From an uncultured Comamonas sp. (GTDB lineage Bacteria > Pseudomonadota > Gammaproteobacteria > Burkholderiales > Burkholderiaceae_C), in assembly GCA_947306475.1 (NCBI GenBank), contig CAMZGS010000003.1, forward strand, positions 186,001 to 250,000: DNA of 64,000 bases, given 5' to 3'. Both the position numbers and the translations under genes were made by a program. Of this stretch, positions 1 through 64,000 are shown in pieces. Every line of letters starts with the position of its first letter. Position 1 is the stretch's first letter. The notes below the pieces were generated by a model. It was not told the DNA's origin and made no database searches. It saw only the letters and a program-made list of their open reading frames with translations.

Positions 1-419
1 GTGTTGCGCAGGCCCTCGGCAAAGCGGTCCAGGATCGGCGCAAAGTTGCTCTTGATGTCGTAGCGGTTCGAGTCGAACGAGATGTCGCTGGGAATGTCCA
101 GCTTCAGGCGGTTGTCTGCGGTCTTGCTCACATCAATGCCGGTGCCCTGGGTGGCGGCCTCCATCTCGCGCTTGCGCTTTTCCATGTTGGCCGACCAGAT
201 GTAGGTGCCAATGCCGCCCACAGCGGCACCTGCGACGGCGCCCACGCCAGCCTTGCCGCCGGTGCCCTTGGCAATCACGGCGCCAGCCACGGCACCGACG
301 GCGGTGCCAATGGCCGTGCGACGCTGGGTGTCGGTCATGCCACCGTCAGGGCTGGCGCAACCGCTGATGGTGAGTGCAGCGGCCAGCGCTGCCGTGGTAA
401 CAAGCATCTGTTTACGCAT
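1..419 (-). CDS. OmpA/YiaD-type outer-membrane lipoprotein (3' end outside window)
   Basis: Only the first ~139 residues are in the window. They open with a lipoprotein signal peptide whose lipobox reads TISGCAS, with lipidation expected at Cys22. A glycine-zipper segment of repeated GAVAGA-type turns follows, which fits a membrane-anchoring hairpin. The visible end reads DISFDSNRYDIKSNF, which is the start of an OmpA-like peptidoglycan-binding domain. The start is set by an AAGGAG Shine-Dalgarno just upstream. The product is probably an outer-membrane lipoprotein that tethers the envelope to peptidoglycan. It is divergent from mltA, so the 90-bp gap between them should hold both promoters. 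The family is clear; the exact orthologue is not. Confidence 0.8.
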   Translation of the reverse strand, partial: MRKQMLVTTAALAAALTISGCASPDGGMTDTQRRTAIGTAVGAVAGAVIAKGTGGKAGVGAVAGAAVGGIGTYIWSANMEKRKREMEAATQGTGIDVSKTADNRLKLDIPSDISFDSNRYDIKSNFAPILDRFAEGLRN

Positions 420-510
420 AAAAAACTCCTTGTGGGAAAAGATGTGGGTGGGGGAGGAAACCACGCAAAGAACGCCAGGGGATGCGGCGCTTGCCGCACA
501 ATCGCACGCC

Positions 511-1677
511 ATGATTGCGACTTTGTTGCCACGAGCAATACTGCTTCTCATTGTAGGTAGTTTGCTGGCTTGCTCCTCTCCGCCCAAGGGCTCCATAACC
601 ATTACTGACAAAGCCCCGGCCGCAGCCTTGCCCGCCGGCATGGTGCCCGACACGGCCCCCCTGCCGGCGCCCATCGTGCGCCCCCAGAGCCGCTGGGTGC
701 CGGTGCGCTGGGCCGAGCTGCCCGGCCTGGCCGAGGACGACATCCATCAGGCCCTGGGGGCCTGGCAACTGAGTTGCGAACGCCCGCCTGCGGCGCTGAC
801 CACCCTGTGTGGCGACCTGCGGCGCCTGAGCATGGCCAGCCACGCCCAGGTCTGGCACTGGTTGCAGACCCACATGCAGCCCTACCGTGTGGAAAGCCAC
901 AGCGGCCAGGCCGTGGGCATGCTGACGGCCTACTACGAACCCTTCCTGCGGGCGCAGCGCCAGCCCGATGAGCGCTTCCGCTACCCGCTGTATGGTCTGC
1001 CGCGCGGCTTTGGCAGCCGCAGGCCCTGGTACACGCGCCAGCAGATCGACACCCTGCCCGAAGCCCAGGCCGCCCTGGCCGGGCGTGAGCTGGCGTGGCT
1101 GGACAACCCGGTCGATGCGCTGGTGCTGCATATCCAGGGCTCGGGCCGCCTGTTGATCACCGAGCCCGACGGGCGCCAGCACCAGATCCGCATGGCCTTT
1201 GCCGGCACCAACGACCATCCCTATGGCAGCGTGGGCAAGTGGCTGCTGGATCGCCGGCTGGTGCGCGATGCCACCTGGCCCGGCATCAACGCCTGGGTGC
1301 AGGCCAACCCGCAGCGCGTGCAGGAAATGCTCTGGAGCAACCCGCGCTATGTGTTCTTCAAGGAAGAACCGCTCGAAGGTGTGGACCAGCAGCTGGGGCC
1401 GCGCGGCGCGCAGGGCGTGCCGCTGACGCCCGGGCGCTCGATCGCCGTGGATCGCTCCAGCATCCCCTATGGCACGCCGGTGTGGCTGCACAGCAGCGGT
1501 CCGACGCAAAAGCTCAGCCGCCTGGTGCTGGCGCAGGACACGGGCAGCGCCATCGTCGGTGCCGTGCGCGCCGACTACTTCATGGGCTGGGGTGCCGAGG
1601 CGGGTGACATTGCCGGGCGCACCAAGCAGGATCTACGTCTGTGGGTGCTCTGGCCCAAGGGAGCGCCTGCGCCGTAA
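511..1677 (+). CDS. mltA: Membrane-bound lytic murein transglycosylase A
   Basis: The 388-aa product starts with a lipoprotein signal peptide (lipobox LLAC, about residue 21). It then shows the MltA barrel domain, with the conserved stretches GMLTAYYEP and LQISGS-like ALVLHIQGSGRL. The C-terminal 3D domain ends in the Asp motifs AQDTGSAIVGAVRADYF and GAEAG. It cleaves peptidoglycan between MurNAc and GlcNAc, forming 1,6-anhydro-MurNAc, at the inner face of the outer membrane. The frame stays open upstream, but the ATG at 511 places the signal peptide at the N-terminus and is preferred. A strong terminator follows directly. Confidence 0.9.
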   Translation: MIATLLPRAILLLIVGSLLACSSPPKGSITITDKAPAAALPAGMVPDTAPLPAPIVRPQSRWVPVRWAELPGLAEDDIHQALGAWQLSCERPPAALTTLCGDLRRLSMASHAQVWHWLQTHMQPYRVESHSGQAVGMLTAYYEPFLRAQRQPDERFRYPLYGLPRGFGSRRPWYTRQQIDTLPEAQAALAGRELAWLDNPVDALVLHIQGSGRLLITEPDGRQHQIRMAFAGTNDHPYGSVGKWLLDRRLVRDATWPGINAWVQANPQRVQEMLWSNPRYVFFKEEPLEGVDQQLGPRGAQGVPLTPGRSIAVDRSSIPYGTPVWLHSSGPTQKLSRLVLAQDTGSAIVGAVRADYFMGWGAEAGDIAGRTKQDLRLWVLWPKGAPAP

Positions 1678-1699
1678 CGCCTTGCTTGTGCAACGCAAT

Positions 1700-1738
1700 A
1701 AAAAAGCCACCACCTGCTGTTCAGGTGGTGGCTTTTTT
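1700..1738. terminator. Bidirectional rho-independent terminator between mltA and paaH
   Basis: A perfect 17-bp inverted repeat with a 5-base loop is flanked by an A-tract on the left and a T-tract on the right, so it can end transcription from both sides. It separates mltA from the convergent paa operon. Confidence 0.93.
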
Positions 1739-1754
1739 GTGGAGGCTGCGCGGG

Positions 1755-3278
1755 TCAGTCTTCCGTGTGGCTCAGGCTCAAACCCAGCATGGCGCGGCGG
1801 CGCAGCCAGGGGCTGGGGCGATAGCGCGGGTCGCCATAGATGGTTTGCAGGTTGTCGAGCACCTGCAGGATGCGCTCGGCGCCCCAGCGCTCGCCCATGG
1901 CCAGCGGGCCTTGCGGGTAGCCCAGGCCCAAGGTGACGGCCGTTTCCAGATCCTGCGGGCTGCAGATGCGCTGCTGGCAGATGTCGGCGGCAATGTTGAC
2001 GATGGTGGCCAGCACGCGCTGGGTGATGAAGCCGCCGCTGTCGCGCACCACACTGACGGGCTTGCCATCGCGCGCAAACAGGGCGTGCGCGGCATCGCGC
2101 ATGGCGCGGCTGGTCGCCGGGTTGGTGGCCAGGGTGCGGCGGCGTGTGGCGCTGTCGTCGATGAGCAGGTCAATGCCCACGGTGCGGCTGGCATCGAGTT
2201 GCTCGGCCACGGCCGCGCTGCTCACATCCAGGCCCAGCGGGGCCACCACAATCAGCGCTTCGGGCGAGGGTGTGGCGCCTGCTTCCAGCTGCGCGCCCAG
2301 CGCTTGCAGCAGGGCGCACAGTGCCTCGCGGCGCGTGGCGCGGGGGGAGACCCACACCGGCGGCAGCGCCGCCACCTCGGGCACGGCCGCCTCGGCAGGC
2401 ACTTGGGCGCTGCCGCCTTCGTAGCGGTAAAAGCCCTGGCCAACTTTTTTGCCGACCACACCACCGGCCAGGCGCTGGGCGGTGATGACGCTGGGGCGAA
2501 AGCGCGGCTCGTCGTAGTACTGGCGGTAGATGGCTTCCATCACCGGGTGGGAAACGTCCAGCGCCGTCAGATCCATCAGCTCAAACGGCCCCAGGCGAAA
2601 GCCCACCTGGTCGCGCAGGATGCGGTCCACGGTGGCGAAGTCGGCAATGCCTTCGCCGACGATGCGCAGCGCCTCGGTGTTGTAGCCGCGCCCGGCGTGG
2701 TTGACGATGAAGCCGGGTGTGTCCTGCGCCTGCACCGGCTGGTGGCCCCACTGGCGCATGGCCTGGTCCAGGGTGCGGCACAGGGCCGGGTCGGTCTTCA
2801 GCCCGGCGATGATTTCCACCACCTTCATCAGCGGCACGGGGTTGAAGAAGTGCAGACCGGCAAAGCGCTCGGGGCGCTGCAGGCTGGCGGCAATCTGGGT
2901 GATCGACAGTGAGGAGGTGTTGCTCACCAGCGCCGTCTCGGGGGCGACGACGGATTCAAGCTGGGCAAACAGGCCCTGCTTGGCATCGAGCCGCTCGACA
3001 ATGGCTTCGACCACCAGGGCGCAGTCTTTCAGATCGGCTACCTGCGCCACCGGCTGCAGGCGTGCGCTGTAGTCAGCCAGCTGCTCGGCGCTGATGCGGC
3101 TCTTGGCCTGCAGGCGCTGCCATTGCTCGAGCACGGCGTTGCGCGCGGCTTCAGCGGCGCCGCTTTGGGCATCGAGCAGCAGCACCTGGCAGCCGCCCTG
3201 GGCGGCAATCTGGGCAATGCCCCGGCCCATGGCGCCAGTGCCAACGATGCCGACGATGGGGTAGATCGGTGTGGTCAT
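1755..3278 (-). CDS. paaH: 3-hydroxyadipyl-CoA dehydrogenase (phenylacetate pathway)
   Basis: This 507-aa protein oxidises (S)-3-hydroxyadipyl-CoA to 3-oxoadipyl-CoA with NAD+, the penultimate step of phenylacetate degradation. The NAD-binding Rossmann motif GIVGTGAMGRGIAQIAAQ is at residues ~9-26. The HAD core carries SNTSSLSITQIA and the catalytic-His segment GLHFFNPVPLMKVVEII. The C-terminus carries a second, duplicated HAD-type helical domain, as in PaaH of about 475-510 aa. The ATG at 3278 precedes the Rossmann fold directly. It is the last gene of the long minus-strand paa operon, 67 bp after the substrate-binding-protein gene. Confidence 0.9.
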   Translation of the reverse strand: MTTPIYPIVGIVGTGAMGRGIAQIAAQGGCQVLLLDAQSGAAEAARNAVLEQWQRLQAKSRISAEQLADYSARLQPVAQVADLKDCALVVEAIVERLDAKQGLFAQLESVVAPETALVSNTSSLSITQIAASLQRPERFAGLHFFNPVPLMKVVEIIAGLKTDPALCRTLDQAMRQWGHQPVQAQDTPGFIVNHAGRGYNTEALRIVGEGIADFATVDRILRDQVGFRLGPFELMDLTALDVSHPVMEAIYRQYYDEPRFRPSVITAQRLAGGVVGKKVGQGFYRYEGGSAQVPAEAAVPEVAALPPVWVSPRATRREALCALLQALGAQLEAGATPSPEALIVVAPLGLDVSSAAVAEQLDASRTVGIDLLIDDSATRRRTLATNPATSRAMRDAAHALFARDGKPVSVVRDSGGFITQRVLATIVNIAADICQQRICSPQDLETAVTLGLGYPQGPLAMGERWGAERILQVLDNLQTIYGDPRYRPSPWLRRRAMLGLSLSHTED

Positions 3279-3345
3279 AGCAAATTTCCGTTTGGAGAAA
3301 GGATGGAAAGGGGACGGGACGCTGGCAGGCGCCCGGCGCCAGTGG

Positions 3346-4491
3346 CTAGCGGGTGAAGGTGCCGTCCTTGCTGAGCATGAGCAAATCGACAAACCGGCCC
3401 GAGCTGTGCTGCCTGGGTGAGAGCCGGATCGGGTAGCCGCCCAGGTTGATCTGCATGCTCTCCATGGCCTGGATCAGGCTGGCGCGCGTGAGGTTGGGGC
3501 CAGCGCGCTGCAGCGCCTCGACCAGGAATTTGGCCGACAAAAAGCCTTCCATCTGGCTGAAGGTCAGGTTCTGGATGCCGCTTTGCTTGGCCATCTGCTG
3601 AAACTCGCGCGACAGCTCCAAGCTGGCGGTCCAAGGCGAGGGCACGACTTGCGAGACCACCACGCCACGCGCGCGCTCGCCCAGGCCTTCGACCAGCTGC
3701 ACGTTGCTGATCACCGAGAGCACGTAGAACAGCGCATGCCGCCCCGAGTTCTGGTACGCCGCGATGAAGTCCACGCTGGGCTTGCCCGCGCTGATGACGA
3801 TGATCGCCTGCGGGTTGTGCTGGGCCACATGCGCCACCGCTTGCGCCATGTTCGAGCCATCGACCTGCAGCGGTGCCGAGGCCAGCATCTGCACACCCAG
3901 CTGGCGCGCAGACTCTTGCACCGACGCTAGGCCACCAATGCCAAACGGGTTGTCCAGATACACCGCAGCGGCATTGCGCATGCCCACCGAAGCCAGGTGC
4001 TTGACCATGGCGTGCAGCTCGGTGGCGTAACCGGCCTTGATGTTGAAGACGTAGCGCACATCGGGGCGGCGCAGCTCTTCGGCGCCGGTGTAAGGCGCAA
4101 TCAGGGGCACGCCGGTTTTTTCGGCCAGCGCCATGCCCGCTAGAGCGGGGGGCGTGCCCGCGTATTGAAACAGCGCCAGCACCTTGGCTTCTTCAATGAA
4201 GTGGCGGGTGTTGGCTTCGGCGCGTTTGGGATCGTAGCCATCGTCCAGCGCCAGCACGCGAATCTTGCGCCCGTGCACGCCGCCTTTGGCGTTGATGTGG
4301 TCAAAGTACAGACTGGCGCCCTGGCGCACTTCGCGCGTGATGCCCTCCAGCGGGCCGGAGAGCTGGCAGGACTGGCCCAGCAGAATTTCCGTATCCGTCA
4401 CGCCGGGGGTAGCGGTGTTTTGCGCCAGCGCGGTGCAGCTAAAAACAGCACACACCAGCGCCAGCCAGCTGCGTCGCAGCAGTTGGGTCAT
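3346..4491 (-). CDS. Liv-type ABC transporter periplasmic substrate-binding protein (first of two)
   Basis: The 381-aa protein has a cleavable signal peptide (cleavage after CTALA, about residue 24) followed by a type I periplasmic binding fold of the leucine/amide family, with typical stretches INAKGGVHGRKIRVLALDDGYDP and AKFLVEALQRAG. An AGGAG Shine-Dalgarno supports the ATG at 4491. It lies between the ATPase genes and paaH in the paa operon, so an aromatic acid or a related carboxylate is a more likely ligand than leucine. That is inference from context. It is clearly different from the second binding protein at 8648-9802. Confidence 0.82.
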   Translation of the reverse strand: MTQLLRRSWLALVCAVFSCTALAQNTATPGVTDTEILLGQSCQLSGPLEGITREVRQGASLYFDHINAKGGVHGRKIRVLALDDGYDPKRAEANTRHFIEEAKVLALFQYAGTPPALAGMALAEKTGVPLIAPYTGAEELRRPDVRYVFNIKAGYATELHAMVKHLASVGMRNAAAVYLDNPFGIGGLASVQESARQLGVQMLASAPLQVDGSNMAQAVAHVAQHNPQAIIVISAGKPSVDFIAAYQNSGRHALFYVLSVISNVQLVEGLGERARGVVVSQVVPSPWTASLELSREFQQMAKQSGIQNLTFSQMEGFLSAKFLVEALQRAGPNLTRASLIQAMESMQINLGGYPIRLSPRQHSSGRFVDLLMLSKDGTFTR

Positions 4492-4588
4492 GGCTGAGCT
4501 CCTGGCTGCAGCCCGGTGCCGGAGCAGGCCGGCACGCGAGGCAAGAGATACATACACACACGCATAAGCGATGCAGATTCATATTTTC

Positions 4589-4670
4589 AATAGCATGTAG
4601 CGCTTTCTGGACGTTGTTTTCAAGGATAAAACATCTTGAAATCCGCGTATATCAAGCGCCACATGCTATT
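4589..4670. repeat. Dispersed nested inverted repeat, copy 1
   Basis: The outer arms 4589-4605 and 4654-4670 pair over 16 of 17 bases. Inside them lies a second inverted repeat (TTTCAAG and CTTGAAA). It sits between livF and the downstream binding-protein gene and would form a long RNA hairpin in the operon transcript. Related copies occur elsewhere in the window. Confidence 0.75.
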
Positions 4671-4696
4671 TATTTCATAAAGTCAAGCGTTGGCGC

Positions 4697-5488
4697 TCAG
4701 GCGCTGGCCGCTTCACCTTCGGCCTGGGCCTTGGCGCCCATGCCCAGGTAGGTGTCGATGATGCGTCGGTCGTTGAGCAGATCCTGCGCATCGCCCGACA
4801 GCGCCACCGCGCCCATTTCCAGTACATAGGCGCGATCGGCCACCTGCAGCGCCGCGCGCGCGTTTTGCTCGACCAGCAGCACCGAGACGCCGTGGCGGCG
4901 CAGCGATGCCACCACCTGCAGCACTTCGCGCGTGATCAGGGGCGCCAAGCCCAGCGAGGGCTCATCGAGCATCAGCAGGCGCGGGCGTGCCATCAGCGCG
5001 CGGCCAATGGCCAGCATCTGGCGCTCGCCGCCCGACAGCGTCGAGGCAATCTGCAGGCGCCGCTCGCCCAGGCGCGGGAAGATGTCGAACACTTCCTGCA
5101 TGCGCTGCGCCTGGTCGCGCTGGCCACGGCGCCAGCGCGAAAAGCCGCCCAGCAGCAAGTTGTCCTCGATGGTCATCTCGCCAAACAGCTCGCGCTTTTC
5201 CGGCACCAGGCCGATGCCGTGGGCCACCATGGTCTCCACGCTGGGGCGCGAGACATGCTGGCCTTCCCAGCTGATGCGGCCCTTGGAGGGCAGCAGCCCC
5301 ATGGCGGCGCTTAGCAGCGTGGTCTTGCCCGCGCCGTTGGGGCCGATGACGGTGACGATCTCGCCTTCTTTGACATCGAGGTTGACCTCGTGCACCGCCT
5401 CCACCGGCCCGTAGGAGACGCAGATGCCTTGCAGTTGCAACAGCGTGCGGCCTGCACCGCTGTGGGTTTGGGTGTTGGCTGTGCTCAT
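4697..5488 (-). CDS. livF: Branched-chain-type ABC transporter ATP-binding protein (LivF-like)
   Basis: A 263-aa ABC ATPase with Walker A GPNGAGKTT at residues ~50-58, signature LSGGERQ and Walker B LLMLDEPSLGLAP. Its short length and the VPEKRELFGEMTIEDNL segment are typical of the LivF subfamily rather than LivG. The start codon overlaps the stop of the fused permease-ATPase gene (ATGA), so translation is probably coupled. It powers uptake across the inner membrane together with the LivH- and LivM/G-like proteins. Confidence 0.88.
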   Translation of the reverse strand: MSTANTQTHSGAGRTLLQLQGICVSYGPVEAVHEVNLDVKEGEIVTVIGPNGAGKTTLLSAAMGLLPSKGRISWEGQHVSRPSVETMVAHGIGLVPEKRELFGEMTIEDNLLLGGFSRWRRGQRDQAQRMQEVFDIFPRLGERRLQIASTLSGGERQMLAIGRALMARPRLLMLDEPSLGLAPLITREVLQVVASLRRHGVSVLLVEQNARAALQVADRAYVLEMGAVALSGDAQDLLNDRRIIDTYLGMGAKAQAEGEAASA

Positions 5489-7395
5489 TTGGTGATCCCC
5501 GCTGCCAGGTCGTCGGCACCGCCTAGGTAGGCGTCCAGCACGCGCTGGTTGGTTTGAATTTCCGAGGGTGTGCCCGTCGCAATCACGGTGCCGAATTCCA
5601 GCACGGTGATGCGGTCGGCCAGGTTCATGACGAACTCCATGTCGTGCTCCACCACCAAGATGCCCAGCCCTTCGGCGCGCAGCTGCTTGAGCAGCTCGGC
5701 CAGGGCGCGCTTTTCCAGGTGGCGCAGGCCGGCAGCAGGTTCATCAAGCAGCAGCACGGCGGGTTGCCCGGCCAGGGCGCGGGCAATTTCCACAATGCGC
5801 TGCTGGCCCAGTGCCAGCGAGGCGGCCGGCATGTCGGCAAACTCGCCCAGGCCGCAGCGCTCGATCTGGCGGCGCGCTTCGGCCAAGAGGGCCGCTTCTT
5901 CACCGCGATCCAGGCGCAGCATGGAGGCCAGCCAGCCCTTGTGCGCACGCTGGTGTGCGCCCAGGGCGACGTTTTCCACCACGCTGCGCTGACCCAGCAG
6001 GCGCACGTGCTGGAAGGTGCGGCCCAGCCCCAGCGCAGCAAAGGCGCGCGAGGGGTTCTTGCCCATGACCTGGCCCATCAGGCGCACCTCGCCTTCGGTG
6101 GGGTCATCCACACCGGAGATCATGTTGAAGAAGGTGCTCTTGCCCGCGCCGTTGGGGCCGATCAGGGCGTGTACCTCGCCGGCCTTGACGCTCATCGACA
6201 CCTGGTTGTTGGCCACCAGGCCGCCAAAGCGTTTGGTCACGTCCCTGGCTTCCAGGATCACCGTGCCGGCAGCCGGCAGGGCGCGCTGCTCCAGCGTGGC
6301 CACGTTCCTGGGCTCGGCCACCTTGCCGGGGCGCAGCAGGCGGCTGGAGAGGCGTTGCAGCGTGGGCCACATGCCTTCGGCAAAGCGTTGCAGCACCAGA
6401 ATCATCAGCAGGCCAAAGACCACCACCTCGAAGTTGCCACTGGTGCCCAGCAGACCGGGCAGCACATCCTGCAGCTTTTGCTTGAGCAAGGTGATGACGG
6501 TGGCGCCCAGCACCGCGCCCCACAGGTGGCCGGCGCCGCCGACCACGGCCATGAACAGGTATTCGATGCCGATGTTCAGGTTGAACGGTGTGGGGTTGAC
6601 GAAGCGCTGCATGTGCGCATACAGCCAGCCGGAGATGGCCGCCAGCAGGGCCGCCAGCACGAACAGCTTGATGCGGTAGCGCGCGGTGTCCACACCCATG
6701 GATTCAGCCATCACCCGCCCGCCCTTGAGGGCGCGAATGGCGCGGCCTTCGCGCGAATCGAGCAGGTTGTGCATCAGCCACAGCGAGGCCAGCAGCACCG
6801 CCCAGATGACAACGCCCAGCAGGCGCGGATCGGCCAGCGAATAGCCCGCAATGGTCAGCGGCGGAATGCCGGTGATGCCGGTCTGGCCGCCCAGGAACTC
6901 CATGTTGCCAAACAGGTAGTACAGGCTCAGGCTCCAGGCGATGGTGCACAGCGGCAGGTAGTGACCCGAGAGCTTGAGCGTGACCGAGCCCAGTGCCCAG
7001 GCGACGGCAAACGTCAGCACCAGACCCAGCACCAGGCCGACCCAGGGCAGGCCACCCATGCCCACCAGGCCGCTGAGCGTGCTCACCGCGCCGGGGGAGG
7101 TGCAGACCCAGGCGGTGGCGTAGGCGCCCATGCCCACAAAGGCAGCCTGACCGAACGAGGTCATGCCGCCCACGCCGGTGAGCATCACCAGGCCAATGGC
7201 CACGATGGAGTACAGGCCGATGTAACTCATCACCACGACGGTGAATTCGGGCAGCAGCCACCAGGCCACGGCCAGTGCCACGATGAGCAGCGCCGTCAGC
7301 TGGCCACGCGTCAGCAGCCCGCCGGCCGCGCCTGCGTTGCTGGTGGGGGCGGCCGATGTTGCAGTTGTTGCGGATGTTGGAGTGGGTGTGCTCAT
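5485..7395 (-). CDS. Fused Liv-type permease and ATPase (LivM-LivG)
   Basis: A single 636-aa reading frame joins two normally separate subunits. Residues ~30-330 form a LivM-like multi-spanning permease (GVGGMTSFGQAAFVGMGAY; EGRAIRALKGG cytoplasmic loop). Residues ~375-630 form a LivG-like ATPase (Walker A GPNGAGKST, signature-like SLALGQQRIVE, Walker B LLLDEPAAGL). The ATG at 7395 is preferred because it overlaps the end of the LivH gene. Such fusions are known in some Liv-type systems. There is no stop codon or internal start between the domains, so a sequencing error is unlikely. Confidence 0.88.
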   Translation of the reverse strand: MSTPTPTSATTATSAAPTSNAGAAGGLLTRGQLTALLIVALAVAWWLLPEFTVVVMSYIGLYSIVAIGLVMLTGVGGMTSFGQAAFVGMGAYATAWVCTSPGAVSTLSGLVGMGGLPWVGLVLGLVLTFAVAWALGSVTLKLSGHYLPLCTIAWSLSLYYLFGNMEFLGGQTGITGIPPLTIAGYSLADPRLLGVVIWAVLLASLWLMHNLLDSREGRAIRALKGGRVMAESMGVDTARYRIKLFVLAALLAAISGWLYAHMQRFVNPTPFNLNIGIEYLFMAVVGGAGHLWGAVLGATVITLLKQKLQDVLPGLLGTSGNFEVVVFGLLMILVLQRFAEGMWPTLQRLSSRLLRPGKVAEPRNVATLEQRALPAAGTVILEARDVTKRFGGLVANNQVSMSVKAGEVHALIGPNGAGKSTFFNMISGVDDPTEGEVRLMGQVMGKNPSRAFAALGLGRTFQHVRLLGQRSVVENVALGAHQRAHKGWLASMLRLDRGEEAALLAEARRQIERCGLGEFADMPAASLALGQQRIVEIARALAGQPAVLLLDEPAAGLRHLEKRALAELLKQLRAEGLGILVVEHDMEFVMNLADRITVLEFGTVIATGTPSEIQTNQRVLDAYLGGADDLAAGITK

Positions 7396-8420
7396 TCCTC
7401 GTCCTCCACATGGCGGCTGTTCAGCGAGCGCCACCACAGCACAGGAATAATCAGGGTAAACACCAGAACCTCTTTGTAAGCACTGGCCCAGAAGGAAGAA
7501 AACGCCTCAAGCTGTCCGACCAGCAAAGCGCCCAGCAGCGCCAGCGGGTAGCTGGCCAGCCCACCGACGATGGCGGCGACAAAGCCCTTGAGGCCAATCA
7601 GGAAGCCGGTGTCGTAATACACCGTGGTCAGGGGCGCGATCAGCAGGCCCGAGACGGCACCGATCAGCGCCGCCAGCGCAAAGCTGACGTCACCGGACAT
7701 GTCGGTGGGAATGCCCATCAGGCGTGCGCCCACGCGGTTGATGGCGGTGGCACGCAGGGCCTTGCCCACCATCGAGCGCTCAAAGAACACGAACAGCAGC
7801 AGCACCAGCGCCAGGGTCACGCCCAACACCACCAGCGACTGGCCGGAAATCATCATGGCGCCCAGTTCGAAGCGTGCTTCGGAAAACGGCGTCGTGCGCG
7901 AGCCCTCGGCGCCAAAAAACAGCAGCCCGGCACCCACCATCACCCCGTGCAGCGCCACGGAGACGATGAGCAGAATCAGCACCGAGGCATCGGCCAGCGG
8001 GCGAAACACCAGGCGGTACAGCAGCGGCCCCAGCGGGGTGATCAGCACCAGCGTGGTCAGGGCCTGCAGCCACAGCGATTCCGGGCGCGCGCCCAGCACC
8101 AGGATGGCGGCCAGCGCAGGCATGCCCAGGCACCAGAACAGGGAGGCGAACCAGTTGACCTCCTCGCCTTTTTTCCAGCGCCAGCCTTCCACGGCCAGCA
8201 CGGTCAGCGCCAGCGCCAGCAGCAGCCACAGCGTGGCCGGGGTGCCGCCGGCTTGCAGCATGACCATGCTGAGCGCGCCAAAGGCCACAAACTCCCCCTG
8301 CGGAATGAAGATCACGCGGGTGACGGAAAACACCAGGACCAACGCCAGCGCCATCAGGCCGTACACGGCCCCGTTGACGATGCCGTCCTGCCCCAGCAGC
8401 AGGGCAATCTGGAAATCCAT
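7392..8420 (-). CDS. livH: Branched-chain-type ABC transporter permease (LivH-like)
   Basis: A 342-aa inner-membrane protein with eight or so hydrophobic segments and the LivH-type motif GEFVAFGALSM near the N-terminus. The C-terminal GLKGFVAAIVGGLASYPLALLGALLVGQLEA stretch is the conserved permease-ATPase coupling region. It overlaps the fused permease-ATPase gene by four bases. It pairs with the LivM half of that protein to form the channel. Confidence 0.88.
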   Translation of the reverse strand: MDFQIALLLGQDGIVNGAVYGLMALALVLVFSVTRVIFIPQGEFVAFGALSMVMLQAGGTPATLWLLLALALTVLAVEGWRWKKGEEVNWFASLFWCLGMPALAAILVLGARPESLWLQALTTLVLITPLGPLLYRLVFRPLADASVLILLIVSVALHGVMVGAGLLFFGAEGSRTTPFSEARFELGAMMISGQSLVVLGVTLALVLLLFVFFERSMVGKALRATAINRVGARLMGIPTDMSGDVSFALAALIGAVSGLLIAPLTTVYYDTGFLIGLKGFVAAIVGGLASYPLALLGALLVGQLEAFSSFWASAYKEVLVFTLIIPVLWWRSLNSRHVEDEE

Positions 8421-8453
8421 AATCGTCTTTCTCTTTCTTGCGAGTCAAACAGT

Positions 8454-8567
8454 CCCCGGCCCGTGACCGGGGAGCACTCAGCGCCGCCGACATGCCTTCC
8501 GAAGGCGCAACCTGCCCGACCGTGCCCGGGGGCGCGGTCAGGGAGGGGTTGCGTGCTGCGCCCCCGG
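8454..8567. promoter_or_regulatory. Two GC-rich hairpins in the spacer between binding-protein and permease genes
   Basis: In the 227-bp gap between the substrate-binding-protein gene and livH there are two dyads. CCCCGG/CCGGGG lies at 8454-8472. CCGGGGGCGC/GCGCCCCCGG lies at 8526-8535 and 8558-8567. Neither has a T-tract. Hairpins in this position often stabilise the upstream message so that the binding protein is made in excess; that role is inferred here. Confidence 0.5.
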
Positions 8568-8647
8568 TGCAGACCAGGGGGCCGTCGGGGTGGGGGCGTC
8601 AGCGGTTCTTGGCAGCGTGGCTGCGCAGTCGGTGCAGCGTCAGACGA

Positions 8648-9802
8648 TCAGGGCTGGTACTTCCAGGTGCCGTTTTCGATCTTGACCATCACGGCTGCGC
8701 GATGGTCAAGACCCAGGTGGTCTTCGGGCGACATGCTGAAGATGCCGTGCGCACCGGGCACTTCCTTCAGGTTTTCCAGCGCATCGCGCATGGCGGCGCG
8801 GAATTCCGGGGTGCCGGGCTTGGCCTTTTTCAGCGCCTCGGGCACGGCAGCGGCCATCAGCACGCCGGCATCCCAGCCGTGGGCACCGAAGGTGGAGACG
8901 CTGCCCTTGCCATAGGCGCCTTCATAGGCCTTCACGTAGGCCTGGGCCGAGGCCTTGACCGGGTGGCTGTCGGGCAGCTGGTCGGCCACCAGCACGGGGC
9001 CGGCGGGCAGCAGCGTGCCTTCAACGTCCTTGCCACCGACGCGCAGGAAGTCGGCATTGGCCACGCCGTGGGTCTGGTAGTACTTGCCGGTGTAGCCGCG
9101 CTCCTTGAGCGCCTTTTGCGGCAGCGCGGCGGGGGTGCCGGAGCCGGCAATCAGCACGGCATCGGGCCTGGCCGACATGATCTTGAGCACCTGGCCGGTC
9201 ACCGATGTGTCGGTGCGGTTGTAGCGCTCGTTGGCCACGATCTTGAGGTTCTTCATCTCGGCGGCCTTGGCGAACTCGTTGTACCAGCCTTCGCCGTAGG
9301 CATCAGAGAAACCGATGAAGGCCACCGTCTTGGCGCCGTTGGCGGCCATGTGCGAGGCAATGGCCAGCGACATCATGATGTCGTTCTGCGGGGTCTTGAA
9401 GACCCATTTGCGCTTGTCGTCCATGGGCTCGACGATGCGCGCCGAAGCGGCCATGGAGATCATGGGGGTCTTGGTCTCGGCGGCCACGTCGATCATGGCC
9501 AGCGACACGGGCGTGGTGCTCGAGCCCAGAATCACATCCACCTTGTTTTCGCTGATGAGCTTGCGCGTGTTGGACACGCCGGCGGTGGTGTCCGAAGCGT
9601 CATCGAGCACGATGTAGTTGATCTTCTCGCCACCAATCTCCTTGGGCATCAGGGAGATGGTGTTCTTCTCCGGAATGCCCAGCGAGGCGGCGGGGCCGGT
9701 GGCCGAAACGGTCACGCCGACGTTGATGTCGGCCAGGGCTGCGCCGCTGATGGCCAGCAGGCTGGCAGCGGCCAGGGCAGAGAGGGTGAGTCGCTTTTTC
9801 AT
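8648..9802 (-). CDS. Liv-type ABC transporter periplasmic substrate-binding protein (second of two)
   Basis: The 384-aa protein has a clear signal peptide (MKKRLTLSALAAASLL, cleavage after AALA) and a type I periplasmic binding fold (VSATGPAASLGIPEKNT; VILGSSTTPVSLA; KTVAFIGFSDAYGEGW). The ABC transporter family is not in doubt. Ligand specificity cannot be read from the sequence. It is transcribed between paaJ and livH, so it is co-expressed with phenylacetate catabolism. Confidence 0.87.
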   Translation of the reverse strand: MKKRLTLSALAAASLLAISGAALADINVGVTVSATGPAASLGIPEKNTISLMPKEIGGEKINYIVLDDASDTTAGVSNTRKLISENKVDVILGSSTTPVSLAMIDVAAETKTPMISMAASARIVEPMDDKRKWVFKTPQNDIMMSLAIASHMAANGAKTVAFIGFSDAYGEGWYNEFAKAAEMKNLKIVANERYNRTDTSVTGQVLKIMSARPDAVLIAGSGTPAALPQKALKERGYTGKYYQTHGVANADFLRVGGKDVEGTLLPAGPVLVADQLPDSHPVKASAQAYVKAYEGAYGKGSVSTFGAHGWDAGVLMAAAVPEALKKAKPGTPEFRAAMRDALENLKEVPGAHGIFSMSPEDHLGLDHRAAVMVKIENGTWKYQP

Positions 9803-9880
9803 CGTTTGTCTCCTTTTGGGGTGGTTGAAGTAAGCTTTTGTAATTTTTACGGGGCGAGAATCATGCCTGCAATTGCGGGC

Positions 9881-11088
<1,208 letters not shown>

Positions 11089-11092
<4 letters not shown>

Positions 11093-11736
11093 GTGTCTGC
11101 TTTCGTTGAGTCGGAAGAAGGTGGTGGGTTGGTGGTGACAGGCGGACGTACCGAGGGCACGCCGCCAAAGAACAGGTCGGCCACGATGGGGGCCATGTCC
11201 TCGTAGCTGAGCGAGCCGCCGGGACGAAACCAGGTGAACATCCAGTTGATCATCCCGAACAGCAGCATGGTGGTGGGCTTGTCCAGATGCGCCTGACCCA
11301 GGTGCGGCCACAGCTGCGCCACGGTGCTGGAGAAGGCGTGCGTGACCTGGCGCTCTGCGTTCAGGATGCGTGTCTGGTCCTCTTCGGTGAGGAACTTGAT
11401 GTCCTCCACCAGCACGCGGTGGGCATGCTGCGCCTGGGCGTATTCGACGACGAAGCGGCGGATCAGCTCGCGCAGGCGCGCTTCGGGCTCCAGGCTCTTG
11501 TTCGTCACTTCGCAGACCAGGGCCTGCAGGCGCACCACGTGGTTTTCCGCAATGTTGACCAGCAGGTCGTACTTGTCGCGGAAGTAGTGGTACAGCGCCG
11601 GCTTGGACAGGCCACAGGCCTCGGCCACGCCATTCATGGACGTGGCCGAGTAACCGCGCTGGGCAAACAGCTCGGCAGCGTGCGACAGGATCAGCTCGCG
11701 CTGGTCTTCGTATCCGGATGAGCGTCCTCGGGCCAT
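11089..11736 (-). CDS. paaR: TetR-family repressor of the phenylacetate genes
   Basis: A 215-aa TetR protein. The N-terminal helix-turn-helix spans residues ~12-58 (ILSHAAELFAQRGYSATSMNGVAEACGLSKPALYHYFRDK), followed by a helical ligand domain. An AAGGAGGAATACCC leader sets the ATG at 11736. It is cotranscribed and translationally coupled with paaJ, which implies autoregulation. TetR-type PaaR is the usual regulator of paa genes in betaproteobacteria, with phenylacetyl-CoA as the effector; that is family knowledge. Likely operators are the palindromes at 17966-17979 and 20946-20959. Confidence 0.82.
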
Positions 11737-11854
11737 GGGGTATTCCTCCTTCGTTTCTCTCAAGATTGCGGATGAATATAGCTGCAGCCCGTCGCGGCCT
11801 CGGCGCGGGTTGCGGCAGCTCTTGAGAGGGGGAAGGTGTGCGTCATGGCAGGCC

Positions 11855-12940
11855 TTAGCGCTCGTCGAACGACAGCACCACCTGGGCGGAGATGGGGCGG
11901 CACTGGCAGGTGAGGATGAAGCCGGCATCGACCTCGTGCTGGTCCAGGGCAAAGTTGCGCTCCATGCGCACTTCACCTTCCAGGCACTTGGCGCGGCAGG
12001 TGCCGCACACGCCCGAGGTGCAGGAAAACGGTACTTCCAGCCCGGCGGCCGATGCGGCATCCAGGATGCTGGGCTGCTCCTTGTGGAAGCTGAACTCGCG
12101 CTTGAGGCCATCGCGCACGATGGTGATCTGCGCGCGCTCGGCGTCGCCGGGCTGCGCCTGGTGCACAGCCGCGCCCACCTGGCCGGCGGCCGACAGCGCC
12201 ACGCCAAAGCGCTCGATGTGGATGCGCTCCTGCGGCACGCCGGCGGCCAGCAGGGCGGCCTGGGCTTCGTCGTTCATCTGGAAGGGGCCGCAGACAAAGA
12301 CTTCGCTGATCTGGGCGGGCTGCACCACGCTGGATAAAAACTCGCCCACCTTGTCGCGGTTCATCAGGCCCATGTTGATGGGCGCTTCGGTGTCCTCGCC
12401 GGAGAACACATGGTGCAGCGCCACGCGTGTGAGGTAGCGGTTCTTGAGGTCTTCCAGCTCTTCTTTGAACATGGTCGACTGCAGCGTGCGGTTGGCGTAC
12501 AGCAGCGTAAAGCGGCTGCCCGGCTCGCGCGCCAGCGCCGTCTTCATGATGGACAGGATGGGCGTGATGCCGCTGCCGCCGGCAATGCCCAGGTAGTGGC
12601 GCTGCGCGCCGGGGTCCAGCGGCACGTAGAAGCGCCCTTGCGGGGCCATGACCTGAATGGTGTCGCCCACCTTCAGGTGGCTGTGGATCCAGTTGGAAAA
12701 CAGACCGCCATTGACGCGGCGCACGCCCACGCGCAGATGCTCGTCATCGACGCCTGCGCAGATGGAGTAGGAGCGGCGCACGTCCTGGCCGTCGATGGTG
12801 GTGCGCAGTGTCAGGTACTGGCCCTGGATGAAGCCGAACACCTGGCGCAGCTCGGGCGGCACTTCGAAGGAGACGATGACGGCCTCGGCGGTATCGGGCT
12901 CGATGGCGCTCACGCGCAGGGGGTGGAAGGAGACGCTCAT
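11855..12940 (-). CDS. paaE: Phenylacetyl-CoA epoxidase reductase subunit
   Basis: A 361-aa reductase that passes electrons from NADPH through FAD and a 2Fe-2S centre to the PaaA diiron site. The FAD-binding signature is RSYSICAGV and the nucleotide-binding stretch is GIAGGSGITPILSIMK. A plant-type ferredoxin domain sits at the C-terminus, with cysteines in CTSGVCGTCRAKC and a fourth in ILTCQC. This FNR-then-ferredoxin order is the PaaE arrangement. The reductase at 15807-16841 has the opposite order. The ATG at 12940 is preferred over an in-frame codon six residues upstream. Confidence 0.92.
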   Translation of the reverse strand: MSVSFHPLRVSAIEPDTAEAVIVSFEVPPELRQVFGFIQGQYLTLRTTIDGQDVRRSYSICAGVDDEHLRVGVRRVNGGLFSNWIHSHLKVGDTIQVMAPQGRFYVPLDPGAQRHYLGIAGGSGITPILSIMKTALAREPGSRFTLLYANRTLQSTMFKEELEDLKNRYLTRVALHHVFSGEDTEAPINMGLMNRDKVGEFLSSVVQPAQISEVFVCGPFQMNDEAQAALLAAGVPQERIHIERFGVALSAAGQVGAAVHQAQPGDAERAQITIVRDGLKREFSFHKEQPSILDAASAAGLEVPFSCTSGVCGTCRAKCLEGEVRMERNFALDQHEVDAGFILTCQCRPISAQVVLSFDER

Positions 12941-12974
12941 GGAATCGGTTCGTCGCAAAAAAGGGGTGAATGCC

Positions 12975-13562
12975 TCAGATGGGCTTGAAGTGCTCGAACG
13001 GCTCGTGGCAGCTCAGGCACCGGTACAGCGCCTTGCAGGCGGTGGAGCCAAAGGCGGACAGGCGTTCGGTGCGGGGGCTGGCGCAGTGCGGGCAGGGCAC
13101 GCCGGGCGCCTGGCGCCGGGGCATGAAGCGGATGGGCACGCCTTGCTCGGGGGCCACGGGGCCGGGCGGGGCAATGCCGTAGGCGCGCAGCTTTTGGCGT
13201 CCAGCCTCGCTGATCCAGTCGGTGGTCCAGGCCGGGGCGCGCTGCAGCAGCACACGCGCCGGGCCCAGGCCTGCGGCGTCGATGGCCGCCAGTACGTCGG
13301 ACTCGATCACCTCGGTGGCCGGGCAGCCGCTGTAGGTGGGGGTGAGCACGATCTCCAGCACGCCGCCCTCCAGGCTGTGGCCTTCGGCCAGGCGCACATC
13401 GCGCACGATGCCCAGGTCGCACAGCGAGACGGCCGGCACCTCCGGGTCGAGCACGGTGTGCAGCACCTGCCAGGCCTGCGCGAGGCGGTCGTCGCTGGGC
13501 GACAGCTGCGGCGCAGGCGCGCTGGGGGCGTGCAGGGGAGTGAGCTCAGGCAGGTTCACCAT
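12975..13562 (-). CDS. paaD: Phenylacetyl-CoA epoxidase Fe-S assembly protein PaaD
   Basis: The 195-aa product has an N-terminal MIP18/DUF59 domain (LDPEVPAVSLCDLGIVRDV, then LTPTYSGCPATEVIESDVLAAI). A C-terminal treble-clef-like zinc ribbon has four cysteines in CPHC and CLSC. PaaD is needed for maturation of the epoxidase, probably its Fe-S or diiron cofactor. The ATG at 13562 overlaps the end of paaC by seven bases. Confidence 0.9.
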   Translation of the reverse strand: MVNLPELTPLHAPSAPAPQLSPSDDRLAQAWQVLHTVLDPEVPAVSLCDLGIVRDVRLAEGHSLEGGVLEIVLTPTYSGCPATEVIESDVLAAIDAAGLGPARVLLQRAPAWTTDWISEAGRQKLRAYGIAPPGPVAPEQGVPIRFMPRRQAPGVPCPHCASPRTERLSAFGSTACKALYRCLSCHEPFEHFKPI

Positions 13563-14329
13563 GCGCCTCCGGGGTAGCAGCGCTGCAGGTACTGCATCTC
13601 GGCCAGGATGTAGCCCATGTGCTCGCTGTGGCGACCCAGCTTGCCGGTGCTGCGGAACCTGATCTCCTGGCTGGGCAGCGGCAGATCGGCGGCAGAGAGC
13701 ATCTGCTGCACGTCTTCCAGCCACGCCTCGCGCAGATCGGCCCAGCGCGGGCCCAGGCCGCTGGCCAGGGCGGCCTCATCGATGTCGTCGCTGCTGAACA
13801 GCTCGGCGGTGTAGGGCCACAGGGTATCGAGCGCGGCCAGCGTGCGCTGGCGCGATTCGGCGGTGCCGTCGCCCAGGCGCACCACCCAGTCGCCTGCGTG
13901 CTGCTGGTGGTAGCGCGCTTCCTTCAGCGCCTTGCCGGCAATGGCGGCCAGCTCGGCGTCGCTGGAGTGCTGCAGGCGCTGCCACAGGTGCTTGAGCAGC
14001 GTGGCCAGCAGCGCATTGCGCAGGGTGGTGAAGGCAAAGTCACCGCGCGGCAGCTCGGCCATGGTGACGTTGAAGTAATCGCCCTCGTCGCGCAGGAAGG
14101 CCAGCTGGTCTTCATCGTGGCCACGGCCATCGATGGCGCCGGCGTGCGTGAGCACGGCGCGCGCCTGGCCGATCAGGTCCAGCGCCATGTTCGACAGGGC
14201 AATGTCTTCTTCCAGGATGGGGGCGTGGCCCGACCACTCGCACAGGCGCTGGGCCAGGATCAGACAGGTATCACCCAGACGCAGCAGGTAACGGAAGGCG
14301 GGATCGGTGCCGATGCGGATACTTTGCAT
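13556..14329 (-). CDS. paaC: Phenylacetyl-CoA epoxidase structural subunit PaaC
   Basis: A 257-aa ferritin-like subunit that pairs with PaaA but lacks a functional metal centre in known homologues. Recognisable stretches are LGDTCLILAQRLCEWSGHAP, DIALSNMALDLIGQAR and KALKEARYHQQHAGDWVVRLGDGT. Length agrees with the family (~250 aa). It sits between paaB (14-bp gap) and paaD (overlap) in the canonical paaABCDE order. Confidence 0.93.
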   Translation of the reverse strand: MQSIRIGTDPAFRYLLRLGDTCLILAQRLCEWSGHAPILEEDIALSNMALDLIGQARAVLTHAGAIDGRGHDEDQLAFLRDEGDYFNVTMAELPRGDFAFTTLRNALLATLLKHLWQRLQHSSDAELAAIAGKALKEARYHQQHAGDWVVRLGDGTAESRQRTLAALDTLWPYTAELFSSDDIDEAALASGLGPRWADLREAWLEDVQQMLSAADLPLPSQEIRFRSTGKLGRHSEHMGYILAEMQYLQRCYPGGAW

Positions 14330-14343
14330 GTGCTGCCCTTGCC

Positions 14344-14661
14344 TTACATGTGGTTCACGGCCTGGGGCAGGACGTAGAAGGTGGGGTGGCGGTAGATCTT
14401 GTCCTCGGCCGGGTCGAAGTACATGTCCTTGTCACCCGGGTCGCTGGCCACGATCTGGTCGGAGCGCACCACCCAGACGCTGGTGCCTTCCTGGCGGCGG
14501 GTATAGACATCGCGCGCCATCTGGATGGCCATCCTGGCGTCGGCAGCGTGCAGGCTGCCGCAGTGCTTGTGGTCCAGGCCCGCCTTGCTGCGGACGAAGA
14601 CTTCCCACAGCGGCCATTCGGTGGCGGTGGTGGGATTGGTGGTGGGGCTGGAGGTGCTCAT
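14344..14661 (-). CDS. paaB: Phenylacetyl-CoA epoxidase subunit PaaB
   Basis: A 105-aa small subunit carrying the PaaB signature WPLWEVFVRSKAGLDHKHCG and the C-terminal KIYRHPTFY. In characterised systems it bridges PaaAC heterodimers. The ATG at 14661 gives an N-terminal Ser/Thr-rich extension of about 16 residues. An upstream ATG at 14718 is less likely because it falls in repeat-like sequence (a half copy of the dispersed repeat at 14691-14704). Confidence 0.9.
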   Translation of the reverse strand: MSTSSPTTNPTTATEWPLWEVFVRSKAGLDHKHCGSLHAADARMAIQMARDVYTRRQEGTSVWVVRSDQIVASDPGDKDMYFDPAEDKIYRHPTFYVLPQAVNHM

Positions 14662-14750
14662 GGGGAGTGACTCGTTTACTTCAAATTCAGTAGCTGTAGG
14701 CGCTGGTGTATTCAGCACTTCAGATTGGTTTGTTGCTTTTTTTCAGGAAA

Positions 14751-15761
14751 TCAGGCCGCAACGCGCTCCTGTTTTTCCTGCTTGGAGGCATGAGCCAGGG
14801 CGGCTTCGCGCACCCAGGCGCCTTCTTCCCAGGCCTTGACGCGGGCGCTCAGGCGCTCGCGGTTGCACGGGCCGTTGCCGCCAATGACTTGCCAGAACTC
14901 GTCCCAGTCGATGGCGCCAAAGTCAAAGTGCTGGCGCGCTTCGTTCCATTTCAGATCGGGGTCGGGCAGCTGCACGCCCAGCACCTCGGCCTGGGGCACG
15001 GTGGCATCGACAAACTTTTGGCGCAGCTCATCGTTGGAGATGCGCTTGATGCCCCAGCGCATGGACAGCGCGCTGTTGGGCGATTGGTCGTCGGGCGGGC
15101 CAAACATCATCAGCGACGGCCACCACCAGCGGTTGACCGCGTCCTGCACCATGGCGCGCTGCGCGTCGGTGCCCTTTTGCATCATCACCAGCAGCGCGTC
15201 GTAACCCTGGCGCTGGTGGAAGCTTTCCTCGCGGCAGATGCGCACCATGGCGCGCGCATAGGGTGCGTAGGAGCAGCGGCACAGCGGGACCTGGTTCATG
15301 ATGGCGGCGCCATCGACCAGCCAGCCAATCACGCCCACGTCGGCCCAGGTCAGCGTGGGGTAGTTGAAGATGGAGCTGTACTTGGCACGGCCCGAGTGCA
15401 GGGCATCCAGCATCGCATCGCGGCTGGTGCCCAGGGTCTCGGCGGCCGAGTACAGGTACAGGCCGTGGCCGCCTTCGTCCTGGATCTTGGCCAGCAGAAT
15501 GGCCTTGCGCTTGAGGGTGGGCGCGCGCGTGACCCAGTTGCCCTCGGGCAGCATGCCCACGATCTCCGAGTGGGCGTGCTGGCTGATCTGGCGCACCAGG
15601 GTCTTGCGGTAGTGCTCGGGCATCCAGTCCTTGGCTTCGATGAAGTCGCCGGCATCGATGCGTGCGTCAAAACGCTCCTGCAACCGCGCTTCTTCGGCGC
15701 TGCGCGGCACGGGGGCCTGCGTCGCGTCTTTGCCCATGGTGTCCATGGCTTGGGTGTACAT
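14751..15761 (-). CDS. paaA: Phenylacetyl-CoA epoxidase catalytic subunit PaaA
   Basis: The 336-aa diiron subunit inserts oxygen into phenylacetyl-CoA to give the 1,2-epoxide. Metal ligands visible in the four-helix bundle are E66 (HSEIVG), E96xxH99 (DEGGHG), D150 (WLVDGA) and E179xxH182 (REESFHQ). It is slightly longer than the E. coli protein (309 aa) because of an N-terminal extension. A GAAGGAACC ribosome site precedes the ATG at 15761. It follows the extra diiron/reductase pair in the operon. Confidence 0.94.
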
Positions 15762-15806
15762 GGCGGTTCCTTCTCAATCTCAAAAAAGCAAAACGTGGCC
15801 CGGGGC

Positions 15807-16841
15807 TCATGCCTGGGCAAAGAAGCCCTCGGTGTGGATCAGCTCGGGCTTGGCGCCCAGCGTCTTGGCGGCGGCCACGCAGTCGTCCACAAAGGCGGTG
15901 CTGCCGGCCACGAAGACGCTGAAGCTGCTCAGGTCCGGGAAGTGCTGGCCCAGGATGGCCGGGATGCGGCCGTGCAGCATGCCCTCCTGCTGCTCGCGCG
16001 TCAGGGTGGGCAGGTAGCGGAAGTTGGGGTAGCGCGTCTGCCAGTAGTGCATCAGGCCGACGTCGTACAGGTCGGCAGCCTCGCGCGCCGAGAACATCAA
16101 GGTCACCGGCTGCTTGTAGCCCCGGCGCAGCGCCGCTTCGGTCAGCGACAGGATGGGCGCCAGGCCCGAGCCGGCGGCCAGGCACAGCACCGGGGTGTCC
16201 ACCGACGGGTCGCCGATGAAGGTGCCGTGCGGGCCGGAAAAGCGCAGCTGCGTGCCCAGCGGCACCTCGTCGTGCAGCCAGCGGCTGGTGCGGCCGGCCA
16301 GGGGGTTGGCCTCGTCGGCCTCTACGCGGGTGACGTGCAGGCGGATTTCGCCATCGGGGCGCGGGGCGTGTGCCAGGGAGTAGCTGCGCACCGGGATGCC
16401 CTTGCTGGTGTCGCCCAGCTGCACGTACTGGCCGGGCCAGAAGCGCATGGGCTCGCCCAGGGGGCGCAGCACAAATTCGGTAATGCGGGGCGTGCGCACG
16501 ATGCGATCGACCAGGATGGCGTACTGCGATTCACGCACCGGAAACAGTTGGGGCTTGGCGTCCTCGGTGCCCCATTCGATTTCGAGCTCCTCGGACAGCG
16601 GTTTGGCCATGCACATCAAGCCGTAGCCTTGGGCGCGCTCGTCCTGCGACAGCGCCATGTCGAGCACGAAACCCTGATCGAACTGGCCCGAACGCACCTT
16701 GACCTTGCATTCGCCACAGGCGCCGGCACGGCAGTTGTTGGGCAGGGCATAGCCCGCACGTTCGAGGGCCTCGAGCACGGTCTGGCCGTTGTCGCATGCG
16801 ACGGTTTGCCCGGAGGGATACAGCTTGATGTGGGTGGTCAT
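15807..16841 (-). CDS. Ferredoxin-FAD-NAD(P)H oxidoreductase, partner of the adjacent diiron protein
   Basis: The 344-aa protein has a plant-type 2Fe-2S domain at the N-terminus (C37, C42, C45, C77 in CRAGACGECK and GLMCMAK). An FAD domain (RSYSLAHAP) and an NAD(P)-binding domain (CLAAGSGLAPILSL) follow. This order is that of phenol/methane/naphthalene oxygenase reductases and the reverse of PaaE, so it is not a paaE duplicate. The gene is 58 bp downstream of the diiron protein gene and upstream of paaA. It most likely feeds electrons to that diiron protein. The substrate is unknown. Confidence 0.85.
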   Translation of the reverse strand: MTTHIKLYPSGQTVACDNGQTVLEALERAGYALPNNCRAGACGECKVKVRSGQFDQGFVLDMALSQDERAQGYGLMCMAKPLSEELEIEWGTEDAKPQLFPVRESQYAILVDRIVRTPRITEFVLRPLGEPMRFWPGQYVQLGDTSKGIPVRSYSLAHAPRPDGEIRLHVTRVEADEANPLAGRTSRWLHDEVPLGTQLRFSGPHGTFIGDPSVDTPVLCLAAGSGLAPILSLTEAALRRGYKQPVTLMFSAREAADLYDVGLMHYWQTRYPNFRYLPTLTREQQEGMLHGRIPAILGQHFPDLSSFSVFVAGSTAFVDDCVAAAKTLGAKPELIHTEGFFAQA

Positions 16842-16899
16842 GGTTACTCTGGTGTAGAGAAAAAGGTCTGAAAAGCCAACGAAAGGCGTGTTGCGTTGC

Positions 16900-17925
16900 T
16901 TAGAAGACGGGGATGATGTCTTCCATGTCGACGTCCGAGATCTCCTGGCCGGTGATGTCCACTTCAGGGATGGCCGGGAAGGGGATGTCGTACTTGTCCA
17001 GCACACCCTTGAGGTTCAGGATGGCGGTGCGCCAGTTGTTCTTCTTGGCTTCGTACTCGGGGATGGCAAAGCCGGCGGCACGGGCCACGGCCTCGCCGTC
17101 GCGCTGGTTCTGGATGAAGTCGTCGGGCAGGTCCCAGAACTCCATCGGCGGCTCAAACAGCACGGCCGACAGGAACAGGTAGCCAGCACGGATCTGCTTG
17201 GTGATCAGGGAGCGGTCTTCCACGGCGATCTTGGGGTAGTCGCGCTCCATCAGTGCCAGGCAGATGCCCATGTGGCGGCCTTCGTCCTTGCCGATGTTGC
17301 GGAAGGCTTCCTTGAACACCGGCTCGGTGCAGCCGGCGGCCATCTGGTGGAAGATGGTGGCCGCAGCGATCTCGCCCATCAGGAAGGAGCTGAACAGCAC
17401 CGCCAGGCTGTACTTGGGCACAGCGGTCTTGTAGCCATTCCAGTAGCGCGCGCCGTTGTGGTAGAGCCACTTGGCGTTCTTCTGCAGGCGCTTGCCCAGT
17501 TCGGTCTTGGGCGTGTAGGTGAGCGGATCGGGATGCTCCAGGAACCTGGTGATGGCCATGCCGCACATCTGTTCGTGGTTCTGCTCGTCCTGCGTCACGC
17601 TGAAGAAGCAGCGGCGCACGGCATCCTCTTCGTGCGCTTCATAGGTCTTGATCAGGGCCGAGGCAAACACCGGGGGCGCAGAAGCATCGAACACCGACAG
17701 CAGTGTCCACCAGTAGGCGATGGCTTCGCGTTGCTCCCAGGTGTATTTGTTGACGTCAAAGGTGTCCCAGGGCAGCTTCTTGGGGTCCCAGACCTCGCGA
17801 CGCGAGGCGTCCCAGATCTCTTCCAGCTTCTTCGTGTGCTGGTGCCACGACAGCGGATAGACGTTGGGCTGCTCGATGGCTGGCGGGAACTCCATTTTCT
17901 GGGCCAGTTTTTCTTTACTACTCAT
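16900..17925 (-). CDS. Ferritin-like diiron protein of R2/oxygenase type, substrate unknown
   Basis: A 341-aa protein with the R2-type diiron pattern: acidic helix residue (D80 or a nearby Glu), E114xxH117 (DEQNHEQ), E185 (MGEIAA) and E215xxH218 (DEGRHMG). It is not PaaA, BoxB or PaaC by motif or length. An AGGAGAC ribosome site supports the ATG at 17925. A perfect palindrome 41 bp upstream suggests direct control by PaaR. With the adjacent reductase it should form a two-component oxygenase or an N-oxygenase/desaturase-like enzyme acting on a phenylacetate-related compound. That role is inference. Confidence 0.75.
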   Translation of the reverse strand: MSSKEKLAQKMEFPPAIEQPNVYPLSWHQHTKKLEEIWDASRREVWDPKKLPWDTFDVNKYTWEQREAIAYWWTLLSVFDASAPPVFASALIKTYEAHEEDAVRRCFFSVTQDEQNHEQMCGMAITRFLEHPDPLTYTPKTELGKRLQKNAKWLYHNGARYWNGYKTAVPKYSLAVLFSSFLMGEIAAATIFHQMAAGCTEPVFKEAFRNIGKDEGRHMGICLALMERDYPKIAVEDRSLITKQIRAGYLFLSAVLFEPPMEFWDLPDDFIQNQRDGEAVARAAGFAIPEYEAKKNNWRTAILNLKGVLDKYDIPFPAIPEVDITGQEISDVDMEDIIPVF

Positions 17926-17965
17926 GACGCAATGTCTCCTAACTTTAGGGTGAATGCCCTGATTA

Positions 17966-17979
17966 ACCGACCGGTCGGT
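17966..17979. promoter_or_regulatory. Perfect palindromic operator, probable PaaR site
   Basis: ACCGACCGGTCGGT is identical to its reverse complement and ends 41 bp upstream of the diiron gene start. The same half-sites (ACCGA/TCGGT) recur with a different centre between paaG and paaN. A TTGATA-like -35 lies on its upstream side, so binding would block RNA polymerase. The PaaR assignment is inferred from context. Confidence 0.75.
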
Positions 17980-18092
17980 CGAATATCAAGGAGGCGGTCC
18001 GGGCATACCGCCCCCGGAACCAGGACCGAAGTCCGGCTCCCAGCCGCCCCTGCGGGATGGCAAGGGGGCGGTGTGCTTGGGTCGCGCTGCGC

Positions 18093-19406
18093 TCAGCGCG
18101 GCCGCTGGTCGATCACGCGGCGGGCCTTGCCCACCTGGGTGCGTTCGATGGCGCCGTAATCCAGCACCTCCACCTTGGTGGTGATGCCCACCATGGTCTT
18201 GATGCGGTGCTGCAGCCAGTCGCGGATGGTCTGTACGTCCTCGGCGCTGTTGCGCGCGCCCGCCTGCAGCTCACAGCGCACGGTCACCTTGTCCAGGTTG
18301 CCATCGCGCGTGACGTTGAGCTGGTACTGGCCGGAGAGCTGGTTGTGCTGCAGCACGATCTCCTCGATCTGCGTGGGGAACATGTTCACGCCACGGATGA
18401 TGAGCATGTCGTCCGAGCGGCCCACGATCTTGCCCATGCGGCGGAAGCTGCGCGAGGTGGGCGGCAGCAGGCGCGTCAGATCGCGCGTGCGGTAGCGGAT
18501 CATGGGCAGCGCTTCCTTGCTCAGCGAGGTGAAGACCAGCTCGCCCTCGGAGCCATCGGGCAGCACTTCGCCGGTGTCGGGGTCGATGATCTCGGGGTAG
18601 AAATGGTCCTCCCAAATCACCGGGCCGTCCTTGCTTTCCACGCACTCGCTGGCCACGCCGGGGCCCATGATTTCGGACAGGCCGTAGATGTCCACCGCGT
18701 CGATGCCGGCCTTGCTCTGGATGTCGTGGCGCATGGCCTCGGTCCAGGGTTCAGCGCCAAAGATGCCGACCCGCAGCGAGCTTTCACGCGCATCCATGCC
18801 CACGCGCTGGAACTCTTCAATGATCACCTGCATGTACGAAGGGGTGACCATGATGATGTCGGGCTTGAAGTCCTGGATCAGCTGCACCTGCTTTTCCGTC
18901 TGCCCGCCGGACATGGGCACCACCGTGCAGCCGGCACGCTCGGCGCCGTAGTGCGCGCCCAGGCCGCCGGTGAACAGGCCGTAGCCGTAAGCGATGTGCA
19001 CCGTGTCGCCTGGGCGGCCGCCTGCGGCGCGGATGGAGCGCGCCACCAGATTGGCCCAGTTGTCGATGTCCTTGGCGGTGTAGCCCACCACCGTCGGCTT
19101 GCCCGTGGTCCCCGAGGAGGCGTGGATGCGCAGGATCTGGTTGCGCGGCACGGCAAACATGCCGAAGGGGTAGTTGTCGCGCAGGTCCTTCTTGTAGGTG
19201 AAGGGGAACTTGGACAGATCGGCCAGGGTTTTCAGGTCGCTGGGGTGCACGCCCTTCTCGTCGAAAGCCTTGCGGTAGTGCGGCACGTTGTCGTAGGCGT
19301 GCTGCAGCGACCAGCGCAGACGCTGCAGCTGCAGGGCCTGGATTTCATCGCGGCTGGCGGTTTCGATGGGGTCAAGCGCCCCGGGGGCCGGACGGGTAGC
19401 GGTCAT
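18093..19406 (-). CDS. paaK: Phenylacetate-CoA ligase
   Basis: The 437-aa AMP-forming ligase activates phenylacetate with ATP and CoA, the committed first step. The phosphate-binding motif HASSGTTGKPTVVGY is at residues ~95-109. The acyl-adenylate motif is seen as DIYGLSEIMGPGVASE, and the C-terminal hinge includes RGVNMFPTQIEEIV. Length agrees with PaaK. It is 167 bp upstream of the diiron gene and cotranscribed with paaI and paaG. Confidence 0.95.
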   Translation of the reverse strand: MTATRPAPGALDPIETASRDEIQALQLQRLRWSLQHAYDNVPHYRKAFDEKGVHPSDLKTLADLSKFPFTYKKDLRDNYPFGMFAVPRNQILRIHASSGTTGKPTVVGYTAKDIDNWANLVARSIRAAGGRPGDTVHIAYGYGLFTGGLGAHYGAERAGCTVVPMSGGQTEKQVQLIQDFKPDIIMVTPSYMQVIIEEFQRVGMDARESSLRVGIFGAEPWTEAMRHDIQSKAGIDAVDIYGLSEIMGPGVASECVESKDGPVIWEDHFYPEIIDPDTGEVLPDGSEGELVFTSLSKEALPMIRYRTRDLTRLLPPTSRSFRRMGKIVGRSDDMLIIRGVNMFPTQIEEIVLQHNQLSGQYQLNVTRDGNLDKVTVRCELQAGARNSAEDVQTIRDWLQHRIKTMVGITTKVEVLDYGAIERTQVGKARRVIDQRPR

Positions 19407-19472
19407 GGGTTGTCTCCGAATTTGAATCTTGTTGTCGGTGGTGGGGTGGCCGGGCTGCCGCTGACGGCCTGC

Positions 19473-19934
19473 CTACTGTGGCTGGGCGTCGGGCGGCAGG
19501 GCCACGGTGGGGCGCCCCTTCATGGTGTAGGAGCGGCCCCGGAAAACGGCAATCAGCTCGTTGCGCTGGTTGCGCACGGTGACGTCGTACACCCCGGTGC
19601 GCCCGGCGCGCGAGACTTCCACGCCCTCGGCGGTGAGTACATCGCCTTCGCGCGCAGGCGCCACGAAGTCGATGGACAGGCCCGAGGCCACGGTCATCTC
19701 GTTGCCCGCATTGCAGGCAAAGGCAAAGGCCGAATCGGCCAGGGTGGTGATGAAGCCGCCATGGCAGGTGGCGTGGCCGTTGAGCATGTCGGCGCGCACC
19801 TGCATCGTCACGGTGGCGCTGGTGGGGCTGATGGCCACCACCTGCATGCCCAGCGCCTGCGAGGCGCCGTCGTTGGCGTACATCGCAGTGCGCACGTGCT
19901 CGGCCAGTTGTTGGGGGGTCAAGTTTGCAGACAT
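19473..19934 (-). CDS. paaI: Hydroxyphenylacetyl-CoA thioesterase
   Basis: The 153-aa hot-dog fold protein contains the PaaI motif GHATCHGGFITTLADSAFAFACN, with the catalytic Asp in LADS. It hydrolyses dead-end aryl-CoA esters and frees CoA when the pathway stalls. The ATG at 19934 gives the usual family length (~140-150 aa). The longer open frame upstream runs antisense-like through the spacer. Confidence 0.92.
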   Translation of the reverse strand: MSANLTPQQLAEHVRTAMYANDGASQALGMQVVAISPTSATVTMQVRADMLNGHATCHGGFITTLADSAFAFACNAGNEMTVASGLSIDFVAPAREGDVLTAEGVEVSRAGRTGVYDVTVRNQRNELIAVFRGRSYTMKGRPTVALPPDAQPQ

Positions 19935-20061
19935 GGAACAGATGGAGTGAGAAAAATCGGAGCGTCTGCAGCGCGCTGCAGCTCGGAAAAACCCGCAGTT
20001 GCCCCGCAACTGCCGGGCAGCGATGGTGGTGCAGCAGCACTGCTGCGGATGTGGGTCAGGG

Positions 20062-20865
20062 TCAGCGGTCGCTGAACTGCGGGGCGCGCTTTTGCGTGAA
20101 CGCCAGCACCCCCTCGCGGTAATCGTTGGCGTGGCCCAGGCGGCGCTGGAGCTCGGCCTCCTGCGCCAGGGCGGTGGGCCAGTCCATGTCCAGGGCGGCA
20201 TCCATCGCGGCGCGCGTGGTCACCAGGGCTTTGGTGGGCATGCTGGCCAGGCGTTGCGCCAGGGCCTGGGCTTCGCTGGCCAGGGCCTCGTCTTCCACAC
20301 AGCGCCAGATCAGGCCCATGCGCTGCGCCTCTTCGGCGCTGAGCTTGTCGCCCAGCAGCGCCAGCCCCAAAGCGTTGGCGCGGCCCACCAGGCGCGGCAG
20401 CAGCCAGGTGCCGCCGCTGTCGGGCAGCAGGCCAATCCTGGCAAAGGCCTGGATAAAGCTGGCCGAGCGCGCGGCCAGCACCAGATCGCAACCCAGGGCA
20501 ATGCTGGCACCAGCGCCAGCGGCCACGCCGTTGACGGCGGCAATCACCGGCACCGGCATGGAGCGCAGACGCAGGCACAGCGGGCGGTAGAAGCGCTCGA
20601 CCACGTCGCCCAGATCCTTGGACGGGGCGCCCGGCGTGGTGTCGGGGGCGACCACGGGGTCGGCCAGGTCCTGCCCCGCGCAAAAGCCGCGCCCGGCGCC
20701 CGTCAGCACCACGCAGCGCACGCTGCTGTCGGCAGCGGCTGCATCCAGGGCGGCCAGCAACTGGGCGTGCAGTTCGGTGGTGAAGCTGTTCAGCGCGTTG
20801 GGACGGTTCAGGGTGAGGGTCTGGACGGCGCCAGCCTGGGACACCAAAACGAGGGATTCAGACAT
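20062..20865 (-). CDS. paaG: 1,2-epoxyphenylacetyl-CoA isomerase
   Basis: The 267-aa crotonase-fold enzyme converts the ring epoxide to the oxepin-CoA and also shifts double bonds later in the pathway. The oxyanion hole stretch is GAGRGFCAGQDLADP. The catalytic Asp lies in GLLPDSGGTWLLPRLVG, as in PaaG, where Asp replaces the hydratase Glu. Length matches the family. It is the first gene of the minus-strand operon. The ATG at 20865 is 81 bp from the operator. Confidence 0.92.
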   Translation of the reverse strand: MSESLVLVSQAGAVQTLTLNRPNALNSFTTELHAQLLAALDAAAADSSVRCVVLTGAGRGFCAGQDLADPVVAPDTTPGAPSKDLGDVVERFYRPLCLRLRSMPVPVIAAVNGVAAGAGASIALGCDLVLAARSASFIQAFARIGLLPDSGGTWLLPRLVGRANALGLALLGDKLSAEEAQRMGLIWRCVEDEALASEAQALAQRLASMPTKALVTTRAAMDAALDMDWPTALAQEAELQRRLGHANDYREGVLAFTQKRAPQFSDR

Positions 20866-20945
20866 GGGAGCAGGGGGGGATGTGGCCAGGAAAATGGATA
20901 AACAGACGGCGAAAGTTGTTTTGCGATAAATCAAAAATACATTTG

Positions 20946-20959
20946 ACCGATCAGTCGGT
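20946..20959. promoter_or_regulatory. Operator-like dyad in the paaG/paaN divergent promoter region, probable PaaR site
   Basis: ACCGATCAGTCGGT has the same half-sites as the perfect palindrome at 17966-17979 with a four-base asymmetric centre. It lies in the AT-rich 166-bp divergent region. A TTGTTT/TACATT promoter-like pair just to its left and TAATAT to its right would place it at the start of paaN transcription. Confidence 0.7.
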
Positions 20960-21031
20960 AGATAATATGCTGCGGCCGCATCCTGATGCAAGTCAAATCT
21001 ATACCCAGAAAAACCCTGATAGGAGACCCCC

Positions 21032-22687
21032 ATGAGCCTGTTCGACACCCACCGCGCCTTGCTCGATGGCGCCCTGGCTGCCAGCGCTTCGCGCGCTTAC
21101 TGGTCGCCGTTTCCCGAGAACGCCTCGCCCAAGATTTACGGCGAAACCGCGCAGGCCGACGGCCAGGCGGCCGTAGAGGCTCTGCTGGGTAAGGACTACC
21201 CCTTGCAGCAGCCCGGCGAGGTCGGGCGCATCGCCACCGAGCAATCGCCCTATGGCGTCGATATCGGCGTGCGCTACCCCGAATGCAGCGCCGAGGCCCT
21301 GATCGCCGCCGCGCAAGCGGCCGAACCGGCCTGGGCCGCACTGGGTGTCCAGGGCCGTGTGGGCGTGCTGCTTGAAGCGCTTACCCGCATCCACCAGCGC
21401 AGCCACGAAATTGCCCATGCCGTGATGCTGACCACCGGCCAAGGCCCGATGATGGCCTTCCAAGCCGGCGGCCCGCACGCGCAAGACCGCGCCCTGGAAG
21501 CCATTGCCTACGCCTACAAGGCCATGGCCGACGTGCCCACCGAAGCCACCTGGGAAAAGCCCCAGGGCAAAAACCCGCCGCTGGTGATGAAGAAGCACTT
21601 TGACATCGTGGGCCGTGGCATTGGCTTGGTGATTGGTTGCGCCACCTTCCCGACATGGAACACCTACCCCGGCCTGTTTGCCACGCTGGCCACGGGCAAC
21701 CCGGCCATCGTCAAACCCCACCCCAACGCCGTGCTGCCTGCCGCGATTACGGTGAGCATCCTGCGCGAGGTGCTCACCGAGCAAGGGCTGGACCCCAACC
21801 TGGTGACGCTGGCCCTGTCCAACGACCCGGCGCACACCCAGGCGCTGGCCAAGAGCCCAGCGGTGGCCAGCATCGACTTCACCGGCAGCAACCAGTTTGG
21901 CCGCTGGCTGCAGGACAACGCCCGCCAGGCGCGTCTGTATGCCGAGATGGCTGGGGTGAACACGGTCATCATCGAATCGACCGACCAGTACCAGGCCATG
22001 CTGAACAACCTGGCCTTCACCCTGTCGCTGTACAGCGGCCAGATGTGCACCACCACGCAAAACATCTACATCCCCAAGAACGGCATCCAGACCGACCAAG
22101 GCACCAAGAGCTTTGACGAGGTCTGCAACGACCTGGCCGCCGCCGTGCGCCAGCTGGTGGACAACCCGCGTGTGGCCACCGCCGTGCTGGGCGCGGTGTG
22201 CGCGCCAGAGACCGTGGCACGCATCGAAGCAGCCAGCAGCAAGGGCCGCGTGGTGCTGGCCTCGCAAGCTCTGCCCCATCCGCAGTACCCCAATGCGCGC
22301 ATCCACAGCCCGGTGATCGTGGCGCTGAGCGAGGCCGATCGCGCCACCTTTGCCAACGAGTGCTTTGGCCCGATCTCCTTCCTGATCGCCACCGATTCGC
22401 GCGACAGCGCCCTGGAGGTGGCCCAGTCCACCCTGAGCGAGCACGGCGCTTTGACGCTGGGCGTGTACTCCAGCGACCGCGCCTTCATCGAGCGCACAGT
22501 GCAGCTGTCGCGCCGCGCGCGCGTGGCCCTGTCCATCAACCTGACGCAAGGCGTGTACGTGAACCAGTCGGCCGCGTTCTCGGACTACCACGCCAGCGGC
22601 GGCAACCCCGCAGCCAATGCCAGCTACACCACTCTGGCGTTTGTGGCCGACCGCTTTGTCGTCGTGCAGCGGCGCGAGCATGTGTGA
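21032..22687 (+). CDS. paaN: Phenylacetate degradation aldehyde dehydrogenase-family protein PaaN
   Basis: A 551-aa ALDH-superfamily protein in the position where other bacteria have paaZ. It lacks the C-terminal MaoC hydratase domain of PaaZ, so it would only oxidise the ring-opened semialdehyde. The oxepin-CoA hydrolase must come from another gene. Recognisable segments are GLVIGCATFPTWNTYPGLFATLATGNPAIVKPH, the NAD-site FTGSNQFG and the catalytic Cys region YSGQMCTTTQNIY. An AGGAGAC site sets the ATG at 21032. It is divergent from paaG, with the PaaR-like dyad between them. Confidence 0.9.
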   Translation: MSLFDTHRALLDGALAASASRAYWSPFPENASPKIYGETAQADGQAAVEALLGKDYPLQQPGEVGRIATEQSPYGVDIGVRYPECSAEALIAAAQAAEPAWAALGVQGRVGVLLEALTRIHQRSHEIAHAVMLTTGQGPMMAFQAGGPHAQDRALEAIAYAYKAMADVPTEATWEKPQGKNPPLVMKKHFDIVGRGIGLVIGCATFPTWNTYPGLFATLATGNPAIVKPHPNAVLPAAITVSILREVLTEQGLDPNLVTLALSNDPAHTQALAKSPAVASIDFTGSNQFGRWLQDNARQARLYAEMAGVNTVIIESTDQYQAMLNNLAFTLSLYSGQMCTTTQNIYIPKNGIQTDQGTKSFDEVCNDLAAAVRQLVDNPRVATAVLGAVCAPETVARIEAASSKGRVVLASQALPHPQYPNARIHSPVIVALSEADRATFANECFGPISFLIATDSRDSALEVAQSTLSEHGALTLGVYSSDRAFIERTVQLSRRARVALSINLTQGVYVNQSAAFSDYHASGGNPAANASYTTLAFVADRFVVVQRREHV

Positions 22688-22707
22688 TGGGCAAGGAGTG
22701 CTAAGCC

Positions 22708-23529
22708 ATGACCTTGCCTGATCCCACCCCCAACCCCGAGGCCCTGCTGCAAACGCGCGATGCACGCGGCGTGGTGCGCCTGACGCTCAACCGCCCCGAG
22801 GTGCGCAACGCCTTTGACGAGCCGCTGATTGCCTTGATCCGCAGCACCTTTGAGGCATTGGCTAAAGACAGCAGCGTGCGCGTCATCGTGCTCGATGCCG
22901 TGGGCAGCCTGTTTTGCGCCGGTGCCGACATCGGCTGGATGCGCCGCGCCGCTGCGCGCGACCAACAGGCCAACCTGGAAGACGCGCGCCAGTTCGCCGC
23001 CATGATGCACGCCATGGCCAGCTGCCCGCACCCGGTGGTGGTGCGCATCCAGGGCGCGGCCTATGGCGGTGGCGTCGGCCTGGCCTGCGCCGCCGACATT
23101 GCCATTGCCAGCGACAAGGCGCTGTTCAGCGTCAGCGAAGCGCGCTTTGGCATCCTGCCCGCCGTGATTGGCCCCTATGTGGTCAACACCGTCGGCCTGC
23201 GCCAAGCGCGCCGCTTGGCTCTCACGGCGGCTGCGGTTGGTGCGGCTGAAGCACTGGCCATGGGCTTGGTGCACCAAGTCACCACGCCAGAGGAGCTGGA
23301 CGCTGCGGTGGAGGCCACCATCGCCCAGCTGCTTAACAACGGCCCGCAAGCGCTCACTGAGATCAAGCGCCTGCTCGATCAGCTGGAAGTGGGGCCCATC
23401 ACCGAATCGGTGCGCGAGCTGACGGCGCAGACCATCAGCCGCGTGCGCGCAGGCAGCGAAGCGCGCGAAGGCTTTGCCGCCTTTGTGGCCAAGAGGCCTG
23501 TCCCCTGGGTGCCACCGGCGCAAGGCTAG
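22708..23529 (+). CDS. Enoyl-CoA hydratase/isomerase, PaaF-like by position
   Basis: The 273-aa crotonase-fold enzyme has the oxyanion-hole stretch SLFCAGADIGWM and a catalytic Glu in SEARFGILPAVIGPYVV. The PAVIGPYV segment and the C-terminal EGFAAFVAKRPVPW resemble methylglutaconyl-CoA hydratases more than E. coli PaaF. It lies 20 bp after paaN with an AAGGAG site. The likely job here is hydration of 2,3-dehydroadipyl-CoA, since no other paaF is in the window. A leucine-pathway role cannot be excluded. Confidence 0.8.
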   Translation: MTLPDPTPNPEALLQTRDARGVVRLTLNRPEVRNAFDEPLIALIRSTFEALAKDSSVRVIVLDAVGSLFCAGADIGWMRRAAARDQQANLEDARQFAAMMHAMASCPHPVVVRIQGAAYGGGVGLACAADIAIASDKALFSVSEARFGILPAVIGPYVVNTVGLRQARRLALTAAAVGAAEALAMGLVHQVTTPEELDAAVEATIAQLLNNGPQALTEIKRLLDQLEVGPITESVRELTAQTISRVRAGSEAREGFAAFVAKRPVPWVPPAQG

Positions 23530-23633
23530 GGCCCTGACAGAACCCCTTGCTACAGCCCTCCCACCGCTATCAGGCCACACTAGCCGGGTAGCGGTTTTTT
23601 TATGGCTTGGCTTGATTGTTGAAAGGACAACAC

Positions 23634-24749
23634 ATGACGCACTCTCTGTTCGATGCCGTGCAACTGGGCGATGTGCACTTGAAGAACCGCATCGCCATGG
23701 CGCCGCTGACGCGCAACCGTGCGGGCAACACCATCCCCACACCCCTGATGGCCACCTACTACGGCCAGCGTGCCAGCGCCGGGCTGATCATCTCCGAGGG
23801 CACGCCCATCAGCCAGCAAGGCCAGGGCTATGCCGATGTGCCCGGCCTGTATCTGCCCGAGCAGTTGCAGGGCTGGCAGGGCGTGACCGACGCGGTGCAC
23901 GCCCAGGGTGGAAAAATCTTTGCCCAGCTGTGGCACGTCGGGCGTGTTTCGCACACCAGCCTGCAGCCGGGCGGTGCCGCGCCCGTGGCCCCCTCGGCCA
24001 TCACGGCGCAGAGCAAGACCTATGTGATCGATCCCGCCACCGGTACCGGGCGCTTTGAACCTACTTCGGCGCCGCGTGCCCTGCAGGCGCAGGAGCTGCC
24101 CGGCATCGTCGCCGACTTTGCCCAGGCCGCGCGCAACGCGCGCCAGTGCGGCTTTGACGGGGTGGAAATCCACGGCGCCAATGGCTATCTGCTCGACCAA
24201 TTTCTGAAAGACGGCAGCAACCAGCGCAGCGACGAATGGGGCGGCAGCATCGAAAACCGCGCACGCCTGGTGCTGGACGTGGTGCGTGCCGTGTGCGAGG
24301 CCATCGGCCCCGGGCGCGTGGGGCTGCGCATCTCGCCCATCAGCCCGGCCAACGGCATCCACGAAAGTGACCCCTGGGCCGTGTTCAGCTACCTGCTGCG
24401 TGCCCTGGCGCCGCTGGGGCTGGCCTACATCCATGTGGTCGAAGGTGCCACCGGCGGGCCGCGCGAGCTGCCCGAACAGCCGTTGGACTTTGCCGCGCTC
24501 AAGGACGTGTACCGCAGCGCGGGCGGCCAGGCGCTGTGGATGGTCAACAACGGCTACACGCGCGAGATGGCGCTACAGGCCGTGGCCAGCGGCTACGCGG
24601 ACATGGTGGCCTTTGGGCGCGACTTCATCGCCAATCCGGATCTGGTCGAACGCCTGCGCCAGAACGCACCGCTCAACGCTGGCCGGCGCGAACGCTACTA
24701 CGGCGGCGGGGCCGATGGCTACACCGACTATCCCACGCTGAATGGGTAA
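23634..24749 (+). CDS. Old yellow enzyme family alkene reductase (NemA-like)
   Basis: The 371-aa FMN-dependent TIM-barrel reductase shows the hallmark start LGDVHLKNRIAMAPLTRNRA. The substrate-binding pair and proton donor are in GVEIHGANGYLLDQFL, and the FMN-phosphate site is in YADMVAFGRDFIANPDLV. It reduces activated C=C bonds with NADPH. An AAAGGA site supports the ATG at 23634, six residues inside the longest frame. It is 104 bp after the hydratase gene and may be a separate unit. Confidence 0.88.
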   Translation: MTHSLFDAVQLGDVHLKNRIAMAPLTRNRAGNTIPTPLMATYYGQRASAGLIISEGTPISQQGQGYADVPGLYLPEQLQGWQGVTDAVHAQGGKIFAQLWHVGRVSHTSLQPGGAAPVAPSAITAQSKTYVIDPATGTGRFEPTSAPRALQAQELPGIVADFAQAARNARQCGFDGVEIHGANGYLLDQFLKDGSNQRSDEWGGSIENRARLVLDVVRAVCEAIGPGRVGLRISPISPANGIHESDPWAVFSYLLRALAPLGLAYIHVVEGATGGPRELPEQPLDFAALKDVYRSAGGQALWMVNNGYTREMALQAVASGYADMVAFGRDFIANPDLVERLRQNAPLNAGRRERYYGGGADGYTDYPTLNG

Positions 24750-24754
24750 AAAAT

Positions 24755-24834
24755 ATAGCTGCTGGCGCTTTATATACAAGGTTTTCAGATGTGAATCATT
24801 ATGAAAACCTTGCTGAATCAGCGCAAGCAGCTAT
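24755..24834. repeat. Dispersed nested inverted repeat, copy 2
   Basis: The outer arms 24755-24769 and 24820-24834 (ATAGCTGCTGGCGCT type) pair over 14 of 15 bases. The inner arms AAGGTTTTC/GAAAACCTT pair perfectly. The right arm supplies the TAG stop codon of the DMT transporter gene. It lies between two convergent genes and could act as a shared terminator. Confidence 0.8.
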
Positions 24835-25733
24835 GTTTGTTGAAGCGGCTGCCCGGGTGCTTCCTGGCTGCCCAGCTGACTCAGCATCAGCGCCAGCACC
24901 AGCAGGGCCGCGCCCAGGATGGCCAGCGGCCCCATGTGCTCGCCAATCAGCAGCCAGGCGGTGATGGCGGCAAACACCGGCTCCAGCCCGTAGATGATGG
25001 CACTGCGCATGGCATCGACGCGCTGCTGCCCCCAGGCCTGCAGCACCACCACCAGCACGCTGGCCGCCAGGGCCAGATAGACCACCGCCGCCCAGGCCCC
25101 TGCGCCCAGTTGACGGGTGCGCGCCAGCAGCTGCGACCAGCCCGCGTCCTGCGCTCCCAGGACCAGCAGGCTGCCGCAGAACATGGTCAGCGCCACCGCC
25201 GCCGCCAGTCGCGTGGCGCGCAGCGGCGCCTGGCGGTTGCGTAGGGCACAGGCCTCCAGCGACAGGATGAACAGGGCAAAGCACAGGGCGCTGGCCAGGG
25301 TCAGGCTGTCGCCCAGGTTCCAGGGGCTGTCCTCGTAGAACATCAGACGCAGGCCCAGCAGGGCCAGGGCGCAGGCCGCCCAGATGGGCCAACTCAGCTG
25401 GCGGCGCAGCACCGCCCAGGCCAGCAGCGGCACCATCAGCACATTCAGTCCGGTGACAAAGGCATTGCGGTTGCTGCTGGTCAGGGCCAGCCCCTCAATC
25501 TGCAGCCAGAAGGCGATGAAGTTCAGCAGCCCCAGGCCCACGCCCCAGCGCCATTCGGCGGCGCGCATGCCGCGCAGCAGCGGCAGCAGCGCCAGCGCGG
25601 CCAGGCCAAAGCGCAGGGCGATGATGTGCAGGGGCTGCAGGTGAACGGAAAGTTGCTTCATGGCGGGAAACGTGGTGCCCCAGATCACCGTGACGGAGAG
25701 CAGGGCCACCAGGCCCCAATGGCGGTGTTGCAT
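24831..25733 (-). CDS. DMT-superfamily (EamA) transporter
   Basis: A 300-aa inner-membrane protein with about ten transmembrane segments arranged as two EamA repeats. The first opens with LSVTVIWGTTFPAMK; the second includes GLEPVFAAITAWLLIGE. Such proteins export amino acids or other metabolites; the substrate is unknown. The start at 25733 lacks a strong ribosome site. Its stop codon lies inside a dispersed repeat. Confidence 0.85.
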   Translation of the reverse strand: MQHRHWGLVALLSVTVIWGTTFPAMKQLSVHLQPLHIIALRFGLAALALLPLLRGMRAAEWRWGVGLGLLNFIAFWLQIEGLALTSSNRNAFVTGLNVLMVPLLAWAVLRRQLSWPIWAACALALLGLRLMFYEDSPWNLGDSLTLASALCFALFILSLEACALRNRQAPLRATRLAAAVALTMFCGSLLVLGAQDAGWSQLLARTRQLGAGAWAAVVYLALAASVLVVVLQAWGQQRVDAMRSAIIYGLEPVFAAITAWLLIGEHMGPLAILGAALLVLALMLSQLGSQEAPGQPLQQT

Positions 25734-25822
25734 AGCGATGGCAAACGAAAAAGAAAAGAGAAAAAAGCAAACAACAGCGCGCCACCGTGGGCGCGCTGGG
25801 GATGGTGGCGGTGTGCCGGGGC

Positions 25823-26608
25823 CTAGGTGAAGAAGGCGTCCTTGCCGGTCTTCAGAATCAGCGCGCCGACCACGACGATGAAGATCACGCGCACAAAACC
25901 TGTGCCGTGGCGCAATGCCAGCCAGCTGCCCAGGACGCTGCCGAGCACATTGGCGGCGGCCAGCGGCAGGGCAAAGTGCCACCACACATGGCCCTTCCAG
26001 GCAAACAGCAGCAAGGCGGCCAGATTGGTGGACAGGTTGAGCAGCTTGGCGCTGACGGAGGCGTTCAGAAAGTCGTAGCCCAGCACGCGCACGAACAGAA
26101 AGACAAAGAAGCTGCCGGTGCCCGGGCCGAAGAAGCCGTCGTAAAAGCCGATCAGCCCGCCAATGGCGGCACTGCGCCATTGCTCCTGCAACCCGCTGTG
26201 CGTGGGCGCGTGGGTGCGGCCCAGCTCCTTTTTGGCCAGGGTGTAGATCAGCAGCGCCAGCAGCACGATGGGCAGCAGCTTGCGCAGAAAGCTCGGGTCC
26301 AGCAGCGTGACGCACCAGGCGCCAACAAACGCCCCCGTCAGGGCGGCGGCGGCGCCAGGCAGCAGCGCCGGCCAGCGGATCGCCACGCGGCGGCTGTACT
26401 GCCAGGTGGCCACGCCCGTGCCCCAGATGGCCGCGCTCTTGTTGGTGCCAAACAGGGTGGCCGGAGGCGCGCTGGGGAAGACGGCAAACAGGGCGGGCAA
26501 CAAGATCAGCCCGCCGCCGCCCACAATGGCATCGACAAAGCCCGCCAGGGCCGACGCCAGGGTCATGACAATCCATTCCATAGGGGGGCGATTGTGCGGG
26601 CTGGTCAT
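25823..26608 (-). CDS. TauE/SafE (TSUP) family permease
   Basis: The 261-aa multi-spanning protein has the TSUP signature GFVDAIVGGGGLILLPAL near the N-terminus and its repeat GFYDGFFGPGTGSF about 140 residues later. Members move sulfite, sulfonates or related organic anions. An alternative ATG at 26581 (MEWIVMT) removes nine polar residues and is also plausible. Confidence 0.87.
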   Translation of the reverse strand: MTSPHNRPPMEWIVMTLASALAGFVDAIVGGGGLILLPALFAVFPSAPPATLFGTNKSAAIWGTGVATWQYSRRVAIRWPALLPGAAAALTGAFVGAWCVTLLDPSFLRKLLPIVLLALLIYTLAKKELGRTHAPTHSGLQEQWRSAAIGGLIGFYDGFFGPGTGSFFVFLFVRVLGYDFLNASVSAKLLNLSTNLAALLLFAWKGHVWWHFALPLAAANVLGSVLGSWLALRHGTGFVRVIFIVVVGALILKTGKDAFFT

Positions 26609-26642
26609 GACAGCCGCTGGCAGAGGGGCAAGCGGACAGGCG

Positions 26643-26670
26643 AAAAAAAAAGCGCCGACGGTGTCGGCGC
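26643..26670 (-). terminator. Rho-independent terminator, minus strand
   Basis: GCGCCGAC/GTCGGCGC with a 3-base loop is followed on the minus strand by a run of nine T. It lies ~190 bp beyond the stop of the GMC oxidoreductase gene and ends whatever is transcribed through 26671-26863. Confidence 0.9.
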
Positions 26671-26863
26671 GGGGGGATGGAGTGTCAGCACCTCTGTGGG
26701 TGGGTGCTTTATGTGAGCGTTGTTGTTATGGATCGAGTTGTCTCCTCGGGCCCCTCAGTACGCCCACCTTCAAGGGTGCGGCGCCAGAAGTAAGTTAAAT
26801 GTAACAGTGACCCCGATAGGAAAAATCTAGGATTTTCCCTAGGTTACTTCGGTTTAACCAATC
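26671..26863 (-). other. Untranslated stretch between GMC gene and terminator; possible sRNA or orphan leader
   Basis: No ORF of note is present. On the minus strand it holds a small dyad (GGAAAA/TTTTCC near 26820-26839) and an AT-rich stretch. A GAGGAGACAAC ribosome-site-like motif around 26740 is followed by no start codon. The strong terminator closes the stretch. It may be a long 3' UTR, a small RNA or the remaining leader of a lost gene. Confidence 0.35.
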
Positions 26864-28570
26864 TCATGCCGCGATGTCAGCCATCGCGTGCCGGCGGGTG
26901 TGCTCCTGCAGGATCCAGGCCGCAGCCTTCTCTGCCAGCATCAGCACCGGGCTGTTGGTGTTGCCGCTGGTGATGGTGGGCATGGCCCCGGCATCGACCA
27001 CGCGCAGACGCTCGATACCGCGCACCCGCAGGCGCGCATCAAGCACGGCCATGGGGTCGTCGTCGCGCCCCATCTTGGTGGTGCCCACCGGGTGGAAGAT
27101 GGTGGTGCCAATGTCGCCTGCCAGGCGTGCCAGGTCGGCATCGCTGGTGTATTGCGCACCGGGCAGGTATTCCTGCGGGGCAAACGGCGCCATGGCCGGT
27201 TGCGTCACGATGCGCCGCGCCACGCGCAGGCTGTCGGCGGCGACCTGGCGGTCCTCGTCGGTGCTCAGGTAGTTGGGCGCAATGATGGGCGCATCGGTGA
27301 ACGTGGGGCTCTGGATGCGCACGCTGCCACGGCTGCCGGGGTTGAGGTTGCAGACGCTGACGGTGATTGCCGGGAAGGGGTGCAGCGGCTCGCCAAAGGC
27401 ATCCAGCGACAGCGGCTGCACATGGAACTGGATGTTGGGGTGTGGCCGCGTCGGGTCGCTGCGCGTGAAGGCCCCCAGCTGCGAGGGCGCCATGCTCATC
27501 GGCCCGGAGCGTGTGAGGAGGTATTCCAGACCGATGCGCATCCTGCCCCACCAGGAGCTGGCCAGCGTGTTCAGGGTCCGGGCTCCCTGCACCCGGAAGA
27601 CGGAGCGGATCTGCAGGTGGTCCTGCAGGTTGGCACCTACACCGGGCAGGTCATGGGCAACGGCAATGCCGTGCTCATGCAACAGGGCCGCCGGGCCAAT
27701 GCCGGAGAGCTGCAGCAACTGCGGCGAGTTCACCGCCCCGGCGCAGACGATGACTTCCTGCGTCGCGTGCACATCGACCATCTCCGCGCCTGTCCACACG
27801 CGCACCCCGGTGCAGCGCTGCTGGCCGTCAGCACCCGTGTGCAGCAGCAGGCGCGTGGCCTGGGCGGAGGTCCACATCTCGAAATTGGGGCGTGCGTAGC
27901 AGGTGGGGCGCAGAAAGGCCTTGGTGGTGTTCCAGCGAAAGCCGTTTCTCTGGTTGACCTCGAAATAGGCCACGCCCTCGTTGTTGCCGCTGTTGAAGTC
28001 GTCGGTGGCCGGGATGCCGGCCTGCTGCGCGGCCAGGGCAAAGGCATCCAGAATCTCCCAGCGCAGCCGCTGGCGTTCGACGCGCCACTCACCTGCATCG
28101 CCGTGCAGGGAGCGGAAGGTGGGGCTGGCCTCCTCCTGGGCGCTGGTGGTCTGCTCGGCATCCAGGCGCCAGTGGCTTTCGTGCTGCTTGAAGGCAGGCA
28201 GCACCTGGGACCAGCTCCAGCTTGCATCGCCCAGCAGTTGTGCCCAGTGGTCGTAGTCGCGCGCCTGGCCGCGCATGTAGATCATGCCGTTGATGCTGGA
28301 GCATCCGCCCAGCGTCTTGCCGCGTGGGTAGCGCAGGCTGCGGCCGTTGAGGCCTGCTTGCGGGGCCGTGTGGTACAGCCAGTCGGTGCGCGGGTTGCCG
28401 ATGCAGTGCAGATAGCCCACCGGGATGTGGATCCAGTGGTAGTCGTCCTTGCGCCCGGCCTCGATCAGTAGCACCTGGATGTCCTTCTGCGCACTCAGGC
28501 GGTTGGCCAACAGGGCGCCTGCGGTGCCGCCGCCAATGATGATGTAGTCAAACGTGGGGTGCTCGCTCAT
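26864..28570 (-). CDS. GMC-family FAD-dependent oxidoreductase (choline/alcohol dehydrogenase-like)
   Basis: The 568-aa flavoprotein has an N-terminal dinucleotide-binding motif DYIIIGGGTAGALLANRL. It also has the GMC signatures GKTLGGCSSINGMIYMRG and GAVNSPQLLQLSGIGP, and the active-site His region TIFHPVGTTKMG. It oxidises a primary alcohol or polyol and passes electrons to a quinone or oxygen; the substrate is unclear. The ATG at 28570 is chosen because it starts the FAD fold. An in-frame ATG ten codons upstream is possible. Confidence 0.87.
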   Translation of the reverse strand: MSEHPTFDYIIIGGGTAGALLANRLSAQKDIQVLLIEAGRKDDYHWIHIPVGYLHCIGNPRTDWLYHTAPQAGLNGRSLRYPRGKTLGGCSSINGMIYMRGQARDYDHWAQLLGDASWSWSQVLPAFKQHESHWRLDAEQTTSAQEEASPTFRSLHGDAGEWRVERQRLRWEILDAFALAAQQAGIPATDDFNSGNNEGVAYFEVNQRNGFRWNTTKAFLRPTCYARPNFEMWTSAQATRLLLHTGADGQQRCTGVRVWTGAEMVDVHATQEVIVCAGAVNSPQLLQLSGIGPAALLHEHGIAVAHDLPGVGANLQDHLQIRSVFRVQGARTLNTLASSWWGRMRIGLEYLLTRSGPMSMAPSQLGAFTRSDPTRPHPNIQFHVQPLSLDAFGEPLHPFPAITVSVCNLNPGSRGSVRIQSPTFTDAPIIAPNYLSTDEDRQVAADSLRVARRIVTQPAMAPFAPQEYLPGAQYTSDADLARLAGDIGTTIFHPVGTTKMGRDDDPMAVLDARLRVRGIERLRVVDAGAMPTITSGNTNSPVLMLAEKAAAWILQEHTRRHAMADIAA

Positions 28571-28725
28571 GCTGGGTGTGCTTGCTGGGGTCGGTACCAT
28601 GCCCGGTGAAAAAGGCAAAGGGGCGCGCGCCATTGTCTGCGCTGCCCCCGGGGAGGCCGCTAGGGGAAAGCGCCAGGGTGCGCCGTGAGCATGTGCAACA
28701 GTTGTGATACAACCAGTCCCCTCGC

Positions 28726-29874
28726 ATGCATTCCGAAACCGAAAACCCTTCCCTGCCTGCATTGCAGATGCGCAGCGCCGCCGACGGCCCCTGGCTGTAC
28801 GCCCACGGGCGTTGGGGGGCGGCCCAGCTGGGCGCGCGCGGCCAATGGCAGCAATTGCAGCGGCGCCTGCAGCAACTGCAGGCCGAACACCCCGAGCCGC
28901 CTGGCTGGGATCTGACCGAGCTGACCTGGCTGGACCACGTGGGCGCGCAATGGCTGTGGCGCCACTGGCAGGGGCGCTGGCCCGAGCGTCTGCGCGCCAC
29001 GCCCGCACAGCGCGCCATGCTGCAGCGCGTCGAGCGCTTTGCCATGCTGCCCCGGGACAAGCCGACTTCGCACTACCTGGTGCGCTCGCTGGAGCACCTG
29101 GGTGATCTGGTGCTGGGCATGCTGATGCACTTGCGCGACCTGGTGGTGCTCATGGGCCAGCTGCTGCTGGATCTGCTGCGCCTGTTGCGCGCGCCGCACA
29201 AAGGCCCGTGGCGCGATTTTTCCGGCCACCTGTACAACATGGGCGCCACCTCCCTGCCGATCACTGCGCTGGTTGGCTTTCTGATCGGGGTGGTGCTGGC
29301 CTATCTGATGGCGCTGCAGCTGCGCCAGTTCGGGGCCGAGGCGTTCATTGTCGATATTCTGGGCATTTCGCTGATTCGCGAGCTGGGACCGCTGCTGGGC
29401 GCAATTCTGGTGGCCGGGCGCTCGGGGTCGGCCATCACCGCACAGATTGGCGTGATGCGCGTGACCCAGGAGCTCGATGCCATGCAGGTCATGGGCATCT
29501 CCCACGGCTTTCGCCTGGTGTTGCCGCGTGCCATGGCATTGGCGCTGGCCATGCCGCTGGTCAGCCTGTGGACCACGCTGGCGGCGCTGACCGGCGGCAT
29601 TCTGGCGGCGGATCTGACCATGGACATCTCCCCCGCCTATTTCATTCAGGCGCTGCCTGATGCGGTGGAGGTGAGCAACCTGTGGCTGGCCAGCGTCAAA
29701 TCCATGGTGTTTGGCATCTGGATTGCCCTGATCGGCTGTCACTGGGGCCTGCGTGTCGAGCCCAACACCCAGAGCCTGGGCGCGGGCACCACGGCCTCGG
29801 TGGTCAGTGCCATCACCATGGTGATCATCGTGGATGCGCTGTTTGCCGTCGCCTTCAAGGACGTGGGGTTCTGA
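28726..29874 (+). CDS. MlaE-type ABC permease with N-terminal STAS domain
   Basis: A 382-aa lipid-transport permease. Residues ~15-95 look like a STAS domain (WDLTELTWLDHVGAQWLW), normally the separate MlaB protein. Residues ~120-382 are an MlaE permease with GFLIGVVLAYLMALQL, LIRELGPLLGAILVAGRSGSAI and a C-terminal membrane pair. It begins a four-gene operon with MlaF-like, MlaD-like and lipoprotein genes and moves lipids between inner and outer membranes. MlaC and a separate MlaB are absent. Confidence 0.88.
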   Translation: MHSETENPSLPALQMRSAADGPWLYAHGRWGAAQLGARGQWQQLQRRLQQLQAEHPEPPGWDLTELTWLDHVGAQWLWRHWQGRWPERLRATPAQRAMLQRVERFAMLPRDKPTSHYLVRSLEHLGDLVLGMLMHLRDLVVLMGQLLLDLLRLLRAPHKGPWRDFSGHLYNMGATSLPITALVGFLIGVVLAYLMALQLRQFGAEAFIVDILGISLIRELGPLLGAILVAGRSGSAITAQIGVMRVTQELDAMQVMGISHGFRLVLPRAMALALAMPLVSLWTTLAALTGGILAADLTMDISPAYFIQALPDAVEVSNLWLASVKSMVFGIWIALIGCHWGLRVEPNTQSLGAGTTASVVSAITMVIIVDALFAVAFKDVGF

Positions 29875-30671
29875 TGGGCACGGCGGCAACTTCCAACCCC
29901 GTGGTGCAGGTGGAGAAACTCTGGAGCATCTTTGGCCAGGGCGACAAGGCCTTTGCCGTGCACCAGGACCTGGACCTGACCGTGCAGCAGGGCGAGATGC
30001 TGTCCATCGTCGGTGGCTCGGGCACCGGCAAGACCGTGTTGTTGCGCCAGATTCTGGGGCTGCTCACCCCCGGCAGGGGATCGGTCACCACCCTCGGGCG
30101 GCCCGCGCAGGAGCTGTGCCGCGAGGGCGCCGCAGCGCGCGTGGGCATGCTGTTTCAGCACGGGGCGCTGTATTCGGCCTTCAATGTGCTGGACAACATC
30201 GCCTTTGCCCTGCGCGAGCAGGGCGGCCTGCCCGATGACGTGGTGCGCGAGGCAGCCATGATCAAGCTGCAGATGGTGGGCCTGAAGCCCGAACACGCCA
30301 GCCGCAATCCGTCGGACTTGTCTGGCGGCATGATCAAGCGCGTGGCGCTGGCGCGCGCGCTGATCATGGATCCGCCGCTGCTGCTGCTCGATGAACCCAC
30401 CGCCGGGCTGGACCCCACCAGCTCCGACGAGTTCTGCGACCTGCTGCGTGAACTGCACGCCGAGCTGGGCCTGACCGTGATCATGGTCACGCACGATCTG
30501 GACACGCTGTTTGCCCTGTCCACCCGCGTGGCCGTGCTGGCCGAAAAGCGCGTGCTGGTCAGCGGCACGGCGCAGGAAGTGGCGCAGTTCGAGCACCCCT
30601 TTACCACCACCTTTTTTCAGGGCGAGCGCGGCCGCCGCGCGATGGCGCCTGCTCCCCAAGGAGGGCATTGA
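29874..30671 (+). CDS. MlaF-type ABC transporter ATP-binding protein
   Basis: The 265-aa ATPase has Walker A GGSGTGKTVLLRQ, the MlaF-typical MLFQHGALYSAFNVLDNIAF, signature [16 protein letters not shown] and Walker B LLLLDEPTAGLDP. Its ATG overlaps the stop of the permease gene (TGATG), so the two are translationally coupled. Confidence 0.92.
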   Translation: MGTAATSNPVVQVEKLWSIFGQGDKAFAVHQDLDLTVQQGEMLSIVGGSGTGKTVLLRQILGLLTPGRGSVTTLGRPAQELCREGAAARVGMLFQHGALYSAFNVLDNIAFALREQGGLPDDVVREAAMIKLQMVGLKPEHASRNPSDLSGGMIKRVALARALIMDPPLLLLDEPTAGLDPTSSDEFCDLLRELHAELGLTVIMVTHDLDTLFALSTRVAVLAEKRVLVSGTAQEVAQFEHPFTTTFFQGERGRRAMAPAPQGGH

Positions 30672-30673
30672 CC

Positions 30674-31621
30674 ATGGAAAACAAATCCCATGCCATGGCC
30701 GCCGGCATCTTCATGCTGGTGCTGGCCAGCATGCTCGTCGGACTGGCGCTGTGGCTCACACGCGACCAGCGCCAGTACACCTACTACGAGCTGTCCACCA
30801 GCGACGCCATCAGCGGCCTGCAGCCCCAGGCCATGGTGCGCTACAAGGGCGTGGCCGTGGGCAAGGTCACGCACATCGGTTTTGACGAAAAGCGCAGCGG
30901 CCAGGTGCTGATCCGCATCGCGGTCGATAGCCAGGCGCCGGTCAATCCCAGCTATACCTACGCGCAGCTGGGCTACCAGGGCGTCACTGGCATCGCCCAC
31001 ATCCAGCTCGACGACGAAAGCGGCCCCTCGCTGCCCCTGCCACCGGGGGAAAGCGGCCTGGCGCGCCTGCCCATGAAGTCCTCGCCGCTGACGGTGCTTG
31101 CCGACCAGGGCATGCTGATCCTGAGCAAGGCCGACGAGGCCGTGCAACGCATCAACCAGCTGCTGGGCAACGACAACCAGCGCCGCGTCAGCCAGCTGCT
31201 GGACAACCTGAACGCCACCACCAGAGAGGTGCAACTGCTCAGCCAGAGCCTGCAGCGCAGCCTGCACCAGGGCGTTGACCCGGCACTGGCGCAGCTGCCC
31301 GCTCTGATGCAGGACAGCCGCAACACCCTGCAGGCCGTGCAGGCGGCCAGCCAGCACATCGGCACCCTGGCCGAGCAGCTGCAGGCGCCCGGCGGCACCC
31401 TGGAGCAGGTGCAGACCAGCACACAAGGCCTGGCCGCCTCGGTGCAGCGCTTTGAGCGCCATACCCTGCCGGGCATCCAGCGCGCCACCAGCGATCTGGG
31501 CCTGGCCTCGCGCCAGATGGGGCGCACCATGGCCAATATCGATGCCAATCCGCAGTCGCTGATCTACGGTGCCGGCGTGGTACGCCCCGGCCCCGGCGAA
31601 CCCGGTTTTGTGGCCCCTTGA
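30674..31621 (+). CDS. MlaD/MCE-family lipid-binding protein
   Basis: The 315-aa protein has one N-terminal membrane anchor (residues ~8-30) and an MCE domain (~40-120: DAISGLQPQAMVRYKGVAVGKVTHIGF). A long helical/coiled-coil tail (~150-290) could form a periplasmic needle or tunnel. An in-frame TTG two codons upstream overlaps the previous stop, but the ATG at 30674 is preferred. Confidence 0.9.
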   Translation: MENKSHAMAAGIFMLVLASMLVGLALWLTRDQRQYTYYELSTSDAISGLQPQAMVRYKGVAVGKVTHIGFDEKRSGQVLIRIAVDSQAPVNPSYTYAQLGYQGVTGIAHIQLDDESGPSLPLPPGESGLARLPMKSSPLTVLADQGMLILSKADEAVQRINQLLGNDNQRRVSQLLDNLNATTREVQLLSQSLQRSLHQGVDPALAQLPALMQDSRNTLQAVQAASQHIGTLAEQLQAPGGTLEQVQTSTQGLAASVQRFERHTLPGIQRATSDLGLASRQMGRTMANIDANPQSLIYGAGVVRPGPGEPGFVAP

Positions 31622-31632
31622 ACTTGCACGGA

Positions 31633-32334
31633 ATGCCTATGTTTACCTTGACTGCAACGTTGCTGCGCAGGCCGGCTGCGGCGCTGAGCGCTTCCCTGCT
31701 GGCCCTGGCGCTGGCCGGCTGCCAGGCCCTGCCCACCCCACCCAAGGAGCCGGTGCGCTACGACCTGGGCAGCGCCCAGGTGGCTGCGACCGACGCTGCT
31801 GCTGCCCCGCGCACCCTGGTGCTGGCCGACATCCAGGCCCCCTGGCAGGCCGAAGGCAGCAGCACCGCCATGCATTACCGCCTGGCCTACGACCAGCCCC
31901 ATGCCCTGTTTGCCTACAGCCTGGCCAGCTGGCGCCTGCCGCCCGAGCTGCTGGTGCAGGAGCGCCTGCGCCAGTGGCTCAGCCAGGGCGGGCGCACCGT
32001 GCTCAGTGCCGAAGGCGGGCGCATTCCGCCGCTGGTGGATGCCGCTGGTGCCACCCACCCGCCCACGCTGTACCTGGCCCTGGAAGAATTCCACCAAAGC
32101 TTTGCAGATGCACAGCACAGCCACGCCAGCGTGCGCCTGCGCGCCACGGTGACAGGCGGTCAGGGTGGTGCGGAAGTGCTACTGGGCCAGCGCCTGTTTG
32201 TGGCCACCCCGCCGGCGCCCAGTGCCGATGCCGCAGGCGGCGCCCAGGCGCTGGCTACCGCAGTGGATCAAATTGCGGCCCAGCTGCTGCCCTGGTTGCA
32301 GCAGCTCTCGCCACAGCCCCAGTCCCAACCTTGA
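31633..32334 (+). CDS. ABC-type transport auxiliary lipoprotein (PqiC/PF03886-like)
   Basis: About 233 aa, with a lipoprotein signal peptide ending in LALAGC and a domain typical of the outer-membrane lipoprotein that accompanies MCE transporters (RYDLGSAQ near the N-terminus, then MHYRLAYDQPHALFAYSLASWRLPP). It should receive or deliver lipid at the outer membrane. It follows mlaD directly in the operon. Start choice between 31633 and 31639 is uncertain. Confidence 0.85.
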   Translation: MPMFTLTATLLRRPAAALSASLLALALAGCQALPTPPKEPVRYDLGSAQVAATDAAAAPRTLVLADIQAPWQAEGSSTAMHYRLAYDQPHALFAYSLASWRLPPELLVQERLRQWLSQGGRTVLSAEGGRIPPLVDAAGATHPPTLYLALEEFHQSFADAQHSHASVRLRATVTGGQGGAEVLLGQRLFVATPPAPSADAAGGAQALATAVDQIAAQLLPWLQQLSPQPQSQP

Positions 32335-32420
32335 TGCGCTACAACCCCGGGACATGCCGCAGTTGTTAAGCTGCGGAACCTGCTTTTGTTTGTCGATTTT
32401 TTTCAGAGAGAACCTGCCCC

Positions 32421-32912
32421 ATGACCACCTTGCAATGGGACGATGCCCTGCTCCTGGATCAGCCCGAGCTGGACACCATTCACCGCGAATTTGTGGATTT
32501 GCTGATCGAGGCCGAAAGCGCCCCCGACGAGCAGCTGCTGGCGCTGTGGCAGCGCATCATCACCCACACCGAAGGGCACTTCGGCCTGGAAGACCGCTGG
32601 ATGCTGGCCGCCGGCTTTGCCCCGGAAAACTGCCACATGCACCAGCACAAGATGGTGCTGGACATTCTGCGCGAAGGCGTCTCCCAGGCTGCAGCAGGCA
32701 ACCTGCAGCTGCTGCGCGACATGCTTCCCGACCTGGCCAAGTGGTTCGACTACCACGCCCGCACCATGGATGCGGCCCTGGTCTATCACCTGCAGACCAC
32801 AGGTTTTGACGTCCACGCCGAGCCGTCTGCCGCCGCCCCTGCGGTGGCCCTGGCGGCAGCACCCAGCGGCTGCGGCTGCTCGGGTGCCGGTTCCAGCAAC
32901 GCGTGCGGCTGA
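32421..32912 (+). CDS. Bacteriohemerythrin-like protein with Cys-rich tail
   Basis: The 163-aa protein has a single hemerythrin domain with the full diiron ligand set: H21, H53xxxE57, H72xxxH76, H112 and D117. It should bind O2 reversibly and may act as an oxygen store or sensor. After residue ~130 an Ala-rich linker leads to a Gly/Cys-rich end (CGCSGAG, then ACG) not usual in bacteriohemerythrins. It lies between the MCE operon and a dienelactone hydrolase gene. A CCGCAG/CTGCGG hairpin precedes it. Confidence 0.88.
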   Translation: MTTLQWDDALLLDQPELDTIHREFVDLLIEAESAPDEQLLALWQRIITHTEGHFGLEDRWMLAAGFAPENCHMHQHKMVLDILREGVSQAAAGNLQLLRDMLPDLAKWFDYHARTMDAALVYHLQTTGFDVHAEPSAAAPAVALAAAPSGCGCSGAGSSNACG

Positions 32913-32929
32913 GGCGGGGAAGGAGCGTC

Positions 32930-33622
32930 ATGGAATCGCAATGGGTACGTCTTTACGCGCAGGATGGCTTTGCCTTTGATGCCTGGGTGGCGCGCCCCAG
33001 CGGACCGCTGCGCGGCGCAGTGGTGGTGGCGCAGGAGATCTTTGGCGTCAACAACCACATCCGCGCCGTGACCGAGCGCATGGCCACGCGCGGCTTTCTG
33101 GCCATTGCCCCCGACCTGTTTGCCCGCATCGAGCCGGGCCTGGATCGCGGCTACACCGAGGCCGACGTTGCCTTCTGCCGCGAGTTCAAGAACCAGGCCG
33201 AGGCCATGCCCGAAGCCGTCATGCAGCAGGTGCGCGCTGCCGCCCAGTGGTTGCTGACGCAGCAGCCCTGCAAGGTGGGCATGCTGGGCTTCTGCTGGGG
33301 AGGATTGCTGACATGGCGCGCCGCCGCGCAGCTGCCGGAGTTATCGGCTGCCGTGTGCTACTACGGTGGCGGCATGACCAGCGCACAAGAGATGGCGCGC
33401 CAGCCGCTGTGCCCGGTGCAGGCGCACTTTGGCCGGCGGGACCCCATCCTGCCCCTGGACGGCGTGCTGGCCTTTGCCCGGCGCCACCCCGAAGTACAGG
33501 TGCACCTGTACGACGCCGACCACGGCTTCAACTGCGATCAACGCGCCAGTTACGACGACAGCAGCGCCGTACAGGCCAAGGACCGCACGCTGCAGTTCTT
33601 CGATCAGCACCTGGCTTTATAA
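32930..33622 (+). CDS. Dienelactone hydrolase family protein
   Basis: A 230-aa alpha/beta hydrolase with the DLH catalytic triad: Cys122 in MLGFCWGG, Asp in GRRDPILP and His in DADHGFNC. The early EIFGVNNHIR is also diagnostic. DLH enzymes open cyclic lactones in aromatic degradation, but many paralogues have other ester substrates. A GGAAGGAG site sets the ATG at 32930, eight bases after a GA-rich stretch following the hemerythrin gene. Confidence 0.87.
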   Translation: MESQWVRLYAQDGFAFDAWVARPSGPLRGAVVVAQEIFGVNNHIRAVTERMATRGFLAIAPDLFARIEPGLDRGYTEADVAFCREFKNQAEAMPEAVMQQVRAAAQWLLTQQPCKVGMLGFCWGGLLTWRAAAQLPELSAAVCYYGGGMTSAQEMARQPLCPVQAHFGRRDPILPLDGVLAFARRHPEVQVHLYDADHGFNCDQRASYDDSSAVQAKDRTLQFFDQHLAL

Positions 33623-33626
33623 AAAA

Positions 33627-33706
33627 GAGAGCTGCTGGCGCTCATAAATAGCCGAATTTCGTTGCTTTTGTAGCTGAAACCCTTGCAGCATCAGCGGGGT
33701 AAGCTA
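33627..33706. repeat. Dispersed inverted repeat, degenerate copy 3
   Basis: The left arm (33627-33642) is 14 of 16 bases identical to the left arm of copy 2. The right arm (33693-33706) ends in AAGCTAT. Internal pairing is weak. It lies between two convergent genes, just outside the stop codon of the hydrolase gene. Confidence 0.6.
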
Positions 33707-33711
33707 TGTTT

Positions 33712-34317
33712 TTAGGCGGCCATGGCCACCGGTGCGGCCTCGGCGGCGATCACCTCCTGCACCAGGGCGTGCAGCAGCGCCAGGCCCAGCGGCCAGTCGC
33801 CGTGGCCGGAGGCGATGTTGATATGCCCGGCCTGTTGCAGGCTGACAAACTCGCTGCCCCAGGCGCGCGCATAGGCGCCTGCCAGCCGGATGGAACAGTA
33901 CGGGTCGTTGCGGCTGGCCACCAGGATGCTGCGGTAGGGCAGTGGCTGGCTGGGCGTGGGGGCAAAGTCGCTGAGCACGGCGCGCCGCTCCGGGTTGGCC
34001 GGGGCCACCAGCAGCGCGGCCTTGACGCGCGCCGCCGCCTGCGCGCTCATGTGCGTGGTGGCGATGCAGCCCAGGCTGTGCGCTACGATCACCACCGGCT
34101 TGGGCGCGGCCAGCACGGTGCGCTCCAGGGCACTGACCCAGGCGGTGCGCGTGGGCGTGACCCAGTCGTCCTGCTCCACCCGTTGGGCGCCGGGCAGCTG
34201 CTGTTCCCACAGGCTTTGCCAGTGGCCCGGGCCACTGCCGCGCCAGCCCGGCACGATGAGGATGGAGACATCGCGCGCGGCTTGCTCCAGTGTGGGTGCG
34301 GTGGTGGTGGTGCTCAT
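33712..34317 (-). CDS. RBBP9/YdeN-family serine hydrolase
   Basis: A 201-aa small alpha/beta hydrolase. The nucleophile Ser81 lies in VIVAHSLGCIA, and the His in GHINIASGHGDWP. The opening VPGWRGSGPGHWQSLWE is typical of this family. Substrate unknown. It is the last gene of the ssu operon region, 65 bp after ssuF, and may be cotranscribed. Confidence 0.83.
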   Translation of the reverse strand: MSTTTTAPTLEQAARDVSILIVPGWRGSGPGHWQSLWEQQLPGAQRVEQDDWVTPTRTAWVSALERTVLAAPKPVVIVAHSLGCIATTHMSAQAAARVKAALLVAPANPERRAVLSDFAPTPSQPLPYRSILVASRNDPYCSIRLAGAYARAWGSEFVSLQQAGHINIASGHGDWPLGLALLHALVQEVIAAEAAPVAMAA

Positions 34318-34382
34318 AGGGACAGCCTTTCTTGCGAGGACAGGGGCAGCCGATCGCTGCCGCTGCGTGGGAGCCGGCCGGT

Positions 34383-34598
34383 TTACAGCTTGGCGATGGA
34401 CACTTCCGTGGACTTGATGAGTGCGACGACATCCGAGCCGATGGTCAGGCCCAGTTCATCCACCGAGCGTGTGGTGATGACGGAGGTGACGATGCCCCAG
34501 GGGGTTTCGACATCGACTTCCGAGAGCACATCGCCGCGAATGATTTCGCGCACCTTGCCCTTGAACTGGTTGCGTACGTTGATGGCTTGGATGGACAT
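34383..34598 (-). CDS. ssuF: Molybdopterin-binding-like (TOBE) protein SsuF
   Basis: The 71-aa single TOBE/Mop domain (INVRNQFKGKVREIIRG ... VVALIKSTEVSIAKL) resembles small molybdate-binding proteins. In Pseudomonas putida the ssu operon ends with such a gene, ssuF, needed for growth on organosulfur compounds. The same position after ssuB here supports the name. An AAGGAG site sets the start. Confidence 0.85.
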   Translation of the reverse strand: MSIQAINVRNQFKGKVREIIRGDVLSEVDVETPWGIVTSVITTRSVDELGLTIGSDVVALIKSTEVSIAKL

Positions 34599-34668
34599 GG
34601 TTCTCTCCTTGAAAAGTCCGTTGCAATGAAAAGAGGTGGAAAGGCGAAAAAAACTTTGCAGCGCTGCC

Positions 34669-35484
34669 TCAGATCGCCCAGCGCAGGCCGTGCGCTGGCA
34701 CACCGGGCCAGGCCCCGTCGGATGTGGGGGCCTGCGCTGCGGGTTTTTGCAGCACGCGGTCCAGAATGCGTTGCTCCAGCGTGGCAAAGGCGGCGTTGTG
34801 CTGGCGCGGGCGGGGCAGGTCGATGCGCTGGTCCAGCGCAATGCGCCCGTCTTCAATCAGCACCACCCGGTCGGCCAGGGCGACGGCTTCTTGCACATCG
34901 TGTGTGACCAGCAAGGCGGTAAAGCCCAGGGTCTGCCATAGCGACTCGATCAGGCGGTGCATCTCGATGCGCGTCAAGGCATCGAGGGCACCCAGCGGCT
35001 CATCGAGCAGCAGCAGGCGCGGCTGGTGCACCAGCGCCCGGGCCAGGGCCACGCGCTGGCGCTGGCCGCCGGACAGGCGCGCGGGCCATTCGCTTTGGCG
35101 CTCGCCCAGGCCCACTTGGGCCAGCACTTGCGCAGCCGCATCGCGCTGGCTGGGCGCCAGGCCCAGGGCGACGTTGTCCAGCACACGCTTCCAGGGCAGC
35201 AGGCGCGCATCCTGGAACATGATGCGGGTGCTGCTGGAGAGGCCCTGTAGCGGCTGGCCATCGAGGTGAATCTCACCGCTGGTGGCCGATTCCAGCCCCG
35301 CCACCAGGCGCAGCAGCGTGCTTTTGCCGCAGCCGCTGCGCCCGACGATGGCGACAAACTCGCCCGGGGCAATGTGCAGCTGGGCCTGGCGCAGCACCTC
35401 GCGCTGGCCGTAGCGCTTGCCCAGACCGTACAGGTCCAGGCGCACGCCGCCGGCCGTGGAAGAAGATGTGTGGTTTTGAGTCAA
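34669..35484 (-). CDS. ssuB: Aliphatic sulfonate ABC transporter ATP-binding protein
   Basis: A 271-aa ATPase with Walker [10 protein letters not shown], signature [15 protein letters not shown] and Walker [17 protein letters not shown], of the nitrate/sulfonate/taurine subfamily. It has no ATG at the start. The frame opens with TTG at 35484, five bases after GGAGG, which lies in a copy of the dispersed repeat. Function: drives import of alkanesulfonates with SsuC and SsuA. Confidence 0.9.
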
Positions 35485-35487
35485 ATT

Positions 35488-35527
35488 GGCCTCCAGTGCC
35501 CGTGTGACGGGCGCTTCCAGCTATCAA
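35488..35527. repeat. Short dispersed inverted repeat that carries the ssuB ribosome binding site
   Basis: The core is GTGCCCGT/ACGGGCGC, with the family end CCAGCTAT on the right. On the minus strand its left edge reads GGAGG (35490-35494), the only good Shine-Dalgarno for the TTG start of ssuB. Confidence 0.6.
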
Positions 35528-35554
35528 ATCTTGTTGCTTCGGGGGCAGGGTCGC

Positions 35555-36406
35555 TCAGGTGTTCTGGTAGCCGGGGTGCCAGCGCAGCCACCAGCGCTCC
35601 AGCGCCTTGGCAAACCAGTCGGCCAGCTTGCCCAGCAGGGCGTAGAGCAGGATGCCCACCAGCACGACGTCGGTCTGCAGGAACTCGCGGGCGTTCATCG
35701 TCAGGTAGCCAATGCCGGACTGCGCCGAGATGGTTTCGGCCACGATCAGAATCACCCACATCAGCCCCAGCGAGAAGCGCAGCCCCACCAGAATGGACGA
35801 CAGCGCACCGGGCAGCACGATCTGGCGGTAGAGCTGCCAGCGGCTCAGGCCATAGGTGCGGCCCATCTCGATCAGGCCGGGATCGACGCTGCGGATACCG
35901 TGGAAGGTGTTCAGGTAGATCGGGAAGAACACCGACACGGCAATCAGGAACAGCTTGGCTGCCTCATCAATGCCAAACCACAGGATGACCAGCGGAATCA
36001 GCGCCAGCGCAGGGATGTTGCGCAGCATCTGCACGCTGGTGTCCAGCAGCGTCTCGGCCTGGCGCACCGAGCCGGTGAGCAGCCCCAGCACCAGCCCCAG
36101 ACCGCCGCCAATGGCCAGGCCCGTGAGGGCGCGTACGGCGCTGATCCGCACGTGCTCCCACAACTCGCCTGAGACGGCCAGCGTCCAGGTGGCTTGCAGC
36201 ACATCCAGCGGCGCAGGCAGCACACGGCTGGAGAGCCAGCCCAGGGAGGCAGCGCTCTGCCACAGGATCAGCAGCGCCAGGGGCACCAGCCAGGGCAGCA
36301 GCTTGTGTGCGGCAGTGCGCAGCAGCCGGGCCCAGGCATTGGGTTGGGCGTCGCCGGCAACAGCGGTGGCCGGCGCGTGCCCGGTCAGGGTGGAGGAGGT
36401 CGTCAT
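35555..36406 (-). CDS. ssuC: Aliphatic sulfonate ABC transporter permease
   Basis: The 283-aa inner-membrane protein has about six membrane segments and the binding-protein-dependent permease motif TFHGIRSVDPGLIEMGRTYGLSRWQLYRQIVLPGA. LMWVILIVAETISAQSGIGYLTMNAREFLQTD is typical of SsuC/TauC/NrtB. It lies 70 bp upstream of ssuB with the short repeat in between. Confidence 0.9.
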   Translation of the reverse strand: MTTSSTLTGHAPATAVAGDAQPNAWARLLRTAAHKLLPWLVPLALLILWQSAASLGWLSSRVLPAPLDVLQATWTLAVSGELWEHVRISAVRALTGLAIGGGLGLVLGLLTGSVRQAETLLDTSVQMLRNIPALALIPLVILWFGIDEAAKLFLIAVSVFFPIYLNTFHGIRSVDPGLIEMGRTYGLSRWQLYRQIVLPGALSSILVGLRFSLGLMWVILIVAETISAQSGIGYLTMNAREFLQTDVVLVGILLYALLGKLADWFAKALERWWLRWHPGYQNT

Positions 36407-36434
36407 CGAAGGCTCCCGGATCGCAGGGCGATGG

Positions 36435-36575
36435 TCAGTACGAGATGGCGAAATTCAGGTGCTGCAAGCGGCGCACTGGCTGGTGCAGACCCCAGGCGTT
36501 GGCCGTGGTGTCCAGCAGGCGTTGCAGACGCAGTTGCCAGAAGAGGGGCAGAGGGCGGGGCAAATTGGCGTGCAT
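36435..36575 (-). CDS. Small ORF (46 aa) between ssuA and ssuC, function unknown
   Basis: It opens with ATG after a CAGGAG ribosome site (seven-base spacing) and encodes a basic, Leu/Arg/Trp-rich peptide starting MHANLPRPLPLFWQLRLQRL and ending LNFAISY. It is in the operon direction and fills the place where ssuD lies in other ssu operons. It shows no similarity to SsuD that can be seen. It may be a leader peptide or small membrane-associated protein. Expression is unproven. Confidence 0.45.
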   Translation of the reverse strand: MHANLPRPLPLFWQLRLQRLLDTTANAWGLHQPVRRLQHLNFAISY

Positions 36576-36620
36576 GGCGTGGCTCCTGAATTTCTGAAAT
36601 AAACAAGTGGTGTGTGGCGG

Positions 36621-37607
36621 TCAGAGCAGGGATGCCGGTGGGGCAGCCAGGCTCAGGTCGATCTTTCTGGGGATGAGCTTGAGGGCGTGGAAGGTGTCGG
36701 CGATGGCCTGCTGCTCGGCCAGGATCTCGGGCGTGACCGGGGTCAGGCCGAACTGGATGCGGTCCACGTACAGCTGGGTGATGGGCTTTTCCAGGCCGAG
36801 CACGGAGGCCAGCTCGGAAGCCGCAGCGTCCCGGTTGGCGGCGGCCCAGGCCTCGATGGTCTTGACCTCTTCCAGGGCAATGCGCAGCACATCCGCGTTG
36901 TGCGCGATGTAGTCGCGCGAGGTGAAGTAGTACCAACGGTTGCTGGCCGAGCCCTGGGCATCGGTCAGCAGGCGTGCGCCCAGGGTGTGCTGGGCGGCGG
37001 CCAGGAAGGGATCCCAGATCAGCCAGGCATCCACCGAGCCACGCTCAAAGGCGGCGCGCGCATCGGGGGGCGAGAGGAAGATGGTCTGCACATCGCTGTA
37101 CTTCAGGCCGTGCCTTTCCAGCAGCTTGACCAGGAAGTACTGCACGTTGGAGCCCTTGTTGAAGGCCACGCGCTTGCCCTTGAGGTCGGCCACTGTGCGG
37201 ATGGGCGAGTCCTTGGGCACGATCACCGCTTCCAGCTCAGGGCGCGGCACGGTGGCTGCGGCATAGGTCAGGGGCGCCCCTGCGGCCAGGGCAAAGATGG
37301 GCGGGGCTTCGCCCACATCGCCAAAGTCGATGGAGCCGACGTTGAGCGCTTCCAGCTGCACTGGCCCGGCGGTGAACTCCGTCCAGGTCACCTGCACACC
37401 CAGCGGGGCCAGGCGCTTTTCCAGCGTGCCGCGTTGCTTGAGGATGGACAGCCAGCCCTTCTGGTGGCCGACGCGCAGCACGCGCTTGCCGCTCTGTGCC
37501 CAGGCAGGGCTGCTGGCGCCCAGGGTGCCCAGCGAGGCAGCGGTGGCCAAGCCTGCGGCGAGAAGTTGACGACGGGTGGCAGAAAACTTCGAGGTCGAGG
37601 TGGTCAT
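36621..37607 (-). CDS. ssuA: Aliphatic sulfonate periplasmic binding protein
   Basis: A 328-aa SsuA/THI5-like binding protein. The signal peptide contains a twin arginine (TRRQLLAAGLA) and cleaves near AWAQS. The domain shows RVGHQKGWLSILKQRGTLEKRL, SIDFGDVGEAPPIFALAAG and the GKRVAFNKGSNVQYFLVK ligand-site stretch. It follows ssuE and precedes the 46-aa ORF and ssuC. Confidence 0.92.
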   Translation of the reverse strand: MTTSTSKFSATRRQLLAAGLATAASLGTLGASSPAWAQSGKRVLRVGHQKGWLSILKQRGTLEKRLAPLGVQVTWTEFTAGPVQLEALNVGSIDFGDVGEAPPIFALAAGAPLTYAAATVPRPELEAVIVPKDSPIRTVADLKGKRVAFNKGSNVQYFLVKLLERHGLKYSDVQTIFLSPPDARAAFERGSVDAWLIWDPFLAAAQHTLGARLLTDAQGSASNRWYYFTSRDYIAHNADVLRIALEEVKTIEAWAAANRDAAASELASVLGLEKPITQLYVDRIQFGLTPVTPEILAEQQAIADTFHALKLIPRKIDLSLAAPPASLL

Positions 37608-37739
37608 ACAAAAATTCCGATCAATCTGTGCGGCGCGTGGGCAAGGCTGCGCCCTTGCCGCGCACGCGGGTTCCTGAAACTGGGTGAAAACGGGGTCGAG
37701 GTCGTTGCGAGGTAGCCGGGTTGCAGGCGGGCGGCCTGC

Positions 37740-38333
37740 TCAGACGCTACATCGCACCTGCGCAAACGGCACGGGCGCAAAGCCGGCGCTTTGGCCGCTG
37801 CTGTTGGGGCGCAAGGCCTCGGTAATCAGGGTGTGCACGGCATCGTCCAGACGCGCGGCAATGTCGGTGCCCACGGTGTAGGCGCCTTGCGCGGTGGAGG
37901 TGATCTGTGCGTCGCTGGCATAGATGCCGGGCAGGATGTGGCGTGCCGCCAGCGATTGCAGTACGGGGCGCAGCGCATAGTCCAGCGCCAGCATGTGGTG
38001 CGGGCTGCCGCCGGTGGCCAGGGGTAGCACGGTCTTGCCCTGCAGCGCCGACTGTGCCAGCAGGTCCAGAAAGACTTTGAGCAAACCGCTGTAGGCGGCC
38101 TTGTACACAGGCGTGGCCACCACCACCACCTGGGCGGCAGCCACCTGGGCCACGGCAGCGGCGATGTCGGGGTGCTTGGTGTCGGCCAGCAGCAGCGCGC
38201 GCGGATCCAGGTCGCGCAGCTGCAGACGTTCGACGCGGGCGCCGCGCGCCTGCAGGCGCTGACCGGCGGCATCCAGCAACGCGGCAGAGCGGGATGGTTG
38301 GGTGGGGCTGGCGGCGATCAACAGGACGGACAT
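37740..38333 (-). CDS. ssuE: NADPH-dependent FMN reductase of the sulfonate system
   Basis: The 197-aa flavodoxin-like reductase carries the FMN-binding motif AASPTQPSRSAALL. It also has TPVYKAAYSGLLKVFLDLL and LPLATGGSPHHMLALDYALRP, which are typical of SsuE. It supplies FMNH2 to a flavin monooxygenase such as SsuD, but no ssuD follows in this operon. First gene of the ssu operon. The ATG at 38333 is set by the flavodoxin fold. Confidence 0.9.
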   Translation of the reverse strand: MSVLLIAASPTQPSRSAALLDAAGQRLQARGARVERLQLRDLDPRALLLADTKHPDIAAAVAQVAAAQVVVVATPVYKAAYSGLLKVFLDLLAQSALQGKTVLPLATGGSPHHMLALDYALRPVLQSLAARHILPGIYASDAQITSTAQGAYTVGTDIAARLDDAVHTLITEALRPNSSGQSAGFAPVPFAQVRCSV

Positions 38334-38338
38334 GACAG

Positions 38339-38430
38339 GGTTCCAGTGACTTGGTGAATGCAATGCACGCATTCTGAAAGTTCTTTTTTAAAACTGGAAC
38401 CAATCTTTTTTGGTTTTTTTATTACCCAAA
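38339..38430 (-). promoter_or_regulatory. AT-rich ssu promoter region with a 9-bp separated inverted repeat
   Basis: GGTTCCAGT (38339-38347) and ACTGGAACC (38393-38401) are exact inverted copies 45 bp apart, upstream of ssuE. Next to them is an A/T-rich tract (about 38388-38430) that would suit an UP element. The arms are too far apart for one dimer but suit a looping or tetrameric regulator such as a CysB/Cbl-type protein. That assignment is inference. Confidence 0.4.
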
Positions 38431-38433
38431 CAT

Positions 38434-39051
38434 CTAAGAAGGTGACACCCCATCGTTCAGCGGACACATCCAGGCCTGGCTGAAGGTGGCGGGCAGGGCG
38501 GGCTGCATTGACGTGGCGTCGGGCAGTGTGTGGTGGCACAGCACATGCTCACCGGCCAGATCGGCGGTAGTGGTGATGAAGGCCTCCAGCGCGCTGGCGT
38601 CGTGCAGCGCCAGGGTGATGCTTTCCACCTGGTGCAGGGCGCTCAGGCGGGCGTAGGCGCTGCGCAGGCGTGGCAGGGCAAAGCCTGGTTGCCCGGGGCT
38701 GCCCGGTGCCAGCCAGACGTGCTGGGGCAGCTGGCTTTTGTGGGCGGCCAGCCAGTCGATCTGTGCGTCGTTGTGCACCACGTGCCACAGCCCCAGGCGC
38801 GAGCACAGCTCCAGCGTGCGCGGCTCGGCCACGCCATGCAGCAGCAAAATGGGGCCGCGCCAGTCCAGACGCCGCAAAAGCGTGGCGTGTGCGGGGTCGT
38901 GCAGCGCCAGGCCATCGGCAGTGCGCAGATCGGCAAAAATTTTTTCCAGCGCTGCAGCCTCCAGATGCGCGGGCAATACAGCCCATAAATGGGCATCCGG
39001 AAAGCGATTGCGCAGGCTGCAGGCCTGTTGGTTCAGGGTGTGGCTATCCAT
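38434..39051 (-). CDS. Truncated alanine-racemase-like protein, catalytic residues lost
   Basis: The 205-aa product aligns by eye with the N-terminal barrel of alanine racemase: WAVLPAHLEAAALEKIF at the place of WAVVKANAYGHG, then RGPILLLHGVAEPRTLELC and VVHNDAQIDWLAAHK. The PLP lysine is replaced by Pro. The substrate-binding Arg of the NRLGF region is gone (GQPGF). The C-terminal domain with the catalytic Tyr is missing. The frame is nevertheless intact. It may be a decaying paralogue or a non-catalytic PLP-fold protein. It is divergent from lplT, which in related genomes neighbours the true alr. Confidence 0.7.
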   Translation of the reverse strand: MDSHTLNQQACSLRNRFPDAHLWAVLPAHLEAAALEKIFADLRTADGLALHDPAHATLLRRLDWRGPILLLHGVAEPRTLELCSRLGLWHVVHNDAQIDWLAAHKSQLPQHVWLAPGSPGQPGFALPRLRSAYARLSALHQVESITLALHDASALEAFITTTADLAGEHVLCHHTLPDATSMQPALPATFSQAWMCPLNDGVSPS

Positions 39052-39118
39052 AGAACCGGTATTGTCGTGTGGCTCACGTGATATAACCCAGCGTCATTTC
39101 TCTTACAGGGTCTTTCAG

Positions 39119-39165
39119 AAGACCGGCCCGCTCCCCGGAACAAGGGGCGCTGCGGGGCCAGTCTT
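39119..39165 (+). promoter_or_regulatory. GC-rich hairpin in the lplT leader
   Basis: AAGAC pairs with GTCTT, and GGCCCGC pairs with GCGGGGCC (one bulged G), with further CCCC/GGGG pairing in the loop. It ends 10 bases before the ATG, where no clear Shine-Dalgarno is seen, so it could hold down or tune lplT translation. Confidence 0.45.
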
Positions 39166-39175
39166 GGTGCATTGC

Positions 39176-40450
39176 ATGAAGCGCGGTTTCTACACCATCA
39201 TGGCGGCGCAGTTTTTCAGCTCGCTGGCCGACAATGCCCTGTTCGTCACAGCTGTGGAATTGCTGCGCAGCGTGGGTGCAGGTGAGGGTCAGCAGGCCGC
39301 CCTGGTGCCCATGTTTGCCCTGTTCTACGTGGTGCTGGCACCGTTTGTCGGGGCCTTTGCCGATGCGCTGCCCAAGGGCAAGGTGATGCTGATGAGCAAC
39401 GCCATCAAGGTGCTGGGCTGCCTGATGATGTTCGGTGGCGTGCACCCCCTGCTGGCCTATGCCGTGGTCGGTCTGGGCGCAGCGGCGTATTCACCGGCCA
39501 AGTACGGCATCCTGACCGAATTGCTCCCCTCGTCGCAGCTGGTGCGTGCCAACGGCTGGATCGAGGGGTTGACCATTGCCTCCATCATCCTGGGCGTGCT
39601 GCTGGGGGGGCAACTGGTCGGGCCGCACGTCTCGTCCTTCCTGCTGGGCCTGCAAATGCCCGGTGTGCACACCGCACCCCAGGCGGCGCTGGTGGTGCTG
39701 ATGCTGGTCTATGGGCTGGCGGCGCTGTTCAATCTGGGCATTCCCCGTACCGAGGCCAGGCTGGTGCCGTTCTGGGGAGCAGGCGGTGGGGTGCGGGCGC
39801 TGCTGGTCGATTTCTGGCAATGCAATGGCCGCCTGTGGCGCGACAAGCTGGGGCAGATTTCGCTGTCCACCACCACGCTGTTCTGGGGCGTCTCCGGCAA
39901 CCTGCGCTACATCGTGCTGGCCTGGGCCGCCGTGGCGCTGGGCTACAGCACCACGCAGGCCTCGGCTCTGGTCGGGGTGGTGGCGCTGGGCACAGCCGCA
40001 GGGGCCGTGCTGGCGGCCGTGCGCATGCGCCTGCAACATGCCACGCGCACCATTCCGGTGGGCATTGCCATGGGCTTGCTGGTGCTGTGCATGAACTTCA
40101 TCGAGCACCTGTGGGTGGCGGTACCCTTCCTGGTGGTGCTGGGCGGCCTGGGTGGCTACCTGGTGGTGCCGATGAATGCGCTGCTGCAGCACCGGGGCCA
40201 CTGCCTGATGGGCGCAGGCCGCTCGATTGCGGTGCAGAACTTCAACGAGCAACTGGCCATCCTGGGGCTGGGGGGGCTGTACAGCCTGGCCGCCAGCCTG
40301 GGCCTGAGTGCCTATGGCGCCATCACCGCCTTTGGCCTGCTGGTGGCCATCAGCATGTGGCTGATCGGGCGCTGGTACGTGTACAACTGCCGCAACTTTG
40401 GTGGCGAGGTGCGCAAGCTCCTCAGCATTGCCCGCAGCGATCACGACTGA
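39176..40450 (+). CDS. lplT: Lysophospholipid transporter
   Basis: A 424-aa MFS-type flippase that returns lysophospholipids to the inner leaflet for re-acylation. The diagnostic start is MAAQFFSSLADNALFVTAVELL. AYSPAKYGILTELLPSSQLVRANGWIEG and the late VPMNALLQHRGHCLMGAGRSIAVQNFNEQ are also LplT signatures. The ATG at 39176 matches the family N-terminus; the longer upstream frame is spurious. The usual partner aas is not in the window. Confidence 0.92.
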   Translation: MKRGFYTIMAAQFFSSLADNALFVTAVELLRSVGAGEGQQAALVPMFALFYVVLAPFVGAFADALPKGKVMLMSNAIKVLGCLMMFGGVHPLLAYAVVGLGAAAYSPAKYGILTELLPSSQLVRANGWIEGLTIASIILGVLLGGQLVGPHVSSFLLGLQMPGVHTAPQAALVVLMLVYGLAALFNLGIPRTEARLVPFWGAGGGVRALLVDFWQCNGRLWRDKLGQISLSTTTLFWGVSGNLRYIVLAWAAVALGYSTTQASALVGVVALGTAAGAVLAAVRMRLQHATRTIPVGIAMGLLVLCMNFIEHLWVAVPFLVVLGGLGGYLVVPMNALLQHRGHCLMGAGRSIAVQNFNEQLAILGLGGLYSLAASLGLSAYGAITAFGLLVAISMWLIGRWYVYNCRNFGGEVRKLLSIARSDHD

Positions 40451-40478
40451 TTCCTGCCCCCAGCTAATTCTGTTTTTG

Positions 40479-40511
40479 ATAGCTTGCAGCGCTTGTATAT
40501 CAAGCGCTGCA
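40479..40511. repeat. Short dispersed inverted repeat after lplT
   Basis: TGCAGCGCTTG/CAAGCGCTGCA pair perfectly around a 5-base loop (40485-40511). The left end, 40479-40494, is identical over 16 bases to the reverse complement of 52308-52323, showing it is a family member. It may also terminate lplT. Confidence 0.75.
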
Positions 40512-40524
40512 CTGGTTTTTGATC

Positions 40525-41466
40525 ATGCAATTTTCAGCTGCACCGTATATTGCCCTGGTGTTCAATGCCCTGGTGTGGGGCCTGTCGTGGTGGCCGTTTC
40601 AGACCATGCGTGCTGCCGGGCTGGCCGCGCCCTGGGCCACGGCCCTGATGTTCAGCGTGTTGGCGTTGGGCATTACCGCCTGGTCACCCGGTGCCTGGGC
40701 CGTGCTGGGTGGCAAGCGCGCGCTGTGGCTGCTGGCGCTGACCTCGGGGCTGACCAATGTGTGCTTCAACACGGCCGTCTCCAGCGGCGACGTGGTGCGC
40801 GTCATCCTGCTGTTCTATCTGATGCCGGCCTGGGCGGTGCTGCTGGCCTGGCGCTTTCTGGGCGAGCGCCCCAGCGTCATGGGCATCCTGCGCCTGGTGC
40901 TGGCCTTTGCCGGCATGGCGCTGATCGTCGTGCCGCCCGATGTGCCGTGGCAAAGACTGCTCAGCGGCTTTGCCGTGCCGGATGTGCTGGGCCTGTTGGG
41001 TGGTTTTTTCTTTGCCGCCACCGGCGTGGGCCTGCGTGGCACCGCCGGGGTGCGCCCGGCAGCGCGTCTGCTGGCCATGTTTGTGGGGTGCAGCGTGGTG
41101 GGCAGCCTGTCGGCGTTACTGGGCTACGGCATGGGCTGGCTGCCTGCCTTGCCGGCGCTGAGCAGCAGCTGGCTGGTGTGGGTGGTGGTGATGGCGCTGG
41201 GCGTGGCCGCCGGCAACTGGTCGCTGCAATTTGGCGCCGCGCGCCTGCCTGCGGCCACCACGGCGCTGGTGATGCTTTCGGAAGTGCTGTTTGCCACCGT
41301 CTCGGCGTGGCTGCTGGATGCAACGGAGCTGAATGCGCGCATGCTGCTGGGCGGCGCGCTGATCGTTGGGGGCGCCGGCCTGGCGGCACTGCCCGGGCTG
41401 GGCAAGCGCGCAGCGCCCGCCCAGGGGGCCGGCAAGCCAGAGATCAGGCCTGGGGCTGAGGCGTAA
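40525..41466 (+). CDS. DMT-superfamily (EamA) transporter
   Basis: A 313-aa inner-membrane protein with about ten membrane segments: an EamA repeat starting LVFNALVWGLSWWPFQTM and a second with ALVMLSEVLFATVSAWLLDATELNARM. Substrate unknown. The ATG at 40525 is preferred to a TTG two codons upstream. Its 3' end overlaps the convergent proQ-family gene by 23 bp. Confidence 0.85.
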   Translation: MQFSAAPYIALVFNALVWGLSWWPFQTMRAAGLAAPWATALMFSVLALGITAWSPGAWAVLGGKRALWLLALTSGLTNVCFNTAVSSGDVVRVILLFYLMPAWAVLLAWRFLGERPSVMGILRLVLAFAGMALIVVPPDVPWQRLLSGFAVPDVLGLLGGFFFAATGVGLRGTAGVRPAARLLAMFVGCSVVGSLSALLGYGMGWLPALPALSSSWLVWVVVMALGVAAGNWSLQFGAARLPAATTALVMLSEVLFATVSAWLLDATELNARMLLGGALIVGGAGLAALPGLGKRAAPAQGAGKPEIRPGAEA

Positions 41467-42136
41467 CCGCCGCGCGCTGCGCCTGCAGTTGCTCGGCGCG
41501 CGCCAGCTGGCGCTGCACCGCCTGGGGGTGCATGCCGTACATCTTGGCAAAGGCAGCGGGGTTGGCCGCACCGCTGGCGGCAAAGGCGTGGGCCACGGCT
41601 TCGGCGCGGGCATCGTGCTCGGCCTGCAGATCCAGGGCGCTGTGCACGATGGCCAGGGCCGCCTCATCCTTGAGCTGCGCGCGCGCCAGGAATTCTTCGC
41701 GCGTGAGGTTGCTGTCGGCAAACAACTGGGCGATGCGCCGCTGCAGGCGCTCCTGCTGCTGCTCGGCCGTTTCCCCGGGGCGGGGCCTGCGGCGCTTGCC
41801 CAGCTCCAGCATGGCGTGCAACTGGTGCTCGGGCGCCGTGGCCTCGACCACCTGCCCCTGCAGATCGTGGCGTGCGGCGCCGCTGGCCACCGCCTGCAGG
41901 TAGCGGATGGAGCGCGTGTGGATGGCCAGCGCGGTTTTCAGTGCGGCCTTGTCCACGGCATCGCCATAGGCTGCCAGCAGGTCTTGAAAAATGCCGCGCT
42001 TGAGCGGCTGCACCGTGGCGCCAAACAGCGCCGGGTAGTCGCGCCCCAACTGTTCCAGCACGGGGTGGGGTTGACGGCGGGGTGTTGTGGAAGCGGAAGT
42101 GGCGCTGGCAGGAGCGCTGTTGGTGTGATCGGTCAT
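41444..42136 (-). CDS. ProQ/FinO-family RNA chaperone
   Basis: The 230-aa protein has a central FinO/ProQ domain (residues ~20-115: VLEQLGRDYPALFGATVQPLKRGIFQDLLAA ... ALAIHTRSIRYLQAVASGAARHDLQG). A charged, helical C-terminal extension rich in Gln/Arg/Ala follows. Such proteins bind structured sRNAs and mRNA 3' ends. The N-terminus is Ser/Thr/Pro-rich. Confidence 0.85.
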   Translation of the reverse strand: MTDHTNSAPASATSASTTPRRQPHPVLEQLGRDYPALFGATVQPLKRGIFQDLLAAYGDAVDKAALKTALAIHTRSIRYLQAVASGAARHDLQGQVVEATAPEHQLHAMLELGKRRRPRPGETAEQQQERLQRRIAQLFADSNLTREEFLARAQLKDEAALAIVHSALDLQAEHDARAEAVAHAFAASGAANPAAFAKMYGMHPQAVQRQLARAEQLQAQRAAVTPQPQA

Positions 42137-42247
42137 GAGAAAGCAGATCGTGCTGCTGCAGAAAAAACCAAGCCCGCGATGATGCCAGCATTGGGCCTAC
42201 GGTGCACCTTTTGCGTTTTTGGGCGGCTTTGTCTGATGCGGCAATAT

Positions 42248-42279
42248 TGGGGTGTAGTTCAATGGTAGAACGGTGGCTT
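42248..42279 (+). pseudogene. 5' half of a tRNA-Gly-like sequence
   Basis: An acceptor-like arm TGGGGTG and TA are followed by the D-arm GTTC-AATGGTA-GAAC and an anticodon-stem half GTGGC-TT. This is the pattern of a bacterial tRNA-Gly up to the anticodon loop. The 3' half is not found at either end of the following cassette. It is probably the scar of an integration or deletion in a tRNA gene. Confidence 0.65.
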
Positions 42280-42479
42280 GGTGCTGGCACCCTCTCTCAC
42301 CCCGGATAGCGACACTTTTTGGAAAAGATGTCATCGATGTCTCTCTTAATCCCAATAGAGACCTCAGAATGAATGAGGTTGTCGTCGACTCAGGTATTAA
42401 CAGCACAATAAAAACAGTGCTACCTGGCCTTGGCTTTAAATTGGTTGAAGAAGCATTGGAAGAGTTTGTATTGGATTGA
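42273..42479 (+). pseudogene. C-terminal coding remnant (possible toxin/effector tail)
   Basis: After the direct repeat the frame reads FGKDVIDVSLNPNRDLRMNE and continues to a stop at 42479. It has no proper start (a GTG lies inside the tRNA fragment). It looks like the end of a larger protein cut off by the repeat. The order, remnant followed at once by two small unknown genes, resembles the displaced C-terminal tips of polymorphic toxins with their immunity genes. That reading is speculative. Confidence 0.4.
42290..42310. repeat. 21-base direct repeat, left copy
   Basis: It is identical to 44011-44031, and the similarity continues for five further bases with one mismatch. The pair bounds the lower-GC cassette. 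It may be an attachment or recombination site. Confidence 0.85.
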
Positions 42480-42486
42480 GGCTGAT

Positions 42487-43275
42487 ATGGTGGATCGTTA
42501 CGTTTTAAAGACAGACCGGAACGCCCAATGGCAGAAGCTCGAAAACCTGCTTTCGGAGACTGCAACAAAGAAGCAGATTAAGGTTTGTCGGGACTATTTT
42601 TTACATGGAATTGATAACAGCAAGCACTTTACCTGGCTTGATAGGTTTAGGCTGTATCACAACCCGACCCTCGAAAGCTGGCAAAAGCTCTTTGATAAAG
42701 AAATCCAGGAGCCGCTGACGGATGCGGATTTCAGAACCCTGCAATACTATTTCGCGGGCCAGTTACATCAGGACTTTTTCGGAATCGAGGACCAGGACTA
42801 CTACTTCAAGGCCGCGTTTGGAAATCGTTATGAGGCGAACCGGCTTTTTCCCTTGCGCATCAATCGGGAACCGACCCCTCGGCGCATTACCTTGACCCCT
42901 AATCAGCTCCTGCATTCCCTAATGGCAGATCTCAGCCGGTATGTCAGGAATCCCGACCAAGATGATGTCGGTGTGTTGAGATACAACCTGGAGTATCTGG
43001 ACTCCCTTCTGCTGCTGGTCGATCGCGGCTTCTTTTCCACGCGGAGTTATACCCTGCAGGATCTCACGGAAGATAAAGTGCGGTATGCCGGCATCCAGTC
43101 AGCGACGAGAAATATCACCAAAGCTGCCCTGGGTGGCATGGGACCGCAAACGGACGCTGCCCGCATTCAGGCAGCTCAAGCCGTGCTGGACGTGCTCCTG
43201 GCCCATGCCAATGAGCTGGGCGAATTCAACGCCCTGTATGAGCAAGTGAAAAAGGACGTAGAGACTGGAGGCTGA
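42487..43275 (+). CDS. Unrecognised 262-aa protein of the foreign cassette
   Basis: I do not recognise this family. The product is hydrophilic, aromatic-rich and without a signal peptide or membrane segment. It begins MVDRYVLKTDRNAQWQKL, has a central LYHNPTLESWQKLFDKEIQE and LQYYFAGQLHQDFFGIEDQD, and ends in helices (AQAVLDVLLAHANELGEF). Base composition is visibly less GC-rich than its neighbours. A GAGG site at the end of the preceding remnant sets the ATG. It forms a two-gene unit with the 112-aa gene. Possibly an immunity or toxin-associated protein. Confidence 0.7.
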   Translation: MVDRYVLKTDRNAQWQKLENLLSETATKKQIKVCRDYFLHGIDNSKHFTWLDRFRLYHNPTLESWQKLFDKEIQEPLTDADFRTLQYYFAGQLHQDFFGIEDQDYYFKAAFGNRYEANRLFPLRINREPTPRRITLTPNQLLHSLMADLSRYVRNPDQDDVGVLRYNLEYLDSLLLLVDRGFFSTRSYTLQDLTEDKVRYAGIQSATRNITKAALGGMGPQTDAARIQAAQAVLDVLLAHANELGEFNALYEQVKKDVETGG

Positions 43276-43280
43276 CGGTC

Positions 43281-43619
43281 ATGAGCCTGGAAGTGCAAGT
43301 AACTTTTACGACCGACTGCCATCACGAGGCGTGGGATGCCATCGGAGCATTACTGCAGCAGGGTTCGGTGGGTGCCAGGCTGCAGGATGCATTCGAAGTG
43401 TTCGGAGAGGAAACAGGCGAACAACTGGAAGAGCTCTTGGAAGCGTTTCCGGCGGAGCTGTTGTACGCATCCGGTTATAGCCGTTCAGGCGATCAGGTGG
43501 TCCTGGAATTCGAGTGGCCGGGTGGCGAGCCGGAGTTCCCTGAAGCGTTCAAGAAACTTCTGAAGCACTGTGGGGCACAAGCCATTCAGCTCCGTTCGGT
43601 GGATTTGAGTGGTGACTGA
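43281..43619 (+). CDS. Unrecognised acidic 112-aa protein of the foreign cassette
   Basis: The sequence is strongly acidic and two-domain-like, with no membrane segment: MSLEVQVTFTTDCHHEAWDA, then VFGEETGEQLEELLEAFPAE and DQVVLEFEWPGGEPEFPEAF. It starts six bases after the 262-aa gene with a GAGG ribosome site, so the two are cotranscribed. Small acidic proteins in this setting are often immunity proteins; no family assignment is made. Confidence 0.68.
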   Translation: MSLEVQVTFTTDCHHEAWDAIGALLQQGSVGARLQDAFEVFGEETGEQLEELLEAFPAELLYASGYSRSGDQVVLEFEWPGGEPEFPEAFKKLLKHCGAQAIQLRSVDLSGD

Positions 43620-43621
43620 AA

Positions 43622-44010
43622 GAAACCAGGGCGACGAATGAATGGTTTCTATACTTGGCCAGGATGGGTCAACCACCGATACGGCCCAGGTCCTGATTGG
43701 CCTTGAGCTCTACCCAATCCCTGCCTTTAAACGCCCTGGCATTCAATTGGGTGTTTGTTCACTGTACGGGTGCAAATACCAACGCGGATTGCCCTGATTA
43801 CCGATAAGCCATCGGAATCATTGCAGGAATAAGTCACGATCGTCTGGTGCCAAGAATCCGGAGGCATTTCCTGAACATGAAAATCGTACATGCGACCGGC
43901 CTGCATCCAGTCATCTCTCGGGATTTTGACCACAAAGCCTTATTACGCCCAAAACTGGGCTTGAGGCCTGCGAAATATCCATCTGGTGTTAACTTCTGGG
44001 CGTTGTAGCT
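43622..44010 (-). pseudogene. Decayed ORF on the minus strand of the cassette
   Basis: Sensible-looking peptide segments occur one after another on the minus strand but in different frames. They include KLTPDGYFAGLKPSFGRNKA, then DDWMQAGRMYDFHVQEMPPD, then GNPRWYLHPYSEQTPN, then KGRDWVELKANQDLGRIGG before a stop near 43623. This suggests one gene broken by several frameshifts. The original function is not recognisable. Confidence 0.35.
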
Positions 44011-44031
44011 CCCTCTCTCACCCCGGATAGC
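44011..44031. repeat. 21-base direct repeat, right copy
   Basis: An exact match to 42290-42310. Beyond it the sequence is short and ends in two hairpins before glcF. Confidence 0.85.
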
Positions 44032-44079
44032 TACACTCAGTTCAGACACGCTGGTCGATTCACGTTGCTGCAATAAGGA

Positions 44080-44137
44080 GGGGTTGTAAAACCCCGTCCG
44101 TACCCAAAAGCCTGACAGAGCAATCTGTCAGGCTTTT
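44080..44137. terminator. Hairpin plus bidirectional terminator
   Basis: GGGGTT/AACCCC (44080-44095) is followed by a perfect 14-bp stem (44106-44119 with 44124-44137, loop GCAA) flanked by A and T tracts. It closes the cassette and insulates glcF. Confidence 0.88.
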
Positions 44138-44255
44138 AATTTTTTGAAGCAATTTAACCGGGAGGCCCCTGGATTGCCAATACCCAGGGTGAGTAATGCC
44201 CGGGCCAATGCCGGGCTGGTGTGGGGCCGGAGGGAAAGCCGTCAGTCAGCGAGCA

Positions 44256-45506
44256 CTATCGCAACGCCTCATCCAGCACTTCCACCCAGTGGCGCACCGG
44301 GATGTCGGTGCCCGCTTGCAGGTGGGTGATGCAGCCGATGTTGGCCGACAGGATGGCCGCTGGCGGGGTGCCGTCGGCAAAGGCGGCGTCCAGCGCATCG
44401 AGCTTGCGCTTGCGCAGTGTTTTGGAAATGTGCGCTTGCAGGATGGAATAGGTGCCCGCCGAGCCGCAGCACAGGTGCGACTCGGTGCGCGCGGTCTTGA
44501 GGGTGAAGCCCAGTTGGGTCAGCTGCTTTTCCACGATGCCCTTGAGCTTCTGGCCGTGCTGCAGCGTGCAGGGCGGGTGGTAGGCCATGGGCGCTTGTGG
44601 CAGGCGCGCCTTGCCGGCCAGTTTTTCGACCAGCTCGGGCAGCATGTCGGGCAGCAGTTGCGCCAGGTCGCGCGCCAGGGCGCTGACGCGGGCGGCCTTT
44701 TCGGCGTAGCGGCTATCCAGGCGCAGGGCGTGGCCGTAGTCCTTGATCATCACGCCGCAGCCCGAGGCGTTGCTGACGATGGCCTCAATCTCCCCGGCCT
44801 CAATCGCCGGCCACCAGGCATCGATGTTGGCGCGCATCTGGTCCTTGCCGCCTTCCTGGTCGTTGAGGTGGAACTTCACCGCACCGCAGCACACGGCCTG
44901 GTCGATGACCACGGTCTGAATGCCCACGGCGTCCAGCACACGCGCGGTGGCGTAGTTGATGTTGGGCAGCGTCGCCGGTTGCACGCAGCCGGCCAGCAGC
45001 AGCACTTTGCGCGCATGCTCGCGCGTGGGCCAGGTGCCGTGTTCGGTTTTGGCGGGCACCTTGGCGCGGATGCTTTCGGGCAGCAGGCTGCGCACGCTCT
45101 GGCCCAGACGCATGGCCGGGGCAAACAGGCTGGAGGTGATGCCTTCCTTCAGGGCCCAGCGCTGCAGGCGCTCGCCCAGGGGGCGCTGCACCTTGGCTTC
45201 CACCACCTTGCGGCCAATGTCGATCAGGCGGCCATACTGCACGCCGCTGGGGCAGGTGGATTCGCAGTTCAGGCAGGTCAGGCAGCGGTCCAGGTGCAGC
45301 TGTGTGGCACGCGTGGGCGTGGCGCCTTCCATGACTTGCTTGATCAGGTAGATGCGCCCGCGCGGGCCGTCCAGCTCGTCGCCCAGGGTCTGGTAGGTGG
45401 GGCAGGTGGCGGTGCAGAAGCCGCAGTGCACGCATTTGCGCAGAATGGCTTCGGCCTCAACGCCGTCGGGGGTGCCCTGAAATTCAGGGGCCAGATGGGT
45501 TTGCAT
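44256..45506 (-). CDS. glcF: Glycolate oxidase iron-sulfur subunit
   Basis: The 416-aa protein has two 4Fe-4S motifs (CVHCGFCTATCP at ~25-36 and CLTCLNCESTCP) and a pair of CCG domains (LLLAGCVQ, AVCCGAVKFHL, ASGCGVMIKDYGH, LCCGSAGTYSIL). With GlcD and GlcE it oxidises glycolate to glyoxylate at the membrane. It is 16 bp after glcE. Confidence 0.93.
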   Translation of the reverse strand: MQTHLAPEFQGTPDGVEAEAILRKCVHCGFCTATCPTYQTLGDELDGPRGRIYLIKQVMEGATPTRATQLHLDRCLTCLNCESTCPSGVQYGRLIDIGRKVVEAKVQRPLGERLQRWALKEGITSSLFAPAMRLGQSVRSLLPESIRAKVPAKTEHGTWPTREHARKVLLLAGCVQPATLPNINYATARVLDAVGIQTVVIDQAVCCGAVKFHLNDQEGGKDQMRANIDAWWPAIEAGEIEAIVSNASGCGVMIKDYGHALRLDSRYAEKAARVSALARDLAQLLPDMLPELVEKLAGKARLPQAPMAYHPPCTLQHGQKLKGIVEKQLTQLGFTLKTARTESHLCCGSAGTYSILQAHISKTLRKRKLDALDAAFADGTPPAAILSANIGCITHLQAGTDIPVRHWVEVLDEALR

Positions 45507-45521
45507 GCTCGCTCTTTGTGC

Positions 45522-46646
45522 TCAGATGCCGGTGCGGCCAGGGTTGAAGATGCCGCGGGGGTCGAATGCTCTCTTTAATTGAGCATGTACCGCTTGCAGG
45601 GCCGGGGTTTTGGGGTTGAATATCTTCCAGTTGCTGATGGAGTCAGCGGTATCAGCTCTGAATAGAGTAGCGCTGCCGCCGACGGTCTGGGCCACATCCT
45701 CCAGCGCAGCACTCAGCTCGCGCGGCGCATGCACCCAGCGCTGGGCGCCGAGCCATTCGATGGGGCCGGGCTCGGCACCGGCGGGCAGACGCAGGGCGGG
45801 GGCGGTCTGCGGCACCGACAGGCGCCACAGGCACAGGCCGTTGCCACGGGCTTGCAGGCTGTTGTGCTGCTGCTCGCGCAGGCTGTGCCAGAAGGCCTGG
45901 GCGACTTCGGGCGCCAGGCGTTCGCCACCGAGCTGGCGGCAGGCATCCTCGATGGCGGCACGCGCGCCGCGCAGGCGCAGCCACAGCTGGCCATCGTGCC
46001 AGCAGCTGGCGTTCAGCGGCAGGGGCTGGCCGCCCCAGCGGTTGAGGGCATCGAGCGCCTCCTGCTCCCGCAGGGCAAAGCGCAGGGTGGCCTCGGCCGG
46101 GGGCACGGGCAGCACCTTGAGGCTGACTTCCGTGATGACGCCCAGCGTGCCCCAGCTGCCGGCCATCAGGCGCGAGACGTCGTAGCCGGCCACGTTCTTC
46201 ATCACCTGCCCGCCGTAGCGCAGCAGATGGCCCTGGCCGTTGATGATTTCCACGCCCAGCACAAAGTCGCGCACCGCACCGACGCTGGCGCGCGCCGGGC
46301 CGGACCAGCCCGCCGCCACCATGCCGCCCACGGTGGGCTGGCGCTGTGCGTCGGCAAAGTGCGGTGGCTCAAAGGCCAGGGCCTGGCCGTGCTCGGCCAG
46401 GGCGGCTTCCAGCTCGGCCAGAGGGGTGCCGGCGCGGGCGGTGATGACCAGCTCGCTGGGTTCGTAGCTGAGGATGCCGCGCAGCGGGCGCAGGTCCAGT
46501 TCCTGGCCTTGCAGGGCCAGGCCATGAAAATCCTTGCTGCCCCCGCCACGCAGGCGCAGCGGGGTGTGGTCGCGGGCGGCAGCGCGCACACGCTCCAGGA
46601 TGAGGTGCAGTGCGTGGTCGGAGGTATCGGTGGTGTCCATGGGCAT
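45522..46646 (-). CDS. glcE: Glycolate oxidase FAD-binding subunit
   Basis: A 374-aa FAD-binding protein with LRLRGGGSKDF, the flavin-site stretch FADAQRQPTVGGMVAAGWSG and RVGAVRDFVLG-like ASVGAVRDFVLGVEIINGQG. It ends in DPRGIFNPGR, the family's C-terminal signature. An alternative ATG lies at 46640. The third subunit gene, glcD, normally upstream, is absent: comM follows divergently. Confidence 0.92.
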   Translation of the reverse strand: MPMDTTDTSDHALHLILERVRAAARDHTPLRLRGGGSKDFHGLALQGQELDLRPLRGILSYEPSELVITARAGTPLAELEAALAEHGQALAFEPPHFADAQRQPTVGGMVAAGWSGPARASVGAVRDFVLGVEIINGQGHLLRYGGQVMKNVAGYDVSRLMAGSWGTLGVITEVSLKVLPVPPAEATLRFALREQEALDALNRWGGQPLPLNASCWHDGQLWLRLRGARAAIEDACRQLGGERLAPEVAQAFWHSLREQQHNSLQARGNGLCLWRLSVPQTAPALRLPAGAEPGPIEWLGAQRWVHAPRELSAALEDVAQTVGGSATLFRADTADSISNWKIFNPKTPALQAVHAQLKRAFDPRGIFNPGRTGI

Positions 46647-46842
46647 CGATGGTAGCGGTCAGGGTTGGCCCAGGGCTTGAATTTTTTGAACGTGCGCTGT
46701 GAAGCACTTGTGCCCAAACGGCAGGTATTTACAGGGTGGGCAGCTGCCCGGCAGGGGGCGTGATTGGGCGTTTGGCCCCATTGGCAGGGCGGCGGCACTT
46801 GCCTAAAGTGGCTCGTTTCGTGGTTGTGTCCAAGCCTGCCGT

Positions 46843-48348
46843 ATGACCCTTGCCTGCGTTCAAAGCCGGGCCCTGCTGGGCCTGCAAGCCCCTGTGGTGA
46901 CCGTGGAAGTGCATCTGGCCAATGGCCTGCCCAGTCTGAGTCTGGTGGGTCTGGCCGAAGTGGAAGTGAAAGAAGCGCGCGAGCGTGTGCGCTGCGCCAT
47001 CCAGAACAGCGGGCTGGAGTTTCCGAACAACAAACGCATCACCGTCAATCTGGCGCCGGCCGATCTGCCCAAGGATTCAGGGCGCTTTGATCTGCCGATT
47101 GCCCTGGGCATTCTGGCGGCCAGCGGGCAGATTCCGGCCACGGCGCTGGAGGGCTGGGAGTTCGCCGGGGAGCTGTCCCTCTCGGGCGCGCTGCGCCCGG
47201 TGCGTGGAGGGCTGGCCAGCAGCCTGCACGGCAGCGGCGCGCAATTGGTGTTGCCGGTAGAAAGTGCGCGCGAAGCAGCCCTGGCCCCCGGCACGCAGGT
47301 CTATGGCGCCGCGCATTTATTGGATGTGGTGGCGGCGCTGCTCGATCACGAACCAGGCCCCGGCTGGCAGCGCATGCAGGCGCCAGTCCCCGACGGCCAG
47401 GCGCCGCAGCCGGACTTGGCCGACGTCAAGGGCCAGATGCAGGCCAGGCGCGCTTTGGAAATTGCCGCCGCTGGAGGGCATGGCGTGCTGCTGGTGGGGC
47501 CGCCCGGGTCGGGCAAGTCCATGCTGGCGCAGCGCTTTGCCGGCCTGCTGCCGCCCATGACCGAGGAAGAGGCGCTGCAAAGCGCCGCCATTGCCAGCCT
47601 GGCCGGGCGCTTTGATCCGGCGCGCTGGGGCCAGCGCCCGACGGTGGCGCCGCACCACACGGCCAGCGCGGTGGCCCTGGTCGGTGGTGGCTCGCCGCCC
47701 CGGCCGGGGGCGATTTCGCTGGCGCACCACGGCGTGCTGTTTCTGGACGAGTTTCCCGAGTTCGCCCGCAGTGCCCTGGAAGCGCTGCGCGAGCCGCTGG
47801 AAAACGGCCACATCACCATCGCCCGCGCGACCTGGAGCAGCCAGTTTCCGGCGCGCTTTCAGCTGCTGGCGGCGATGAACCCCTGCCCTTGCGGCTTTCA
47901 CGGCAGCAGCCAGCGCCCGTGCCGCTGCACGCCGCAGCAGATTGCGCGTTACCAGAGCAAGCTCAGTGGCCCGCTGCTGGACCGCATCGACCTGCACGTC
48001 AGCGTGCCGGCGCTGCCGCCGCAGGAGCTGCTGCAACTGGCCGCAGGCGAAGCCAGCGCCACGGTGCGTGAGCGGGTCTGCGCGGCACGGCAGCGGGCCT
48101 TGCAGCGCCAGGGGCAGGCCAACCAGCACCTGCACGGCCAGGCGTTGCAGCAGCATGCGCCGCTGGATGAGGCCGCGCAGGCGCTGATGCACAAGGCGGC
48201 CGAGCGCCTGGGCTGGTCGGCACGCGCCACCCACCGCGCCCTGCGCGTGGCGCGCACCATTGCCGATCTGGCAGGCAGCGAGCACATCACCAGCACCCAT
48301 GTGGCCGAAGCCATGCAGTACCGGCGTGTGTTGGGGCAGGGAGTTTAG
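46843..48348 (+). CDS. comM: YifB/ComM family Mg-chelatase-like AAA+ ATPase
   Basis: The 501-aa protein has an N-terminal Lon-protease-like fold (SLVGLAEVEVKEARERVRCAIQNSG). The AAA+ core follows, with Walker A GPPGSGKS at residues 219-226 and Walker B GVLFLDEFPEF. A Cys-containing insert (NPCPCGFHGSSQRPCRC) and a helical C-terminal domain complete it. ComM is a branch-migration helicase that promotes recombination during natural transformation. Confidence 0.93.
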   Translation: MTLACVQSRALLGLQAPVVTVEVHLANGLPSLSLVGLAEVEVKEARERVRCAIQNSGLEFPNNKRITVNLAPADLPKDSGRFDLPIALGILAASGQIPATALEGWEFAGELSLSGALRPVRGGLASSLHGSGAQLVLPVESAREAALAPGTQVYGAAHLLDVVAALLDHEPGPGWQRMQAPVPDGQAPQPDLADVKGQMQARRALEIAAAGGHGVLLVGPPGSGKSMLAQRFAGLLPPMTEEEALQSAAIASLAGRFDPARWGQRPTVAPHHTASAVALVGGGSPPRPGAISLAHHGVLFLDEFPEFARSALEALREPLENGHITIARATWSSQFPARFQLLAAMNPCPCGFHGSSQRPCRCTPQQIARYQSKLSGPLLDRIDLHVSVPALPPQELLQLAAGEASATVRERVCAARQRALQRQGQANQHLHGQALQQHAPLDEAAQALMHKAAERLGWSARATHRALRVARTIADLAGSEHITSTHVAEAMQYRRVLGQGV

Positions 48349-48375
48349 GGTGCGGGAGCGTGATCTATGAAAACA

Positions 48376-48455
48376 GGAGCTGTTTGCGCTTGTCAGGCAA
48401 AGGTTTCAGGTAAAAATCTACGGGAAATACTTTTCGGTAAAGCGGTAAAAGCTCC
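48376..48455. repeat. Dispersed inverted repeat, copy 4
   Basis: The arms 48376-48391 (GGAGCTGTTTGCGCTT) and 48440-48455 pair over about 12 of 16 bases. It lies between the convergent comM and ptsI, ending five bases from the ptsI stop codon. Confidence 0.6.
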
Positions 48456-48459
48456 CTTT

Positions 48460-50205
48460 TTAGGAGTTTTGCTGTAGCAGGGCCTGCGGATCTTCGGCGG
48501 CCAGTACCTCCTGCGCCCAGGGTGCCAGCTTGCTGGCATTGGCGCGCAGCACTTCCTGCTTGACGGCCAGCAGCTGTGCCGGGTGCATGGAGAAGCTGCG
48601 CAGCCCCAGGCCCAGCAGCAGGCGCGTCATGCCTGGGTCACCGGCCATCTCTCCGCACACGCTCACCGATTTGCCGCGCGCGTTGGCGGCGGCAATGACC
48701 TGGGCGATCAGGTGCAGCACCGCCGGGTGCAGCGGGTCGTAGAGGTGGGCGACTTCTTCGTCGGCGCGGTCGATGGCCAGGGTGTACTGGATCAGGTCGT
48801 TGGTGCCGAGCGAGACAAAGTCGAAGTGCTGCAGGAACACATCGATCATGAGCGCCGCGGCGGGCACCTCGATCATGGCGCCCAGCTGCACGGGGCCAAA
48901 GGCCTCGCCGCGCTGCTGCAACTCCTGGCGTGCCTGTTCGACCAGGGCCAGGGTCTGCGTGATCTCGTGGCGGTGCGCCATCATGGGGAACATCAGGCGC
49001 ACCGGGCCATGCTGGGCGGCACGCAACACGGCGCGCAGCTGGGCGCGGAACATGGCCGGCTCGGCCAGGCTCCAGCGGATGGCGCGCAGGCCCAGCGCGG
49101 GGTTGAGGATCAGGTCGCGACCATGGCGCTCCAGCGGCTTGTCGGCACCGATGTCGATGGTGCGGATCGTCAGCGGCAGGCCCTGCATGCCTTCCACCGC
49201 CGCGCGGTAGGCCAGGTACTGCTCCTGCTCGTCGGGCAGCTGGCCATCGCGCCCCATGAAGAGAAATTCGCTGCGAAACAACCCCACGCCACTGGCCCCG
49301 GCCTTGACGGCGCTGGCGGCATCGGCGGGCTGCTCGATATTGGCCTGCAGCTCCACGGGCTGGCCGTCCAGGGTCAGCGCCGGGGCGTGGCGCAGGCGCT
49401 CCAGGCGCTCGCGCTCCAGCGCAATCTGGCGCTGGCGCAGGCGGTATTCCTCCAGCATCGCCGGGGAGGGATCGACCAGCACCACGCCGGCATCGCCATC
49501 GACGATCAGCCAGTCGTCCTGACGGATGAGCTGGTGCGCCACGCGCGTGCCCACCACGGCGGGAATGTCCATGCTGCGTGCCACGATGGCGGTGTGGCTG
49601 GTCTTGCCGCCGGCCGAGGTGACAAAGCCGGCAAACACGCTGCGCTTGAACTGCAGCATGTCGGCGGGCGACAGGTCCTGCGCCACCAGTACCAGGGCAT
49701 CACCGGCCTGGCTGCCGTCGAGCAGGCTGCACTGGGCCTCGGCAGCAGGTGTCTGGGTGGCGGTGTTGCCGCGCATGTAGCGCAGGATGCGGTCCACGAC
49801 CTGTTCCAGATCGGCCTTGCGCTCGCGCAGGTAGGGGTCGTCCATTTCGTCGAACTGGCGCGCCACCTGCTCCAGCTGGGTGACCAGTGCCCACTCGGCG
49901 TTGTAGCGCCGCTCCACGATCCACTGGTGGGTGCCGCTGATGAACAGCTCGTCCTGCAGCAGCAGCAGGTGCACGTCCAGCAGGGCGCTCAGCTCGGGTG
50001 GGGCATCGGGGGGCAGCTCGTCGGCCAGGCGCTGCAACTCCTGGGCCACGGCGTCGCGCGCGCGGCGCACGCGGGCCAGTTCTTCCTCGATTTGTTCGGG
50101 TTCAATGAAGTAGTGGCGTACTTCGGTACGGCTGCTGGCAGTCAGCACGGCACGCCCGATGGCAATGCCGCGTGCTACCGCCAGGCCGTGGATGGAAAAA
50201 GTCAT
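48460..50205 (-). CDS. ptsI: Phosphoenolpyruvate-protein phosphotransferase (PTS enzyme I)
   Basis: The 581-aa enzyme autophosphorylates from PEP on His204 (GGKTSHTAIVARS) and passes phosphate to HPr. The PEP-binding barrel shows GLFRSEFLFM, LTIRTIDIGADKPL and the C-terminal FVSLGTNDLIQYTLAIDRAD followed by CGEMAGDP. Downstream of ptsH and the ManX-like gene in a three-gene operon. Confidence 0.95.
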   Translation of the reverse strand: MTFSIHGLAVARGIAIGRAVLTASSRTEVRHYFIEPEQIEEELARVRRARDAVAQELQRLADELPPDAPPELSALLDVHLLLLQDELFISGTHQWIVERRYNAEWALVTQLEQVARQFDEMDDPYLRERKADLEQVVDRILRYMRGNTATQTPAAEAQCSLLDGSQAGDALVLVAQDLSPADMLQFKRSVFAGFVTSAGGKTSHTAIVARSMDIPAVVGTRVAHQLIRQDDWLIVDGDAGVVLVDPSPAMLEEYRLRQRQIALERERLERLRHAPALTLDGQPVELQANIEQPADAASAVKAGASGVGLFRSEFLFMGRDGQLPDEQEQYLAYRAAVEGMQGLPLTIRTIDIGADKPLERHGRDLILNPALGLRAIRWSLAEPAMFRAQLRAVLRAAQHGPVRLMFPMMAHRHEITQTLALVEQARQELQQRGEAFGPVQLGAMIEVPAAALMIDVFLQHFDFVSLGTNDLIQYTLAIDRADEEVAHLYDPLHPAVLHLIAQVIAAANARGKSVSVCGEMAGDPGMTRLLLGLGLRSFSMHPAQLLAVKQEVLRANASKLAPWAQEVLAAEDPQALLQQNS

Positions 50206-50253
50206 GCAAGCTCCTTGGCGCAGTGCGCATGCGCTGCGCGGTGCCCGGTGGGC

Positions 50254-50523
50254 TCACTGGCCTTCGCCGAACTTGTCCTCGATCAGTGCCACCAGGGCGT
50301 CCATGGCGGCCTCTTCCTGCGGGCCGTCGGTTTCCAGCACCACCTGGGAGCCCATGCCGGCGGCCAGCATCATCACGCCCATGATGCTTTTGGCGTTGAT
50401 GCGGCGCTCTCCCTTGGTCATCCAGATATCGCAGTCGAAGCTGCCGGCCAGCTTGGTCAGCTTGGCCGAGGCGCGGGCGTGCAGGCCCAGCTTGTTGGTG
50501 ATGGTCAGTTCTTTTTTCAGCAT
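50254..50523 (-). CDS. ptsH: Phosphocarrier protein HPr
   Basis: An 89-aa protein with the active His15 in TNKLGLHARASAKLTKLA and a regulatory-type Ser46 in AKSIMGVMMLAAG. It relays phosphate from enzyme I to EIIA proteins. In betaproteobacteria this trio acts mostly in regulation, often without sugar permeases, and none is seen here. It lies 18 bp after the EIIA gene. Confidence 0.95.
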   Translation of the reverse strand: MLKKELTITNKLGLHARASAKLTKLAGSFDCDIWMTKGERRINAKSIMGVMMLAAGMGSQVVLETDGPQEEAAMDALVALIEDKFGEGQ

Positions 50524-50541
50524 AGGAACGTATCGGTCGGA

Positions 50542-50955
50542 TTACGCCAGGCGTGCGGCATCGCGCAGCAGCAGGCCATTGTGTCCCCCGTCGAGCGCGC
50601 GCTGCGCCCACGGTTGCAGGGCCTCATGGCGGTAGGCGATGGCGCGCAGCAGCATGGGCAGGTTCACCCCGGCCAGCAGGGGCCAGCCCGTGCTCTGTGC
50701 CAGTTGCTGGGCCACGTTGCTGGGGGTGGCTCCCCAGACGTCGGTCAGCACCAGGCAGGGGGCGCCGTCGCTGCGTGCAGCCAGCTGCCGGGCGCGCGCC
50801 AGGGTGGCTTCCGGGGGCTCATCGGCAGGTACGTCCAGGGCGTGTACGAACTCGGGGGCGTCGGCAAAGACGTGGGCGGCACAGGCCTGCAGGGCACTGG
50901 CCAGCGGGGCATGGGCCAGCAGGAGCACGTGCCCGGGGGGCGAGGAAACGGTCAT
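50542..50955 (-). CDS. PTS system mannose-type EIIA component (ManX-like)
   Basis: The 137-aa EIIA-Man fold has an active-site His15 in LLLAHAPLASAL and the conserved LVLTDVWGATPSNVAQQLA. It receives phosphate from HPr and is probably regulatory, since no IIB/IIC partner is present. The ATG at 50955 gives the normal family length. Confidence 0.88.
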   Translation of the reverse strand: MTVSSPPGHVLLLAHAPLASALQACAAHVFADAPEFVHALDVPADEPPEATLARARQLAARSDGAPCLVLTDVWGATPSNVAQQLAQSTGWPLLAGVNLPMLLRAIAYRHEALQPWAQRALDGGHNGLLLRDAARLA

Positions 50956-51002
50956 GGGCGGAATTGTCGGCGCAGCGCAGTCACGGAGCGATGGAGAGGG
51001 GC

Positions 51003-51581
51003 TTATTCGTCCAGCAGCACCAGGCGGTCGAAGAATTGTCGGGCCAGATCGTGGTAGGGCTTGGGCGCGTAGATCACGGCGTGGATGATGCGGGCCTTGT
51101 CGCCTTCCTTGCGCGCAAACCACACACCGTGGGTGGTCATGGTCCAGCCGGCGGCGCCTTCACCCTCCACTGTGGCCTGAATGGAGCGCGACAGCGGCAT
51201 GGCGCCTGCGGGGACGAACGGTGCACCGCTCTTGAAGTTCTTGCCATCCACGGCCTTGAGCTTGGTCAGCACGGCGGCCTGCCAGAAGGCCAGCGCATCG
51301 TCGGCGCGCTCGGCATCGTCCAGCAGCCAGTGCGAGATGGCGTAGGTGGAGTCGATGGCGTCGCACCCCATCATGCTCACCATGACCGGGCCATCGCCCA
51401 TGCCGAAGTCCACCGGTGTGCGCGCCACCTCGGGCTCGCAGGGGAAGTAGGCCAGCATGCGGGCCTCATTCAGCTGCACCTCGCGCCAGGGCAGCTCAGG
51501 GTCTTGCGCACCACATGCACCCAGGAGCATCAGCAGGGCTGCTGCCAGCGTACGGCGCAGAAGATGGGATGTTCTCAACAT
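51003..51581 (-). CDS. Conserved-type lipoprotein, function unknown
   Basis: A 192-aa protein with a lipoprotein signal peptide (RRTLAAALLMLLGACG, lipidation near Cys23). A soluble domain with two further Cys follows (FPCEP, GCDAIDSTYAI), ending in IYAPKPYHDLARQFFDRLVL. No family is recognised. It sits 47 bp upstream of the EIIA gene and is divergent from the thioredoxin-like gene. Confidence 0.75.
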   Translation of the reverse strand: MLRTSHLLRRTLAAALLMLLGACGAQDPELPWREVQLNEARMLAYFPCEPEVARTPVDFGMGDGPVMVSMMGCDAIDSTYAISHWLLDDAERADDALAFWQAAVLTKLKAVDGKNFKSGAPFVPAGAMPLSRSIQATVEGEGAAGWTMTTHGVWFARKEGDKARIIHAVIYAPKPYHDLARQFFDRLVLLDE

Positions 51582-51727
51582 GCCGCGATTATCGGCATCC
51601 CGGGGTGGAGACTGAAGGCGAACTTTCCCTTTGTTTCCAGACTCTGTGGTGCAGCTTGCGCCACGGCAGGCGGCAATCCCCCGGGCGCGCTACCCGGGCA
51701 TCGAATCCGAGCACAATTGCACCCACC

Positions 51728-52234
51728 ATGAAAAAAGCCAAACACGTCATCCTCAGCGTCGCCCTGGCCGCCCTGGCCGGTCTGGGCGCCTACGTTTACT
51801 GGGGTGCAGCCGCGCAGCCTGCGCCCGAGAGCTCGTTCGTGCTGCTCGATGGCAGCAGCACCAGCACCCAGGCCATGCGGGGCAAGGTCACCCTGGTCAA
51901 CTTCTGGGCCACCAGCTGCACCACCTGTGTGGCCGAGATGCCCGACCTCGTGACCACCTACAACAAGTACAAGGACCGCGGCTACGACACCCTGGCTGTG
52001 GCCATGCAGTACGACCCGCCGCAGTACGTGCTCAACTTCGCGCAGTCGCGCCAGCTGCCCTTCAAGGTGGCGCTGGACAACACGGGCGCCGTGGCCAAGG
52101 CCTGGGGTGACATCAAGGTCACCCCCACCACCTACCTGGTGAACAAGCGCGGGCAGATCGTGAAGACCTACATCGGCGCCCCCAACTTTGAAGAGCTGCA
52201 CCGCCTGATCGAGCAGCTGCTGGCAGAGGCCTGA
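51728..52234 (+). CDS. TlpA/ResA-type membrane-anchored thioredoxin
   Basis: A 168-aa protein with an N-terminal membrane anchor (residues ~6-26) and a periplasmic thioredoxin fold with the redox pair C64-x-x-C67 (NFWATSCTTCVAEMP) and a cis-Pro in KVTPTTYLVN. It probably reduces disulfides in the periplasm, for example in cytochrome c maturation. A c-type cytochrome gene follows, convergently. Confidence 0.9.
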   Translation: MKKAKHVILSVALAALAGLGAYVYWGAAAQPAPESSFVLLDGSSTSTQAMRGKVTLVNFWATSCTTCVAEMPDLVTTYNKYKDRGYDTLAVAMQYDPPQYVLNFAQSRQLPFKVALDNTGAVAKAWGDIKVTPTTYLVNKRGQIVKTYIGAPNFEELHRLIEQLLAEA

Positions 52235-52262
52235 AGCAGGCTTGCCGTCCCAGCCAAAAAAC

Positions 52263-52323
52263 AAGGCCTGATTTCATGAAGAAATCGGGCCTTTGCGCTT
52301 ATGCAGCAAGCGCTGCAAGCTAT
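52263..52323. repeat. Terminator-like hairpin joined to a dispersed-repeat copy
   Basis: AAGGCC-n-GATTTC pairs with GAAATC-n-GGCCTT (52263-52293), with an A-tract on its left, so it can terminate cytochrome c' transcription. Adjacent GCGCTT/AAGCGC and the end at 52308-52323 match the repeat copy after lplT exactly in reverse complement. Confidence 0.65.
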
Positions 52324-52341
52324 GAATTATGAAGTTCTGGC

Positions 52342-52800
52342 TTACTTGTTCTTGTAAGCGTCGTGGCAGCTCTTGCAGGTCTGGGCTGCGGGGCCAAAGG
52401 CGGCCTTCAGTTTGTCCAGATCGCCAGACTTGGCAGCAGCCACCAACTTGCCGGCTTCTGCTTCGAACTGCTGTTGTTTTTCGTCGAACTGGGCTTTTTC
52501 CTGCCAGATGGCGGCCTTGGAGTTGCCGCCTTCGGTACCAGCGCCAAAGGCTGCCCAGGGCAGGTTGGCCACTACGGCCAGCACATCGGCGTTCTCGGCG
52601 GCCACCTTGGCATCAAACGGGGCCTTGCCGCGGGCCATGGCGCCCAGGGTGCCGAAGTGGTGGGCCAGCACGGAGAACGAGCTCTGGCGGTACTTGACGG
52701 CGTCTTCTGCCTTGCCAAAGGCCTGCTGGGCAGAGGCGGCGCCGGCAAACAGCATGGTCGAGCCGATCAGGGTGGTGGCCACAAGATTCTTGAATCGCAT
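52342..52800 (-). CDS. Cytochrome c' (class II cytochrome c)
   Basis: The 152-aa periplasmic four-helix cytochrome has a signal peptide (cleavage after GAASA) and the heme-binding motif C142-K-S-C145-H146 close to the C-terminus, as in this class. Members bind NO and may protect against nitrosative stress. The gene is divergent from a cytochrome b561, with which it is often paired. Confidence 0.9.
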   Translation of the reverse strand: MRFKNLVATTLIGSTMLFAGAASAQQAFGKAEDAVKYRQSSFSVLAHHFGTLGAMARGKAPFDAKVAAENADVLAVVANLPWAAFGAGTEGGNSKAAIWQEKAQFDEKQQQFEAEAGKLVAAAKSGDLDKLKAAFGPAAQTCKSCHDAYKNK

Positions 52801-52944
52801 AAGGAACTTCCTTTAGGTTGTTGATGACTGTTTCTCGGTGTCCATGGACCCGACAGGGATAATGGACATGGCACCAGGGTTCCCGAAGCGCCCTGTTTTT
52901 GCACCATCGAATAGTATATTTTTTTCTTATCTGTTGCTCTTCAC

Positions 52945-53634
52945 ATGAATTCGACGCTTACTCGCCTGCGCGTTTGGGATCTGCCGACCCGTTTGTTCCA
53001 CTGGCTGCTGGTTGTCAGCATTGTGGCCTTGATTGTGACCGGCAAAGTCGGTGGCGATGCCATGGACTGGCATCTGCGCCTGGGCCAGGGGGTGCTGGCG
53101 CTGCTGGTGTTTCGCGTGCTGTGGGGCGTGGTGGGGGGCTACTGGTCGCGCTTTTGCACCTTTGTGCCGGGGCCGCAGCGCCTGCTTGCCTACCTGCGCG
53201 GTCAGGGCAGCGAGCGTGACCATGTCGGGCACAACCCGCTCGGGGCGTTTTCGGTGCTGGGCATGCTGCTCATCATCGGGTTGCAGGTCGGCAGCGGCCT
53301 GTTCACCGACGATGAAATCTTTTATGCCGGGCCACTGATCGATCTGGTCACCTCCGACACGGTGGCGCTGGCCACCAACTGGCACAAGACCTGGGGGCAG
53401 TGGTTGCTGCTGGGGGTGATTGCCCTGCACATTCTTGCCTTGCTGTTCTACGGGCTGGTGAAGAAGAAAAAGCTCATTCCCGCCATGCTGCATGGCGACA
53501 GGGTCGGCGTGTCTGCCGATCTGCCGGCCAGCCGTGATGGCTGGGCGCAGCGCCTGCTGGCCCTGGTGTTGCTGGCCGCAGGTGCTGGCCTGGCCTGCTG
53601 GGTGTGGAGCCTGGGCGGTGGCACAGGGTTCTGA
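52945..53634 (+). CDS. Cytochrome b561 family protein
   Basis: The 229-aa protein opens with the family signature RVWDLPTRLFHWLLV. It has four to five membrane helices with conserved His residues (DWHLRLGQG, NWHKTWGQWLL). It is a membrane b-type cytochrome that likely reduces the divergently encoded periplasmic cytochrome c'. A hydrophobic C-terminal helix (LALVLLAAGAGLACWVW) follows a short basic loop. Confidence 0.9.
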   Translation: MNSTLTRLRVWDLPTRLFHWLLVVSIVALIVTGKVGGDAMDWHLRLGQGVLALLVFRVLWGVVGGYWSRFCTFVPGPQRLLAYLRGQGSERDHVGHNPLGAFSVLGMLLIIGLQVGSGLFTDDEIFYAGPLIDLVTSDTVALATNWHKTWGQWLLLGVIALHILALLFYGLVKKKKLIPAMLHGDRVGVSADLPASRDGWAQRLLALVLLAAGAGLACWVWSLGGGTGF

Positions 53635-53701
53635 CCCACGCACAAGGGCGCTGCCGTCGCTACACTTGGAACTGTTTTGGATTGAAAAAGATAGCAACGT
53701 T

Positions 53702-54199
53702 TTGACAGAGGATTACCCCCCCGTCGTGCTGGACCTTGCCAGCAGCGCAGAGGATCTGGAACACGTCCGTGAGCTCTTTCAGGAATACGCCAGCAGCCTG
53801 GGTGTGGACCTGAGCTTTCAGGCGTTCGAGGAAGAGTTGCTCACCCTGCCGGGTGAATACGCCCCGCCGCGGGGCTGCCTGTTCCTGGCTTACGTTGGAC
53901 ATACCCCGGCGGGGTGTTGCGCCCTGCGGCCGCTGGACAATTCCGACTACCCCAATGCCGCGGAGATGAAGCGCCTGTACGTGCGCAAGGCGTTTCGCGG
54001 TTTTGGTCTGGGGCGCCAGCTGGCCGAGGCGACGCTGGATGCCGCCCGTCAGGCCGGCTATGCCTGCGTGCTGCTCGACACCCTGGACGACATGGAGGCA
54101 GCGCGCACCCTCTATGGCGAGCTGGGCTTCGAGGAAGTGCCGCCGTACTACCACAACCCCCTGTTCGGGGCGCACTACCTGAAGGCGGACATTTTCTAG
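53702..54199 (+). CDS. GNAT-family acetyltransferase
   Basis: About 165 aa, with the acetyl-CoA site in EMKRLYVRKAFRGFGLGRQLAEATL and the C-terminal YGELGFEEVPPYYHNPLFGAHYL typical of small GNAT enzymes. No ATG fits. The TTG at 53702 is the most likely start, without a clear ribosome site. The frame stays open back into the cytochrome b561 gene, where it is a shadow. It overlaps the convergent peptidase gene by four bases. Substrate unknown. Confidence 0.78.
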   Translation: MTEDYPPVVLDLASSAEDLEHVRELFQEYASSLGVDLSFQAFEEELLTLPGEYAPPRGCLFLAYVGHTPAGCCALRPLDNSDYPNAAEMKRLYVRKAFRGFGLGRQLAEATLDAARQAGYACVLLDTLDDMEAARTLYGELGFEEVPPYYHNPLFGAHYLKADIF

Positions 54200-55074
54200 C
54201 CGTTGCGCAGCAAGGCCCGGCGCAGCAGGCGCGCAGCGCGGTCGCGGATGCGGAAGGGGCTGTGGCTGCGCGCCGGGTATTTCTTGGCCATGGCGCAGGC
54301 GTTCAGGAAGTCGTCCAGCAGAGGGCGGCTGTCCAGCGTGGGGCAGTCGGGGATCAGGAATTCCGGGTGCCACTGGGTGGCAGCGATGTAGCTTTGCTGG
54401 CGGTCGGTGCGGCAGATGGCTTCGGGGATGGCGTCCGGAATGCTCCAGGCCTCCACCGAGAAGCCCGGCGCCACATCCTTGATGGCCTGGTGGTGGATGC
54501 TGTTGACGCGGGCGGTCTGCACGCCCGGGTACAGGCGCGCCAGGCGGCTGTTTTTCAGAATGCTGATGTCGTGCTGGTGGCGGTCGTAGGCGTGGGCGTT
54601 GCGGTGCACCTGGGCGCCGGGCACCTGGGTCAGGATGTCCTGGTAGAGCGTGCCGCCAAAGGCCACATTGATCAGCTGCAGCCCCCGGCAGACGCCGAAG
54701 ATGGGCTTGCCGGCCTGGCTGAAGGCCTCGACCACGGCCAGGTCGTACAGGTCGCGCACCCGGTCGCCCAGCCATTCGGGGCGCAGCGGCTCCTCACCGT
54801 AGCTGCCGGGCCAGACGTCGGCGCCGCCGTGCATGACCACGCCATCGAGCCATTCGGCGTAGTGCGCCAGTGTCACATCGCCCTTGGCGGTTTCCCCCGT
54901 GGGGCAGGGCACCATGACCACCATGGCCCCGGCGGACATGATCCAGTGGGCAATGGATTGCTCCACGTACTGCAGGGTCTTGCCGGTAAACAGGGGGCGG
55001 GCCGGGTCGGCATGGGAAAAGCAGGCAGAAAGGCCAATCTTGAGGCGGCGGTCAGCAGGCAAGGTCATGGGCAA
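54196..55074 (-). CDS. Gamma-glutamyl-gamma-aminobutyrate hydrolase family (peptidase C26)
   Basis: A 292-aa class I glutamine-amidotransferase-like hydrolase. The nucleophile Cys129 is in PIFGVCRGLQLINV, and the His/Glu pair in TQWHPEF. MHGGADVWPGSYGEEP is the PuuD-type substrate loop. It may cleave gamma-glutamyl amides in polyamine or ethanolamine breakdown; no puu neighbours are present. Confidence 0.87.
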   Translation of the reverse strand: MPMTLPADRRLKIGLSACFSHADPARPLFTGKTLQYVEQSIAHWIMSAGAMVVMVPCPTGETAKGDVTLAHYAEWLDGVVMHGGADVWPGSYGEEPLRPEWLGDRVRDLYDLAVVEAFSQAGKPIFGVCRGLQLINVAFGGTLYQDILTQVPGAQVHRNAHAYDRHQHDISILKNSRLARLYPGVQTARVNSIHHQAIKDVAPGFSVEAWSIPDAIPEAICRTDRQQSYIAATQWHPEFLIPDCPTLDSRPLLDDFLNACAMAKKYPARSHSPFRIRDRAARLLRRALLRNG

Positions 55075-55292
55075 GGGCCGTCGGCGGCAGGGCGAAGAGC
55101 ATGGATTGTGCCCTTGTCTGCTCCATTGCGGTTTTTGCAGCCGCGTGCAGCATTTGGGCGCGTGATTGTTTTTGGGGGTGGGGTTTTCGGTTTAGGATGT
55201 ACCCAGGGCCGGCGGTTGTCGCCCGACTCAGGAGGCAACCAGTCGGTATTCAGCTGCGCAGGATGCAGCGTTTGGTGACAAGGAGCATATGC

Positions 55293-55661
55293 ATGCAGGT
55301 ACAAGTTCATGCCGACGATTCCATTCAAGGCGGCGATTCCCTGGCACAGTGGGCACAAGAAGAAGTAAATGCCAAGCTCTCCCGTCTGAAGGAGTATGTG
55401 GTACGGGTGGATGTGTTCTTCTCCTCGGTGGATGCAACCAAGAGTACCGGCGCTCCTGGCAAGAAGTGCGTGCTGGAGACACGTGCCAATGGCCGTCCGC
55501 CCATTGCCGTCAACGCCGAGGCAGAAAAGGTCAAGGACGCCTTTGCCGCTGCGCTGGAAAAGCTGCGTCGTGCGGTCGAGACCGACCTGGACAAGGTCAA
55601 GGACAAGCATGGCCGCGACAGCGTGCGCGGTGTGGAGGGCAACCAGGCCGAGACGGCCTGA
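55293..55661 (+). CDS. hpf: Ribosome hibernation promoting factor, short form
   Basis: A 122-aa HPF/RaiA protein (MQVQVHADDS ... DVFFSSVDATK ... KDAFAAALEKLRRAVETDLDKVKDKH). It binds the 30S subunit in the decoding region and promotes dimerisation or storage of idle ribosomes. It lacks the C-terminal domain of long HPF. An AAGGAG site eight bases upstream sets the ATG at 55293. It is not next to rpoN here. Confidence 0.9.
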   Translation: MQVQVHADDSIQGGDSLAQWAQEEVNAKLSRLKEYVVRVDVFFSSVDATKSTGAPGKKCVLETRANGRPPIAVNAEAEKVKDAFAAALEKLRRAVETDLDKVKDKHGRDSVRGVEGNQAETA

Positions 55662-55705
55662 TCCGATGCCGGCAGCCTGGCTGATCCGGTAACTACCTTC
55701 CCATG

Positions 55706-55740
55706 AAAAAACAGGCCTTCGCAAGAAGGCCTGTTTGCTT
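55706..55740. terminator. Bidirectional terminator between hpf and aspA
   Basis: ACAGGCCTT pairs with AAGGCCTGT around a six-base loop, with A- and T-rich flanks on both sides. It ends both hpf and the convergent aspA. Confidence 0.88.
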
Positions 55741-55761
55741 TTCAAGGAACGAGGGCTGCGC

Positions 55762-57162
55762 TCAGGCGGCAGTCAGGGCGCCGGGGGTGGTCAGCTTGTC
55801 GGCCACCAGCAGGGACTTCATCTTGTCCTGGCTCATGATGCCCAGATCTTCGGCCACTTCCGCGATGGGCTTGCCCGTGGCAATGGCGGTCTTGGCGATC
55901 TTGGCGGCCTTTTCGTAGCCGATCAGCGGGTTGAGCGCCGTCACCAGGGTCACGGACTCGTTGATGCGGGTGCGCAGCAGCTCGGTGTTGGCTTCGATAC
56001 CCTCGACGCAGTTGATCTGCAGGGTGTGGCAGGCAGCGGCCAGGTGGCGCAGGCTCTTGTGCAGGGCCCAGGCCATCAGGGGCTCGAAGGCGTTGAGTTG
56101 CAGCTGACCGGCTTCCACGGCCATGGTGATGGCGGCGTCGTTGCCGATCACTTCAAAGCACACCTGGTTCATCACCTCGGGGATCACGGGGTTGACCTTG
56201 CCGGGCATGATGGACGAGCCGGCCTGGCGGGCGGGCAGCTTGATGTCGCCCACACCGGCTTGCGGGCCGGAGGACAGCAGGCGCAGGTCGTTGCTGATCT
56301 TGGACAGCTTCACGGCGATGCGCTTGAGGATGCCGGAGATGTCGGCAAAGGCGCCGGTGTCGCCGGTGGCGGCGATCATGTCGGCGGCCTTGACGACGGG
56401 CACGCCCGAGAACTCGGCCAGCTTGGTCGTCACCAGATCGGCATAGCCCACGGGGGCGTTGATGCCGGTGCCGATGGCGGTGCCGCCCATGTTGATTTCG
56501 CACATCAGGGCAGCCGATTCGCGCAGGCGCTGCTCGTCAGCGGCAATCATGGACACAAAGGAGTTGAACTCCTGGCCCAGGGTCATGGGCACGGCGTCCT
56601 GCAGCTGGGTGCGGCCGATCTTCAGGATGTCCTTGAACTCCTCGGCCTTGGCCTGGAAGGCACCACGCAGGGATGCCAGGGCGGCCAGCAGGTCCTGAAT
56701 GCCGAAGTAGGTGGCCAGCTTGACGGCGGTGGGGTAGGAGTCGTTGGTCGATTGCGAGGCGTTGACGTGGTCGTTGGGGTGGATCACGTGGTAGGCGCCC
56801 TTGGGCTGGCCCAGGATCTCCAGCGCGCGGTTGGCGATCACTTCGTTGGCGTTCATGTTGGTCGAAGTGCCGGCGCCGCCCTGAATCACGTCCACCACGA
56901 ACTGGTCGTTGTACTTGCCGCTGGCCACGTCATCGCAGGCCCTGGAGATGGCTTCTGCCTGCTCGGCGGTGATGGCACCCATGGCCAGGTTGGCGGCAGC
57001 GGCAGCCTTCTTCACGTAGGCGTAGGCACGGATCAGGTTGGGCATCTGGGCCACAGTGTGGCCGGTGATGGGGAAGTTTTCGACCGCACGGGCTGCGTGC
57101 ACTCCCCAGTAGGCGTTGTCGGGCAGGTCTTTGGAACCCAGAAAGTCGCTTTCTTGGCGCAT
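55762..57162 (-). CDS. aspA: Aspartate ammonia-lyase
   Basis: The 466-aa enzyme interconverts aspartate with fumarate plus ammonia. The superfamily signature GSSIMPGKVNPVIPEV is present, together with GGAGTSTNMNANEVIANRA and HPNDHVNASQSTNDSYPTA, which favour aspartase over fumarase C. The ATG at 57162 starts the family's N-terminus (MRQESDFLGSKDLPDNAYWG). The leader contains a long hairpin. Confidence 0.92.
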   Translation of the reverse strand: MRQESDFLGSKDLPDNAYWGVHAARAVENFPITGHTVAQMPNLIRAYAYVKKAAAAANLAMGAITAEQAEAISRACDDVASGKYNDQFVVDVIQGGAGTSTNMNANEVIANRALEILGQPKGAYHVIHPNDHVNASQSTNDSYPTAVKLATYFGIQDLLAALASLRGAFQAKAEEFKDILKIGRTQLQDAVPMTLGQEFNSFVSMIAADEQRLRESAALMCEINMGGTAIGTGINAPVGYADLVTTKLAEFSGVPVVKAADMIAATGDTGAFADISGILKRIAVKLSKISNDLRLLSSGPQAGVGDIKLPARQAGSSIMPGKVNPVIPEVMNQVCFEVIGNDAAITMAVEAGQLQLNAFEPLMAWALHKSLRHLAAACHTLQINCVEGIEANTELLRTRINESVTLVTALNPLIGYEKAAKIAKTAIATGKPIAEVAEDLGIMSQDKMKSLLVADKLTTPGALTAA

Positions 57163-57225
57163 GGTGGATCTTTCAAACGGAAAAAACAAAAGGGTCGGCG
57201 TACTCCACGCACATCACGTGGCAAC

Positions 57226-57335
57226 GCCTTGTTCCTCTGGGCCATTCAGGAGCACTGGAAGCAAGGACCCAGAGGGACAAGGCGCCGCAGGAATTATCAA
57301 ACCCGGCAGACATGGTATGCACCCGTTTGGTGCAT
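57226..57335 (-). promoter_or_regulatory. Structured aspA leader: long inverted repeat and a 7-bp dyad
   Basis: In the 380-bp gap upstream of aspA, 57226-57241 and 57268-57283 pair over 16 positions (15 Watson-Crick, one G-T) with a 26-base loop. Further upstream ATGCACC/GGTGCAT (57317-57335) forms a 7-bp dyad in an AT-rich part, which could be an operator. No gene lies in this gap. Confidence 0.5.
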
Positions 57336-57459
57336 AACCAGCCTTTTTGTGTTTTTTTATGGTGCAAAAATATGCTCTTTGCTTGTTTGAAAGGCAAATT
57401 TATTCCTTTAATGCATGGTTTAGTTGTTTTTCCGGCATTTCCCTGTGGTGTGGTGCGAT

Positions 57460-57511
57460 AAAAAAACGCCTGTCATGGGCGCAAAAAAAAGAGCTGCACA
57501 TGGCAGCTCTT
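57460..57511 (-). terminator. Tandem terminators after actP
   Basis: On the minus strand a GAGCTGC/GCAGCTC hairpin followed by eight T (57483-57509) comes first. A second small hairpin (CGCC/GGCG) with another T-run follows. Together they end the actP transcript 33 bp beyond its stop. Confidence 0.85.
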
Positions 57512-57543
57512 TGGTCTGGATTGGGCGGCTATGGCCGCGGGGC

Positions 57544-59226
57544 TCAGTGCACTGCAGCGCTGGCAGCACCCACGCCGGTCTGGGCGCGGACGTACTGGTC
57601 GTCAAAGGCTGCACGCTCGGCCTGGGCCTGGGCGCTGTTGTCCAGCTTGGAGAACACATAGATCGCCAGGAAGGCCAGCGGCATGGCAAACAGGGCCGGC
57701 TGGGTGTAGGGGAACAGCGGAGCAGGGTTGCCCAGCACATCCACCCAGACCGACTTGGAGAACAGCACGAACAGCACCGAGCTGATCAGTCCGGTGTAGC
57801 CACCCACCAGTGCGCCGCGGGTGGTCAGACCCTTCCAGTACATGGACATCAGCAGCACGGGGAAGTTGGCGCAGGAGGCCACGCCAAAGGCCAGGGCCAC
57901 CATGAAGGCCACGTTCATCTTCTCGAAGGCCATGCCCAGCAGCACGGCCACCACACCCAGGGCCAGGGTGGCGATCTTGGAGACGCGGATCTCGCTGGCC
58001 TCGCTGGCCTGGCCCTTCTTGATCACGCGGGCATACAGGTCGTGCGAGATGGCCGAGGCGCCGGCCAGTGCCAGACCGGCCACCACCGCCAGGATGGTGG
58101 CAAAGGCCACGGCCGAGAGGAAGCCCAGCAGCAGGTTGCCGCCAGCGGCCTTGGCCAGGTGCAGGGCCACCATGTTGCCGCCGCCGATCAGCTTGCCGCC
58201 GACCTGGCCGCCTTCAAAGAACTCGGGGTTGGTGCCCACCAGCACGATGGCGCTCAGGCCCATGATGGCGATCACGTTGAAGAAGAAGGCAATGATGGTC
58301 GAGGCGTAGAACACCGACTTGCGCGCTTCCTTGGCGTTGGTCACGGTGAAGAAGCGCATCAGGATGTGCGGCAGACCGGCGATACCAAACATCAGGCCCA
58401 GGCCCATGGAAATGGCGGTGACCGGATCGGCCAGCAGCTTGCCCGGCGAGAGCATGTTGCTGCCCAGGCGGTGCACTTCCATGGCCTTGGTCAGCAGCGT
58501 ATCCAGGCTGAAGCCGAACTGCGCAAACGCCAGCAGCATGATGGCGGTGCCGCCGGCCAGCAGCATGCAGGCCTTGATGATCTGCACCCAGGTGGTGGCC
58601 ACCATGCCGCCGAAGATCACATAGACCATCATCAGCACGCCCACCACGATCAGCGCCACGTTGTAGTCCAGACCGAACAGCAGCTTGATCAGCTGACCGG
58701 CTCCGACCATCTGCGCCACCAGGTAGAAGCACACCACAGTCAGCGAACTCACGGCCGCCATGGTGCGCACCGGGCCCTGGCTCAGGCGATAGGCGGTGAT
58801 GTCGGCAAAGGTGAACTTGCCCAGGTTGCGCAGGCGCTCGGCCATCAGGAACAGGATGATGGGCCAGCCGACAAAAAAGGCGACCATGTAGATGTAGCCA
58901 TCCACACCGTCGCCGTAGATCATGGCTGTCAGGCCCAGCAGCGTGGCGGCCGACATGAAGTCTCCCGCAATGGCCAGGCCGTTTTGCTTGCCGGTGATGC
59001 CACCGCCAGCGGTGTAGAAGTCCGAGGCCGACTTGGAGCGCCCGGCAGCCCAGTAGGTGATGCCCAGCGTCATCAGCACGAACACAAAGAACATGCCGAT
59101 GGCGTGCCAGTTGAGCGGCTGCTTCTCGGCGGCGCCCAGATCGGGGCCGGCCAGGGCCAGGGCGGGGGCCAGCAGGCCCAGGGTGGCTGCGCTGCGCAGC
59201 CAGAAGGTGGTGCGGGTGCTGGTCAT
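57544..59226 (-). CDS. actP: Acetate/monocarboxylate:cation symporter
   Basis: A 560-aa sodium:solute symporter with an N-terminal hydrophobic leader and about 13 membrane segments. DFYTAGGGITGKQNGLAIAGDFMSAATLLG and MFGIAGLPHILMRFFTV are ActP hallmarks. It takes up acetate and related short acids. Its start overlaps the end of the DUF485 gene by four bases. Confidence 0.92.
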   Translation of the reverse strand: MTSTRTTFWLRSAATLGLLAPALALAGPDLGAAEKQPLNWHAIGMFFVFVLMTLGITYWAAGRSKSASDFYTAGGGITGKQNGLAIAGDFMSAATLLGLTAMIYGDGVDGYIYMVAFFVGWPIILFLMAERLRNLGKFTFADITAYRLSQGPVRTMAAVSSLTVVCFYLVAQMVGAGQLIKLLFGLDYNVALIVVGVLMMVYVIFGGMVATTWVQIIKACMLLAGGTAIMLLAFAQFGFSLDTLLTKAMEVHRLGSNMLSPGKLLADPVTAISMGLGLMFGIAGLPHILMRFFTVTNAKEARKSVFYASTIIAFFFNVIAIMGLSAIVLVGTNPEFFEGGQVGGKLIGGGNMVALHLAKAAGGNLLLGFLSAVAFATILAVVAGLALAGASAISHDLYARVIKKGQASEASEIRVSKIATLALGVVAVLLGMAFEKMNVAFMVALAFGVASCANFPVLLMSMYWKGLTTRGALVGGYTGLISSVLFVLFSKSVWVDVLGNPAPLFPYTQPALFAMPLAFLAIYVFSKLDNSAQAQAERAAFDDQYVRAQTGVGAASAAVH

Positions 59227-59543
59227 GCGGTTTTCCTCAGGGCTTCTTGAATGATCTGCTCGTTCAGGGTGTCGAATTCGCCATTGGCACGGCGCACGTA
59301 CACCCAGGTCAGGGCGCAGAAGAAGACAAACTGGGCAAAGCCCAGGACGATGCCCACCGTCAGGTGGCTGCCTTCGAACAGGCGAATGGCAATCACCTGC
59401 GGCGCAAAGGCCACCAGCAGCACAAAGCCGAAAAAGGCCGCAATCACCAGCAGCGCCAGCGTGGCGGCAAAACGCCCGCGGCGGCGCACCAGCTCCGCGT
59501 AGCGCGGATCGCGCTTGATGTGTTCATACAGAGGATTTGACAT
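59223..59543 (-). CDS. yjcH: DUF485 membrane protein (YjcH-like), partner of ActP
   Basis: The 106-aa protein has two membrane helices (residues ~25-50 and ~60-85) and the family start NPLYEHIKRDPRYAELVRRRGRFA. It is nearly always coupled to actP, as here with overlapping codons, and probably assists the symporter. A GGGAGAC site precedes the start. Confidence 0.9.
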   Translation of the reverse strand: MSNPLYEHIKRDPRYAELVRRRGRFAATLALLVIAAFFGFVLLVAFAPQVIAIRLFEGSHLTVGIVLGFAQFVFFCALTWVYVRRANGEFDTLNEQIIQEALRKTA

Positions 59544-59669
59544 AAGTCTCCCTGGGCAGTGAATGTGTTGTTGTTGAAGCGATTTGTGCAGTGCAGCAAT
59601 GTCGCGAGCGCGATTCTAGGGTGTCAATTTAGGTGTTTTCCCAGGGACTTATCGGTGTTTACCCGCATA

Positions 59670-59700
59670 AAAAAACCAGCACCGGGGTGCTGGTTCTTTA
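59670..59700. terminator. Bidirectional terminator between gapA and the actP operon
   Basis: AACCAGCA pairs with TGCTGGTT in a tight hairpin with an A-tract on the left and a T-rich right flank. It lies downstream of gapA on the minus strand, beyond a repeat copy. Confidence 0.8.
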
Positions 59701-59701
59701 G

Positions 59702-59780
59702 GAGCAGCAAGCGCTGATGGAGCAAGGATTTCAGGTAGAAATCATGCGGAAACCGTGGTTTATCGAGCGCGGCAAGCTAT
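59702..59780. repeat. Dispersed inverted repeat, copy 5
   Basis: Ends AGCAGCAAGCGCTGAT and ATCGAGCGCGGCAAGCTAT share the family pattern, and GATTTC/GAAATC forms the inner pair. It lies immediately 3' of gapA. Confidence 0.55.
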
Positions 59781-59805
59781 GTTTTTTGGTGGCAAGCGCA
59801 AGTGC

Positions 59806-60888
<1,083 letters not shown>

Positions 60889-62928
60889 TTACTTGGCGCC
60901 CAGCACCTGGCGCACGGTGTCTGCCACATTGGCGGCGGTGAAACCGAAGTGCTCAAACAGGACCGGGGCGGGGGCCGATTCACCAAAGCGGTCGATACCG
61001 ACCACGGCGGCCACGCCGTACTTCCACCAGCCGTCGCTGCTGCCCATTTCCACGGCGATGCGCGGCAGGCCCTTGGGCAGCACGCTGCTCTTGTAGTCGG
61101 CATCCTGGCGGTCGAACACGCTGGTGCTGGGCATGGAGACCACGCGTACGGCGATCTTCTCGGCGGCCAGCAGCTTTTGCGCTTCCAGCGCCAGCTGCAC
61201 TTCCGAGCCGGTGGCGATGATCACGGCCTTGGCCTTGCCCTTGAGGCCCACGTCCTTGGGCTCGGCGAGCACATAGCCGCCATTGGCGATCTGGTCCAGC
61301 GCCTCTTCGCTCTTGGGCGCATAAGGCAGGTTCTGGCGCGACAGCAGCAGGGCGCTGGGGCGCTTGGCCTGCGCCAGTGCCACGGACCAGGCCACGGCGG
61401 TTTCGGTGGTGTCGGCAGGGCGCCAGACATCCAGGTTGGGGATGAGGCGCAGGCTGGCAGCGTGTTCGATGGGCTGGTGCGTCGGGCCGTCTTCGCCCAG
61501 GCCGATGGAGTCGTGCGTGAGCACATGCACCACGCGCTGCTGCATCAGGGCGGCCATGCGGATGGCGTTGCGGCTGTAGTCGCTGAACGTCATGAAGGTG
61601 CCGCCATAGGGGATGTAGCCGCCGTGCAGCGCCACGCCGTTCATGATGGCGGCCATGCCGAACTCGCGCACGCCGTAGTTGATGTGGCGGCCGATCTTGC
61701 CGTCTTCGGTCTTGACCACGTTGCCCTTGTCATCCACGCGGAAAGCGGGGGTGGACTTGGTATTGGTCAGGTTGGAGCCGGTCAGGTCGGCCGAGCCGCC
61801 CAGCAGCTCAGGCAGTGCGGCGGTGAAGCCTTCCAGTGCCAGCTGGCTGGCCTTGCGGCTGGCCACGGTGGCTGCGTCGTCGTGTGCCTGTGAGGCGATG
61901 CGTGCAGCCGTCTCGGCAAAGTCGGCGGGCAGCTCGCCGGCCATGCGGCGCTGGAATTCGGCGGCCAGCTCGGGGAAGGCCTTGGCGTAGGCGGCAAAGC
62001 GCTTGTTCCAGGCGGCTTCGGCCTTCTTGCCGGCGGCCTTGGCATCCCAGTCGGCATAGACCTTTTCGGGGATCTCGAAGGGGCCGTGCTCCCAACCCAG
62101 GGCCTTGCGGGTCAGGGCGATTTCCTCGGCGCCCAGCGGCTCGCCGTGGGCCTTGGCGGTACCGGCACGGTTGGGCGAGCCAAAGCCGATGCTGGTCTTG
62201 CAGCAGATCAGCGTGGGCTTGCTCAGGCTCTTCTTGGCCAGCGTCAGGGCGGCGCTGACGGCTTCGGCGTCGTGGCCGTCCACGGCGCGGATGACGTTCC
62301 AGCCGTAGGCTTCAAAGCGCGCGGGGGTGTCGTCGCCAAACCAGGGGGTGACCTGGCCGTCGATGGAGATGCCGTTGTCGTCCCACAGGGCGATCAGCTT
62401 GTTCAGCTTCCAGGCACCCGCCAGGGCGCAGGCTTCGTGCGAGATGCCTTCCATCAGGCAGCCATCGCCCAGGAAGACGTAGGTGTGGTGATCGACGATG
62501 GTGTGGCCATCGCGGTTGAATTCAGCGGCCAGCAGCTTTTCGGCCAGCGCCATGCCCACGGCGTTGGTGATGCCCTGACCCAGCGGGCCGGTGGTGGTTT
62601 CCACGCCGGGGGTGATGCCCACTTCGGGGTGGCCGGCAGTCTTGCTGTGCAGCTGGCGGAAGTTTTTCAGCTCGCTGATGGGCAGGTCGTAGCCCGTCAG
62701 GTGCAGCAGGGCATAGATCAGCATGGAGCCGTGGCCGTTGGAGAGCACGAAGCGGTCACGGTTGGCCCATTGCGGGTTGGCCGGGTTGTGTTGCAGATGC
62801 TGACCCCACAACGCTACGGCCATGTCGGCCATGCCCATGGGGGCGCCGGGGTGGCCGGACTTGGCTTGTTGAACAGCGTCCATAGCCAGGGCGCGGATTG
62901 CGTTGGCCATCATCTGGGTGTTTGCCAT
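60889..62928 (-). CDS. tktA: Transketolase
   Basis: The 679-aa thiamine-diphosphate enzyme of the pentose phosphate and Calvin-type pathways. Visible motifs are [15 protein letters not shown], the ThDP/Mg site [18 protein letters not shown] and [30 protein letters not shown] is the transketolase signature 2. Length matches the family. Upstream of gapA, same direction. Confidence 0.96.
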
Positions 62929-63096
62929 GGGAGAAAAGCTCCGATTGGATGGGAAAGAAAACCCCGGATTTTAACGGGCCCTCATGTCAGGGTTTCCAGG
63001 CGGTTACATAGTCGGGCGGCGCGCAGGTACTACAGTCGCAGCCCGACGACGGTTCCAGCGCCCCGCTGCTTTTTGTGCCTTTGGCGATTTTTTTCG

Positions 63097-63864
63097 ATGA
63101 CTGCTGCTTCCTCTGCCACCCAGCCCGCGCCCTGCGCGCCTGCTGCCATGCTGCTTGCCGCCGGGCGCGGCGAGCGCATGCGTCCGCTGACCGACCACAC
63201 CCCCAAGCCGCTGCTCACGGTGGGGGGGCGCACCCTGCTGGACTGGCACCTGGCGGCCCTGCTGCGCGATGGCGTGACGCAGGCTGTGGTCAACACCGCC
63301 TGGCTGGGCGAGCAGATCCCCGCGCACCTGGAGGGTGCCTGGGCGGGCAGCGCCCTGCAACTGCGCTATTCGCATGAACGGCAGGACTTTGGTCACGCGC
63401 TGGAGACTGCCGGCGGCATTGCCCGCGCCCTGCCGCAGTTGCCGCCCGTGTTCTGGCTGGTGGCTGGCGATGCGTTTGCGCCGGATTTTGTCTTTGATGC
63501 CGCCGTCCATGCCACCTTTGCTGCCAGCGACGATCTGGCCCACCTGTGGCTGGTGCCCAATCCCGAGCACCATCCGCAGGGCGACTTTGGGCTGGAGCAA
63601 GGCCGTGCGCTGAATCTGCCGACCGAGCACCCCGGCCCGCGCTACACCTACAGCACCATCGCCCTGCTCAAGGCCGAGCTGTTTGGCCTGCCCTGGTGCC
63701 CGATTCCCGCGGGCAACCCGCAGGGCGAGGCCGCACCGCTGGCGCCGCTGCTGCGCCGCGCCATGGATGCCGGCCGCGTCGGCGCCAGCCTGTACACCGG
63801 CCGCTGGATCGACGTGGGCACGCCCGAACGCCTGGCAGCTGCGCAGACAACTATCGAAAAATGA
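63097..63864 (+). CDS. murU: N-acetylmuramate alpha-1-phosphate uridylyltransferase (MurU-type nucleotidyltransferase)
   Basis: A 255-aa sugar-nucleotide transferase with AMLLAAGRGERMRPLTDHTPKPLL at residues ~17-40 and the metal-site Asp in LVAGDAFAPDF. It has RYTYSTIALLK and the C-terminal RWIDVGTPERLA. MurU makes UDP-MurNAc in cell-wall recycling; its usual kinase partner AmgK is not in the window. The ATG at 63097 lies after a T-rich stretch; no strong ribosome site is seen. Confidence 0.83.
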   Translation: MTAASSATQPAPCAPAAMLLAAGRGERMRPLTDHTPKPLLTVGGRTLLDWHLAALLRDGVTQAVVNTAWLGEQIPAHLEGAWAGSALQLRYSHERQDFGHALETAGGIARALPQLPPVFWLVAGDAFAPDFVFDAAVHATFAASDDLAHLWLVPNPEHHPQGDFGLEQGRALNLPTEHPGPRYTYSTIALLKAELFGLPWCPIPAGNPQGEAAPLAPLLRRAMDAGRVGASLYTGRWIDVGTPERLAAAQTTIEK

Positions 63865-63941
63865 GCTGCATCCGCTTATGTACAAAGCATTTCAAATGTA
63901 AAACCAATTGAAATGACGTGATTCAATAGGATGCAGCTATC
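63862..63941. repeat. Dispersed nested inverted repeat, copy 6
   Basis: The outer arms AGCTGCATCC (63864-63873) and GGATGCAGCT (63929-63938) pair perfectly, and so do the inner arms CATTTCAA/TTGAAATG. Its left edge includes the TGA stop of murU. Confidence 0.75.
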
Positions 63942-63981
63942 AAAATCATTGCAACAACCCCTTCTCTCTACAATCCCCGCC

Positions 63982-64000
63982 ATGAATTTTCTTGACATGC
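63982..64000 (+). CDS. Possible start of the next gene (cut by window end)
   Basis: An ATG followed by AATTTTCTTGACATGC lies seven bases after a TACAAT -10-like box (63969-63974). If both are right, the message would be leaderless. Only six codons are visible, so the product cannot be named. Confidence 0.3.

Follow-up and report, generated by a model that had tools for sequence, protein, structure and literature searches.

Two adjacent genes inserted in the phenylacetate operon of an uncultured Comamonas sp. probably encode a two-component ring oxygenase (epoxidase) of phenylacetyl-CoA, which would replace the canonical epoxidase PaaABCE in some genomes or back it up in others, as in the DNA analysed here; comparison of sequences and gene neighbourhoods gives us good confidence in this assignment. 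The analysed stretch, called the window in the following, comprises 64,000 nucleotides of contig CAMZGS010000003.1 (assembly GCA_947306475.1), and its two genes encode a diiron protein (DI) and a ferredoxin-FAD-NAD reductase (RED). Since the pair occurs in some other bacteria that lack the standard multi-part enzyme, it looks like a second, unrelated ring-attacking enzyme. With rather less assurance, we favour the broader view of a second ring-1,2-epoxidase of phenylacetyl-CoA that consists of an R2-fold diiron protein and a reductase and shows no detectable sequence relationship to PaaA. Such an enzyme may have replaced PaaABCE in several lineages of proteobacteria and campylobacteria, may work beside it in others, and may let the oxygen-dependent hybrid pathway run at scarce oxygen in many denitrifiers and microaerophiles.

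The original prediction had placed a 341-aa R2-type diiron protein between paaK and paaA, and this arrangement has been recovered. On the minus strand, the genes follow each other in the order paaG, paaI, paaK, DI, RED, paaA, paaB, paaC, paaD, paaE, TetR regulator and 3-oxoadipyl-CoA thiolase, and paaN is oriented divergently from paaG. The features of the region are as follows.

11089..11736, minus strand: TetR-family regulator, proposed PaaR (PF00440 and PF17932 above cut-off)
11855..12934, minus strand: paaE, canonical epoxidase reductase with the order FAD-NAD-Fer2 (TIGR02160, 451.9 bits, cut-off 420.8)
12975..14670, minus strand: paaB, paaC and paaD, the first and the last with approximate start codons (TIGR02157, TIGR02158 and TIGR02159 above the NCBIfam cut-offs)
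14751..15761, minus strand: paaA, canonical epoxidase subunit (TIGR02156, 541 bits, cut-off 280)
15807..16841, minus strand: RED, 344-aa Fer2-FAD-NAD reductase by domain matches, proposed electron donor of DI, located 3' of DI on the same strand
16900..17925, minus strand: DI, diiron protein of 341 aa with a predicted R2 fold, proposed as the oxygenase (hydroxylase) component
17966..17979, no strand: PaaR-like operator, perfect 14-bp palindrome ACCGACCGGTCGGT, 40 bp upstream of the DI start codon
18093..19406, minus strand: paaK, phenylacetate-CoA ligase (TIGR02155, 731 bits, cut-off 646)
20062..20880, minus strand: paaG, ring-1,2-epoxyphenylacetyl-CoA isomerase (TIGR02280, 346.4 bits, cut-off 345.15)
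20946..20959, no strand: second PaaR-like site (2 mismatches), between the divergent genes paaG and paaN
21032..22687, plus strand: paaN, aldehyde dehydrogenase (TIGR02288, 853.8 bits, cut-off 578.75)

From its position, we take the TetR-family regulator to be PaaR, and the paaN product has a role in the oxepin-CoA step. As the gaps amount to only 58 bp between DI and RED and 45 bp between RED and paaA, a single transcript covering DI, RED and paaABCDE is likely. A 721-aa open frame on the plus strand (14706-16871), antisense to paaA and RED, is most likely a by-product of the high G+C codon bias.

The five motif residues of DI (E114, H117, E185, E215 and H218), which together with D80 are the presumed metal ligands, have been found invariant in 43 aligned orthologues, and the initial reading as a diiron oxygenase with its reductase, tied to phenylacetate, still stands. 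In the Pfam profile check of both proteins, RED has shown the domain order Fer2, FAD, NAD, as opposed to FAD, NAD, Fer2 in the PaaE of the window, just as had been noticed originally, and the window DI has reached 21 bits against AurF (PF11583), below the gathering score of 29.6. At E≤1, this profile is matched by all 43 DI family members (best E 4.3e-6) and that of ribonucleotide reductase R2 (PF00268) by 26 of them (best E 1.3e-5), the window DI not being among the latter. The only NCBIfam match of DI scores 20 bits against a cut-off of 125; TIGR02156, TIGR02158, PF05138 and BoxB have given no match to it at E≤1e-3, and similarity to PaaA is absent by BLASTP. Searches of the PDB have remained below significance with the DI sequence (best E 0.046) and with a DI profile (best E 1), and among the fold-search matches listed, R2lox and ribonucleotide reductase R2 align with 9-13% identity; PaaA structures are not among these listed matches, which is uninformative in either direction. 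RED matches 20 NCBIfam families and stays below the cut-off in every one, with 119.5 bits for PaaE (cut-off 420.8), 23.2 for BoxA (459.2), 146 for BenC (curated cut-off 430) and 110 for MmoC (curated cut-off 500). By profile score, neither protein reaches any curated family cut-off, and the claims that the pair is neither a paaABCE duplicate (DI without a PaaA or PaaC family match, RED far below the PaaE cut-off) nor BoxAB are well supported. In the examined Vitreoscilla and Variovorax RA8 records, DI is annotated as 'hypothetical protein'.

When a single genome was scanned for each species, 227 stretches that encode a DI relative were obtained, the best 80 of which have been analysed. In all of these best 80 of 227 loci, RED lies 3' of DI on the same strand at a distance of 0-480 bp (above 0 in 79 loci and exactly 0 in one). 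At least two recognisable paa genes occur near DI in 37 of the 80, and in 32 of the 55 loci with at least 19 kb of sequence; the pair is thus conserved beside paa genes, on which the original prediction had depended. No paa gene has been recognised in the available flanking sequence of 35 of the best 80 of 227 loci. The pair is rare within the genus, with a strong DI match in 4 of 53 genomes of the own or same genus, and DI has been found in 9 of 399 genomes sampled from the order of the window, the window genome included; Comamonas denitrificans is among the closest relatives by DI (95%). More distantly, the actinomycete Nonomuraea gerenzanensis encodes a homologue with 48.6% identity (L099:8001-8978). 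On plasmid 2 of Variovorax sp. RA8 (L098:4059-10041), a DI homologue (52%) and a reductase of its own are encoded immediately behind a PaaK-like ligase of only 282 bits (cut-off 646). Also in the neighbourhood are genes for a thiolase with weak BbsB similarity (135 of 750 bits), a Liv-type transporter, an enoyl-CoA hydratase and an indolepyruvate ferredoxin oxidoreductase; this gene content makes a pathway for another arylacetyl-CoA possible. Genes of Liv-type branched-chain-amino-acid ABC transporters recur near the pair (L036:4352-8890 and Azospirillum loci), and perhaps encode an importer of phenylacetate or phenylalanine.

The PaaR-like operator that had been ascribed to the pair has been verified as a perfect palindrome at 17966-17979 and is regarded as a candidate site. 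When up to three mismatches are allowed, the window contains six matches against 2.3 expected, and the sole perfect one is that upstream of DI. Both marks of a PaaR regulon, a PaaR-like operator upstream and a TetR regulator in the cluster, are present, the site being putative. For the relatives, 300 bp upstream of DI have been considered in 77 of the 80 loci, three having been dropped with less than 200 bp available, and the palindrome with up to two mismatches occurs in 23 of these 77 (60 shuffles: mean 0.03, maximum 1); 17 of the 23 palindrome-bearing promoters fall in the 35 loci without a recognised paa gene. In addition, PaaX (TIGR02277 above cut-off) adjoins DI in Azospirillum (L059), as does, in Arcobacter, a protein resembling PaaX (243 bits against a cut-off of 265). 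Phenylacetyl-CoA is reported to be recognised by PaaR and PaaX (PMC4424350).

The distribution of PaaA among DI-bearing genomes carries most weight for the function of the pair. Among the best 80 of 227, PaaA lies above the cut-off in 49 (25/38 plus 24/42), is weak or partial in 6, and is without a match at E≤1e-3 in 25, counts of species that are uncorrected for relatedness and that may include incomplete assemblies, as several of the genomes without PaaA are MAGs. The strict set of 25 leaves out G119, G126 and G138 (Bacteriovoracia, Oligoflexia), G145 and G150 (Azospirillum) and the fragment G101. Within the set, PaaG has been found above the cut-off in 19 genomes and PaaN or PaaZ in 22 (hand tally), enzymes of the steps that follow epoxidation directly, and both PaaN and PaaZ fall below it in 4 of 40 PaaA-less or PaaA-weak DI-bearing genomes. 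As PaaG also acts at another point of the phenylacetate pathway, its presence alone is no proof of an epoxide, and since 49 of the 80 genomes keep PaaA, the pair is an addition rather than a replacement in most of them. The MAGs G119, G126 and G138 encode divergent PaaA-like proteins (107-120 bits) besides DI, which in G126 and G138 adjoin a PaaG-like gene and may belong to a divergent paa operon.

In two further genome sets, whose names Arcobacteraceae and Burkholderiales we infer, the association has been followed at closer range. In the order sample of 399 genomes, PaaG lies above the cut-off in 9 of 9 DI-bearing genomes versus 65 of 390 DI-less ones (Fisher 1.7e-7), and PaaA is missing at E≤1e-60 in six of the nine, two of them single-contig assemblies (G441 and G543). 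In all six, paaN-paaG-paaH-paaI adjoin DI in a stretch without a paaA match. Absence of PaaA as the sole evidence has been rejected as weak, since 19 of the 65 DI-less, PaaG-bearing genomes lack it as well (6/9 versus 19/65 at E≤1e-60; Fisher 0.054). As a control, we have inspected the PaaG regions of all these 19 genomes, with paaN and paaZ sought in the fetched stretches only, four of which are shorter than 13 kb and end early at contig ends (L142, for which 12 kb had been requested, L146, L150 and L151). Neither gene occurs in 17 of the 19; L152 has one 26% match to PaaZ, and L135, the sole control with a paaN-type gene beside paaG, carries a different PaaA_PaaC-family protein next to paaG. 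A paaN-paaG cluster without PaaA has consequently been counted in 6 of 6 such DI-bearing genomes versus 1 of 19 DI-less ones. A paaK-like gene is present in six control stretches (L135, L136, L137, L145, L147 and L153), so that some of these genomes may use another first phenylacetate step. Stand-alone, distant PaaA_PaaC-family proteins of 265-272 aa have been noticed beside DI in two Azospirillum loci (L054:7588-8403, minus strand; L059 around 7636, minus strand) and beside paaG in the DI-less, PaaA-less L135 (7866-8663, plus strand); they score 85 bits (L054) and 73 bits (L135) against PF05138 and only 69 bits against TIGR02156 (L054), and could represent yet another epoxidase type.

In the family set of an Arcobacter MAG (104 genomes), DI has been found in 8 genomes, PaaA in one and PaaG (E≤1e-70) in 9, seven of the latter above the cut-off, and the nine PaaG genomes are precisely the eight with DI plus the single one with PaaA, where DI is absent. 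The gene order shows the same alternation: the PaaA-bearing relative (L119) has paaF-G-H-I-J-K-paaX followed by paaE-D-C-B-A, and two DI-bearing relatives (L116 and L117) have paaG-H-I-J-K-paaX followed by DI-RED; in a third (L118), paaG, paaH and paaX are present. In Tepidiphilus (L122 and L123), paaJ-paaR is directly followed by paaK-I-H-G/paaN-Y and DI-RED is located elsewhere, preceded by PaaR-like and FNR-like sites; in Azoarcus (L120), paaEDCBA lies between paaR and paaK, at the very point that is empty in the otherwise intact Tepidiphilus cluster, and neither of the two Tepidiphilus isolate genomes has a PaaA match at E≤1e-3.

We infer the following course of the reaction. RED would pass electrons from NAD(P)H via FAD and its 2Fe-2S centre to DI, whose diiron site would activate O2 and epoxidise the ring of phenylacetyl-CoA, and the product would enter the usual PaaG, PaaZ or PaaN route. 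With a protein architecture unlike that of PaaABCE, the pair would carry out the same task and, in some lineages, stand in for that enzyme; in the Comamonas-like genome of the window and in others, both systems would be kept as isoenzymes under phenylacetyl-CoA-responsive control (PaaR or PaaX), often combined with FNR-type low-oxygen control. On this account, the simplest one, DI-RED would make the same intermediate as PaaABCE, and the survival of PaaG with PaaN or PaaZ in the absence of PaaA, the alternation of DI and PaaA in the Arcobacter set, and the operator on DI-RED far from other paa genes would all be understandable.

The original prediction had considered a side-product or a hydroxylated analogue as the substrate, a role that is now disfavoured, as 25 of the 80 DI-bearing genomes contain the pair without PaaA and mostly keep the downstream genes, which points to the main epoxidation step. 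A related proposal, in which the substrate of DI-RED would be a hydroxyphenylacetate, a different arylacetyl-CoA or a shunt product, and the pair would share only the phenylacetate regulon, is in our estimation unlikely. In its favour, PaaA is also kept in 49 of the best 80 of 227, distant hmgA-like and FAH-like genes lie near DI in Azospirillum loci, and the wider DI family may serve other CoA esters because the Variovorax RA8 homologue follows a low-scoring PaaK-like ligase near a BbsB-like thiolase. However, such a substrate leaves unexplained why paaN, paaG, paaH and paaI stand beside DI without PaaA, the one-or-other pattern of the Arcobacter set and the Tepidiphilus cluster. Clearly less probable is a function as pathway auxiliary, which would remove excess epoxide or O2 or protect from peroxide, the PaaA-less genomes using some other, unseen epoxidase. 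The retention of PaaA in the same 49 genomes would fit this, the stand-alone PaaA_PaaC-family proteins near paaG (L135) and near DI (L054) indicate that other solutions exist, and PaaABCE has been reported, by the title of an entry in the reference list of PMC9765128, to deoxygenate its own epoxide; but in the 25 genomes without a PaaA match an auxiliary would have nothing to assist, and the presence of a dedicated, NAD-linked reductase accords with a catalytic role. That DI is a radical generator of the R2 type, or an oxidase like R2lox, without a pathway role is very improbable in view of the low identity among the matches listed, the invariant Cys121 of DI where the R2 of E. coli has its radical tyrosine (E115+7), and the paa genomic context; nor has a large subunit of ribonucleotide reductase been noticed in the vicinity.

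Returning to DI-RED as a proposed phenylacetyl-CoA epoxidase, a role under O2 limitation had also been put forward, and it has held in part: FNR-like boxes (TTGAN6TCAA) occur upstream of DI in 31 of 77 relatives (200 shuffles: mean 0.44, maximum 3; random segments: mean 0.57, maximum 3), but the DI promoter of the window has none and the box is not specific to DI. It has been detected within 300 bp upstream of 33 of 1027 other ORFs of at least 150 aa and of 2 of 14 paaA genes in the same loci, and at DI in 13 of 48 genus-level groups. Its frequency is 27 of 48 where PaaA lies above the cut-off versus 4 of 29 elsewhere (Fisher 2.7e-4, relatedness uncorrected; the PaaA-below-cut-off group of 31 genomes includes those with weak or partial PaaA). 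Palindrome and box are found together in 14 DI loci, 28-29 bp apart in 10 of them. Both sites also occur together between paaG and paaN in 7 of 15 paa regions (L120-L123, L125, L126 and L128), and therefore the whole phenylacetate pathway, not DI-RED alone, may respond to oxygen there; this combination in the main paa promoter suggests that Azoarcus- and Tepidiphilus-type bacteria regulate the entire regulon by oxygen. The box as the mark of a dedicated low-oxygen isoenzyme has been weakened accordingly. For many relatives, though not for the window, the FNR-like boxes suggest that DI-RED is used when oxygen is low.

As judged by titles and abstract beginnings, no description of DI-RED has been found in the open-licence PMC literature, and the accessible portions of the Aromatoleum EbN1 systems paper, the Bradyrhizobium microoxia paper, the Exiguobacterium 'atypical oxygenase' paper and the 2009 paa-cluster survey do not mention such a pair. 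A 2026 survey of 6,536 genomes reports the retention of PaaA and PaaC throughout its 825 ligase-bearing proteomes, and rare 'other configurations' without core epoxidase subunits in paralogs (PMC13186573). PaaABCE counts as the enzyme that defines a widespread pathway for the degradation of aromatics; if DI-RED is isofunctional, surveys based on PaaA overlook, among others, Castellaniella caeni, Tepidiphilus and the DI-bearing Arcobacter relatives. The pair would then also offer a simple two-protein system for studies of aryl-CoA epoxidation, and a test case for the independent evolution of a dearomatising oxygenase.

Regarding known systems, DI-RED would share with PaaABCE the proposed reaction, the regulon, the operon position, a diiron centre and an NAD(P)H reductase, and differs from it in having one catalytic protein instead of PaaA, PaaB and PaaC, in the lack of BLASTP similarity between DI and PaaA, and in the reversed domain order of its reductase. 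An organisational parallel lies in the two components of BoxA-BoxB, the benzoyl-CoA 2,3-epoxidase, in which a reductase and a single diiron protein act on an aryl-CoA ester; DI, however, has no BoxB match at E≤1e-3, and RED remains at 23 bits against the BoxA cut-off of 459. AurF (p-aminobenzoate N-oxygenase) and VlmB (azoxy synthase) stand in a biosynthetic context, whereas DI is found in a catabolic one and stays under the Pfam gathering threshold (29.6). Among the matches listed, the identity to R2lox and ribonucleotide reductase R2 is 9-13%, and DI, unlike these, has its own reductase partner. RED has the Fer2-FAD-NAD order in common with the reductases BenC and MmoC, with scores below their curated cut-offs (146/430 and 110/500 bits). 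In bacterial multicomponent monooxygenases (MMO, toluene), a beta subunit and an effector protein occur beside the alpha subunit, whereas in the window no genes other than DI and RED separate paaK from paaA.
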